Assembly (NCBI GenBank): GCA_020049115.1
Contig: JAIFLK010000009.1
Coordinates: 1-40,855 of the forward strand
Source of the DNA: Chloroflexota bacterium
Lineage (GTDB): Bacteria > Chloroflexota > Anaerolineae > 4572-78 > J111
DNA: 40,855 nt
Direction of reading: 5' to 3'
The notes beneath the pieces were generated by a model. It did no database searches and was not told the origin of the DNA. It was given only the letters and a program-made list of their open reading frames with translations. This document shows positions 1 through 40,855 of the stretch, piece after piece; the first letter of the stretch is position 1, and the number at the start of each line of letters is the position of its first letter. The translations under genes and the position numbers were made by a program.

Positions 1-657
1 GATGAGATTGCCGCGACCATTTCGCAACAATTACAACCGATTGTGGAAACGATTCAGACGACCACGCAAACCCTGCTCAATGACCAAGCGGCGGATTACG
101 TTATTCAAAAATCGTTACTTTTGAAAATTCAAAGTCAAGTAGATGAATTAGAGAAAATTACGGCGCAACCCATGTCCCTTAGCTCGGAAATACGGCTGGT
201 GGCGCAAGGGTTTTCGCAAGAACCCGTCGCTATTCGTAGTGTTATTAACCATGCGATGCTGGGCTTACAGAGTTTAGCACAACAACAACAGGTCGCCTTG
301 CTGTCTAAATTGCCGACCACCATGCCAATTGTTTTGGGCGACGCGCAACGGTTAGAGCAGGTGATCATGTATCTCATTGGTAATGCCGTGAAACATAGTC
401 GGTTGGGCGGCAAAGTCGTTATCAAAGCCTCCGTGACGGGGGAAGAGATTTTGGTTGAAATTAAAGACTCTGGGCGAGGGATTCCGCCTGAAAAAATAAA
501 GAGTATTTTTGCCCCCACCTTTAAGGATAAAATTACGGGGTCGGGCAGTTTACCCTTTGCTCACCAACTCATCACCGCGCATGGTGGCCGTATTTGGGTC
601 GATAGCCAGCTAGGGCATGGCAGCCGCTTTTGTTTCACTTTACCATTATTACATTAA
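1..657 (+). CDS. Sensor histidine kinase, C-terminal part, degenerate (partial at window edge)
   Basis: The frame is open from base 1, so the gene begins upstream. What is visible is a DHp-like helical stretch followed by a HATPase_c domain. The N-box is clear (YLIGNAVKHS), as is the G1 box (DSGRGIP), and the end of the domain reads AHGGRIWVDSQLGHGSRFCF. Two motifs are off. Where the H-box (S-H-E-L-R-x-P) should lie, the protein reads ISQQLQPIV, so the phospho-accepting His appears replaced by Gln. The G2 lid usually reads GxGLGL but here reads GSGSLPF. The kinase may therefore be a signalling pseudokinase. The input domains lie outside the window. The HATPase call is secure; loss of the His is an alignment inference. 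Confidence 0.85.
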   Translation, partial: DEIAATISQQLQPIVETIQTTTQTLLNDQAADYVIQKSLLLKIQSQVDELEKITAQPMSLSSEIRLVAQGFSQEPVAIRSVINHAMLGLQSLAQQQQVALLSKLPTTMPIVLGDAQRLEQVIMYLIGNAVKHSRLGGKVVIKASVTGEEILVEIKDSGRGIPPEKIKSIFAPTFKDKITGSGSLPFAHQLITAHGGRIWVDSQLGHGSRFCFTLPLLH

Positions 658-665
658 TCACTAGT

Positions 666-841
666 GGAGTCCAAAGCCGTAGGCTTTGACCGATTGCTCA
701 AGCACTTACACAAACACCTCACCCCAACCCTCTCCTACGTAGGAGAGGGAGCAAAGTTTCCCCTCGATGTCGGGGGGATTAAGGGGGGTAGATAGGGTAA
801 TTGCATAAGTCCTAAGCTCAAAGCCTACGGCTTTGGACTCC
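666..841. repeat. Double-hairpin repeat (family A) split by a CTCACCCC-type repeat (family B)
   Basis: The outer arms are inverted: GGAGTCCAAAGCCGTAGGCT at 666 and its complement ending in GGACTCC at 841. Between them (about 699-814) sits a second repeat that opens with ACTTACACAAA, runs through CCTCACCCCAACCCTCTCC and a run of G, and ends near CATAAGTCC. GCTCAA is found on both sides of the inner repeat, while the unsplit copy at 27307 has it once. This looks like insertion with a short target duplication. The right arm reaches past the gap towards the sirtuin start. Confidence 0.8.
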
Positions 842-862
842 GTAAAACTTACGACACCTATC

Positions 863-1675
863 ATGTCACTCGAACAACTTATTCAACAAGCTGCCCAATT
901 AATCCAAGCTACCCAATCCATTGTCGTTATGACGGGCGCGGGAGTTAGCACGCCTTCGGGGATTCCCGATTTTCGCAGCCCTGATTCGGGTTTATGGGAT
1001 AACGCCGACCCTTTATCCGTTGCGTCCATTTATGCGTTTCGGCAAAATCCGCAAAATTTTTATGATTGGGTGCGTCCTTTAGCTCGCCTCCTGTTAGCGG
1101 CTCAACCCAATCCCGCCCATTATGCCCTGGCTGAGTTGGAAACAATGGGTAAAGTGAAAGCAATTATTACTCAAAATATCGATAACTTGCATGGCAAAGC
1201 GGGTTCACAAACGGTGCATGAACTTCACGGCCATTTTCGAGAAGCCACCTGTATTCGCTGTTATCGCACCGAAAATAGTGCCGACATGATGACCAAATTC
1301 TTACAAAATGGGGCAATTCCTCACTGTATCCATTGTGGCGGCGTATTGAAACCTAACGTTATATTGTTTGGCGAGCAACTGCCTGTACGCGAATTTTTGG
1401 CGGCACAAATGGCAATGCGCCAGGCCGATTTAGTGTTGGTCGCGGGGTCATCTTTAGAGGTCGCGCCTGCCTCCGATTTGCCCCAATTGGCCTTAGACAA
1501 TGGCGCAAAACTCATCATGGTCAACTTTCATTCCACCTATTTAGACCCGCAAGCCAACGTCGCAAAACTCATCATGGTCAACTTTCATTCCACCTATTTA
1601 GACCCGCAAGCCAACGTGGTCATTCATGCAGATGTGGCGCAGGTGCTGCCGCAGTTGGTGGCGTTAGTGAAATAA
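863..1675 (+). CDS. NAD-dependent protein deacylase, Sir2 family
   Basis: Sirtuins remove acyl groups from lysines using NAD+, giving nicotinamide and O-acyl-ADP-ribose. The 270-residue protein has the NAD-binding stretch GAGVSTPSGIPDFRS (25-39), TQNIDNLH (103-110), the catalytic His in LHGH (about 122), four zinc Cys (130, 133, 155, 158) and VAGSSLEV (193-200). ATG 863 is chosen because the only upstream in-frame start, TTG 833, lies inside the repeat arm and the sirtuin fold needs nothing before 863. Oddity: residues 215-233 (AKLIMVNFHSTYLDPQANV) are repeated exactly at 234-252, from a 57-bp in-frame tandem duplication. The segment equals the usual INxxxT strand near the NAD site, so folding may be disturbed. 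The family call is firm; activity is uncertain. Confidence 0.93.
   Translation: MSLEQLIQQAAQLIQATQSIVVMTGAGVSTPSGIPDFRSPDSGLWDNADPLSVASIYAFRQNPQNFYDWVRPLARLLLAAQPNPAHYALAELETMGKVKAIITQNIDNLHGKAGSQTVHELHGHFREATCIRCYRTENSADMMTKFLQNGAIPHCIHCGGVLKPNVILFGEQLPVREFLAAQMAMRQADLVLVAGSSLEVAPASDLPQLALDNGAKLIMVNFHSTYLDPQANVAKLIMVNFHSTYLDPQANVVIHADVAQVLPQLVALVK
1504..1617 (+). repeat. 57-bp perfect tandem duplication inside the sirtuin gene
   Basis: Two identical 57-bp units (1504-1560 and 1561-1617) abut. The length is a multiple of three, so 19 residues are doubled without a frameshift. Complete identity, including third codon positions, means the event is recent or is an assembly error. Confidence 0.97.
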
Positions 1676-1677
1676 AC

Positions 1678-1757
1678 GAGAATCCGCTAAGACACGCGAA
1701 AAAATCGGCAGAAAAGGTAAAAACTTAGCTTTTCTTAGCGTACTTCGCGGATTCTGC
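1678..1757. repeat. Imperfect palindrome, 'CGCGAA' type
   Basis: AGAATCCGCTAAGACACGCG on the left pairs with TTAGCGTACTTCGCGGATTC on the right around an A-rich centre. It fills the gap between the sirtuin and Uma2 genes. Similar palindromes built of CGCGAA/TTCGCG words occur near 7205, 11395 and 35034. Confidence 0.7.
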
Positions 1758-1790
1758 TTGAGTGGTTCGCATAAAATTAAGGAGATTAAC

Positions 1791-2378
1791 ATGGCACAGC
1801 TACAAATGGGAACATATTATTACACTCCCGAAGAGTATTTAGCTTTGGAGGACGCGGCGGAATATAAAAGTGAATATGTTCGCGGCCAGATTTTTCCCAG
1901 GTCGGGGGAAAATTTGACTCATAATGAAATAATGGGAAATATTTTGACTTGTTTTCATCTTGCGTTTAAAACGAGTGATTGTGATGTTTATGGCAGTCAA
2001 GTTAAAGTATTTGTTAGTGCTAATGATGCGTTTCTTTATCCTGATGTAATGGTATTGTGTGGGCAGCCAGAGTTTTTTAAGGAGCGTCGTGACACTATCT
2101 GTAACCCAATTTTAGTGGTTGAGGTGCTATCTGAATCTATTCGTGACTATAACGGCTATAATCAATTTGAACTCTATCGAGGTGTGGAGATTTTGCAAGA
2201 TTATTTATTGGTTGACCAACATCAAATACAAGTACAACATTACCATAAGTTAGAAGAAAATCGCTGGTTATTGACCATTTTTACGCAATTAGAATCGGTC
2301 ATTGATTTACCCTCAGTAGATATAACCTTGCCCTTGAGCGAAATTTATCATAAAGTAAAGTTCCCTAATGCCGAGTAA
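1791..2378 (+). CDS. Uma2 family restriction-endonuclease-fold protein
   Basis: This 195-residue protein has the Uma2 (DUF820) layout: an N-terminal YTPEEYLALEDAAEYKSEYV segment, a central H-N-E-I-M-G-N region, and PD-(D/E)XK-like residues in YPDVMVL and ILVVEVLSES. Uma2 genes are common as multicopy families in cyanobacteria and Chloroflexi, and their function is not established. ATG 1791 is chosen because AAGGAG lies 6 bases upstream; the in-frame TTG at 1758 falls in the preceding palindrome. The stop TAA abuts the next gene, dus, with 3 bases between, so the two may be co-transcribed. Confidence 0.9.
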   Translation: MAQLQMGTYYYTPEEYLALEDAAEYKSEYVRGQIFPRSGENLTHNEIMGNILTCFHLAFKTSDCDVYGSQVKVFVSANDAFLYPDVMVLCGQPEFFKERRDTICNPILVVEVLSESIRDYNGYNQFELYRGVEILQDYLLVDQHQIQVQHYHKLEENRWLLTIFTQLESVIDLPSVDITLPLSEIYHKVKFPNAE

Positions 2379-2381
2379 TGA

Positions 2382-3380
2382 TTGATTCGACATATTCCCG
2401 TCTATGGCGACTTGATTCTCTCGCCGATGGCGGGCTTTTCCGATAAACCCTATCGGGCGATTTGCCGCGAGTATGGCTCGGCCATGAGTTATACTGAGTT
2501 TGTTTCGATTGATGGCATTTTGCATGGCAATGACGCGACCCGTAAAATGTTGGATTTTGACCCTAATGAAACGCCGATGGTCTTTCAAATTTTCGGCAGT
2601 GATGAGGATAAATTTGAGGAAGCGGCGCGTTGCATTGAGCAACTCGGCCCTGATATTATTGATATTAACATGGGCTGTTCGGTGGATAAAATCTCTGGGC
2701 GTGGGGCGGGGGCGGCTTTATTACGAGAACCTGCGAAAATTGGCCGCATTTTCAACCGCCTCAGCCGCGTGTTGTCCGTTCCCGTTACGGGCAAAATTCG
2801 GCTGGGTTGGGATGAGCAGTCGTTGAATCATGTGGAAGTGGCGAAAATTATGGAAGATAACGGCGCAGCCTTGATTGCGGTGCATGGGCGTACCAAACGG
2901 CAAGCCTATAATGGCGTGGCAAATTGGGACGCCATTGCGGAGGTGAAACAGGCCGTTAAAATCCCTGTTATTGGCAATGGCGATGTGCAAACGGTGGCGG
3001 ACATTGCCTACATTAAGGAACATACGAAGTGTGACGCGGTGATGATTGCCCGCGCCGCCATTGGCAACCCCTGGATTTTCCAAAGAAAAGACATTCATGA
3101 GGTGACGATGGCCGAAAAAGCGAGCTTAATTTATCGCCATTTAGAGGCTATGTTACAGTTTTATGGCTGGGAGCGTGGGATTGTGTTATTTCGTAAGCAT
3201 GTGGTCAAATATGTGCGCGGCTTGGCGCACATCAACAAAGTGAAACAACGCTTGATTACCTCCACGCGCCCCGAAGAATTTGTGGCTTTAATGCAAGAAT
3301 ATGAAAGTGAAGTTAGTGACCATATCACCCAATCTGATTGGACAGAATCATTACAATGTGGAATTTCACCGTTAAATTAA
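2382..3380 (+). CDS. dus: tRNA-dihydrouridine synthase family protein
   Basis: Dus enzymes reduce specific uridines in tRNA to dihydrouridine using FMN and NAD(P)H. The 332-residue TIM barrel shows the opening SPMAGFSDKPYR, the catalytic Cys in DINMGCSVDK, GRGAGAALL, VTGKIRLGW, AVHGRTKRQAYNG, IPVIGNGDV and MIARAAIGNPWIF. The substrate position (DusA/B/C) cannot be told. Start: a TGA lies directly before TTG 2382 in this frame, so TTG 2382 is the earliest start and the only one that keeps the first beta strand. The next ATG (2427) would begin inside SPMAG. An ATG overlapping the uma2 stop (TAATG, 2376-2380) is in another frame. Confidence 0.92.
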   Translation: MIRHIPVYGDLILSPMAGFSDKPYRAICREYGSAMSYTEFVSIDGILHGNDATRKMLDFDPNETPMVFQIFGSDEDKFEEAARCIEQLGPDIIDINMGCSVDKISGRGAGAALLREPAKIGRIFNRLSRVLSVPVTGKIRLGWDEQSLNHVEVAKIMEDNGAALIAVHGRTKRQAYNGVANWDAIAEVKQAVKIPVIGNGDVQTVADIAYIKEHTKCDAVMIARAAIGNPWIFQRKDIHEVTMAEKASLIYRHLEAMLQFYGWERGIVLFRKHVVKYVRGLAHINKVKQRLITSTRPEEFVALMQEYESEVSDHITQSDWTESLQCGISPLN

Positions 3381-3397
3381 TAATGGAGTTAAAAACT

Positions 3398-4837
3398 ATG
3401 AATGAAGTTACATTACAACAAAAACTAACGACTTTAACTAATTATCCCCACTTATCGGCTGAAACAGTAACCCGTTTTGGCGAAATATTACGCTCATTAG
3501 GTGATTGGGATTTGAGGCAACTGAACCCCTTAACCTTTGCTGACTACTATGGTTTTGAACGGTCAGAATTGATTGACCTGTGTATTCATGGGGTTAAAGT
3601 GGGCCTATTTGATTTTGTGTGGAACATGATTTGTCCCCATTGTGGTGGCGTAGAATATAGTTTTGGCTCGGTCAATGACTTCACGGGCAGCCACTTTTTA
3701 TGCACCTTATGTCGAGTCAACGCGCCGAGCAATTTAGATGACCAGGTGGAAGTGGCCTTTGTCATTAATCCAAGTATCAAAAAATTACAAATTAATCCCT
3801 TTGCCGATGTTGAAAGTTATTTACGCTATTTCTTTTCCGCCAATTTAGTGCGCTCCGAGCCGCATCAAGCCTATTTCATCCAATCCATTCGTTATTTTCA
3901 ATCTATTCAGCCTGATGCCGAAATTGAAATGTCCTTTGAATTGACTGATAGCCACCTCTTGCGGTTAATTACTTTAACCTTGCATCATACCGTAACATTT
4001 TTGCCATCAGGCGCGCCGACCCAAGAACCGCAATTTGTGACGGTAGATTTACTGCCAACGGGTTTTTCTACCACCAGTGTTTCATTATCCCCTGGCCCCG
4101 TAATAGTCAAAGTGCGAAACTTGCGCTTTTCTCCCGTTGATATTATGTTGAGTGAATTAGATTTAGCCGAAATGCATGATATTGTAAGAAAATACCCCGC
4201 CACATGGCTGCCCATGTTCACGGGTAAAATGTTATTAAACACCCAAAGTTTCCGCGACCTCTTCCAAATGCAGAACCTCAAAGCTGACCTCAAACTTAAC
4301 ATTCGTAGTTTAACGTTATTATTTACCGACTTAAAAGGCTCAACTGATTTATATGATAGCACTGGTGATGCCTTTGCTTACAATTTAATTCAAGAGCATT
4401 TCCAAATTTTAAGCGAAGCAGTTCATCATAATTCGGGCGCGATTGTTAAGACCATGGGCGACGCAGTCATGGCAACTTTTTCCTCGCCGAGAGAGGGGAT
4501 TCAAGCGGCCACTGAAATGATGCAAGGGATTCAAGCCTTTAACCATCGGATTAAATCTGACGGCCATGCCTTGGGGCTAAAAATTGGGGTGCATGAGGGC
4601 GCAGCCTTAGTGGTGAATGCCAATGACCGCCTTGATTATTTTGGGCAAACAGTCAATGTTGCGGCGCGGGTGCAAGGTTTAGCCAAAGCCGATGAAATTT
4701 GGGTCACACAACCCGTTTTCCAGTCCGACCAAGTCAACCAAATCTTACAGCAAGCGGGCTATCAATCTGAGGAACATTCCGTGGCCTTAAAAGGCGTGAG
4801 CCAAGCCGCCACCGTTTATCGGCTGCACCAAATTTAA
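3398..4837 (+). CDS. Adenylate cyclase with DUF5939-like N-terminal domain
   Basis: The 479-residue protein likely makes cAMP from ATP. The C-terminal class III cyclase domain (about 303-478) has metal Asp311 (FTDLKGST) and Asp355 (KTMGDAVMATF), adenine-selecting Lys351 and an Asp in RLDYFGQ, and transition-state Asn420 and Arg424 (VNVAAR), so all catalytic residues are present. The N-terminal half resembles the DUF5939 region seen in some bacterial cyclases and holds a zinc ribbon, C79-x2-C82 and C102-x2-C105. No membrane segment is seen, so it is cytoplasmic. ATG 3398 is preferred for the GGAG 9 bases before it. The longer frame from 3338 would overlap dus. What activates it is unknown. Confidence 0.9.
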   Translation: MNEVTLQQKLTTLTNYPHLSAETVTRFGEILRSLGDWDLRQLNPLTFADYYGFERSELIDLCIHGVKVGLFDFVWNMICPHCGGVEYSFGSVNDFTGSHFLCTLCRVNAPSNLDDQVEVAFVINPSIKKLQINPFADVESYLRYFFSANLVRSEPHQAYFIQSIRYFQSIQPDAEIEMSFELTDSHLLRLITLTLHHTVTFLPSGAPTQEPQFVTVDLLPTGFSTTSVSLSPGPVIVKVRNLRFSPVDIMLSELDLAEMHDIVRKYPATWLPMFTGKMLLNTQSFRDLFQMQNLKADLKLNIRSLTLLFTDLKGSTDLYDSTGDAFAYNLIQEHFQILSEAVHHNSGAIVKTMGDAVMATFSSPREGIQAATEMMQGIQAFNHRIKSDGHALGLKIGVHEGAALVVNANDRLDYFGQTVNVAARVQGLAKADEIWVTQPVFQSDQVNQILQQAGYQSEEHSVALKGVSQAATVYRLHQI

Positions 4838-4852
4838 TAATTTGTGATTTTA

Positions 4853-4885
4853 AGACCTGCAAGGTTCCCAAAACCTTGTAGGTCT
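4853..4885. repeat. Simple hairpin repeat (family F, AGACCTGCAAGGTT form)
   Basis: AGACCTGCAAGGTT and AACCTTGTAGGTCT pair around CCCAA. Related hairpins with changed but still pairing arms are at 10017, 10667, 25132, 25180 and 33961. There is no T-run after it, so it is not a classic terminator. Confidence 0.75.
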
Positions 4886-4913
4886 ATTAGCAAAAGTCTC
4901 CCTGAACCCCTCC

Positions 4914-6389
4914 ATGCGCCTGAAAACCCTTACCCCCAACCTGCTCCTCATTTTACTCGCCCTTATCACCACCGCGTTATATGGCTTTATGTTTTCTATT
5001 CCCTTTCCCCTTGACCGTTTTTATAACACCATTCCGCCCGTTGATTACGCTAAACTTACGCACCGTTCCCTTAACGGGTCGCTCATTTATTTTCTGGGAA
5101 TAACCGCCACTTTCGGCCTTTATCTCGGCGCGCTCAAAGTGGTTTGGCCTAAAAAAATAATCTCTCCCTGGGTCATTGGACTTACAGCGGCCATGTTGGT
5201 CAGCAGCCTTATTTTATCCTATCCCGTCACCGCCATTGATATATTTGTTTATGCCCTGCACTCGCGCGCTTGGGCGTTATATGGCCTTAATCCTCTCGCC
5301 TCGCCCTCCAACATGATGCCCGACACTGACCCCTGGCGCGGCCTCGCGGGGGAGTGGGGTAAAGTGGCTGCGCCTTATGGTACGGTCTGGGAGGGGCTGT
5401 CCTTGCTTACGTTTTATATCAGTGGCGGCGGATTTTTGAGCCAACTTCTGGCCTTAAAAGGGCTGGTCATTACGGCTTATTTTGGCTGCCTCTGGCTGAT
5501 TTATCTCATTTTGCAACGTCATCAACCCGATTGGGTGGCCGTTGGCATGGTCGCTTTCGCTTGGAATCCGTTGGTTTTATTGGAAACCGCCCAAAATGGA
5601 CACAATGACCTCGTAATGAGTTTCTTTTTATTACTAGCTGTCTACACCAGTTATCTGGCCGATAAATCCAACCGCCGCCGATTTATCTGGCTCACTTGTA
5701 TCGCCTTAGCCCTCTCCATTTTGGTCAAATTCATCACCTTATTAGTTGTCCCATTTTTCCTTTTCAGCCTCACCCATCGAGTGCGCTCTAAAATGGTTCG
5801 CTTAGGCAATATGTTAGGTTATGGCAGTGTCATAATCCTTATTGTTATTATTGCCCTAGCCCCAATATGGCCTGGTTGGGCAAATTGGGCAGTTTTGCGG
5901 CCAAGTGGACAAGGCGGTTACTCCTTGATAGGGGTGTTGGTTTTGAGCCTGAAAGTTGCCTTTGGAGGCAATCAACCGTTTGATGTGACTCGTTGGTTAA
6001 TCAACCCTCTTTTTATCGTCATTTACCTTTATCAACTAGCCCGCGCCCTCAAACCCAACCCTGCGCCCTGGTTATTAACCATAACGTTATCTTTCCAAAC
6101 GTTATTTTGGTATGTATTACTGGTCATCCCGATATTTCATGCCTGGTATTTACTCTGGTTTTTACCGTTAATGCCCTTATTATTGCCCCACTCGGCTTCA
6201 TTGAAAGCAACCGTTATTTTTTCCTTCACCGCAACGTTAGTTATTCCTTTTTTTGAGGCATGGCGGGCCTGGTTTCCTGATATATTTAGTAGTTATTTAT
6301 TATTAATTCGTCTCATCGCGCTCTTTTGCCTCATTGGGCTACCCGCCCTGGCTTTAATTCGCCGAGGCCGTCAATATGAGCTAAAATAA
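4914..6389 (+). CDS. GT-C membrane glycosyltransferase, MptA/MptB or GT87-like
   Basis: This 491-residue integral membrane protein has about 11-13 hydrophobic helices, and no signal other than the first helix. Family marks are the acidic loop motif DIFVYALHSRAWALYGLNP (about 110-128), the following Trp/Pro-rich loop ending in PYGTVWEGLS, and WNPLVLLETAQNGHNDLVM. Together these are typical of polyprenol-phosphate-sugar dependent GT-C enzymes that add sugars on the outer face of the membrane. Acceptor and sugar cannot be told. It stands alone between two repeats, so no operon partner is evident. ATG 4914 precedes the first transmembrane helix directly. Confidence 0.8.
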   Translation: MRLKTLTPNLLLILLALITTALYGFMFSIPFPLDRFYNTIPPVDYAKLTHRSLNGSLIYFLGITATFGLYLGALKVVWPKKIISPWVIGLTAAMLVSSLILSYPVTAIDIFVYALHSRAWALYGLNPLASPSNMMPDTDPWRGLAGEWGKVAAPYGTVWEGLSLLTFYISGGGFLSQLLALKGLVITAYFGCLWLIYLILQRHQPDWVAVGMVAFAWNPLVLLETAQNGHNDLVMSFFLLLAVYTSYLADKSNRRRFIWLTCIALALSILVKFITLLVVPFFLFSLTHRVRSKMVRLGNMLGYGSVIILIVIIALAPIWPGWANWAVLRPSGQGGYSLIGVLVLSLKVAFGGNQPFDVTRWLINPLFIVIYLYQLARALKPNPAPWLLTITLSFQTLFWYVLLVIPIFHAWYLLWFLPLMPLLLPHSASLKATVIFSFTATLVIPFFEAWRAWFPDIFSSYLLLIRLIALFCLIGLPALALIRRGRQYELK

Positions 6390-6397
6390 TGGAATGA

Positions 6398-6516
6398 GAA
6401 ATGAGAATTAGGAATTAAGAATTAGAACGTAGAAAATATTAGTTAAGAACTAGAATTTAATTCCTAATTCCTAATTCCTAATTCCTAATTCCTAATTCCT
6501 AATTCCTAATTCTAAT
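6398..6516. repeat. Heptanucleotide tandem repeat (TAATTCC)n with inverted partner
   Basis: Seven perfect TAATTCC units (6458-6506) and a changed eighth follow a short inverse stretch (GAATTAGGAATTAAGAATTAG). The whole can fold as a long AT-rich hairpin. A related short version is found at 18436-18505. Such heptamer arrays are known from cyanobacteria and other large-genome filamentous bacteria and vary in copy number. Confidence 0.92.
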
Positions 6517-6529
6517 TGAGAAAAACAAC

Positions 6530-7200
6530 ATGATGAAAACAATTGCTGTAATTGGTGGTACAGGGAATGAAGGGCCAGGCTTGGCGCGGTTATGGGCTAA
6601 GTCGGGACAATATAAAGTGATTCTTGGCTCACGTCAAGCCGATAAAGCGGTGCGCGTAGCCAATGAATTGAATGAACAATTAGGAGCTAATTTGCTAGAA
6701 GGCATGGCAAATGAAGACGCGGCGCAGGCGGCGGAGATTTGCATTTTGACCGTGCCTTATAGCGCGCAAGGGGCAACCTTAACGGGCTTGAAAGATTTAC
6801 TGCAAGGCAAAATATTAATAGATGTGACAGTTCCGCTTAAGCCGCCCAAAGTGTCAACGGTCAATGTTCCCGCAGGTGGCTCGGCGGGGCAAGAGGCGCA
6901 GGCCATTTTGGGTGAGGGCGTGCGGGTCGTGGCGTGCGGGTCGTCTCCGCTTTCCAAAATGTTAGCGCGACCCATTTAGCGGAGGGGCATGACCATATTG
7001 AGTGTGACGTTTTGGTTTGTGGCGATGATAAAGCGGCCAAAGCCGAAGCCATTGCCCTAGCCGAAGCGGCGGGCATGCGCGGGATTGACGCGGGGCCATT
7101 GCAAAATGCGGTGGTGGTGGAGGGGCTAACCTCGTTGCTCATTGGTATCAATATCCGCCATAAAGTGAAAGGTGCGGGGATTAAAATTACGGGGATTTAA
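6530..7200 (+). pseudogene. npdG: F420:NADPH oxidoreductase (NpdG/Fno), frameshifted by a 14-bp duplication
   Basis: The enzyme passes hydride between NADPH and coenzyme F420. The N-terminal part has the dinucleotide-binding opening MMKTIAVIGGTGNEGPGLAR. The family core follows: GSRQADKA, ILTVPYSAQ, ILIDVTVPLKPPK. At 6917-6944 the 14-bp unit GGCGTGCGGGTCGT occurs twice. Past it the frame ends at 6979, and the rest of the protein (SAFQNVSATHLAEGHDHIECD to the end, 7200) lies in another frame. Removing one unit gives a continuous 218-residue protein, the normal family length. The gene is thus either newly broken or misassembled. It lies upstream of cofE on the same strand, consistent with an F420 gene block. 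Confidence 0.9.
6917..6944 (+). repeat. 14-bp perfect tandem duplication causing a frameshift
   Basis: GGCGTGCGGGTCGT is present at 6917-6930 and again at 6931-6944. Because 14 is not a multiple of three, the second unit shifts the npdG frame; deleting either copy restores it. Confidence 0.97.
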
Positions 7201-7204
7201 GCTA

Positions 7205-7283
7205 AAATTTTTGCCGCGAATTACACGAATTATGCAAATTAAAACAAATCAATTCGTATAATTTGTGTAATTCGTGGCAAAAG
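7205..7283. repeat. Palindrome between npdG and cofE
   Basis: TTGCCGCGAATTACACGAAT on the left pairs with ATTTGTGTAATTCGTGGCAA on the right across an A-rich centre. It overlaps the upstream alternative TTG start of cofE, which argues for the later ATG. Confidence 0.75.
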
Positions 7284-7313
7284 CAGTTTATTTGCCTAAT
7301 CTCTTTATTCACT

Positions 7314-8078
7314 ATGCCTCAATCCGTTCAACTCATTCCCATTACAGGGCTGCCGCTGATTTCGCCTGGCGATGACTTAAGCCAATTGTTAGTTCATGCG
7401 TTAGCTGAACTCAATTTAACTTTATTCAGCAAAGATATTTTGGTTATTTCGCAAAAAATTGTCTCTAAAGCGGAGGGCTGTTTTGTCAATTTAGCCGAGC
7501 TAACACCCTCCGTGAAAGCCTATGAATTAGCAAACGTTACAGGTAAATCTGCGGCCCATGTCGAGGCGATATTACAAGATAGTGTCGCCATTATTCGGGC
7601 GCGCCGCGATTTACTGATTGTTGAGCATCGGCTAGGCTTTATCAGTGCTAATGGTGGGCTTGACCATTCCAATGTCGGTCATGACCCTAACCTGTTATTA
7701 CGTTTACCTGATAACCCTGACGCATCGGCTAAGGCCATGCGCCAAAAATTACAACAGCTAACGGGGGCTAATCCGCCCATTTTAATCATTGATAGTCATG
7801 GTCGGGCTTGGCGCAAAGGCACAGTGGGCGTGGTCATTGGCTTGAGTGGCCTCGCCCCCGTGCAAAATTTGCGCGGCACGCCAGATTTATTTGGCGAATT
7901 GTTACAGCATACGGAGGTCGGCTTTACTGACCAAATCGCGGCGGCGGCCTCCATGCTCATGGGGCAGGCAGCGGAGGCTTGCCCCATCGTCTTAGTGCGT
8001 GGCCTACCCTTTGAGTTTGATGAGCAAGCCACCGCCGCCGAAGTGATGCGCCCTAGAGAGACAGATGTGTTTCGTTAG
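7314..8078 (+). CDS. cofE: Coenzyme F420-0:L-glutamate ligase
   Basis: CofE (the N-terminal half of mycobacterial FbiB) adds gamma-linked glutamates to F420-0 with GTP. The 254-residue protein fits the family length and shows ISQKIVSKAEG, SVAIIRARRDLLIVEHRLG, the ANGGLDHSNVG stretch, LIIDSHGRAWRKGTVGV and QIAAAASMLMGQAAE. ATG 7314 is used; the earlier TTG at 7263 lies in the palindrome and adds residues not seen in the family. It follows npdG on the same strand, and an FbiB-C-like nitroreductase lies 2 kb downstream, so the three look like a dispersed F420 cluster. Confidence 0.92.
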   Translation: MPQSVQLIPITGLPLISPGDDLSQLLVHALAELNLTLFSKDILVISQKIVSKAEGCFVNLAELTPSVKAYELANVTGKSAAHVEAILQDSVAIIRARRDLLIVEHRLGFISANGGLDHSNVGHDPNLLLRLPDNPDASAKAMRQKLQQLTGANPPILIIDSHGRAWRKGTVGVVIGLSGLAPVQNLRGTPDLFGELLQHTEVGFTDQIAAAASMLMGQAAEACPIVLVRGLPFEFDEQATAAEVMRPRETDVFR

Positions 8079-8080
8079 AG

Positions 8081-8203
8081 TAGTGGATTGTTTATTTAAT
8101 TTCTAGCATATCCGAACAGACAAGAATGTCTGTTCTACCGTTGGTAGGTAGGTCGGACATTCTTGTCTGACCATGTACTAAAAACTAAATGAACAGTCCA
8201 GTA
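8081..8203. mobile_element. MITE-like element, family C, with TA ends
   Basis: Inverted ends of about 25-30 bp (TGGATTGTTTATTTAATTTC on the left, complement of TAAAAACTAAATGAACAGTC on the right) are bounded by TA on both sides, as in IS630/mariner-type insertions. The core is GAACAGACAAGAATGTCTGT, then TACCGTTGGTAGG, then the inverse ACATTCTTGTCTGACC. The same core appears at 12350, 15019 and 23229. It carries no ORF. Confidence 0.8.
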
Positions 8204-8222
8204 GAACAGGTTTAAACCAGTT

Positions 8223-8693
8223 CTACTGATATGGTAAATCTTGTGGCCTGCGCTCTGCTCGTACTGTAAAGCCAGGGAAATTGAGTAAATCTTTCACAAA
8301 ATTCATATCAAGGCTTAATACATATTTACGCTCAGAAAGTAATACAACGGGAATGTGGTCGCGGTCTTCTTGATTACAAGTTAAATTTTTGACCACTTTG
8401 GCCTTAAAGTGTTCACGTTTAAATGCCTTAATTTCCTCATTACTAACTTTAATCAGCCGCCCCTCGCGGGTCATTTGATTGATAATAACCGTAATGTTGA
8501 TGGCAGAATGAGCCGTACCTGCGGTGCGTTGATATTCCGCAATCAATTTGTTAGAAACCACCAAATACGCATTTCGATGGGTTTCAGTTGGATTAAAGCG
8601 CATGAGCCAGGCAATCAGCCGTTTATACTCGGTATCCAATGGATTGACAAAATTTTTAGTGATGTTATTATCAATGAAAATATCTTTACGCAT
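8223..8693 (-). CDS. PIN-domain-like nuclease, partner of the upstream ATPase
   Basis: The 156-residue protein fits a PIN fold by its acidic residues: Asp8 in DIFIDNNI, Glu53 in LIAEYQR, Asp110/Asp112 in NQEDRDHIPV and Asp129 in YVLSLDMNF. PIN proteins are metal-dependent RNases, often toxins. ATG 8693 is used; its start overlaps the last codons and stop of the ATPase gene by 8 bases, so the pair is probably translationally coupled. A longer frame to TTG 8717 would run deeper into the ATPase gene. No small antitoxin-type gene is beside it, so the ATPase is the likely regulator. The fold assignment rests on motif reading only. Confidence 0.7.
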   Translation of the reverse strand: MRKDIFIDNNITKNFVNPLDTEYKRLIAWLMRFNPTETHRNAYLVVSNKLIAEYQRTAGTAHSAINITVIINQMTREGRLIKVSNEEIKAFKREHFKAKVVKNLTCNQEDRDHIPVVLLSERKYVLSLDMNFVKDLLNFPGFTVRAERRPQDLPYQ

Positions 8694-9915
8694 TGAGGGC
8701 AATGTCCATGGTGTCAAGCATGTAAGTGTCGAAGAAGCCTGGTGGGGCGTTCAAAATTTGCCCATCTTTGGTAAACTCAAGTTGGTGGGTTATCGTGCCG
8801 TCAGGTGAAGGCTCAAAGTAATAAATCGCCATATCATTGGGTTCAATCTCACCCTGCACAATCCGTAAGCGAATCCGATGCAACAAATATTCACTGTGCG
8901 TTTCCACCACATATTGTTTCTCAGTAGTTTTAATTTGTTTAATGAAATAATCGCCCAATGAGGCTTGGATACTAGGGTGTAAATGGATTTCAGGTTGGGC
9001 TAATAGTAATAATGAGTCATCTGTAAGTTGTAAATCAGCCACAACAATGGGTAAAAACTGACTAATTCCAAAGCCTACATCGGTTAAAGATGCCCATACA
9101 CTTTTAGAGTTAGTTTTAACACTTAATTCAAATCGCCCACCCCGTAGCTGTCGTGATTTGATAGTATTGACTAGCCCTAACTCTTTGAGAATTTTTTTGA
9201 GTTGGTGAAATTTGTTGGATTTTTGACTTTCCCATTCAATAATTTGGTCTATGTAATCTTCTCCATTTATGCCAATGTAACCACTCACATGGGTCTTGCG
9301 ATAGTAGGTTCTTTCGGGAGGATGTCGGAATGGCCCAATGAAGTTCATTTCGGGATTAAGGTATAAATCCGCAAATTGACCTTCTAGATTTAGTATTACT
9401 ATTCTAGGTATGTTTTTTGTAATGTTTATAATAGCTGCTTCGATATTTTCTACATTGTTAGTTGCCACATTATAAAGATATTCTTTTGTGTTTTCTGGTA
9501 GCTTTTCATCGTATAAACTTATGATATGACCATCATAATATTTAGCCTCATAGGTTAGAATATTGTTTTCTAATATTGAATGATTGAGTTTTGAAACAAT
9601 ATGGCTTGTAGGAATAACCCAACTGGTACTAATAACATTTTCTTGTCTGTATAAGTTTACATGTATTTCAATACCTATCTCGCTTTTTTTATCATGCTTA
9701 AATGCCATTTCCTCAAAATCACCCAAATTAACATATTTCCCATTGGGTGATAAATAGAACGGAAATCCTTGTGACTGAAATGGCAATAATATGCCATAAA
9801 TCAGTGAACTTTTGCCGCTACTGTTTGCGCCCGTCAGCAAGGTTAATGGGGCGAGTTTAATGTCTACTTCACGAAAACATTTGAAATTTTTCAAGGCAAT
9901 ACGATTGATTAACAT
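8686..9915 (-). CDS. AAA/ABC-type ATPase with DUF3696-like C-terminus
   Basis: This 409-residue ATPase has the SMC/RecF/OLD-like layout. It has Walker A GANSSGKS (29-36), a Q-loop region with PFRHPPERTYY (195-205), a signature-like DVGFGISQF (279-287), Walker B with Glu309 (LLLLAQPEIHLHP), an H-loop VETHSEYLL (His340), and an ending NDMAIYYFEPSPDGTI...PPGFFD typical of DUF3696. No nuclease (TOPRIM) domain is fused; the PIN gene follows instead. The start has AAAGGA 9 bases upstream. Bases 9361-9420 are only about 28% G+C, well below the neighbours, which suggests horizontal arrival. ATPase plus separate nuclease recalls defence systems such as Septu and PARIS, but this pairing is not one I can name. 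Confidence 0.85.
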   Translation of the reverse strand: MLINRIALKNFKCFREVDIKLAPLTLLTGANSSGKSSLIYGILLPFQSQGFPFYLSPNGKYVNLGDFEEMAFKHDKKSEIGIEIHVNLYRQENVISTSWVIPTSHIVSKLNHSILENNILTYEAKYYDGHIISLYDEKLPENTKEYLYNVATNNVENIEAAIINITKNIPRIVILNLEGQFADLYLNPEMNFIGPFRHPPERTYYRKTHVSGYIGINGEDYIDQIIEWESQKSNKFHQLKKILKELGLVNTIKSRQLRGGRFELSVKTNSKSVWASLTDVGFGISQFLPIVVADLQLTDDSLLLLAQPEIHLHPSIQASLGDYFIKQIKTTEKQYVVETHSEYLLHRIRLRIVQGEIEPNDMAIYYFEPSPDGTITHQLEFTKDGQILNAPPGFFDTYMLDTMDIALNA

Positions 9916-9933
9916 GAGAGTATCCTTTTTAGT

Positions 9934-9986
9934 GAGTCAGTCGGTCAGCAGGTCAGCTTATCAGCCAATTTTAGCTGAGGAGCTAA
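9934..9986. repeat. GTCAGC-rich palindromic repeat, partial copy
   Basis: GTCAGTCGGTCAGCAGGTCA, TTATCAGCC and TTAGCTGAGGAGCTAA resemble the longer palindrome at 31750-31849. The copy lies just upstream of the ATPase gene start and forms the right border of the ATPase-PIN cassette. Confidence 0.55.
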
Positions 9987-10016
9987 AGTTTTGCTAATTT
10001 ATAGTTTGGGGATTTG

Positions 10017-10049
10017 AGCCTTTATAAGGTTCAGAACCTTATAAAGGCT
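10017..10049. repeat. Hairpin repeat, family F (AGCCTTTATAAGGTTC form)
   Basis: AGCCTTTATAAGGTTC pairs with GAACCTTATAAAGGCT across A. A nearly identical copy is at 33961-33993. It lies 10 bases before the nitroreductase start codon and could hide or present its translation start. Confidence 0.8.
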
Positions 10050-10058
10050 TTGTAACTT

Positions 10059-10685
10059 ATGACTGAGTCCGCCCAAGTTCTGTTTAACCTTATCAAAAAT
10101 CGCCGTTCCATTCGCCGTTATAAAGAAACTCCTATTTCAGAGGCGGTGATTAAACGATTGCTAGAGGCGGCTACATGGAGTCCCTCGGCGCATAACCGCC
10201 AGCCGTGGCGGTTTGCGGTGCTGACGAAATTGGCGGACAAGGTGAAATTGGCGGAGGCGATGGGGGCGCGCTTGCAGGCTGACCGCACTGCTGACGGTGA
10301 TGACCCTGCTGACATTGCCCGTGATGTGGCGCGCAGTTATGACCGCTTAACCCGCGCCCCCGTGTTGATTACGGTTTGTTTAAGCATGGCCGACATGGAC
10401 GTTTATTCCGACCCGCGCCGCAATCAGCATGAGTGGGTGATGGCCGCGCAAAGCACCGCCATGGCCGCGCAAAATTTGTTGTTGATGGCCGAGGCGAGTG
10501 GGTTAGCGGCCTGTTGGTTGTGTGCGCCGTTGTTTGTGCCAGAATTAGTGCGCCAAACGTTGGCTTTGCCTGTGGATTGGCAACCGCAGGGCTTAATTAC
10601 GTTGGGGGAAGCGGCCGAAGTGCGTCAAAAAAGCCGCCAACGGTTGGAATCTAAAATATTATTTTTAGACCTCACAGGTTTTTAA
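10059..10685 (+). CDS. Nitroreductase-fold protein resembling the FbiB C-terminal domain (F420 pathway)
   Basis: In mycobacterial FbiB the C-terminal FMN domain reduces dehydro-F420-0 during F420 synthesis. This 208-residue stand-alone protein matches that domain: RRSIRRYKETPIS, LLEAATWSPSAHNRQPWRF, a long ADGDDPADIARDVARSYDRL insert, RRNQHEWVMAAQSTAMAAQN, and LAACWLCAPLFVPELVR. CofE is nearby, so split FbiB halves are likely. The last residues (LDLTGF) and stop are encoded by the left arm of hairpin 10667-10699, so the true C-terminus has been rewritten by a repeat. A generic nitroreductase role is the alternative, but the AHNRQPW...CWLCAPLF pattern favours FbiB-C. Confidence 0.85.
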   Translation: MTESAQVLFNLIKNRRSIRRYKETPISEAVIKRLLEAATWSPSAHNRQPWRFAVLTKLADKVKLAEAMGARLQADRTADGDDPADIARDVARSYDRLTRAPVLITVCLSMADMDVYSDPRRNQHEWVMAAQSTAMAAQNLLLMAEASGLAACWLCAPLFVPELVRQTLALPVDWQPQGLITLGEAAEVRQKSRQRLESKILFLDLTGF

Positions 10686-10699
10686 AACTTGTGAGGTCT
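10667..10699. repeat. Hairpin repeat, family F, overlapping a gene end
   Basis: AGACCTCACAGGTTTT and AAAACTTGTGAGGTCT pair nearly perfectly. The left arm supplies the last codons and stop of the nitroreductase gene. Confidence 0.8.
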
Positions 10700-10740
10700 A
10701 GTCATATTAATTTCTAAAGAGGTTTATTTAGCGAAGTCAC

Positions 10741-11193
10741 ATGAAGAAAAAAGCACTCCTTAGTCATACTTATCATCAATCAGCGGTGATTCCTTACCGT
10801 ATTAAAGAGGATAGATTACAAGTTTTAATAATTAGTAGCACCAAAAGTAAGCGGTGGGTTGTCCCGAAAGGGATTATTGAGCCACACCTCACTTCAGCGG
10901 AATCGGCGGCGCAGGAGGCTTGGGAGGAGGCGGGCATTAAGGGGCTAGTTCACCCCATGATGGTGGGGACATATACCTATAAAAAATGGACGGGAATTTG
11001 CCAAGTGGAGGTGTTTTTGTTGCGCGTGGATGAAATATTTGATAAATGGCTGGAGAGTTTTCGTAAGCGTAAATGGGTTAGCGTACCAAATGCGGCGGAG
11101 CGCATGAAAGAGGCGAGTTTGCGAGACTTAATTTTGCAGTTGCCCACGTTGATTCTCGTGGCAGAACAACCTCAAAACCTGAGTTCGGGATAA
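10741..11193 (+). CDS. Nudix hydrolase
   Basis: Nudix enzymes cut nucleoside diphosphates linked to another group. In this 150-residue protein the Nudix box (44-66) begins PKGIIEPHLT and ends QEAWEEAGIKG. The metal-binding Glu59, Glu62 and Glu63 are present. The box departs from consensus at two places: Leu instead of the first Glu and Gln instead of Arg. Gln at the Arg position is seen in the DIPP-like subgroup that acts on diphosphoinositol or dinucleotide polyphosphates; the substrate here is unknown. No operon partner is evident. Confidence 0.88.
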   Translation: MKKKALLSHTYHQSAVIPYRIKEDRLQVLIISSTKSKRWVVPKGIIEPHLTSAESAAQEAWEEAGIKGLVHPMMVGTYTYKKWTGICQVEVFLLRVDEIFDKWLESFRKRKWVSVPNAAERMKEASLRDLILQLPTLILVAEQPQNLSSG

Positions 11194-11199
11194 GGGATT

Positions 11200-11426
11200 A
11201 GGACGCAGATAGACGCGGATTTTTCTTTTAGTTAGGAGTTACGCAGAACCCTCACCCCGACCCTCTCCCACAGGGCGAGGGAGTAAAACTTCCCTCCCTT
11301 TGGGGGGGGACTGAGGGGGGGATTTTGCCTTTTGGCGTAAGTCCTTTTAGGTTTTTAAAAAATCCGCGTCTATCTGTGCAAATCCGCGTCCCATACCTTA
11401 TTCTTCGCGTTATTTCGCGGACTCCG
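11200..11426. repeat. Nested repeat: large palindrome holding a family-B element
   Basis: The outer arms (GGACGCAGATAGACGCGGAT at about 11201-11220 and ATCCGCGTCTATCTG at about 11362) are inverted. Inside is a family-B element (11235-11344) with inverted ends GGAGTTACGC and GCGTAAGTCC, the CCTCACCCC...CTCTCCC body and a G-rich half. TTTTAG stands on both sides of the inner element, a possible target duplication. The tail (CTTCGCGTTATTTCGCGGAC) belongs to the CGCGAA family. No gene is seen here. Confidence 0.75.
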
Positions 11427-11428
11427 TT

Positions 11429-12274
11429 TTAAGCTATGGTTATAAACTCACGAATGGCTTGCACAATTTGCGCGGCATTGTCACCAAAACCCATGGTCAG
11501 GTGATTGCCACCAATGCTTACATAACGGCCATGAGGCAACATGGCAACAGTGGCGAGGGCGTTTTCGCGGGGGAGTAACGGGGGATAATCGGGCGGGCCG
11601 TAAGGTTCGGTGGCATTAAGCAATAGTAACGGCTGCTGAATTTGGCTGATGTAATCGGTGGGTTTTTCGGTCATAATGGCTTGAAAAACTTGCATGATGG
11701 CAGAAAGGCTGGTGCGGGGCATGACGCTACCATCGGCTAAGGTTTCGACATCATAACGGAAAAAATCTTCCATTTCGGGTAGCCAAGCTGTTTTGATGTG
11801 GGGCGCGTCTCGCATGACTTGCAAATAACTTTCCATGGAGGGCATGGGCTTGCCCAAACGGTCTACGGAGGGCTTTATCAATTCACCGACGCGGGGATGA
11901 AGTTGGGCAGCGGCATCAATGACAATCGCTTTTGTAATGCGCTCAGGATATTTAGCGGCCAGGTAAAAGGTGAGCAAACCACCAAAGGAGTGTCCACCTA
12001 GAATCACTTGCTCTAAACCCAACTTGTCTAACAAACCTATCACGTCAGCCGCATGGTCAGCAAAGCTATAACCCGTTTCAGGTTTATCACTGAGGCCGCG
12101 CCCGCGTAGGTCTAAGGCCAAGACGCGGCGCAGTTGATTTAAGCCCGCCGCTACCAGACCGTCAAAATAATGGGCATTCATGCTGAGGCCAGGCATCATC
12201 ACAAGGGGTGGTTCAGTGCCGTCATGCTCTATGTAATGCAAAGTAATATTATTGGTTTGCAGGTATTTGTCCAT
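11429..12274 (-). CDS. Alpha/beta hydrolase
   Basis: The 281-residue protein has the alpha/beta hydrolase plan: oxyanion-side PGLSMNAHYF (28-37), LDLRGRGLSDKP, nucleophile Ser96 in the elbow GGHSFGG, and catalytic His258 in GGNHLTMGF. The acid residue is not clear. It resembles esterases and C-C bond hydrolases of the MhpC/BioH sort, but the substrate cannot be inferred. It is a single gene; its start is followed upstream by a MITE that separates it from the permease gene. Confidence 0.88.
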   Translation of the reverse strand: MDKYLQTNNITLHYIEHDGTEPPLVMMPGLSMNAHYFDGLVAAGLNQLRRVLALDLRGRGLSDKPETGYSFADHAADVIGLLDKLGLEQVILGGHSFGGLLTFYLAAKYPERITKAIVIDAAAQLHPRVGELIKPSVDRLGKPMPSMESYLQVMRDAPHIKTAWLPEMEDFFRYDVETLADGSVMPRTSLSAIMQVFQAIMTEKPTDYISQIQQPLLLLNATEPYGPPDYPPLLPRENALATVAMLPHGRYVSIGGNHLTMGFGDNAAQIVQAIREFITIA

Positions 12275-12288
12275 GTGAGTCGTTAAAT

Positions 12289-12461
12289 AAACAGGCGTGT
12301 AACGGCTTTAGGAATCAGGATTAAATAACTTGCTTATCTCAATTTGCTTGAACAGACAAGAATGTCTGTTCTACCGTTGGGTAGGTCAGACATTCTTGTC
12401 TGACCATAAAATTTAGGGATAGTTAATTAATCCTTATTCCTTAGCTGTTGCACGCCTGTTA
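12289..12461. mobile_element. MITE-like element, family D, with the same core as family C
   Basis: Long imperfect inverted ends run from AACAGGCGTGTAACGGCTTT at 12289 to the complement GCTGTTGCACGCCTGTTAAC at 12461, with AGGATTAAATAACT / AGTTAATTAATCCT inside them. The centre is the 55-bp core (GAACAGACAAGAATGTCTGT ... ATTCTTGTCTGACC) also present in family C, whose ends are unrelated. No ORF. Confidence 0.8.
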
Positions 12462-12470
12462 ACTATTACC

Positions 12471-14879
12471 TTACGAATAGGCCAAACTATCTCGTACACT
12501 GACGGTCACCGCGTTGCGTGCTGGCACGATGGAGGCCAAAATGGAAACTATTAAAATAATCGCCAGCCACATGCCCACCGCGCCATAGTTATATTGATAA
12601 TCTAACGAGGTTTTAAATAGGATAAAGCCTAGCGCGTTAGCCATGGGTTGCCCTAATAGGAATGAAATTGGCACGACTATTAGCCAACTGAATAGCCCTT
12701 GCAGCACTCCTTCCATAACAAACATGCCCAAAATGGTGGGTGTGGTGGCCCCAATAGCTCGCATGACCCCAATTTCGCGGGTGCGCTCGACCACGCTGAT
12801 GGAGAGTGACCCCATTAAACCAATGCCGCCAACGGTGGCGATAATGATAGAAAGCACTAGAAACATGAAGATAATAATGATAAATTGTTGGTCAGCATTG
12901 GCTCTGTTTTTGGGTTCACTTAACATATCCGATATATCCATTTTGGCCGTCGTAAAAATGGTTTTTAATTCTGTCGCGATGGCTTCTACGGAATCCATCT
13001 CATGTGATTTGGTTTTGATGTAGAGAAAAGAGCCATGATTATATTTCTTACTTGCCTTAAAGGCATCTTGCAAATTGGCATAAACAGAAACACTATCACC
13101 CACTCCACTAAATATATCTTTATAAAAGCCCACAACTTGCCATTTATCATCCCCCAATTCACCTAAATCTAAGGTAATGGTGTCACCTAATTGGATGTCA
13201 TTATCCTCAGCCAAATCTTGTCTAATGATGAGTGCCATATTATCGTCAGGCTTGAGCCATCGCCCCGCCACCATCAGCGGTGGCCTAAACATATCACTGC
13301 CATTAGGCACACCAAATAATTGCGTCCCTAAGCCTGCGTCTTTCAACCGTTGCCCACTTTTTAACAGGGAAGCCCCATGTGAAAACATCATTTCAGCTTT
13401 TATCACATTAGGATTAGTTTGAGTCAGTTTTAATACTTTGTCAATGCGTTGTTCCTCTTCAAAAATCATCATTAGGTCAAAATGTCGCTTAGCAAAAATA
13501 TTATCCATGGTTGTATTCAGCGAGGAGGAAAGGCTCATCACCGCTAAAAACATTGTTCCCGCCAAAATTAAGACGGTTTGGGTCAATAATAAACGTTCCT
13601 TACGGCGGAACATGTTGCTTAAGGCCATACTATATGAGGCGGGCAATAGCCATAAGCCAACTTGTTCAATGAAACGGTCAACCCGACTGCGCCCAAAATT
13701 GCCACTCCCTAAGCCATAACTGGAAATTGCCTGACGTACCGTAATACTTGTACCCTTCAAAATCGGCCATAACGCGGTGAGGAGAGGAGCTAAAATAGCG
13801 GCAATGAGTTGTAAGCCTATTGCTTGAGTAGAAAAACGAAATTCTTCGTAATCAATATTGAAAATATTAAGCAGATAGCGTGTTACTCCGAAAGCCAATA
13901 ATGAGCCTAAAGGCAAAGCTATCAATAGGGATAACAGGCCATAAACCAATACTCCCGCCAAATAAACTTGCATAATTTTACCTTGCGTGCCGCCAATGGC
14001 CTTAAGGATGCCAATTTGATGGGTTTGTTGTGTGACCAACGCAATCATGGTGTTCAGCACTAAGACCGAACTGGCGGCGAGCGAAACAATCGCCATAATT
14101 TGTAATACCAAATTAACCCCTTCCATGATAGAGCGTCCCCAATGTTTTTTGGGGTCGGAATAAATGGTAACGGCTACGCCAATTTTTTCTTTGGAGAGGC
14201 GGTCTTTAATTTTAGAAGCAACTTGGCGTGCTAGAGCCTCACTATAGGGCGTGACCACCACAATAATTTCGTTATATGTCCCTTTAGGAATGTCAAACAT
14301 CTCCATGCCGTTGTCATCGGTAAAGAAAACGGCTGGGCCACCAAATTCTGGTGGTGGCACAAAATTATGGCGCAATTTGCCATTGATTTTACGCAAACGG
14401 GGACGGTCGCCCACCTTAAAATAAACGCTTTCACCTAACCCTAATTGAAAATGTTGGCTAGATAATCGCTCCACGCCAATCAGATTACGTTGCGGCCAAT
14501 CGCCCTCTTTTAAGGTTAATAAGGCATAGTTTTGGGCGGCGTAATCCTGCCGCATGATGAGCCAGGCGGTGTCCCATTTATCTTCGGGCTTGATTTTATA
14601 TTGAATGTTGATTTGGCTGCCGAGTTCAATCTCCTCAATGCCATTAATTTTCTTAAGGTCATTGATTAAATTTTCGTCCACATATTGGTTGAAATACATG
14701 GTAAAATGGGCGGGTTTACTGGCTTGGTGGGCGGCATCCATGCCCTTAAGCAATTGGTCAGACATGCCAAAGGTTGCGCCAATGGCAAACACGCCCGCCG
14801 TAATGCTCAAAATTGCCAAAGCTGTACGGATTTTGTTATCCCATAAATCAGACCAAACTTTATACCAAATTACGCTCAT
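12471..14879 (-). CDS. ABC transporter permease, FtsX/MacB-like, two FtsX domains
   Basis: This 802-residue membrane protein has an N-terminal helix (LAILSITAGVFAIGATFGMS), a large periplasmic-type domain, and a first FtsX unit of three helices (about 270-385: VSLAASSVLVLNTMIALVTQQT...IGILKAIGGTQGKIMQV). A second half follows with another MacB-like extracytoplasmic domain, and a second FtsX unit near the end (VVERTREIGVMRAIGATTPTILG). Such permeases work with a LolD/MacB ATPase to drive lipoprotein, peptide or lipid handling without moving substrate through a channel. No ATPase gene is adjacent in the window, which is unusual. It is the last gene of the minus-strand membrane cluster, though a 307-base repeat gap separates it from the next. 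Confidence 0.87.
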   Translation of the reverse strand: MSVIWYKVWSDLWDNKIRTALAILSITAGVFAIGATFGMSDQLLKGMDAAHQASKPAHFTMYFNQYVDENLINDLKKINGIEEIELGSQINIQYKIKPEDKWDTAWLIMRQDYAAQNYALLTLKEGDWPQRNLIGVERLSSQHFQLGLGESVYFKVGDRPRLRKINGKLRHNFVPPPEFGGPAVFFTDDNGMEMFDIPKGTYNEIIVVVTPYSEALARQVASKIKDRLSKEKIGVAVTIYSDPKKHWGRSIMEGVNLVLQIMAIVSLAASSVLVLNTMIALVTQQTHQIGILKAIGGTQGKIMQVYLAGVLVYGLLSLLIALPLGSLLAFGVTRYLLNIFNIDYEEFRFSTQAIGLQLIAAILAPLLTALWPILKGTSITVRQAISSYGLGSGNFGRSRVDRFIEQVGLWLLPASYSMALSNMFRRKERLLLTQTVLILAGTMFLAVMSLSSSLNTTMDNIFAKRHFDLMMIFEEEQRIDKVLKLTQTNPNVIKAEMMFSHGASLLKSGQRLKDAGLGTQLFGVPNGSDMFRPPLMVAGRWLKPDDNMALIIRQDLAEDNDIQLGDTITLDLGELGDDKWQVVGFYKDIFSGVGDSVSVYANLQDAFKASKKYNHGSFLYIKTKSHEMDSVEAIATELKTIFTTAKMDISDMLSEPKNRANADQQFIIIIFMFLVLSIIIATVGGIGLMGSLSISVVERTREIGVMRAIGATTPTILGMFVMEGVLQGLFSWLIVVPISFLLGQPMANALGFILFKTSLDYQYNYGAVGMWLAIILIVSILASIVPARNAVTVSVRDSLAYS

Positions 14880-14890
14880 GGGCTTCCTCC

Positions 14891-15175
14891 GTTTAGGATT
14901 TACACCAAAACCTCACCCCAGCCCTCTCCTATTTAGGAGAGGGCGTAAAATCTCCCCCCGATGTCGGGGGGATTAAGGGGGGTAGTACACTGTTCATTTA
15001 GTTTTTGGTATATGGTCAGACAGGAATGTCTGACCTACCAATGGTAGAACAGACATTCCTGTCTGTTCGGATGACAGGAATGTCTGACCTACCAATGGTA
15101 GAACAGACATTCCTGTCTGTTCGGATATACTAAAAATTAAGTGAACAATCCAGTAGTTTTGGTATTTACGTGAGC
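14891..15175. mobile_element. Family-B repeat interrupted by a family-C MITE
   Basis: The 307-base gap between two minus-strand genes holds only repeats. A family-B element (GGATTTACACCAAAACCTCA on the left, TTTTGGTATTTACG on the right) contains a family-C element at 14986-15155 with TA at both ends, so C arrived after B. Within C the 54-bp core is doubled (15019-15072, 15073-15126). No promoter is evident. Confidence 0.8.
15019..15126. repeat. 54-bp tandem duplication of the MITE core
   Basis: Two identical 54-bp units, each holding GACAGGAATGTCTGACCTAC and the inverse AACAGACATTCCTGTCTGTT, stand in tandem inside the family-C element. Confidence 0.95.
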
Positions 15176-15186
15176 CTTTCTATTTA

Positions 15187-18100
15187 TCACTGCCCAGGTA
15201 TCTTGAATTTCATGATACGGTTATTATCCGCATCGGCCACCAATAAATTACCCTCACTGTCTATGGCTAACCCGTTGGGCAGGCCAAAGGAGGATAAATC
15301 CTGCCCAAATTGTCCCCAGGTGGTGACAATTTGACCCGTATTCGTATAGACCACGAGGCGATAATTTTCAGGGTCGCTAATAATCACCTGGTCTTTTTTG
15401 TCAATAACTAGGGATGGTTTATTAAAAATACTTTCGCTTTCCCAGCCCTTCACTTCCCATTCGGCAACGGGGGCGAGGTTGGTATCAAATTTTTGCACCC
15501 GATGATTCCATGTGTCGGCGACATAAATATTGCCGAGGCTGTCGAGGGAGATACCGACTGGTTCATCAAAATTGCCTGCGGTGAGGCCGCCGCCGCCCCA
15601 TGATTTGACAAATTCGCCGTCGGCGGTGAATTTTTGCACCCGTTTATTGCCCGTATCGGTGACGTAGAAGTTGCCGTCTTTATCGACGGCCAAGCCGCGC
15701 GGCCCCCAGAAATTTTGTGGCTCTAGGTTGGGGTCACTTTGGGCATTAACAAATGTTCCGACTTGGCGGATAAATTCGCCTTTGGCGGTGAAAATTTGGA
15801 TGCGGTGATTCCAGGTGTCGGTGACATACACTTTGCCACTTGGCCCGACGGCGATGCCCCAGGGTTCATTAAATTTGCCTGGCTCGGCACTCGGCTCAGG
15901 GGCTTTACTAGGGTCAAGGCTCTCATTGCCCCATTTGAAAAGGAACGTGCCATTTTTATCAAAGACCTCAATCCGATGGTTGCCACTGTCCGCGACATAA
16001 ATGTTGCCGTCAGGGGCTATGGCTAGATTACGAGGTTTATTAAATTGCCCATCAGCCATGCCGCCACTGCCCCAACTTTGCAGGGCTTGCGTTTCGGTTC
16101 GTTTACCCTCGTAAGGGTCGGTAACTCCGCCTGCGGCTTGGGTGAGTTGTAAGGGGCCGCTATGATAATCCCAGACTTCATTGAGGACATCGTTACGAAC
16201 ATATAACGCAAAACGGTGGACAAAAGGCCATTCGTTTAATTTGTAATTATCGTAAGAACGGTAGAAGATAATTTTGGCGAGGCTGGCGCGGTTTTTGCTG
16301 ACGGTTTCGGCGCGTATGGCGGGGTCGGGTTCGGCATCTGAGCCGCTAAAATAACTTTGGCGGAGGCTGTCTAAGGTGATAGTTTTGTAATCTTCCAGCG
16401 GCCACCAGACTAGGCGATAATCAAAACGGGTATATTTTTCGCCCAAATAGGGCTTGACTTTGCTTTCATTGACTGAGCCGACAATGACAATGGGGGCATC
16501 TAAGGCGGTGCGGTTAGGGTTTTCGCCATAGAAGGAACGGTTAGGATATTCGCGTAGATACCACTCTAGCGGCCAGGTGGAGTCGCTGTCGTAGGCAACT
16601 TTTATCATTTTATCGCCGACGGTGCGGCGGGAAATTTCCTCGATTTGGGTGAGGGCAATTTTAACATCGGGCGCGGCATGGGCGTAAACTAGGGGTTCGC
16701 TGACGTAATCATAGTTAATAAAATTGAACATCCAGGCGGTGCGAATGGTGAAAAGGGTGAGGATGATGAGGATGGTGGCAAAGGTGGTTTGCAGGCCAAT
16801 TTTTAGCCCCATGTCGCGAAAGGCTTGCACGATAACCCACAGGAGGCAGACCAAAACCACTAACGCCGCTAGAAATTTGCTGGTTTGTTCTACTGATTGA
16901 ATGGATTGACTTTGGAAGGGGGTGGAGGTGAGGAGGGCGACGAGGGCGGGGGTGATGAGCAGAATGGCGGCCCCTAATTTGACACTGCCTTTTTGATAGG
17001 CGGTGAGCCAATCGAAGCGGCCGAGGGCGGTTTGGATGATATGCCCCGCAAGGAAGGCGAGGGGTAAGGTTAAATGGACGGTGAGCCAGGGCATTTTTTC
17101 GCCCGCCCAGCTAAAAACGGTGAAGGTGCCAATCGCCCAATAAGCGACCATGCCGAAAAACATGCCGCCGTCAGAGGGATATAAGCCAGTGGGAAGTTCC
17201 TCCTCATGGTTGATGTGGGTGGGGATGGGCTGACGGGAAAAGAGGTAGACGAGTGAGCCGATAACGCCGACAAATAAGGGTAAAAATTCGTACAGCGGCA
17301 TGAGTAGTAAATAGTAAAACCAGGGTTGTCCGCCACGTTGAACGCCATGTTGTTTCAGCCAGTAATCAATTTCGCCCCATGAACCTGTGTATAGTCCGCG
17401 AATGTTGGAAAATACGGTGGTGTCGAAAATGGCGGTAATGATGAGATAGAGTAAAAAGGCTTTGCCTAAGTCAAAACGGTGTTCGTAAAAATTACCAATA
17501 GCTTGGCTGAGGGGACGATTTTTGGTGTCGGTGGTAAATTTGATAGACAAATTGGCGATCATCATGATGAAGGTGGCAATGATAGCATCTAGGTGGAAGG
17601 TTAAAAAAGCAACACTGGTCATGGGGGCGGCTTCGTCGCCAGGGACGGCTTGGCTGATGAGAAAGGTGGCGAGGCTGCCTAAAATTAAAATGACCGTAAT
17701 TAGCCCTATTTCTAAAATTTGCCGTTGGCTTTTGCGAAGGCTTTCCCATAACCAGGTGAAGACTAGGAAGTTAAAAAATATAAAGCCATAAATGTAGGAC
17801 ATTTCGGCGGTGGCGAGAATGAGGGCGGCACTGGCGAGGCCAATATAAAGCCATCTTACGTGACGGGTTCGCATGTAGCTAAAAACCGATAGCACCATCA
17901 TCGCGCCAAAGAGTTCGATAAAAGTATCATGCCGAATATAACGGCTGTAATACATAATCCCTGGCGAAATGAGGATTAACATGGAGGTGGCGATTGCGCC
18001 GACGCGCCCTAACCAGGGGCGGAACATAAATGGTAACATGACTAAAATAATGCCTGCTATGGCGGGGGAGAGTCGGGCGGTAAAGTCATTATCGCCAAAA

Positions 18101-18423
18101 AGGAAATACATGAAGGCGGTGAAGTGAAAAAGCGTTGGCCCGTGCATGAGGGGGTCATGGATGTAGCCTTTGCCCGCGTAGAGATTCCAGGAGTATAGGG
18201 TGTGGAGACTTTCATCATGGCTCATCACACGTTCGCCGAGGAGGTAGATGCGGCTGAAGATGGCGAGGGCGAAAATGGCGAAATATAACACCACTTCGGC
18301 ATTGAGATTAGTTAAGGCGAAGAAGGCCGTATTTAGTCGTAAGGGGCTGGACTCAACCTCGTTGGTTTTAGGCAGACCGTGACCATGACGGCGGGAAATG
18401 GGGATTTCAGTTTGGATAGTCAA
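15187..18423 (-). CDS. TIGR03663/Agl23-like membrane protein fused to a six-bladed NHL propeller
   Basis: This 1078-residue protein has two parts. Residues about 40-580 form a GT39/PMT-like membrane domain with the catalytic-type MSHDES (Asp70, Glu71), a loop HDPLMHGPTLFHF, and SRYIRHDTF (Asp166), as in TIGR03663 proteins; the archaeal member Agl23 is tied to lipid-linked sugar handling. A soluble segment follows, and residues about 780-1078 carry six NHL blades, each of the form GxFxxPxGIAVDxxGNxYVADTxNHRVQKF. NHL propellers bind proteins or glycans and would sit on the outer face. The fusion suggests a sugar transferase with its own binding platform. It belongs to a minus-strand run with the two genes upstream. 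Confidence 0.88.
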   Translation of the reverse strand: MTIQTEIPISRRHGHGLPKTNEVESSPLRLNTAFFALTNLNAEVVLYFAIFALAIFSRIYLLGERVMSHDESLHTLYSWNLYAGKGYIHDPLMHGPTLFHFTAFMYFLFGDNDFTARLSPAIAGIILVMLPFMFRPWLGRVGAIATSMLILISPGIMYYSRYIRHDTFIELFGAMMVLSVFSYMRTRHVRWLYIGLASAALILATAEMSYIYGFIFFNFLVFTWLWESLRKSQRQILEIGLITVILILGSLATFLISQAVPGDEAAPMTSVAFLTFHLDAIIATFIMMIANLSIKFTTDTKNRPLSQAIGNFYEHRFDLGKAFLLYLIITAIFDTTVFSNIRGLYTGSWGEIDYWLKQHGVQRGGQPWFYYLLLMPLYEFLPLFVGVIGSLVYLFSRQPIPTHINHEEELPTGLYPSDGGMFFGMVAYWAIGTFTVFSWAGEKMPWLTVHLTLPLAFLAGHIIQTALGRFDWLTAYQKGSVKLGAAILLITPALVALLTSTPFQSQSIQSVEQTSKFLAALVVLVCLLWVIVQAFRDMGLKIGLQTTFATILIILTLFTIRTAWMFNFINYDYVSEPLVYAHAAPDVKIALTQIEEISRRTVGDKMIKVAYDSDSTWPLEWYLREYPNRSFYGENPNRTALDAPIVIVGSVNESKVKPYLGEKYTRFDYRLVWWPLEDYKTITLDSLRQSYFSGSDAEPDPAIRAETVSKNRASLAKIIFYRSYDNYKLNEWPFVHRFALYVRNDVLNEVWDYHSGPLQLTQAAGGVTDPYEGKRTETQALQSWGSGGMADGQFNKPRNLAIAPDGNIYVADSGNHRIEVFDKNGTFLFKWGNESLDPSKAPEPSAEPGKFNEPWGIAVGPSGKVYVTDTWNHRIQIFTAKGEFIRQVGTFVNAQSDPNLEPQNFWGPRGLAVDKDGNFYVTDTGNKRVQKFTADGEFVKSWGGGGLTAGNFDEPVGISLDSLGNIYVADTWNHRVQKFDTNLAPVAEWEVKGWESESIFNKPSLVIDKKDQVIISDPENYRLVVYTNTGQIVTTWGQFGQDLSSFGLPNGLAIDSEGNLLVADADNNRIMKFKIPGQ

Positions 18424-18435
18424 TGTATAAACCTC

Positions 18436-18505
18436 GGTGGGAATTAGGAATTAGGAATTAAAAATTAGGAGTTGGTTTTTAATTCCTAATTCTTAATTCC
18501 TAATT
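18436..18505. repeat. Heptamer-type inverted repeat (GAATTAG / CTAATTC)
   Basis: GGAATTAGGAATTAGGAATT on the left and AATTCCTAATTCTTAATTCC on the right can pair. It is the same heptamer type as 6398-6516 and overlaps the end of the upstream gene. Confidence 0.85.
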
Positions 18506-20407
18506 GCTTTTTAACCATAATACGATTTTATTGCTTTGGGGGCGGTCTTTGGCGCGGCGGTAGAGTAACCATGAAATTAAATCACGACTGCTCAATTCCT
18601 GGGGCGACCAGAGCGCGTCTAGTTCAAAACTTTGCCCTAAATAATTATCGCCCAGTTTGGTTTCATCGGGGGTGGCGGCGGTGATGATGGCGGTGGCGGT
18701 GGGGTTTTCGGCTAGGGTGGAGAGGCTGCTTACGTTAGGAAAGTGGCGTAATTGCCAACTTAAGGCGGGGTTGATTGAGCCAACCACTAGAATATCTATC
18801 AAATTATACCCTTTATTGGTTTCCACCGATTGCTGAGTAATCGTGTTCATTAAATCAACGATTTCGCTGGCGGGGGGCGCGTTGGTGAGGGGTTGATAGC
18901 CTAAATCCATGAGTGGGCCGTAGTTGAGGCGGGTGGCAGCATTGATACTCAGTAATATGGTTAAGGTGGCGACAATGAGAGCCAAGCCACGCCATACGGT
19001 CATGGCGTTACTGATGAGGCTGAACAGTAGGGCTACTGTGAGGAGCAATACAATGGCCGCGACAGGTTTTAGCCATAAATATTGGCAGGCGGTGTCTTCG
19101 GGGCTACAGGCATGAATGACCCAATCGGTGAGGCCGATGTAACCAAAGGCGGACACTATTAAGCCGACTGCCCATAAAATGCCTTCGTCACGCCAGTTGC
19201 CTTCATAACTTAAACTGTCCCATAGCCAGCCTAAGGCTGAGGCGGCGAGTAAGGTTAAGGGCATGAGGGGCAGAATTACGTTACCTTCGGGGCGGTTTCG
19301 CATAATGACATCTATTAAGAGTAAGCCAACAAACCAGCCGCCGATGGCGAGGCCGAATAGATTATTACGCACCATGGCGAAAATGAGGCCGATAAAGCCA
19401 AAAGTGAGGATGAGAGGTTCATAAAAGGCCAAAAGTATTAGAGCATTAAAACCACTGGGCATGGTTTCATCAGGGCGGAAATGATTGACCCACAGGAGGG
19501 GAAAATTGGTTAAAACGCCGAAGCCGCTGAGGTTAAGGGTGGCGGCGGTAGCGATAATGGTGAGAAATAATCCAAAAAGTAAGGCGGTGGGTTGCCAATC
19601 GGCCAGGGCAGTGGGGGGAGTTTCTGTTGGAATTAGGTCATCATCCATCAAGAGTTCGTCTTCATTATAAGACTCTAAGTTGGCTAACATTGCGGCCCAT
19701 TCTAGGGTGTTATCTAAGGATTTGAAGAGCAGTTGCCAGGCAATCAAGGCGAGTAGGCCGAAAATGAGCAGGACGGAGTAGCTGCTGGGGCTGGCGGTGA
19801 GGAGGGTTACTGCGCCGATGGCGAGTAGCCATTGCCACTTGATTTGCCTATCGGCGGCCCAATTGAGTAGGGCGATGACGACCATGAGCGAGCCAACAGC
19901 TACGCCTAATTCGCCGTTGACGCTGCGGGAGAGGAAGAGGTAGGTGGGTGAAAAGGCAAAGAGTAGGCTGGCTACGAGGCAACTTTTCTCGCCTAGCTGG
20001 CGGCGGAGTAACCAGGGCAGCAGAACGAGGAGGCTGCCTAGAAAAACGTTGGCTAAACGGGCGGTACTGTCGGTATCCTCAAATAAAAAGAAGGTGAATA
20101 AATTGAGGCTGGCTAACAAAGGGCTATAGTTGGTGATGGTGGGAATTTCGCCATGATAAAGCTGAAAGGCGACTAAACTTTGGGCCGCTTCGCCGTTGGC
20201 AAGCGGGTAATAGTCTAAAATCCATAGCCTGAGCGCGATGGCCAGGGTGAAAATGAGGCTGTATAAAACGATTTCTATCGTTAGCCAGGGGAGAATGGTG
20301 GGGTTGTCCACATCTGCGTTGAGGGGTGATTCGGGAGATGACATGACATTATCAATAAGCATAAATGTGGCTTTAGTGTTAGTAGTCATCCGATGACTAA
20401 CAGTCAT
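18500..20407 (-). CDS. GT39/PMT-like membrane protein, paralogue of the Agl23 homologue with altered active site
   Basis: The 635-residue protein has about 12-14 transmembrane helices. It aligns with the first half of the neighbouring Agl23 homologue: LANGEAAQSL (69-78) against MSHDESLHTL, DTDSTARLANVFLGSLLVLLP against DNDFTARLSPAIAGIILVMLP, and FLSRSVNGEL against YYSRYIRHDT. The first catalytic-type Asp is Gly here; the Glu beside it remains, and the later Asp is Glu. So catalysis is doubtful; it may be a binding subunit. The start is unsure: ATG 20407 is 19 bases after the upstream stop with GGAG about 11 bases before it, but it lies within an inverted repeat. ATG 20389, 20362 and 20344 are alternatives. 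Confidence 0.8.
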   Translation of the reverse strand: MTVSHRMTTNTKATFMLIDNVMSSPESPLNADVDNPTILPWLTIEIVLYSLIFTLAIALRLWILDYYPLANGEAAQSLVAFQLYHGEIPTITNYSPLLASLNLFTFFLFEDTDSTARLANVFLGSLLVLLPWLLRRQLGEKSCLVASLLFAFSPTYLFLSRSVNGELGVAVGSLMVVIALLNWAADRQIKWQWLLAIGAVTLLTASPSSYSVLLIFGLLALIAWQLLFKSLDNTLEWAAMLANLESYNEDELLMDDDLIPTETPPTALADWQPTALLFGLFLTIIATAATLNLSGFGVLTNFPLLWVNHFRPDETMPSGFNALILLAFYEPLILTFGFIGLIFAMVRNNLFGLAIGGWFVGLLLIDVIMRNRPEGNVILPLMPLTLLAASALGWLWDSLSYEGNWRDEGILWAVGLIVSAFGYIGLTDWVIHACSPEDTACQYLWLKPVAAIVLLLTVALLFSLISNAMTVWRGLALIVATLTILLSINAATRLNYGPLMDLGYQPLTNAPPASEIVDLMNTITQQSVETNKGYNLIDILVVGSINPALSWQLRHFPNVSSLSTLAENPTATAIITAATPDETKLGDNYLGQSFELDALWSPQELSSRDLISWLLYRRAKDRPQSNKIVLWLKSN

Positions 20408-20419
20408 CGGATGACTAAA
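20381..20419. repeat. Palindrome, family E (AGTCATC/GATGACT)
   Basis: TAGTCATCCGATGACTAACA and GTCATCGGATGACTA form two nested palindromes. Related copies at 33464 and 39920 differ in sequence but keep pairing. This copy overlaps the proposed start of the GT39-like gene. Confidence 0.75.
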
Positions 20420-20426
20420 CTCCGTT

Positions 20427-22970
20427 TTACCGTCTTTGATAAATGGTTACATTGCCCTCTTGAAAGGCAATATCCATAATATATTGAAATTTATCCAACC
20501 CCGCAGGTTTATACCGTTCATGCTCTAAACCACCTACATAAACATAACTTACGCGATATTTGTCCAACAAGGCTAGGGCTTGTTGCGGGTCGGTGGTGCT
20601 AAATAGCCGTTCAATCTCAGGCTCACGGCGGGCGGGTTCATCATAATTGCCGCGCCATTGGTTTTGGTGGCCGCCCCAACCGAGGAGGGTGGGAATGCCC
20701 GTTAAGGCGGAGACGCGTCCGACATATTGATAGGAAACGTAACCTGCGCCAGGGGCTTCTAAAACCACCGCGTTGGCGGGGGCATGGTCGCGTAGCCATT
20801 GAATCGCGGTGTAATCATTGGGGTTTTGTTGGGCTATCCAGTTCATGCCGTCTAAGGTGGGCGTATTTTGGAAATAATTGGCTTTGTCGGCCACTGCCAG
20901 TGTGGGATAAATCAGCGCGCCCGCTACTAAAACGGCCATCGTTAGTTGCCACATTGTTACGAAAATGTTGCGTCGATAGTGCGCCAGGTAATAAATGGCA
21001 AAGGCGGAACTCAAGGCCATGAGTACCCAGGCTTGAAAATAAAACTTGAAGATGGTGTTCATGCGATAGCCAAAATTGTCACGGAGAAAGATAAACTCCA
21101 CGCTTAAGGGTAGGGCGAGTCCCATGATAAGCAAAATTAAGACGAACTTTTCGGCGAGACTTTTCTTCGTTCCATCAATGTTGGAGGGAGAGGAGGTGGC
21201 GAGGCCAATGAGCAAGGCCATGACCCAGCCTAACATTCCGCCTAAGAGGAGGAATGTCCAGGGGGTGGTGACGCGCCGCCAGAATGCGGTAGTGACGAGG
21301 GCGTTAAAATTTGCGCCGCCAATGAGTTGTTGAACTTGCGGGTCATTGAGAATCCCTTGAATATATTGGCTACCGCGCTCGCTCAACATGACCATCCCAA
21401 CCACCGCGACTAATAGGGCAATTGGCCCTAATAAAGTGAAAGGTAATGTCCAGCGTAAGGGTTTCGCCCAGCCTGAATTTTGGGCGGAAAGGGCGGTTAA
21501 TAGGCCGATAATGGCGGTGAGAAATACGCCAAAAAAGGTGAAAAAATGGGGCAGGCGGGTGGGATTCCATAGGTTGGGTAAAATGCCGCCTGCTTGTGAT
21601 TGAAAGGTGGCGTAAAAAGGTAAATATAGCGCAATGCTGATGACGGTCAGCATGAGCGTGCCGATGAAGCCGCGCCAGATGGCCTCTTCCCATGTATCGT
21701 AATAATGGGTTAGCCAAACCATGAAGCTGAGGCTGATAATGCCTAAATAGATGGGTAAATCCCAAGTGTTAAGGAAACCGAGACTGCCGATGGCGATAGC
21801 ATAAAGTAATAAAGCGAGTCTTCCACCAACGGCGTGGCGTAATTCAAGCCAACTATTTTGGAGGAAATGGCTTATTTTGTCAATTGTGGACTGTTCCTCA
21901 GCAGGGGGGGCGGGGCTGAGGGGGATGGGGTTGGCGAGCAGGTTGAGGGCGAGGGTGGTGACGAGGAGGACGAAGGGCAAGGCGAGAACATGCGGGTGGA
22001 CATCGCCGAGGAGGAAGCTAAACATGGGAAATTCGTCAATGACTTCTTGCTCTTGACCCGCTAAATTGTAATCGGTGAGGACGCGTGAGCCGCGCCACCA
22101 CCACATGAAGCGGTCAGGAATCCAATTATCGCTGGGGCTAGTGGGGGCGATTTTAAGGTCGCGGATGTCTAGCCAACTCCAAAATTCGGGCGACATGATG
22201 AGGCCGCGTTTATGGACGACTTCAAACACGCCCACGAGGTTGCCCATACAGCCGACAAAGAGCGCGGCCACGAGGCCCGTAGTTATCATAGTAGTGGTTA
22301 ATTTTGCGTAAGTTAAAGGGGTTTTCGGGTCAAATTGGCGTTGATGTAGGCCAACTAAATTGGCGACTACGCCACAGGCGGCGGTCAGGGTCAGGGCGAA
22401 GAGGGTGGGAATGTAGAGGTTGAAGGCGGTGGTGGAGACGATGCCTGTGAGTTGCGTGACCATGGCCATGAGGACGTAGCCGAAGTAATAATAGCTAATG
22501 CCGAAGCCTGAGAGCCAGGGGTCTTGGGGTGGGAAGTTGGTAGAGCGTAATACGCCGTTAATGAAAGTAATTTCCATCCATTTTTCGCCACCAGAGGTTT
22601 CGATATTGGGATTGTAACTTTTGAAGGCGACCCAACCGAGGAAGGCGACATGAAACAGCAATTCTATGGCAAGCATATATCGCCATTCGCGTTTGGCCCA
22701 GGTGAACATGGCGGGGCGGCGACGTTGCCAGAAAATGCCCAAGCCTAAAACGGCGGCCATCGCCATAAAAATGCCGCTGAGGTTATTTTGCAGCAGGTGA
22801 AAGCTGCCTCCTAGCCATAAAATGTAACCTGTGAAGAGTAGCCCGATGGGGCGGGCGAAGGCAAAGCCTCGGTCAGGCAGGTGGCGGAGGAGATTGAAGG
22901 CGAGGGGCCAGCCAAGCAAGCCGAAGATGAGCATGACCAGCCACCAGCTAAAAATGGGTGTTAATTCCAA
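20427..22970 (-). CDS. DUF2298 (Chlor_Arch_YYY-type) polytopic membrane protein
   Basis: The family is known mainly from Chloroflexi and Archaea, usually near glycosyltransferases, and has no proven function. This protein (847 residues from the chosen start) has some 17-20 hydrophobic helices. Its family hallmarks are GGEKWMEITFINGVLRSTNF, the PPQDPWLSGFGISYYYFGY loop, WDLPIY and FREN-type RDNFGYRMNTIFKFYFQAW. Start: the frame stays open to TTG 23036, but no ATG exists before residue 34. TTG 22970 has AAGGA 8 bases upstream and gives the family-like beginning ELTPIFSWWL, so it is preferred. It is the first gene of a three-gene minus-strand unit with the GT39-like protein and the Agl23-NHL fusion. 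Confidence 0.88.
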   Translation of the reverse strand: MELTPIFSWWLVMLIFGLLGWPLAFNLLRHLPDRGFAFARPIGLLFTGYILWLGGSFHLLQNNLSGIFMAMAAVLGLGIFWQRRRPAMFTWAKREWRYMLAIELLFHVAFLGWVAFKSYNPNIETSGGEKWMEITFINGVLRSTNFPPQDPWLSGFGISYYYFGYVLMAMVTQLTGIVSTTAFNLYIPTLFALTLTAACGVVANLVGLHQRQFDPKTPLTYAKLTTTMITTGLVAALFVGCMGNLVGVFEVVHKRGLIMSPEFWSWLDIRDLKIAPTSPSDNWIPDRFMWWWRGSRVLTDYNLAGQEQEVIDEFPMFSFLLGDVHPHVLALPFVLLVTTLALNLLANPIPLSPAPPAEEQSTIDKISHFLQNSWLELRHAVGGRLALLLYAIAIGSLGFLNTWDLPIYLGIISLSFMVWLTHYYDTWEEAIWRGFIGTLMLTVISIALYLPFYATFQSQAGGILPNLWNPTRLPHFFTFFGVFLTAIIGLLTALSAQNSGWAKPLRWTLPFTLLGPIALLVAVVGMVMLSERGSQYIQGILNDPQVQQLIGGANFNALVTTAFWRRVTTPWTFLLLGGMLGWVMALLIGLATSSPSNIDGTKKSLAEKFVLILLIMGLALPLSVEFIFLRDNFGYRMNTIFKFYFQAWVLMALSSAFAIYYLAHYRRNIFVTMWQLTMAVLVAGALIYPTLAVADKANYFQNTPTLDGMNWIAQQNPNDYTAIQWLRDHAPANAVVLEAPGAGYVSYQYVGRVSALTGIPTLLGWGGHQNQWRGNYDEPARREPEIERLFSTTDPQQALALLDKYRVSYVYVGGLEHERYKPAGLDKFQYIMDIAFQEGNVTIYQRR

Positions 22971-23188
22971 TGAAGGTATCCTTGAGGTCAAAATTATATC
23001 AAAGGCGTATTTTATGCGTTCTAACTTTAATGACAAAAAAGGGGGCAGCGAATGATGAAAAGATGAAGATTGCCAAAATTCTAACCTGAAATTCTAAATT
23101 TATAATGAGGAGGGGTGGGTTAGGTTAGGCTTACTGTCTTACAAGAGGCTTTTGTGGTAAAATGTGACCCAAGTTTTTCGCTGAGGTA

Positions 23189-23380
23189 AGGCATCAAGAT
23201 TAAATAACTTGCTCATTTCAAACTGCCAGAACAGACAAGAATGTCTGTTCTACCGTTCGGTAGGTCAGACTACCGTTTGGTAGGTCAGACTACCGTTTGG
23301 TAGGTCAGACTACCGTTTGGTAGGTCAGACATTCTTGTCTGACTCTAAAGTTTTGGGACAGTTAATTAATCTTTATTCCT
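23189..23380. mobile_element. MITE-like element, family D, with expanded core
   Basis: The ends GATTAAATAACT and AGTTAATTAATC match the element at 12289. The core is enlarged by four 20-bp units (TACCGTTYGGTAGGTCAGAC). The gap 22971-23388 otherwise shows only a G-rich stretch (GGAGGGGTGGGTTAGGTTAG) and no gene. Confidence 0.8.
23251..23330. repeat. Four 20-bp tandem units
   Basis: The unit TACCGTTTGGTAGGTCAGAC is present four times (23251, 23271, 23291, 23311); the first differs by one base. Each unit holds the small palindrome ACCGTTTGGT. There is no spacer, so this is not a CRISPR. Confidence 0.97.
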
Positions 23381-23388
23381 AAACATGT

Positions 23389-25074
23389 ATGACTGAAATA
23401 ATTGGCTCTGAGGGTAAAGTTTTGGTGGTTGATGATACCCTGGCTAATATCAAGATATTATCCCTGATGTTATCGCGACAAAATTACGAGGTATATACGG
23501 CTAGTGGTGGGGTGGAAGCCTTAAAACAGGTGGCGGAGGTGCAGCCTGATGTGATTCTGCTTGATGTGATGATGCCTGATATTGATGGCTTTCAATTATG
23601 TAAGCAGATTAAGGAAATTGACGTGGGCCGCGAAACACCTATCATTTTTATTAGTGCTAGAAGTGATATGAATGATAAATTACGGGCGTTTGAGGCGGGT
23701 GGGGCGGATTATATTACTAAACCATTTCAAATGCAGGAGGTTTTGGCACGGGTTAAAACCCATCTCCATTTTCGCCGTTTACAGGTTGAATTGCAACAGA
23801 ATAATAATGAATTGGAACGGCGAGTCCAAGCACGCACCGTTGAATTATTGGCGGCCAATGAGAGCTTAAAAGCGGAAATTACGGAGCGTCACCGTATTGA
23901 GGAATCATTACGAAAAAGTGAGGAGACTTATCGCACTTTGTTTGAGGATTCGCGTGACACGATTTTTATTATGACTCCCTCTGGGCAAATTTTGGATATG
24001 AATTCGGCTGGACTTGATTTATTGGGCTATCAGCGCGGGGATTTAAGCCGTATTCAGGCGGTAGATTTGTATGTTAATCAGACGGATTATAGCCATTATC
24101 GTTACGGGTTGGAGACGCAGGGCGCAATTAAAGATTTTGAGGTGAAGTTAAAACGGCAAGATGGCACGCACATGGATTGTTTAATTACGGCGAATGTGCG
24201 CCGTGATAGCCAGGGCGAGATTATGGAGTATCAGGGAGTCATTCGGGATGTAACAGAGCGTCGGCAAATGGAACGGGAACGGCTGTTACTGTTATCGATT
24301 CAACGTGAATTGGGGATTGCTCAGGAAATTCAGGAAAGTTTGTTGCCTGCACCTGAACCTGATTGGCCTGATTTGGAGTTAATTTGTTATAACAGCCCCG
24401 CACGAGAAATGGGTGGTGATTTGTATGATTATCATGCCTTTAACCATTTGACGGGACAGCGACCCAGTTTATTTCAATCTCGTTCCAAATATGTCGTTAT
24501 GGTGGGTGATGTGTCGGGCAAGGGTGTGCCTGCGGCCTTGCTCATGGCGATTAGTTTGGCCTCGTTTCGCTCTATTGTTACGGATGCGTTAGGCCCAAAT
24601 GATTTTTTGCGGCGAATGGATAGAACTTTGGCCGATTATACCTATCGGAGTCATCAAAATTGTGCCATGGTTTATTTAGAAATTACCCCACCTTCTGGTA
24701 ATCAAGCGGGCATTTTACGTACTGCGAACGCGGGGTGTGTTACGCCATTGGTTAAGCGGGTAGATGGTACGAGTGAATGGGTTGAAGTCGGGGGGATGCC
24801 TTTGGGCGTGGGATTGGGCGCGCAAACAGGCTATAAGGAAATTTCTTTAACCGTTGACCCAGGCGATATGATTATTTTAACGAGTGATGGCATTGTGGAA
24901 GCCAATAATGAGGCGGGGGAAATGTTCGGTTTTGAACGGCTAGAGGCGGCGGTTCAGGCGGGGCCGCAAAGTAGTGCCGAAGATATGCTAGAACATTTGA
25001 TTGAGGCCATGGCCGAGTTTGTGGGCGAGACCGAGCCGCATGATGATGTGACCATTATGGTGGTGCGGATTTAA
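23389..25074 (+). CDS. Response regulator with PAS and SpoIIE/RsbU-type phosphatase domains
   Basis: In this 561-residue protein, the REC domain (10-125) has phospho-acceptor Asp59 (ILLDVMMPDIDGF) and Lys111 (KPF). A coiled coil follows at about 130-170, then a PAS domain (about 175-290), then a PP2C SpoIIE domain (about 330-561) with metal sites in REMGGDLYDY, VGDVSGKGVPAALLM, LTSDGIVEA and EPHDDVTIM. Such proteins dephosphorylate STAS anti-anti-sigma factors, as RsbU does, switching gene expression or other outputs when the receiver is phosphorylated. Neither a STAS protein nor a sigma factor is visible here. The chemosensory genes 1.7 kb downstream include an RsbT-like protein, which suggests a shared circuit. 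ATG 23389 follows the MITE by 9 bases, so the promoter is likely in the repeat or before it. Confidence 0.93.
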   Translation: MTEIIGSEGKVLVVDDTLANIKILSLMLSRQNYEVYTASGGVEALKQVAEVQPDVILLDVMMPDIDGFQLCKQIKEIDVGRETPIIFISARSDMNDKLRAFEAGGADYITKPFQMQEVLARVKTHLHFRRLQVELQQNNNELERRVQARTVELLAANESLKAEITERHRIEESLRKSEETYRTLFEDSRDTIFIMTPSGQILDMNSAGLDLLGYQRGDLSRIQAVDLYVNQTDYSHYRYGLETQGAIKDFEVKLKRQDGTHMDCLITANVRRDSQGEIMEYQGVIRDVTERRQMERERLLLLSIQRELGIAQEIQESLLPAPEPDWPDLELICYNSPAREMGGDLYDYHAFNHLTGQRPSLFQSRSKYVVMVGDVSGKGVPAALLMAISLASFRSIVTDALGPNDFLRRMDRTLADYTYRSHQNCAMVYLEITPPSGNQAGILRTANAGCVTPLVKRVDGTSEWVEVGGMPLGVGLGAQTGYKEISLTVDPGDMIILTSDGIVEANNEAGEMFGFERLEAAVQAGPQSSAEDMLEHLIEAMAEFVGETEPHDDVTIMVVRI

Positions 25075-25266
25075 CCCTCACCCCTGCCCTCTCCCACTGG
25101 GTACAGCTAGGCGTAAATAAGTGCGTAGTTTAGACCTACAAGGTCTTGAAGACCTTGCAGGTCGGTGTAACGTGAATTTCACCTGCAAGGTCTTCAAGAC
25201 CTTGTAGGTGTGGGTTTTGAACTGCTTAGTTATTTACCGCCCAAGTGTACTCGCCCTTTGGGAGAG
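25075..25266. repeat. Triple-nested repeat between two convergent genes, reaching into the dipeptidase gene
   Basis: The outer arms are family B (CCTCACCCCTGCCCTCTCCC at 25077 and GCCCTTTGGGAGAGGGC at about 25252). Inside is an inverted pair (AGGCGTAAATAAGTGCGTAG / CTTAGTTATTTACCGCCC). Inside that are two family-F hairpins (25132-25163, 25180-25209). The last codons of the dipeptidase gene lie in this nest. Confidence 0.7.
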
Positions 25267-26345
25267 GGCAATGTATGTCGTAATAAATTGAGCCAATTAT
25301 CGCCCATAATGGCCTCAATGTCATCATCACCATAGCCATAATCGGCCAGGGCCGCGCCAATTTTCACCAAATCAGCCACACTTTCCATGCCTTGCGGGGC
25401 CAGTTCTGCGCCAAAACCGCCATCAAAATCACTGCCAATACCGATGTGGGCGGTGTCGCCGATTAATTGGCAATAATAATCAATCTGAGACACCACCTGC
25501 GCGAGGGTAACAGGGCGGGCGGTATCTGTCCAGGTCACGGTGTCATCTAAAAAGGGATTTGCCAGCACCACGCCGATAACGCCTCCACGTTTTGTCAGCC
25601 GCAAAACGGTGGAGTCACTCAGATGGCGTTCAGGGGAGTTGCTCAAAGGTAACAAGGTGCGGGCATTGCTATGTGAGGCAATTATCGGGCCAGGGTAAAT
25701 TTCTAGCGCGGCAGTCACTCCTTCATCGGTCATGTGGCTTAAATCAAGCACCATGTTAAGGTCAGCCATGGCCTCTAACAGTTCATAACCCAATTGAGTT
25801 AAGGGGCCTGGCGCGCCCGTTCCGCCCGCATAACGGGTTTGACTCCACGCTGGCCCAATAATGCGGACACCCTGGTCATACCACCACTGTAATTCTTGGG
25901 GATGTTGGATGCCTTCAGCCCCTTCCATTAATATAACTAGCCCTACTTGCGGGCTATCCGTCTGCCAACCCCTTAAAACCGTCTGCCAACCCCTTAAAAC
26001 ATCAGCTAAATGAGTTTGGTTAGTAATCAGGCGAAATTTATCAGGGTGAGTGGCGACTAACCCATGATATGTTGACAATTGTTGCTTGTATAATTTATGG
26101 GCTTCGGCTATATCGCGATAGCCATACTTAGAACTGGACATGCCGCCTAGTTTACTCGCGTACAGGGTCGCAAAAACCACGCCTACGCGCCCCTGTAGCC
26201 AATCTGACCAGCCGAGCATAGCATGTCCCCCTCGGGTGGGGTTATTGGCCTCTCGTTGCCGTATCACTAAACTACTTTCTAGGTAATCACGACCAAAAGC
26301 CAGCATATTCCAAGCAATATCTTCATGGGCATCCACAATCAGCAT
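25230..26345 (-). CDS. Membrane dipeptidase (renal dipeptidase), peptidase family M19
   Basis: M19 enzymes are zinc dipeptidases that also act on some D-amino-acid dipeptides. The 371-residue protein shows HxD (His7, Asp9), Glu141 (LMEGAEG), His204 (DLSHM), His225 (IASHSN) and Asp306 (GSDFDGG), so the metal site is complete. There is no signal peptide. Two oddities are seen. VLRGWQT occurs twice in a row (116-122, 123-129) from a 21-bp duplication in a surface-like region. The last 14 residues (TLPSPKGRVHLGGK) are encoded by repeat DNA, replacing the original C-terminus. Confidence 0.92.
   Translation of the reverse strand: MLIVDAHEDIAWNMLAFGRDYLESSLVIRQREANNPTRGGHAMLGWSDWLQGRVGVVFATLYASKLGGMSSSKYGYRDIAEAHKLYKQQLSTYHGLVATHPDKFRLITNQTHLADVLRGWQTVLRGWQTDSPQVGLVILMEGAEGIQHPQELQWWYDQGVRIIGPAWSQTRYAGGTGAPGPLTQLGYELLEAMADLNMVLDLSHMTDEGVTAALEIYPGPIIASHSNARTLLPLSNSPERHLSDSTVLRLTKRGGVIGVVLANPFLDDTVTWTDTARPVTLAQVVSQIDYYCQLIGDTAHIGIGSDFDGGFGAELAPQGMESVADLVKIGAALADYGYGDDDIEAIMGDNWLNLLRHTLPSPKGRVHLGGK
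25959..26000 (-). repeat. 21-bp perfect tandem duplication inside the M19 gene
   Basis: CGTCTGCCAACCCCTTAAAA plus C is present at 25959-25979 and 25980-26000. It is in frame and adds seven residues. Confidence 0.96.
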
Positions 26346-26478
26346 ATTTCATTTCTCCATGGTGTGTAAGGATGAAAAATCACTCTAAGGTTTATTGTAA
26401 ACTGATTAAAGTTGATTTGCTAATTTAAATTCTTCCTTTTGTAAACTGTCCTAAAATGGTAAAATCAGGTATACTTAC

Positions 26479-26567
26479 ATTAGAGTTTATACCGATTAAA
26501 AAATTGTTGGCATTTTGTAGGGGCAATGCCTTGTGCTTGCCCCCATTGCGGGCAGGGACAAGCCCTG
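26479..26567. mobile_element. Truncated MITE-like element, family I
   Basis: Starting with ATTAGAGTTTATACCGATTA and running through GGGCAATGCCTTGTGCTTGC to GGGACAAGCCCTG, this matches the first 88 bases of the complete copy at 34050-34168, but its right inverted end is missing. Confidence 0.85.
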
Positions 26568-26621
26568 AATGTCTATTAGATAATTTACCATTGAATTGTC
26601 CCGTTAATTTTTACTATCCTC

Positions 26622-26695
26622 GGAGTCGCAACGCTTGCTTTGTCTATACACAGCAAACATTGCGACTTTGCAAAACCCACGACTCATTTGGGATA
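26622..26695. repeat. Double-hairpin repeat, family A, GCAA form
   Basis: The outer stem GGAGTCG/CGACT(C) encloses two small hairpins, GCAA-CGC-TTGC and GCAA-ACA-TTGC. Architecture matches 666, 27307, 32919 and 34182 although the sequence differs. The 372-base gap 26346-26717 holds this, the family I fragment and AT-rich DNA, and no gene. Confidence 0.6.
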
Positions 26696-26717
26696 ACTCT
26701 AGTGAGGCTAATCACCC

Positions 26718-27272
26718 ATGTTAAACAACAGTAAGCAAACGACGGTTTTATCTCAAGAAGCAACTTTACCCTTGCTCGTCTTTAAGGTCGGGGAACAGGC
26801 TTATGGAGTCTTTGTCAATCAAGTATTACGTATTATTGAAATGGTGACAATTACCCAAGTGAATCAAGTGGCCCAGTTCATTGCGGGCTTAATCAACTAT
26901 CAAGGCCAAGCGGTGCCATTGATAGATATGTCTTTACGCTTGGGATTCACGAAGAAACCTTACGGCCTGCATACGCCGATAATCTTAGTGAGTCTGGCTG
27001 ACTCGATGTCGGGGCAAGCGGTGGCTACTAAAATGTTAGGGTTGATTGTTGATGAGGTAGAACAAGTTATTTATATCTCTCCTGATAGTATTAAGCATGA
27101 TACCACCAAACTCTTAACCGAAATGCAATTACTTAAAAGTAAAAGCCAAACCGCGACCATTTATGGTATTGCCCATGTGGGTCATCGGATGGTGATTCTC
27201 TTAGACATTTCTACGTTGCTCCACCCTGATGAATACCACACTTTAGAGACGCTTGAGCTTAGTGCCGCGTAA
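26718..27272 (+). CDS. cheW: CheW-like chemotaxis adaptor
   Basis: CheW links receptors to the CheA kinase. The 184-residue protein has the double SH3-like CheW fold with LLVFKVGEQAYGVFVNQVLRIIEM, an FIAGLINYQGQAVPLIDMSLRLG core, GLIVDEVEQVI and VILLDISTLL. It is the first gene of the chemosensory operon (cheW, cheR, small membrane protein, cheA, cheB, RsbT-like, REC), all on the plus strand. A repeat of 56 bases lies between it and cheR. ATG 26718 is the start. Confidence 0.9.
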   Translation: MLNNSKQTTVLSQEATLPLLVFKVGEQAYGVFVNQVLRIIEMVTITQVNQVAQFIAGLINYQGQAVPLIDMSLRLGFTKKPYGLHTPIILVSLADSMSGQAVATKMLGLIVDEVEQVIYISPDSIKHDTTKLLTEMQLLKSKSQTATIYGIAHVGHRMVILLDISTLLHPDEYHTLETLELSAA

Positions 27273-27306
27273 ATTTTCCACCTGTAAATTTTCAGGTGAC
27301 GGTAAT

Positions 27307-27362
27307 GGAGTCCAAAGCCGTAGGCTTTGTCCCACTGCTCAAAGCCGTAGGCTTTGGACTCC
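27307..27362. repeat. Double-hairpin repeat, family A, AAAGCC form (intact)
   Basis: GGAGTCC and GGACTCC form an outer stem. Between them stand two copies of AAAGCC-GTA-GGCTTT separated by GTCCCACTGCTC. It is the unsplit version of the element at 666-841. Confidence 0.88.
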
Positions 27363-27395
27363 GTCCCCCCGAATTATTTACAGTGGTATCTTTTT

Positions 27396-28961
27396 ATGGC
27401 TAACATTCAAAACTTAACGCTTAATGATAGTGATTATATTCGTTTTCGGGAGTTGATTCTCGCGCGCAGTGGGTTGCATTTTCCTGAACATAAACGGGCT
27501 GATTTAGCGATTGGCCTCTCGAAAGCCTTAGTCGAGTCATCTTTGGTTTCATCTAAACCCAACTATGACCTCGGTCAATATTACAATTTAATTTCTGATA
27601 CCCTTAGTCCATTAGGCCAACATGAACTAGGGCGGTTGATTAACTTATTAACCATTGGCGAAACTTATTTTTTCCGTGATGAGGCGCAATTTGATGCCCT
27701 CTATACCCATATTTTGCCTAGCTTAATTGAGCGTAAGCGGGCAGAGGCAGCGGCCATTGGCTCTAATACGCCGCCGCAACTGCGGTTATGGAGTGCGGGT
27801 TGCGCGAGTGGGGAAGAGCCTTACTCTTTGGCAATTTTGTTAAAAGAGTTAATTCCTGACCTTGAACGTTGGCGGATTCTCATTTTGGGAACGGATATTA
27901 ACCATGACATTCTTAAGCGGGCGGCGGAGGCGCGTTATTCTGATTGGTCATTTCGGGAGAATCGGGCTAAATTATTCCGCGCCAAATATTTTACCACCGA
28001 AGCTAATGGTCGTTTTTATCAACTCAATGATGCCATTTGCCGCATGGTAACATTTAACTATTTGAATCTCACTGAGGCAACGTATCCCAATTATTACAAT
28101 AATACGGCCAATATGGATTTGATTGTCTGTCGTAATGTTACTATTTATTTTACCCAAGAAATCACCCAACAAATTATCCACCGTTTTTATGAAGCCCTCG
28201 CGCTCAATAATTGGCTCATGGTGGGACATGCCGAATCTTCGTTATCCACCTATCGCGCTTTTCAAGCCCGAAATTTTCCTAATACGGTGCTATATCAAAA
28301 GACGGGGCAACCCACTTTTTGGCCTGAAATTTGGCATGGTTCCGCCCCAACGAATAGTAAACCCGCCTACTTAACTACGCTTGAGCCAACTAAATTCACT
28401 TTTGAACCTGCCACTCAGTTTGCCTCTCCGCCGCCGTCACCTCCTAAACCTGTGTCGGTGCAAGTGGATACCTACGAACTGGCGCGCACCTTGATAGAGA
28501 CGGGGCAATCTGACCAGGCCGTGCAACAATTACAAATTAAGTTGGCGACTGAACCCAAATTTGCGCCCGCTTATGCCATGCTAGGGCGCGCTTATGCCGA
28601 TTTGGGGCGTTGGAAAGAGGCCAAGCAAGCCTGTGAGCAGGCCATTAGTTTGAATAAGTTATCCACTGAGGCTTATTTGATTTTGGCTCTCATTTATCAA
28701 AATGAAAATAAATTGGATTTAGCTATTACCAATCTAAAAACGGCCACTTATCTTGACCATAAAGCTCCGTTGCCTTTCTTTAATTTAGCGATGGTGTATC
28801 AAAAAAATGGGCAAATAGAGTTAGCCAAGCGTACCTTTGAAGTCACTATCCGTTTGTTAGAGAAATGGCCGACGGATAAGCCTGTGCCTGAAACGGGCGG
28901 CAAATCAGCCGTTTATTTGTTGCAGGTTAGTCGCCAAATTTTGAATGGCTTGAAGAAATAA
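27396..28961 (+). CDS. cheR: CheR methyltransferase with C-terminal TPR repeats
   Basis: CheR methylates glutamates of chemoreceptors with SAM. The 521-residue protein has the helical CheR N-domain (1-90, with NLLTIGETYFFRD), the SAM domain (about 90-290) with LWSAGCASGEEPYSLAILL, ILGTDINHDILKRA and DLIVCRNVTIYF, and a Pro-rich linker (about 340-365). Three or four TPR units follow (about 365-480). TPR-type CheR is common in chemosensory systems for type IV pili or other non-flagellar outputs. ATG 27396 is used because the earlier TTG at 27354 lies in the repeat. Confidence 0.93.
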   Translation: MANIQNLTLNDSDYIRFRELILARSGLHFPEHKRADLAIGLSKALVESSLVSSKPNYDLGQYYNLISDTLSPLGQHELGRLINLLTIGETYFFRDEAQFDALYTHILPSLIERKRAEAAAIGSNTPPQLRLWSAGCASGEEPYSLAILLKELIPDLERWRILILGTDINHDILKRAAEARYSDWSFRENRAKLFRAKYFTTEANGRFYQLNDAICRMVTFNYLNLTEATYPNYYNNTANMDLIVCRNVTIYFTQEITQQIIHRFYEALALNNWLMVGHAESSLSTYRAFQARNFPNTVLYQKTGQPTFWPEIWHGSAPTNSKPAYLTTLEPTKFTFEPATQFASPPPSPPKPVSVQVDTYELARTLIETGQSDQAVQQLQIKLATEPKFAPAYAMLGRAYADLGRWKEAKQACEQAISLNKLSTEAYLILALIYQNENKLDLAITNLKTATYLDHKAPLPFFNLAMVYQKNGQIELAKRTFEVTIRLLEKWPTDKPVPETGGKSAVYLLQVSRQILNGLKK

Positions 28962-28976
28962 AGGGTAAGGTTTTTT

Positions 28977-29396
28977 ATGTCAAAAGTAAAGCCATCTGAC
29001 TTAACGGTGGGGCAACAAGTGGCCTATAAACAGGGTCATAAAAGTTCTACGGTGACGGTCTTAGAGATAAAAAATCGAATTAAGGTTAATGACCAGGGGC
29101 AAGAGCGTTGGGTCACGGTGAGTAGTTTGCATGGGTTAGATGGGGCTAAGGCTGCGCCGCCGAAAGCGGTAGTTGAGGCAAAAGTTCCTCAGCCAAAACG
29201 GGCGCGCCCCGCCGCGACGGTGACGGTTAAAGCGGCTGAACCGATTTCTATGAGGTCATTTATGCAGGTATCACCTCGTTTGGCGGTGATGGTGGGGCTG
29301 ATTTTACTGATGTTTATGGTTGGCTGTTATCTTTATTTGAACCGCGCTCAGTTAGCAACCTTAACGATTACGCCAACGGTGATGCCTGTGCCGTAA
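28977..29396 (+). CDS. Small membrane protein of unknown function in the chemosensory operon
   Basis: I do not recognise this 139-residue protein. Residues 1-55 look like a small beta-rich, SH3/KOW-like fold (DLTVGQQVAYKQG...WVTVSSLHGL). Residues 60-90 are a Pro/Ala/Lys-rich linker. Residues about 103-122 (LAVMVGLILLMFMVGCYLYL) form one transmembrane helix close to the C-terminus, followed by a short Thr/Pro tail. It lies 15 bases after cheR with AAGG before ATG 28977, so it is co-transcribed. As no chemoreceptor gene is visible, it might anchor or sense for the array; this is conjecture. Confidence 0.75.
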   Translation: MSKVKPSDLTVGQQVAYKQGHKSSTVTVLEIKNRIKVNDQGQERWVTVSSLHGLDGAKAAPPKAVVEAKVPQPKRARPAATVTVKAAEPISMRSFMQVSPRLAVMVGLILLMFMVGCYLYLNRAQLATLTITPTVMPVP

Positions 29397-29463
29397 TGGG
29401 CAACCACAAAAGTCATTATAGCTAATTTTTATTTTATCAACCGAGTGACATGAGAGGTGATGT

Positions 29464-31749
29464 ATGGGTCTTAGTGCGGAAATCAGGCAACAACTTATCG
29501 CTAATTTTCAGATAGAACAGCGAGAACATATTCAAAAGATTAATCAAGGGTTATTGGCGTTAGAGAAAAACCCGTCGGAAGCCGAACAAAAAGAGTGGCT
29601 GAAGGAGATTTTTCGGGAAGCTCATAGTTTAAAGGGGGCGGCGCGCGCCGTTGGCATGACAACAGCGGAAAGTATTGGCCATGCCCTGGAAAGTATTTTG
29701 TTACAGGCTAGAGATGGGCAGCGAACACTCTCGCCCGAAATTTTTGATTTAATGTATCAGTCGTTGGATGCAGTGGAATTGGTTTTACAACAGGCGGAAA
29801 GCGGTAAAACGACACCGTCGGCGAAAGTGTTGATGGTTTTGGCCGCGCTGGAAGAAGCCACCGCGAAGGATGTCGCTGCTACGGCGACATTTGTCCCGCA
29901 AATCGCCCCGACTGAAATTCCTCCTGAACCACCCCCCCCCGCCCCGTCAATAATGGAGGAAAAGCCATTAGTGCAACCTATGACTAATCATGTGGTTGAT
30001 GAAACAATTCGGGTCTCGGTGAATAAAATGGATTTGCTCATGGCGGAGTTTAGCGAGTTGTTAGCCACTAAAATTCGGATTGAGCAGCGATTAACCGAGG
30101 TGCGTGATTTGCAAGGGGTGGCGACGCAGTGGCAAAAAAATTGGCATACTTTTCGTGGAGCTTACACGCACATTACGCGCCAAAATGATTTAGGTAAAGA
30201 CATGCTGGCGATGCTTAATTTTATGAATCAATCTCAAGAGCAGGTGCGTCAATTAAGTGGTCAAACAAATTTGTTATACCGTCAATTTTCCAATGATACC
30301 ATGCGGCTTTCCTTGGTGATTGAGGAATTACAAGAAAAAATTAAACAGATGCGGATGATGCCGTTGGCGACGATTACGACCACTTTTGAACGGATGGTGC
30401 GTGATTTGGCGCGGCAACATGGGAAGCTCATTCGCTTGACAATTGTAGGCGGGGAGACGGAACTTGATAAACGGGTGCTAGAGCAGATTAAAGACCCGAT
30501 TCTCCATTTATTACGTAATGCCGTTGACCATGGCTTAGAATCGCCGAAAGAACGGCAGCAATTCGGTAAGCCGATTGAAGGGGAAATTATTTTAGCGGCC
30601 AGCCAGCAGGGGCAAAATGTCGTTATTCAAGTGAAAGATAATGGGCGCGGGCTTGATTTGGCGGCTATTCGGGCTGCGGCCAGTCGCCAGGGTTTAATTA
30701 CCATGAGTGAGTCGGAGCGACTCACGCCGCATGAGACGGCCATGTTAATTTTTAATTCTGGTCTGACTACCAGCCCGATTATTACAGATATTTCAGGGCG
30801 GGGGGTGGGCATGGATGTGGTACGGCAGAATGTGGCCGAGCTACAAGGAACAATTAATGTAGATTTCATCCTTACCCAGGGGACAACCATTACGCTAACC
30901 TTACCCTTAACCTTAGCCAGTTCGCGCGGCTTGTTGGTGCAAGTGGCCGAGGAGATGTATGCTTTGCCCTTCACCAATGTGGAGCGCATGTTAGAGGTGA
31001 CGCGTGAAGAGATTGGGCAAGTGGAAGGGCAAGAGGTTATCACCTATCAAGGGCAAGCCGTGGCTTTAGTCTGGCTCGTTGATTTGTTGGAATTGCCAAC
31101 GATGGCGCATGCCCATGATAAGTTATTAGTTGTTATTGTGAATCTGGCAGAAAAACGGCTAGGGCTGGTGGTGGATAGTTTGATGGGTGAGCAAGAAATT
31201 GTCATGAAGAGCTTAGGCCGACAATTAACCAAAGTGAGTGGGATTGCTGGGGCGACGGTGTTGGGGTCAGGCAAAGTGGTGTTGGTGTTACATGCTGCCG
31301 ATTTGATTAAGTTGGCAACTCATGTCAAAATACGGGACCGATTGGCGGTTAATGCGGCCAGGTCAACACCTCAGGGTGTACAGAGTAAACTTATTTTGGT
31401 GGTTGATGATTCGATTACCACGCGCACCTTAGAGAAAAATATTCTCGAATCGGCGGGTTATCTGGTTAAATTAGCGACCAATGGCGAAGAGGCCATGTCG
31501 CGGTTATTGGCTGATAATTTGCCTCACTTAATCGTAACAGATGTTAATATGCCCCATTTAGATGGCTTTGAATTAACGCAACGGGTAAAACAAAACCCGC
31601 GTTATAACCATATTCCCATCATTTTAGTCACTTCGCTGGATTCGCCAGCGGATAAAGCGCGCGGGATTGAAGTGGGGGCGGATGCTTACATTGTGAAAAG
31701 TCATTTTGACCAAACAGGATTACTAGATACAATTCAACAGTTGATATAG
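29464..31749 (+). CDS. cheA: CheA-type histidine kinase with C-terminal receiver
   Basis: The 761-residue hybrid CheA has an Hpt domain with phospho-His54 (REAHSLKGAARAVG), and a Pro-rich linker in place of a clear P2 (about 130-165). Next come a dimerisation helix pair, the HATPase domain with HLLRNAVDHGLE, VKDNGRGLD and DISGRGVGMDVV, a CheW-like domain (about 475-615), and a REC domain (about 640-761) with Asp693 (TDVNMPHLDGF). All kinase motifs are complete. The fused receiver probably acts as a phosphate sink or second output. A GAGAGGTGAT sequence precedes ATG 29464. Its partners are cheW, cheB and the REC gene of this operon. Confidence 0.95.
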   Translation: MGLSAEIRQQLIANFQIEQREHIQKINQGLLALEKNPSEAEQKEWLKEIFREAHSLKGAARAVGMTTAESIGHALESILLQARDGQRTLSPEIFDLMYQSLDAVELVLQQAESGKTTPSAKVLMVLAALEEATAKDVAATATFVPQIAPTEIPPEPPPPAPSIMEEKPLVQPMTNHVVDETIRVSVNKMDLLMAEFSELLATKIRIEQRLTEVRDLQGVATQWQKNWHTFRGAYTHITRQNDLGKDMLAMLNFMNQSQEQVRQLSGQTNLLYRQFSNDTMRLSLVIEELQEKIKQMRMMPLATITTTFERMVRDLARQHGKLIRLTIVGGETELDKRVLEQIKDPILHLLRNAVDHGLESPKERQQFGKPIEGEIILAASQQGQNVVIQVKDNGRGLDLAAIRAAASRQGLITMSESERLTPHETAMLIFNSGLTTSPIITDISGRGVGMDVVRQNVAELQGTINVDFILTQGTTITLTLPLTLASSRGLLVQVAEEMYALPFTNVERMLEVTREEIGQVEGQEVITYQGQAVALVWLVDLLELPTMAHAHDKLLVVIVNLAEKRLGLVVDSLMGEQEIVMKSLGRQLTKVSGIAGATVLGSGKVVLVLHAADLIKLATHVKIRDRLAVNAARSTPQGVQSKLILVVDDSITTRTLEKNILESAGYLVKLATNGEEAMSRLLADNLPHLIVTDVNMPHLDGFELTQRVKQNPRYNHIPIILVTSLDSPADKARGIEVGADAYIVKSHFDQTGLLDTIQQLI

Positions 31750-31849
31750 AGCGTTCAGTCTGTCAGCTAGTCAGCAATCAGCGTTTAACTAGTAACATTC
31801 CGCTTTTAGCTGACAAGCTGAATGCTGACAGACTGACCAGCTGAACGCT
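31750..31849. repeat. GTCAGC-rich palindromic repeat between cheA and cheB
   Basis: AGCGTTCAG with CTGAACGCT at the ends, and TCAGTCTGTCAGC with GCTGACAGACTGA further in, form a long imperfect hairpin filling the gap. A partial relative lies at 9934. Confidence 0.85.
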
Positions 31850-31856
31850 AACAAAT

Positions 31857-32900
31857 ATGCAAAAAACTATCCGAGTTTTAATCGTTGATGATTCCCCCGC
31901 GTTTAGAGAATTATTGGCCTCAATTTTACAAAGTTCAGCTGACATGAGAGTGGTGGGCATGGCTAGAGATGGCCGAGAAGCCGTGGAAATGGCTGCTAGT
32001 TTGAAACCTGATGTTATTACAATGGACATCCACATGCCGCACATGGACGGTTTTGAAGCGACCCGCTTCATTATGAACCAAAATCCTTGCCCCATTGTGA
32101 TGATTAGTGCCAGTATTGATAAAAGCCAACGGGATTTAACCTTTGAAGCGTTACAAGTGGGAGCGTTATCTATCATTGATAAACCAACGCTTTTTGCTCC
32201 TGCCGATGTCTTAGATTGGGTCGTGTCACAAATACGGCTCATGGCGGAGGTGAAGGTGATACGGCGGTGGTCAACGGGAACACCAACTCTATCACCGCCT
32301 CAAGTTCCAACAGCCCGCCTTGCCCCATCACAAGTAAAATTACAGGTGGTGGCTATCGCCGCCTCAACGGGGGGGCCAGGGCTATTAGCTAAAATTCTCG
32401 CTGAATTGCCCGCTAATTTCCCTTTGCCTATTTTAATTGTGCAGCATATTACGCCTGGTTTTGGCCTGGGGTTGGCGGAATGGCTGAACCAAAAAACTGC
32501 TTTACAAGTCAAAATTGCTCAGGTTAATGATAGACCTACAATGGGCCAAGTTTTAATCGCGCCTGATGACCACCACATGACCATTACGCCGTTAGGTATG
32601 GTGGCTGTTAATCAAGAGCTACCGATGCATGGGGTACGTCCCGCAGCCGATTATCTGTTCAAATCGGTGGCGGAGGTGTATGGGCGTAAAGCCATTGGGG
32701 TCATCTTAACGGGCATGGGGCGTGATGGGGCGGACGGTTTATTAGCTATGCACCAAAGCGGGGCGAGAACCATTGCCCAAGACCAAGCCACAAGTGTTGT
32801 TTTTGGGATGCCTGCCGTAGCGATAGAGCTAGGCGCGGCGGAGCAAGTTTTGCCTGGTGATGCGGTGGCGCAGGCCATTAAGCAATTGTGTGGTGTATAA
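31857..32900 (+). CDS. cheB: CheB methylesterase/deamidase with receiver domain
   Basis: CheB removes methyl groups from chemoreceptors when phosphorylated by CheA. The 347-residue protein has REC with Asp57 (ITMDIHMPHMDGF) and a catalytic domain with Ser170 (AASTGGP), His197 (VQHITPGF) and Asp290 (TGMGRDGADG), the full triad. Both domains are of normal length. The presence of CheR and CheB means that methylated receptors exist, presumably elsewhere in the genome. Confidence 0.95.
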   Translation: MQKTIRVLIVDDSPAFRELLASILQSSADMRVVGMARDGREAVEMAASLKPDVITMDIHMPHMDGFEATRFIMNQNPCPIVMISASIDKSQRDLTFEALQVGALSIIDKPTLFAPADVLDWVVSQIRLMAEVKVIRRWSTGTPTLSPPQVPTARLAPSQVKLQVVAIAASTGGPGLLAKILAELPANFPLPILIVQHITPGFGLGLAEWLNQKTALQVKIAQVNDRPTMGQVLIAPDDHHMTITPLGMVAVNQELPMHGVRPAADYLFKSVAEVYGRKAIGVILTGMGRDGADGLLAMHQSGARTIAQDQATSVVFGMPAVAIELGAAEQVLPGDAVAQAIKQLCGV

Positions 32901-32918
32901 AGGACTCTCTTGCAAAAA

Positions 32919-32978
32919 GGAGTGCAAACCTTTAGGTTTGTTCGTCTGTGGTGTGGCAAACCTTTAGGTTTGCACTCC
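32919..32978. repeat. Double-hairpin repeat, family A, AAACCT form
   Basis: GGAGTG/CACTCC form an outer stem holding two copies of CAAACCT-TT-AGGTTTG separated by TTCGTCTGTGGTGTGG. Confidence 0.88.
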
Positions 32979-33016
32979 AAAACACCACTGTGCGCGTCTG
33001 GTTGGGTCATGATATT

Positions 33017-33424
33017 ATGAATAATTTAACAACAGTATTTATTGACAGTGAATCTGATGTCGTGATTGCTCGCATGGAAGCCCGTCAAGTGGCTAAAAAA
33101 ATGGGCTTTGGCACGGTAGACCAGGCCCGCATTTCTTTGGCGACCTCTGAATTATCTCGCTTAATTTATGAAACCCCTAGCCAAGTCGGTGAAATTGCTA
33201 TTTCTGATGTATCGCAAAGTAAGCCTTATGGCATCCAAGTGAGCTGTTGTATTGATGTCGTGGCGCACTTAGCCCCTGATGATCCTGAACGGCCTGGAGT
33301 CATGTTAAGTGAACAAATGAAGTTTCAGCGTACTTTAATGGGCATGGCGCGTTTAATGGATGAATGTTTGTTAGATGTTCATGAAAATGGAAAAACAGGT
33401 GTGACTTTGATTAAGTGGGTTTAA
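33017..33424 (+). CDS. RsbT-like protein lacking ATP-binding motifs (pseudokinase)
   Basis: The 135-residue protein follows the plan of RsbT, the serine kinase of stressosome and partner-switching systems. SDVVIARMEARQVAKKMGFGTVDQARISLATSEL matches the RsbT N-terminal half very closely (the GFGTVDQARI core is the same), and LMGMARLMDECLLDVHENGKTGVTLIKW matches its end. The ATP site is gone: the N-box Asn of SELARN is Leu here (SELSRLI), and the DxGxGI and GGLGxGL boxes have no counterparts (CIDVVAHLAPDD, MKFQRTLMG). It may bind partners without kinase activity. ATG 33017 is used; earlier in-frame starts lie in the repeat. It is 117 bases after cheB. Confidence 0.8.
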   Translation: MNNLTTVFIDSESDVVIARMEARQVAKKMGFGTVDQARISLATSELSRLIYETPSQVGEIAISDVSQSKPYGIQVSCCIDVVAHLAPDDPERPGVMLSEQMKFQRTLMGMARLMDECLLDVHENGKTGVTLIKWV

Positions 33425-33463
33425 TTATTGAATTATTACAATAGATAAAAATAATTTTTAGTC

Positions 33464-33498
33464 TAGTCATCAGATAATTATCAGTTATCTGATGACTA
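33464..33498. repeat. Palindrome, family E (TAGTCATCAGATAA form)
   Basis: TAGTCATCAGATAA pairs perfectly with TTATCTGATGACTA over a 7-base loop. It lies just upstream of the REC gene start and after the RsbT-like gene. Confidence 0.88.
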
Positions 33499-33539
33499 AA
33501 TTAAAATTAATTGCTACCACTCAGAAAGAGGTAAATCGT

Positions 33540-33941
33540 ATGCCAATCAACCAAAATGGAAGTAGACTTAAAATTTTAATGGTGGAAGATTCAACCAGCC
33601 AAGCGACACGCTTCAAAACGTTGTTAGAGGACGCGGGGTGTGACGTTTTTTGGGCAGATACAGGTGAAAGTGGGTTGGCGATTGCTGAATTAGAGCCATT
33701 TGATTTATTTTTGTTAGATGTGGAATTGCCGGGGATTAATGGCTTTGAGGTGTGTAAGCAATTGAAAGCCAACCCTGTTTTAATGGATAAACCTGTTCTT
33801 ATGCTGACCACCCGTGACCGCGCCGATGATGTGTTACAGGGGTTAGATTTAGGGGCAGTGGATTACATCCCGAAAGATAGCTTTGCCGAAGTCGTCCTCA
33901 TTGAAACTATTAAGCATATTACGCTGAATTGGCGCGATTAG
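33540..33941 (+). CDS. Single-domain response regulator (CheY-like)
   Basis: This 133-residue receiver has the acidic pair in MVEDSTSQ, phospho-acceptor Asp60 (LFLLDVELPGINGF), a switch Thr in MLTTRDR and Lys112 (YIPKDSF). No output domain is present. As the last gene of the chemosensory operon it is a likely CheA target, in the CheY or FrzZ role. ATG 33540 is chosen for AAAGAGGT about 8 bases upstream. The longer frame from 33492 would begin in the palindrome. Confidence 0.92.
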   Translation: MPINQNGSRLKILMVEDSTSQATRFKTLLEDAGCDVFWADTGESGLAIAELEPFDLFLLDVELPGINGFEVCKQLKANPVLMDKPVLMLTTRDRADDVLQGLDLGAVDYIPKDSFAEVVLIETIKHITLNWRD

Positions 33942-33960
33942 GTTAGAGTAGCCTAACGCT

Positions 33961-33993
33961 AGCCTTTATAAGGTTCAAAACCTTATAAAGGCT
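33961..33993. repeat. Hairpin repeat, family F (AGCCTTTATAAGGTTC form)
   Basis: The copy is the same as the one at 10017-10049 except for a loop base. It lies 20 bases after the stop of the last chemosensory gene. Confidence 0.88.
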
Positions 33994-34002
33994 TAATCTT
34001 AT

Positions 34003-34053
34003 TAATATAAAGAGGCCACCAGGTCATTTTGACCTGATGGCCTCTTTATATTA
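34003..34053. repeat. Strong hairpin after the chemosensory operon, possible terminator
   Basis: Arms of 24 bases (TAATATAAAGAGGCCACCAG... and its complement) pair with one mismatch over a TTT loop. The stem is flanked by AT base pairs at its foot (TAATATAAAG / CTTTATATTA), so it could end transcription in either direction though it has no free T-run. Confidence 0.6.
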
Positions 34054-34168
34054 GAGTTTATACCGATTAAAAAATCGTTGACATTTTGTAGGGGGCAATG
34101 CCTTGTGCTTGCCCCCATTGTGGGCAGGGACAAGCCCTGCCCCTACAAAATCATTAAATCGGTATAAT
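34050..34168. mobile_element. Complete MITE-like element, family I
   Basis: The inverted ends TTATACCGATTAAA and TTAAATCGGTATAA enclose CATTTTGTAGGGG / CCCCTACAAAATC and inner hairpins GGGGGCAA/TTGCCCCC and GGGCAGGG/CCCTGCCC. The total is about 119 bases, with no ORF. A truncated relative is at 26479. Confidence 0.88.
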
Positions 34169-34181
34169 GTTTATTGTTTCT

Positions 34182-34230
34182 GGAGTCCAAATCTTTAGAT
34201 TTGACCGCCAAATTTAAAGATTTGGACTCC
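34182..34230. repeat. Double-hairpin repeat, family A, AAATCT form
   Basis: GGAGTCC/GGACTCC form an outer stem. Inside are CAAATCT-TT-AGATTTG and CAAATTT-AA-AGATTTG. The 311-base gap 33942-34252 is thus filled by four different repeats and holds no gene. Confidence 0.88.
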
Positions 34231-34252
34231 GAGTCATGGTCTTGCGCCAAAC

Positions 34253-35032
34253 TTAATCCCAGGCGGTTCGCAATTGGGTGGTCAATTCTAAGCCTGCCTT
34301 GACCAGCAAACCAATCTCCGCGCCAGAACTAAGGAGGCGCATGCCCTGTTTGGCCCAATACGCGGCTAGATTAACATCATTCATGTGCAGCGCGGGGCAA
34401 AGGTGATGTTGTTGGCAACTTTGAATAACTGTGTGCATGGCCTGTTGCATGATGGCACTATTCAGTTCACCAGGCGTGCCGAGGGCAATGGATAAATCAT
34501 TCGGGCCAATGAGTAGCGCGTCTACCTGGGGGACGGCGGCGATTTCTTGGATATTTTCAATGGCCTCGCGGGTCTCAATTTGCACAATCAGCATGGTTTC
34601 TTGGTTCGCACTGCTCATGGCCGCGATGACGTTGCCCGACTTGAAATTCGTATAGCCACGACTGAGGGCATTGCCACGACTACCAATGGGCGGGAATTTC
34701 ATCATCTGCACCACTTGGCGGACTTGCTCGGCCTCGGTGACGCGGGGAATCATTAACCCCTGCGCGCCGACATCTAGGGTTTGGGCAATGTAAGAATAGG
34801 TTATATCTGGCACGCGCACAATGGGCGTGAGGCCAACATACATGGCGGCGCGGCTCAGGTCGGCGATAGTTTCAATGGTGAAGCCACCATGTTCATTATC
34901 AATGATGACGAAATTAAAGCCCGCGTTGGCTAACAATTGCATAATAACGGGCTGACGAATTTCCGCCACCATTGTGCCGATGGCAGTTTGATTGTGCTGT
35001 AAGGTTTGCTTAAGACGGTTAGGGTTTATCAT
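34253..35032 (-). CDS. HpcH/HpaI family aldolase
   Basis: These class II aldolases split 2-keto-3-deoxy acids (for example 2-keto-3-deoxy-rhamnonate or 4-hydroxy-2-oxo-heptanedioate) to pyruvate and an aldehyde. The 259-residue TIM barrel has the base His48 (IDNEHGGF), Arg73 (VRVP), GAQGLMIPRV, metal ligands Glu153 (VQIET) and Asp179 (IGPNDLS), so the active site is complete. The exact substrate is not visible. It is a single gene between repeats; the downstream glycosidase-LysM gene is on the same strand but about 140 bases of palindrome away. Confidence 0.92.
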   Translation of the reverse strand: MINPNRLKQTLQHNQTAIGTMVAEIRQPVIMQLLANAGFNFVIIDNEHGGFTIETIADLSRAAMYVGLTPIVRVPDITYSYIAQTLDVGAQGLMIPRVTEAEQVRQVVQMMKFPPIGSRGNALSRGYTNFKSGNVIAAMSSANQETMLIVQIETREAIENIQEIAAVPQVDALLIGPNDLSIALGTPGELNSAIMQQAMHTVIQSCQQHHLCPALHMNDVNLAAYWAKQGMRLLSSGAEIGLLVKAGLELTTQLRTAWD

Positions 35033-35033
35033 G

Positions 35034-35171
35034 GAACGCGAAAAAAGAACGCGAAGGGCGCGAAATGGGAACGCGAAAGACGCGAATTAAACGCGAAAAG
35101 CGCGAATTAAGCTATTTCGCGCTTTTCGCGCCTTTTTCATTTTCTTCGCGTTCCTTCTTCGCGCCCTTCGC
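35034..35171. repeat. Long 'GCGCGAA' palindrome
   Basis: GAACGCGAAAAAAGAACGCG, GGGCGCGAA and AACGCGAAAAGCGCGAATTA on the left half pair with the TTCGCGC-rich right half around GCTATTTCGC. It separates the aldolase start from the stop of the glycosidase gene. Confidence 0.85.
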
Positions 35172-35173
35172 GT

Positions 35174-37291
35174 TCATACTTTAGGTAAACGTAATGCTAG
35201 ACCGACGGGCATGCGACTGGGGTCGGGGAGTTGGTCTTGGTTGGCTTCGAGGAGCAATTGCCACAGTTGCGGATTGCCATAAACAATTTGGGCAATTTTC
35301 GCCAACGAGTCGCCAGGTTGCACCACGTAATGTCCGTTGTGTCCGTTACTGGAAAGAGCTAAAACGGGTATTTCCAAAAAGCGTTGGCCGCGCTGGGCGA
35401 GTTCATTAAGCATGGTTTCGGTACTTTCAGGGCTTTCGCTGATAACCCGTTCTACAATGCTCGTGCCGACGGCGCGTATTTCTTCTAATACTTCATCGGA
35501 AATTTGGTCAGGTGGGGCAATGACCGTAACATAAGCCCAGCGTCCCGCGACTTCGGCGGGGGCAAAGGAGATGTCAGGGGCAAAGCGGCGGATGTAATTT
35601 TGGGCTGCATTAAGATAACTATCAGAATCTACCAAGACGACCACATGTTCGCCTAGTTTGGGTTCAATATGGGGCGCGCCGTCAACCTCGGCGGGTGTGG
35701 GGAGGAGTCCCATTTTGATGAGATATTGCGCGCCAGGGCGTACCTCTAACACGACGGTTTCGCCAGGGGCGTGTTCCTGGTGGCGGGTGCGTGAGGTGGG
35801 GCTGTAGACACGATAAACCTCGGTTGGGTGTGCTTGATTCCAGGCGGGAACAAGTCGCCAGGGGTCAAAGGTGAGCCGCCCCGCGCCATGTGCTTCAATT
35901 ACGATTTGTTGCAAATCTCGTTGAATAAAGCAATGAGCGGCAGGGCCATGGGCTTGCCAACTCATGGCGTTATCTTGATACACATGGCCGCCGACGGTCA
36001 CTTGTTGCGGCAGGTCAAAGCGATAGGCCAACCCGTTACGGCTTTCATGTCCCGCCGCGAAAAAGTGGGGTTGTTGCTCGCTGAGGGGCGGCCAATTTGT
36101 GGCAAAATGTTGCACGAGATTGCTAATGGGTTTGGGTTCATCACCCATGCGAAAGACTCCGAAATGGGCGGCGGTGGAGTCGGCAGCTTCTTGCCAATCA
36201 TTCAAGGCCCATTTGTAGCCGCCACTGAAATTATGGGCGCGCAGGAAGGAGAACATGGCCGCTTCATAGAGGGCAGTTTGTTCATAATCCGTCACATCAT
36301 GGGCGGAGGGTTGATTGCTCCAGCCAAATTCCGAGAGCAAAATGGCATGGTCAGGGTGGGCGCGGCGCAGACTTTGCAGGTGGCTGACGATGGTATTAAA
36401 GCCATTGAGCGAAAGAGGGGTGTAATGTTGATAGCTTTGAAAATCTAACGCATTGTTGCTAGGCAGCAAGGCCAAATGGAGTTGATTCCAACTGACGGTG
36501 GCGAGATGTTGACAGCCGCCCGCCCGAATGGGGTCTAGGCGGGCTTTTAGCCACGTTTCGAGGGTGCTTTCTAACACGCCAATGAGGGGATGCCACATGG
36601 CTGCTTCATTAGATAAGAGAAAGTCAAAGGCCGTGCCGCGTCCTTGCGCTTCAAAGGCTTTGAGGGCAATTTCATATTCACGAAAAAGATGTAAGGCGTT
36701 GGCATAATAAAAGGCCAAATCTGCCGTCAGATGACTGGGCAGATGACCTTTTTGTTGCAAATCGGCCACTTGCTCACGGCTGACTCGCGGGCCGTAATGG
36801 TCAATCAATTGGGTGGTTTGTACGGTGGCGGTGTAGCCTGTGGGATATTGCGCGGCTGCCAAGTGATAAAAAGTGGGCGCGTTTTCCAAGTCATAGCCGA
36901 GAATGGTGGGGTTATCTTTGTAATGCGTGGTAAGTTTAGCGGCAAACTCGGCCACTTGTGCCAATTCTAGGGCATGGCTGCTGTTCAGGGTGGGCATAAC
37001 CCATAATTTTTGCGCTTGAGCCAGTGATAGAACTTTGTCTAATTTTTTGAAATTATTACGACTAATTTCTTGGGCGAGGGTTTCATCTATCATCAACCGA
37101 ATGGTGTTAAAACCACTCTGCTTGGCTTTGCGTAAATCCCGTTCAATCAGTTCGGCCTCGAACCAATCTGAACCCCACATCTTCCAGGCGCGGTCAAAAT
37201 AGCCATGATAATTGACCCCTAGCATAAACATGGGGTCGCCTGATGCAATTGTTAAATATCGTTTGTTCTCTGCTAAGTGAACCAAGTCCAT
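35174..37291 (-). CDS. GH5/GH42-like glycoside hydrolase clan protein with C-terminal LysM
   Basis: The 705-residue protein begins with a TIM-barrel glycosidase domain (about 1-400). The likely acid/base is Glu136 (ILGYDLENAP) and the nucleophile Glu321 (ILLSEFGWSN), the spacing of clan GH-A. A beta-rich part (about 410-560) follows, then a small alpha/beta domain (about 565-640), and a LysM motif (about 654-705, HYVVQPGDSLAKIAQIVYGN). LysM binds peptidoglycan or chitin. No signal peptide is seen, so how it would reach a wall is unclear. ATG 37291 is firmly chosen by GGAGGT 8 bases upstream; a longer frame to 37360 lacks this. It is transcribed divergently from the PP2C gene. Confidence 0.88.
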   Translation of the reverse strand: MDLVHLAENKRYLTIASGDPMFMLGVNYHGYFDRAWKMWGSDWFEAELIERDLRKAKQSGFNTIRLMIDETLAQEISRNNFKKLDKVLSLAQAQKLWVMPTLNSSHALELAQVAEFAAKLTTHYKDNPTILGYDLENAPTFYHLAAAQYPTGYTATVQTTQLIDHYGPRVSREQVADLQQKGHLPSHLTADLAFYYANALHLFREYEIALKAFEAQGRGTAFDFLLSNEAAMWHPLIGVLESTLETWLKARLDPIRAGGCQHLATVSWNQLHLALLPSNNALDFQSYQHYTPLSLNGFNTIVSHLQSLRRAHPDHAILLSEFGWSNQPSAHDVTDYEQTALYEAAMFSFLRAHNFSGGYKWALNDWQEAADSTAAHFGVFRMGDEPKPISNLVQHFATNWPPLSEQQPHFFAAGHESRNGLAYRFDLPQQVTVGGHVYQDNAMSWQAHGPAAHCFIQRDLQQIVIEAHGAGRLTFDPWRLVPAWNQAHPTEVYRVYSPTSRTRHQEHAPGETVVLEVRPGAQYLIKMGLLPTPAEVDGAPHIEPKLGEHVVVLVDSDSYLNAAQNYIRRFAPDISFAPAEVAGRWAYVTVIAPPDQISDEVLEEIRAVGTSIVERVISESPESTETMLNELAQRGQRFLEIPVLALSSNGHNGHYVVQPGDSLAKIAQIVYGNPQLWQLLLEANQDQLPDPSRMPVGLALRLPKV

Positions 37292-37421
37292 AACGATAGA
37301 CCTCCAAATCAAATTAATAGTGGGGTTGATAATATCCCCAGATTTTAAAGTAGTTGACATAAGTATAAGCCCAATTAAATTTTCTGTAAAGCAGACAGGG
37401 TTTATAGTTGGCTAGTGATTG

Positions 37422-37450
37422 TTGCAAAGCGTTTAAGGCTGTGCTAAACT
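37422..37450 (+). promoter_or_regulatory. Candidate sigma-70 type promoter for the PP2C gene
   Basis: TTGCAA (37422-37427) and TAAACT (37445-37450) stand 17 bases apart in the divergent gap, about 70 bases before the PP2C start. Each box matches consensus at four of six positions. Confidence 0.35.
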
Positions 37451-37521
37451 TAGAGGAATAAGCCTTTGGGGGCAATTTTTTAATTACTGAAGTTGCAATA
37501 TATCACAATGGAGATGATGTT

Positions 37522-38658
37522 ATGAATTATTATAATTCTTTGCTTGTACTATTCTTGGGCTTTGGTCTAATGGAAATTGTTTCAGCGGTGATAGCAGTTG
37601 TTGTTTTAATTGTGGTTGCAGCAATTTTTCTGTTTTTTTCAAGTCGTAAAACGACCGTTCCTATCAAATCGGCGCAGGCAGAGGTGACTCTCAAAACCGT
37701 GTCCTCTCAGCAAACTCCTGAAGTGTTTGCTCCACTCTTAGAAGTTCCTTCCTCTCAAGTAGCCATGGAGATTACTCAAATGTCCCCAAACAATATGCGT
37801 GATTCTGAATTAGCTAAAACATCACCCAATTCAATAAACATAAAGAAAATGATAACAGCCCAAGAAAGAGTTGAAACAGCCCAAGAAACCGCCTCTTTGC
37901 GGTTGCCCCACATGAATTGGCAGGCCGTGGGGTTAAGTGATGTTGGTTTGAAACGTGAATTAAATGAAGATTACTGGGATAAAGCCGAGCTTTTGTTGCC
38001 GACTGAGCAACCCTGTGGCGTTTATATCCTATCCGATGGCATGGGCGGGCATGAAGGCGGCGAAATTGCCAGCCGAGTAACGGTGGAGGCCATTAAAACA
38101 CAATTTATGACGCAGCCACCTCAAACCTTGACGGAATTTGAGACTTGGTTAAATCAAGTTGCGGCTCATGCCAATGAAATGGTGATTGCTCAACAGGGTA
38201 ATCAAGGTCGGGCGGATAGGATGGGCGCGACGTTGGTGGCCGCGTTGGTGGCGAATAATAAAGCTACAATTGTTAATGTGGGGGATAGTCGGGCTTATTT
38301 GCTTAATTCCACGATTAAAAAGTTGACCCGTGACCATTCGTTAGTGGAACGTTTGGTGGAGTTAGGTCAAATTACGGAAGATGAAGCCCGTCATCATCCG
38401 CAAAAAAATGTCATTTATAGCACCATGGGTGATAAGGATAAAATCCAAATTGATGTTTACCATTGCCCCTTGCAGCCTGGTGACCGTTTATTACTTTGTT
38501 CTGACGGTTTAAGTGGCATGGTGGAGGATGAAGATTTGCTTAAGCTGAGTTTGAGTCATCCTGAGGCGGCTATGGCTTGTCAGGTGATGATTAACGCGGC
38601 TAATGAGGCGGGTGGTAAGGATAATATTACAGCCGTTATTGTGCAAATGGATGAATAG
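37522..38658 (+). CDS. PP2C-family serine/threonine phosphatase with N-terminal membrane anchor
   Basis: In this 378-residue protein, residues about 7-40 form one or two hydrophobic helices (LLVLFLGFGLMEIV, VIAVVVLIVVAAIFLFF). A polar linker runs to about 130, then a full PP2C domain follows with RELNEDYW, SDGMGGHEGGE, RMGATLVAAL, VGDSRAYLL, LTRDHSLVERL, LCSDGLSGM and GGKDNITAV. All Asp metal ligands are present. Bacterial PP2C enzymes of the Stp/PrpC kind reverse Hanks-type kinases; no such kinase is in the window. GGAG lies about 9 bases before ATG 37522. It precedes the Rpn-type gene by 3 bases. Confidence 0.92.
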   Translation: MNYYNSLLVLFLGFGLMEIVSAVIAVVVLIVVAAIFLFFSSRKTTVPIKSAQAEVTLKTVSSQQTPEVFAPLLEVPSSQVAMEITQMSPNNMRDSELAKTSPNSINIKKMITAQERVETAQETASLRLPHMNWQAVGLSDVGLKRELNEDYWDKAELLLPTEQPCGVYILSDGMGGHEGGEIASRVTVEAIKTQFMTQPPQTLTEFETWLNQVAAHANEMVIAQQGNQGRADRMGATLVAALVANNKATIVNVGDSRAYLLNSTIKKLTRDHSLVERLVELGQITEDEARHHPQKNVIYSTMGDKDKIQIDVYHCPLQPGDRLLLCSDGLSGMVEDEDLLKLSLSHPEAAMACQVMINAANEAGGKDNITAVIVQMDE

Positions 38659-39321
38659 GCGATGGGGCGTAAAAAGGTAACCCATGAAGACCAGTATGAC
38701 TCGCCCTGGAAAGAGGCCATTGAGGAATATTTCCCTGAATGTTTAGCCTTTTTCTTTGCGGATATTCAGGCGGATATTGATTGGTCGCGCGGCTATCAGT
38801 TTTTGGATAAGGAGTTGGAGAAAATTGTCCGTCAGGCTTTGGTTACGGAGCAACGGGTGGATAAACTGATTGAGGTTTATCGTAAATCGGGCGATACCGC
38901 GTGGGTGTTGATTCATTTGGATATTCAGAGTCAGCATGAAAAAGAATTTGCTAAACGAATGTATCGCTATAATTACCGTCTCTTTGACCGCTATGACCGT
39001 CAAATTGTAACATTGGTTATTTTTGGTGATGAAAGTACCAAATGGCGACCTAATCGTTATGAGCGTGACTTGTGGGGCTGTGAAGTCAAGTTCAAATTTC
39101 CGACGGTCAAATTGATTGATTATAATATCAGTGAGTTGGAACAACATGACAACCCTTTTGCGGTGGTGGTGTTGGCTCATTTATACACCAAGGCCACCAA
39201 AAATAAGCCTAATGAACGCTATGAGGCGAAGTGGCGGTTAATCCGCATGTTATATGAACGGAATTATACCCGTGAGAAAATTTTATCATTGTTGCGTTAT
39301 ATTGATTGGTTATTGGCATTA

Positions 39322-39503
39322 CCACCCATGTTAGAGCAAAAGTTAGATGATACTGTTTTTGAGTATGAGGAGGCACAAAAAATGGCGTATGTTACTTCAT
39401 TTGAACGTCGCGCCACCCATGTTAGAGCAAAAGTTAGATGATACTGTTTTTGAGTATGAGGAGGCACAAAAAATGGCGTATGTTACTTCATTTGAACGTC
39501 GCG
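39322..39503 (+). repeat. 91-bp perfect tandem duplication causing a frameshift
   Basis: Units at 39322-39412 and 39413-39503 are identical, beginning CCACCCATGTTAGAGCAAAA and ending TTTGAACGTCGCG. As 91 is one more than a multiple of three, the frame is lost. Confidence 0.97.
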
Positions 39504-39773
39504 CTGAGGCTCGCGGTGAAGCACGGGCGCGCTTAAAAGTTGAACATGAATATGAACAAAAGTTGATGGTAATGCAGAAACAACTTCAGCAAGAACTCTA
39601 TCAAAAGGTTCAGGAAGAAGTTCAGCAAAAGATTCAGCAGGAACTTCAGCAACGAATCTTGATTGCGAAAGAGACCGTTATGGAGAACCTGGAGTTTCGA
39701 TTTGGAGAAATCCCTTTGAATATCGTAACCTTGATTAATCAGATAGATGACCTGGAGGTGCTAAAGGCAGTGC

Positions 39774-39809
39774 GCCGACAGACCTTTGGGGGCCGACAGA
39801 CCTTTGGGG
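39774..39809 (+). repeat. 18-bp perfect tandem duplication
   Basis: GCCGACAGACCTTTGGGG at 39774-39791 is repeated at 39792-39809, in frame, doubling the residues RQTFGG/RQTFGV. Confidence 0.96.
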
Positions 39810-39919
39810 TAGAATCATTAGAAAAGTTTCAGCAATTACTCCATGAGGTTTGGGTGAATAAGAAGCCTATATTACCTGAGAGCCATGATTCAATGACTTC
39901 ATTAGCGGTTTGATTTTTT

Positions 39920-39953
39920 GGTCATCTGATAACTAAAAGTTATCAGATGACTA
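39920..39953. repeat. Palindrome, family E (GGTCATCTGATAACT form)
   Basis: GGTCATCTGATAACT and AGTTATCAGATGACTA pair over a short A loop, just after the Rpn gene stop and before the formate dehydrogenase start. Confidence 0.88.
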
Positions 39954-39969
39954 CATGGTAGGAAACTTC

Positions 39970-40855
39970 ATGATGCAAGCAGACAACGTGGTGCGCTCAA
40001 CTTGCCCTTATTGCGGGGTGGGTTGTCAAATATTACTAAATATCAAAGCCGACCGTATTTTTCGGATAGATGCCCCTTTTGATGCCGCGCCTAACTTTGG
40101 GCGTTTGTGTGTCAAGGGGCGTTTTGGTACTGATTATGTCCACCATGCTGACCGTTTGACGGTGCCGTTGATTCGGCGGGTGGCGCAGGTGGCGGGGCAG
40201 CGGACGGCAGCCACTGACCGCGCCGAGTGGCGTGAGGCTACTTGGGATGAGGCATTAGATTTAGTGGTGACGCGTTTGCTGGCGTTGCGCTGGCAATATG
40301 GGGCGGATTGTATTACTAATAATGTCTGCGCGAAGGCCACCAATGAAGATAACTATTTATTGCAAAAATATATCCGCGCCGTGATTGGCACGAATAATGT
40401 TGACCATTGTACCCGTTTGTGCCATGCGGGGAGTGTCGCGGCGTTACAATTGGCGGTGGGGTCGAGTGCCATGAGTAATACCATTGCCGAGATGAAAGAT
40501 TTGGAATGTTTCATTATTACGGGGTCGAATACGGCGGATAATCACCCTGTGATGGCGACTTTTATGAAGCAGGCGATTGCAAAAGGGGCGAAGTTGATTG
40601 TGGCTGACCCGCGCCAAACGGAAATGTGTCAATTTGCGACGCTGTGGCTACGGCAACAGCCTGGCACTGACCCCGCGTTGTTTAATGCCATGGCGCATGT
40701 GATTGTGAAGGAAGAACTTTATAACAAAGAATTTATTGCCCAACGAACGGAGGGCTTTTCGGCATATATTGAAAGTTTAGAGCATAAAACGCCTGAATGG
40801 GCGGAAACAATTACAGGTGTGGCTGCGGAGGACATTCGTAAGGCGGCGCGCATGT
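39970..40855 (+). CDS. Formate dehydrogenase alpha subunit (molybdopterin oxidoreductase), Cys type, partial
   Basis: The frame is open to the window end, giving 295 residues. The N-terminus binds a 4Fe-4S cluster: Cys12, Cys15, Cys19 (CPYCGVGC) and Cys47 (GRLCVKG). Next come TWDEALDLV, NNVCAKATNEDNYLLQKYIR, and the active-site stretch NVDHCTRLCHAGSVAAL, where Cys151 stands at the metal-ligand site that is selenocysteine in some FdhF enzymes. The codon is TGC. SSAMSNTIAEM and GSNTADNHPVM fit formate dehydrogenases better than nitrate reductases. No Tat signal is seen, so it is a cytoplasmic type. ATG 39970 is followed by a second ATG at 39973. Links with F420 metabolism upstream are possible but not shown. 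Confidence 0.92.
   Translation, partial: MMQADNVVRSTCPYCGVGCQILLNIKADRIFRIDAPFDAAPNFGRLCVKGRFGTDYVHHADRLTVPLIRRVAQVAGQRTAATDRAEWREATWDEALDLVVTRLLALRWQYGADCITNNVCAKATNEDNYLLQKYIRAVIGTNNVDHCTRLCHAGSVAALQLAVGSSAMSNTIAEMKDLECFIITGSNTADNHPVMATFMKQAIAKGAKLIVADPRQTEMCQFATLWLRQQPGTDPALFNAMAHVIVKEELYNKEFIAQRTEGFSAYIESLEHKTPEWAETITGVAAEDIRKAARM

Follow-up and report, generated by a model that had tools for sequence, protein, structure and literature searches.

Layout and origin of the locus

The question raised by this locus is what two genes, read on the minus strand in the midst of plus-strand genes related to coenzyme F420, might do for their host, and whether they form a defence or toxin system, as had been proposed from the sequence. 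The window, i.e., the whole stretch of 40,855 nucleotides that was analysed (contig JAIFLK010000009.1 of the Chloroflexota assembly GCA_020049115.1), carries npdG and cofE on one side of the pair and an FbiB-C-terminal-like nitroreductase gene on the other. Between them lie a gene for a 409-aa ABC-type ATPase (8686–9915), assigned by Pfam to AAA_15/AAA_21 with a C-terminal DUF3696, and a gene for a 156-aa protein (8223–8693) placed by AlphaFold2, Foldseek and its homologues in a new PIN subfamily. No extra genes separate this cassette from its F420-related neighbours in the window. The start codon of the small protein (ATG, 8691–8693) falls within the ATPase gene, so that the two ORFs overlap by 8 bases (8686–8693), which suggests coupled translation; the junction is overlapping or near-overlapping in most homologues. 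The sequence-only reading of this DNA had described the same two ORFs, their overlap and their antiparallel orientation to the F420 genes on both sides, and the positions found here agree with it. As a separate observation, npdG (NADPH-dependent F420 reductase, 6530–7200) is split into overlapping frames at 6530–6979 and 6934–7200, apparently by a frameshift or an error in sequencing.

The cassette is a horizontally acquired insertion of approximately 2 kb in the npdG-cofE-nitroreductase cluster. Relatives of the organism keep this gene order without the cassette, uninterrupted in several of them, and the gap between cofE and the nitroreductase gene, 1.98 kb in the window, measures 8 to ∼70 bp in four loci (L094, L096, L098 and L106) and is longer in others. 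The small protein is absent from the other 399 sampled genomes of the phylum, and the kin of the pair are found in Bacteroidota and Desulfobacterales. The G+C content of the insert is 28–43%, compared with 50–57% in the coding flanks. A MITE borders the cassette (8081–8210), as had been noted before, though about 40 further copies occur in the same genome and it is therefore not specific to the cassette; tandem copies of the same family also lie at 14989–15146. The palindrome previously placed at 9934–9986 was not recovered, none of the inverted repeats found in that interval reaching 12 nt. The nearest strong inverted repeat is at 10017–10049, where two perfectly matching 16-nt arms enclose a 1-nt loop, in the stretch that separates the start of the ATPase from the nitroreductase gene.

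A complete ATPase without a nuclease domain

Pfam matches to the ATPase were AAA_15 (1.7e-24), AAA_21 and DUF3696 (PF12476, 9.3e-11; residues 357–404, 8704–8847). Four motifs of an ABC-type ATPase are complete on the minus strand, and invariant or nearly so in the alignment of 15 homologues: Walker A (GANSSGKSS, residues 29–37, 9805–9831), a signature-like motif with nearly all positions invariant (DVGFGISQFLP, residues 279–289, 9049–9081), the Walker B/D-loop region with an invariant QPEIHLHP (residues 307–314, 8974–9012) and the H-loop region (VETHSE, residues 337–342, 8890–8907). Pfam detected no nuclease domain, the C-terminal part being DUF3696 only, and both points accord with what had been read from the sequence. 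Among PADLOC models, the best match was NsnB of the Menshen system (3e-64, residues 3–403), followed by HEC-03B (7e-53) and PDC-M55A (2.8e-47); the NsnB and HEC-03B models each match 15/15 members of this ATPase clade. The predicted structure resembles the heads of Rad50, SMC and PtuA, and is weak in the middle of the protein (pLDDT <50 at residues 125–140 and 142–187).

The partner is a PIN-fold protein of a new subfamily

The small protein gave nothing significant against Pfam, NCBIfam, PADLOC or PDB sequences, in single-sequence or profile searches, which made fold prediction necessary for its identification. Its AlphaFold2 model (16 input sequences) reached a pLDDT of 89.9 and a pTM of 0.85, and the folds that Foldseek ranked highest in the PDB belong to toxins of the VapC and FitB types (best 3zvk, E 3.7e-4, probability 1.00). 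The predicted fold is thus that of a PIN protein. The four acidic residues expected of a PIN active site also appear to be present, all of them invariant in 16 PIN homologues: Asp8 in motif I (D-N-N-I, 8670–8672), Glu53 in motif II (8535–8537), Asp110 in motif III (8364–8366) and Asp129 in motif IV (8307–8309), on the minus strand. The suspicion of PIN-like acidic residues, Asp8 and Asp129 among them, is hence upheld by conservation, and structure prediction, named in advance as a way to refute it, returned a PIN/VapC fold.

In profile comparisons, the class to which this protein belongs was linked (92%, E 5e-7) to a different class of PIN-like partners, and its likeness to HEC-03A-type PINs was weak (E 0.024, probability 2%). 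It is a subfamily of its own, beyond current defence databases. Searches for relatives of the small protein in plasmids and phages gave no match; in IMG/VR none were found for the PIN, and the ATPase gave short N-terminal matches only.

Conservation of the pair

A scan of genome contigs with the ATPase gave 13 loci. At five of them, all from Cytophagales (L035–L039), the gene directly downstream encodes a protein homologous to the small one. The pair was then surveyed in 222 genomes of the family of Runella limosa, which we take to be Spirosomataceae. The PIN occurs in 16 of these genomes, the clade ATPase in 16 and both in 15, the exceptions being a genome in which the PIN is a fragment (G523) and one in which the end of the contig cuts off the ATPase (G608). 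Wherever the PIN locus is intact (15/15), the order is ATPase to PIN, directly adjacent. Conserved co-occurrence, on which the earlier proposal depended, is accordingly observed, and the more distant DUF3696 ATPases of the phylum scan are mostly followed by PIN-type genes of other kinds.

Decayed cassettes were also seen. At L034 the ATPase is intact and the PIN is reduced to its first nine residues (MRKDIFIDD), while at L075 (8531–9605) and L117 a broken ATPase frame stands beside an intact PIN frame, with sequencing error possible; several of the surveyed genomes are draft MAGs. In a Desulfobacterales MAG (L041, 4938–5339), a clade ATPase is truncated to its first ∼111 residues.

The homologous cassettes sit among housekeeping genes rather than in obvious defence islands. 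Eight of those in Spirosomataceae (L036, L039, L069, L070, L072, L073, L074 and L075) are divergent to the glycyl-tRNA synthetase gene, with a variable other flank, and the remainder are located elsewhere; this pattern suggests a preferred site or a linkage inherited from an ancestor. The Runella cassette (L036) has immediately upstream (4267–4993) a VapBC-like pair, judged by eye, with a second, different PIN-like gene.

Relationship to known systems

The pairing of ATPase and PIN had been described as one that could not be named. There is in fact a precedent in the PADLOC candidate HEC-03, although the PIN subfamily itself is new. HEC stands for ‘Hma-embedded candidate’, and some HECs are reported to be protective in PMC12988326, which cites a preprint (Payne et al. 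2024, doi 10.1101/2024.01.29.577857). HEC-03 likewise combines a DUF3696 ATPase with a small PIN-type gene directly adjoining it on the same strand, and its relatives share the hypervariable ATPase middle described below. However, the window PIN has no HEC-03A match in PADLOC at E ≤ 1, and forms a separate subfamily with its own ATPase clade. Eight partners of distant ATPases were tested: six match HEC-03A (1e-15 to 1e-41), and the other two gave no match. Two deep-branching DUF3696 ATPases (L022 and L031) are followed by yet another PIN-like class, whose members start VDASVARSAGE.

Septu and PARIS had been suggested as the nearest in logic, but the closest named model of the ATPase is NsnB of Menshen (NsnA-NsnB-NsnC), whose middle is hypervariable too. 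The window differs from Menshen in that it lacks NsnA (DUF262) and has a PIN gene in the effector position, with no match to NsnC, unlike the partners at L043–L046; NsnC follows the ATPases of some other relatives, with matches of 3e-43 to 8e-89. The organism's own genome also encodes, on another contig (C234, L077, 6796–9916), NsnA (PADLOC, 4e-143), an NsnB-like ATPase and a third gene of 267 codons with no PADLOC match. PARIS (AriA/AriB), Septu (PtuA/PtuB) and retron-PtuAB share with the window an SMC/OLD-like ATPase, PtuA-like in our model, and a separate effector nuclease; their effectors are of the Toprim or HNH type, in contrast to PIN, and in PADLOC the scores of AriA and PtuA fall far short of that of NsnB. 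Unlike OLD and Gabija, the ATPase has no C-terminal Toprim but DUF3696 instead. VapBC and FitAB have the same fold and layout of acidic motifs as the window PIN, but VapC models do not match it at the sequence level, and its partner is a 409-aa ATPase rather than a small DNA-binding antitoxin of the VapB type. The archaeal OLD protein Cran1 (PMC12796447) was considered as a precedent and rejected, as its nuclease domain is part of the protein itself and the neighbouring gene encodes a membrane protein rather than a PIN. A search of the open-access literature for DUF3696 found nothing relevant.

When a tree of the ATPases was computed with the middle region left out, most partner classes occupied ATPase clades of their own; the deep order is not resolved, and one member is out of place (L020, a weak NsnC match). 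We therefore regard the window pair as a new lineage within an already known kind of candidate system.

The ATPase middle is hypervariable and is exchanged among homologues

The AT-rich middle of the ATPase gene, noted earlier for its composition only, is the most informative feature of the locus. Its low G+C content was confirmed (28% at 9400–9699, against 50–57% in the coding flanks), and a middle of lower G+C is found in 29/31 family members (Wilcoxon p 9e-10 against the C half, a generous value given that the members are related). From comparison of homologues, the hypervariable module spans residues ∼69–190 (9346–9711, minus strand), with low model confidence at 125–187.

Pairs of close homologues bring this variability out. 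L035 and L038 share 91% identity in the N half, 94% in the C half and 94% in the PIN, but 32% in the middle (shuffled null 23%); L037 and L066 share 100%, 88% and 84%, but 35% in the middle (shuffled null 25%). The middles of both pairs are too diverged for the age of the pair, which is set by the halves and the PIN. As 94%-identical PINs accompany unrelated middles, the middle is not the docking surface of the PIN. The pattern recurs in relatives, both of the HEC-03 type (L008/L009: N 93%, C 96%, PIN 88%, middle 29–30%) and among Menshen NsnB proteins (L044/L045: N 97%, C 75%, NsnC 54%, middle 35%). Between L008 and L009, dS is 0.35 in the N half, 0.29 in the C half and 0.40 in the PIN, compared with a dN of 0.69 and a dS of 1.1 in the middle. 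Conversely, the middles of L005 and L009 are 92% identical (dN 0.037, dS 0.30, dN/dS about 0.12), which indicates that the middle is constrained within an allele.

Middles fall into two length classes, of 52–57 and 89–186 residues. In Spirosomataceae the short middle accompanies PINs of three different classes, and PINs that are closely related carry middles of either length; both observations agree with the identity contrasts in pointing towards module replacement by recombination. This was followed at one orthologous HEC-03 locus with two alleles in four congeneric genomes (L115–L118), syntenic over up to 14 kb. Informative sites for the topologies (115,116)(117,118), (115,117)(116,118) and (115,118)(116,117) were distributed 115:9:7 in the upstream sequence, 2:100:2 within the middle module and 18:4:6 across the PIN. 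The topology switches sharply on the N side, between positions 6006 and 6033 of L115, whereas the C-side border is diffuse (11:11:10 near the C half). The replaced segment measures ∼0.35–0.45 kb.

Sequence comparisons of homologues of the window copy thus indicate that the middle is a module exchanged by recombination, the quartet evidence coming from HEC-03-type relatives and that for the window's own clade from the identity contrasts; no close relative of the window copy's own middle was found. Antigen sensors diversified by diversity-generating retroelements (DGR; PMC10907252) are likewise conflict systems with a diversified recognition part, but they change by error-prone reverse transcription; this type of diversification was not supported here, where whole segments are replaced.

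The middle lies between the half of the ATPase that carries Walker A and the half that carries the signature and Walker B. SMC and Rad50 relatives have a coiled coil inserted between those same halves.

Proposed function and alternatives

We put at roughly 0.6 the probability that the cassette is a horizontally acquired two-gene conflict module, most likely anti-phage, in which a swappable ATPase sensor triggers a PIN ribonuclease. The DUF3696 ABC-type ATPase would act as sensor and switch, with its exchangeable middle module recognising a cue specific to the invader. Recognition would bring about an ATP-dependent rearrangement of the ATPase, probably in physical complex with the adjacent PIN ribonuclease, which would thereby be activated to cut host RNA (tRNA, rRNA or mRNA), and growth would stop before the phage matures. 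Of the earlier proposal of a candidate defence or toxin cassette, the conserved pair and the PIN fold now stand on firmer ground; the defence role stays a candidate one.

A plain toxin-antitoxin or stress module, in which the ATPase restrains a VapC-like PIN toxin with no dedicated phage sensing, seems quite unlikely to us. The proximity of the PIN fold to VapC and FitB, the overlapping genes and the retention of the ATPase where the PIN has been lost (L034) are what such a module would show. There is no VapB-like antitoxin, however, and a constitutively toxic PIN would forbid the intact PIN frames beside broken ATPases at L075 and L117, if these are not sequencing errors. Since either gene can be found broken beside an intact partner, the idea of a free toxin under the control of an antitoxin is hard to fit, and it would leave both the exchange of modules and the kinship to defence systems in PADLOC unexplained.

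Two further explanations concern the middle only. It might diversify as a target of phage-encoded inhibitors, or for the distinction of self from non-self DNA, rather than for recognition of a trigger. This predicts the same pattern of swapped alleles, each constrained within itself, and is weakly disfavoured by the two length classes, which are easier to reconcile with a variably sized binding module than with an escape surface; we consider it unlikely, if worth keeping in mind. That the middle is an unconstrained, fast-drifting linker is highly improbable. Its low pLDDT, variable length and low G+C content would be in keeping with drift, but the L005/L009 middles have stayed 92% identical at a flank divergence similar to that of L008/L009, and the sharp N-side border and the 100 of 104 informative middle sites that back a different topology already contradict a linker at the HEC-03 locus.

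Implications for DUF3696 immune ATPases

If the sensor reading of the cassette holds, its meaning would reach beyond this organism. We see even odds that the DUF3696 immune ATPases (HEC-03, Menshen and the new PIN clade) share a recombining module for antigen recognition, swappable and placed at the arm position of the ABC ATPase, which would set which invader triggers interchangeable effectors (at least three PIN subfamilies and NsnC). We found no report of the triggers of these ATPases in the open-access literature, and no prior account there of the variability of the middle module, of which an earlier description elsewhere is possible. Defence databases gain an effector subfamily that they currently do not recognise. 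L035 and L038 differ almost only in the middle, making trigger specificity testable by module swaps and the mapping of phage escape. Natural recombination by itself locates the element that probably serves for recognition in these immune ATPases, a class that is widespread.
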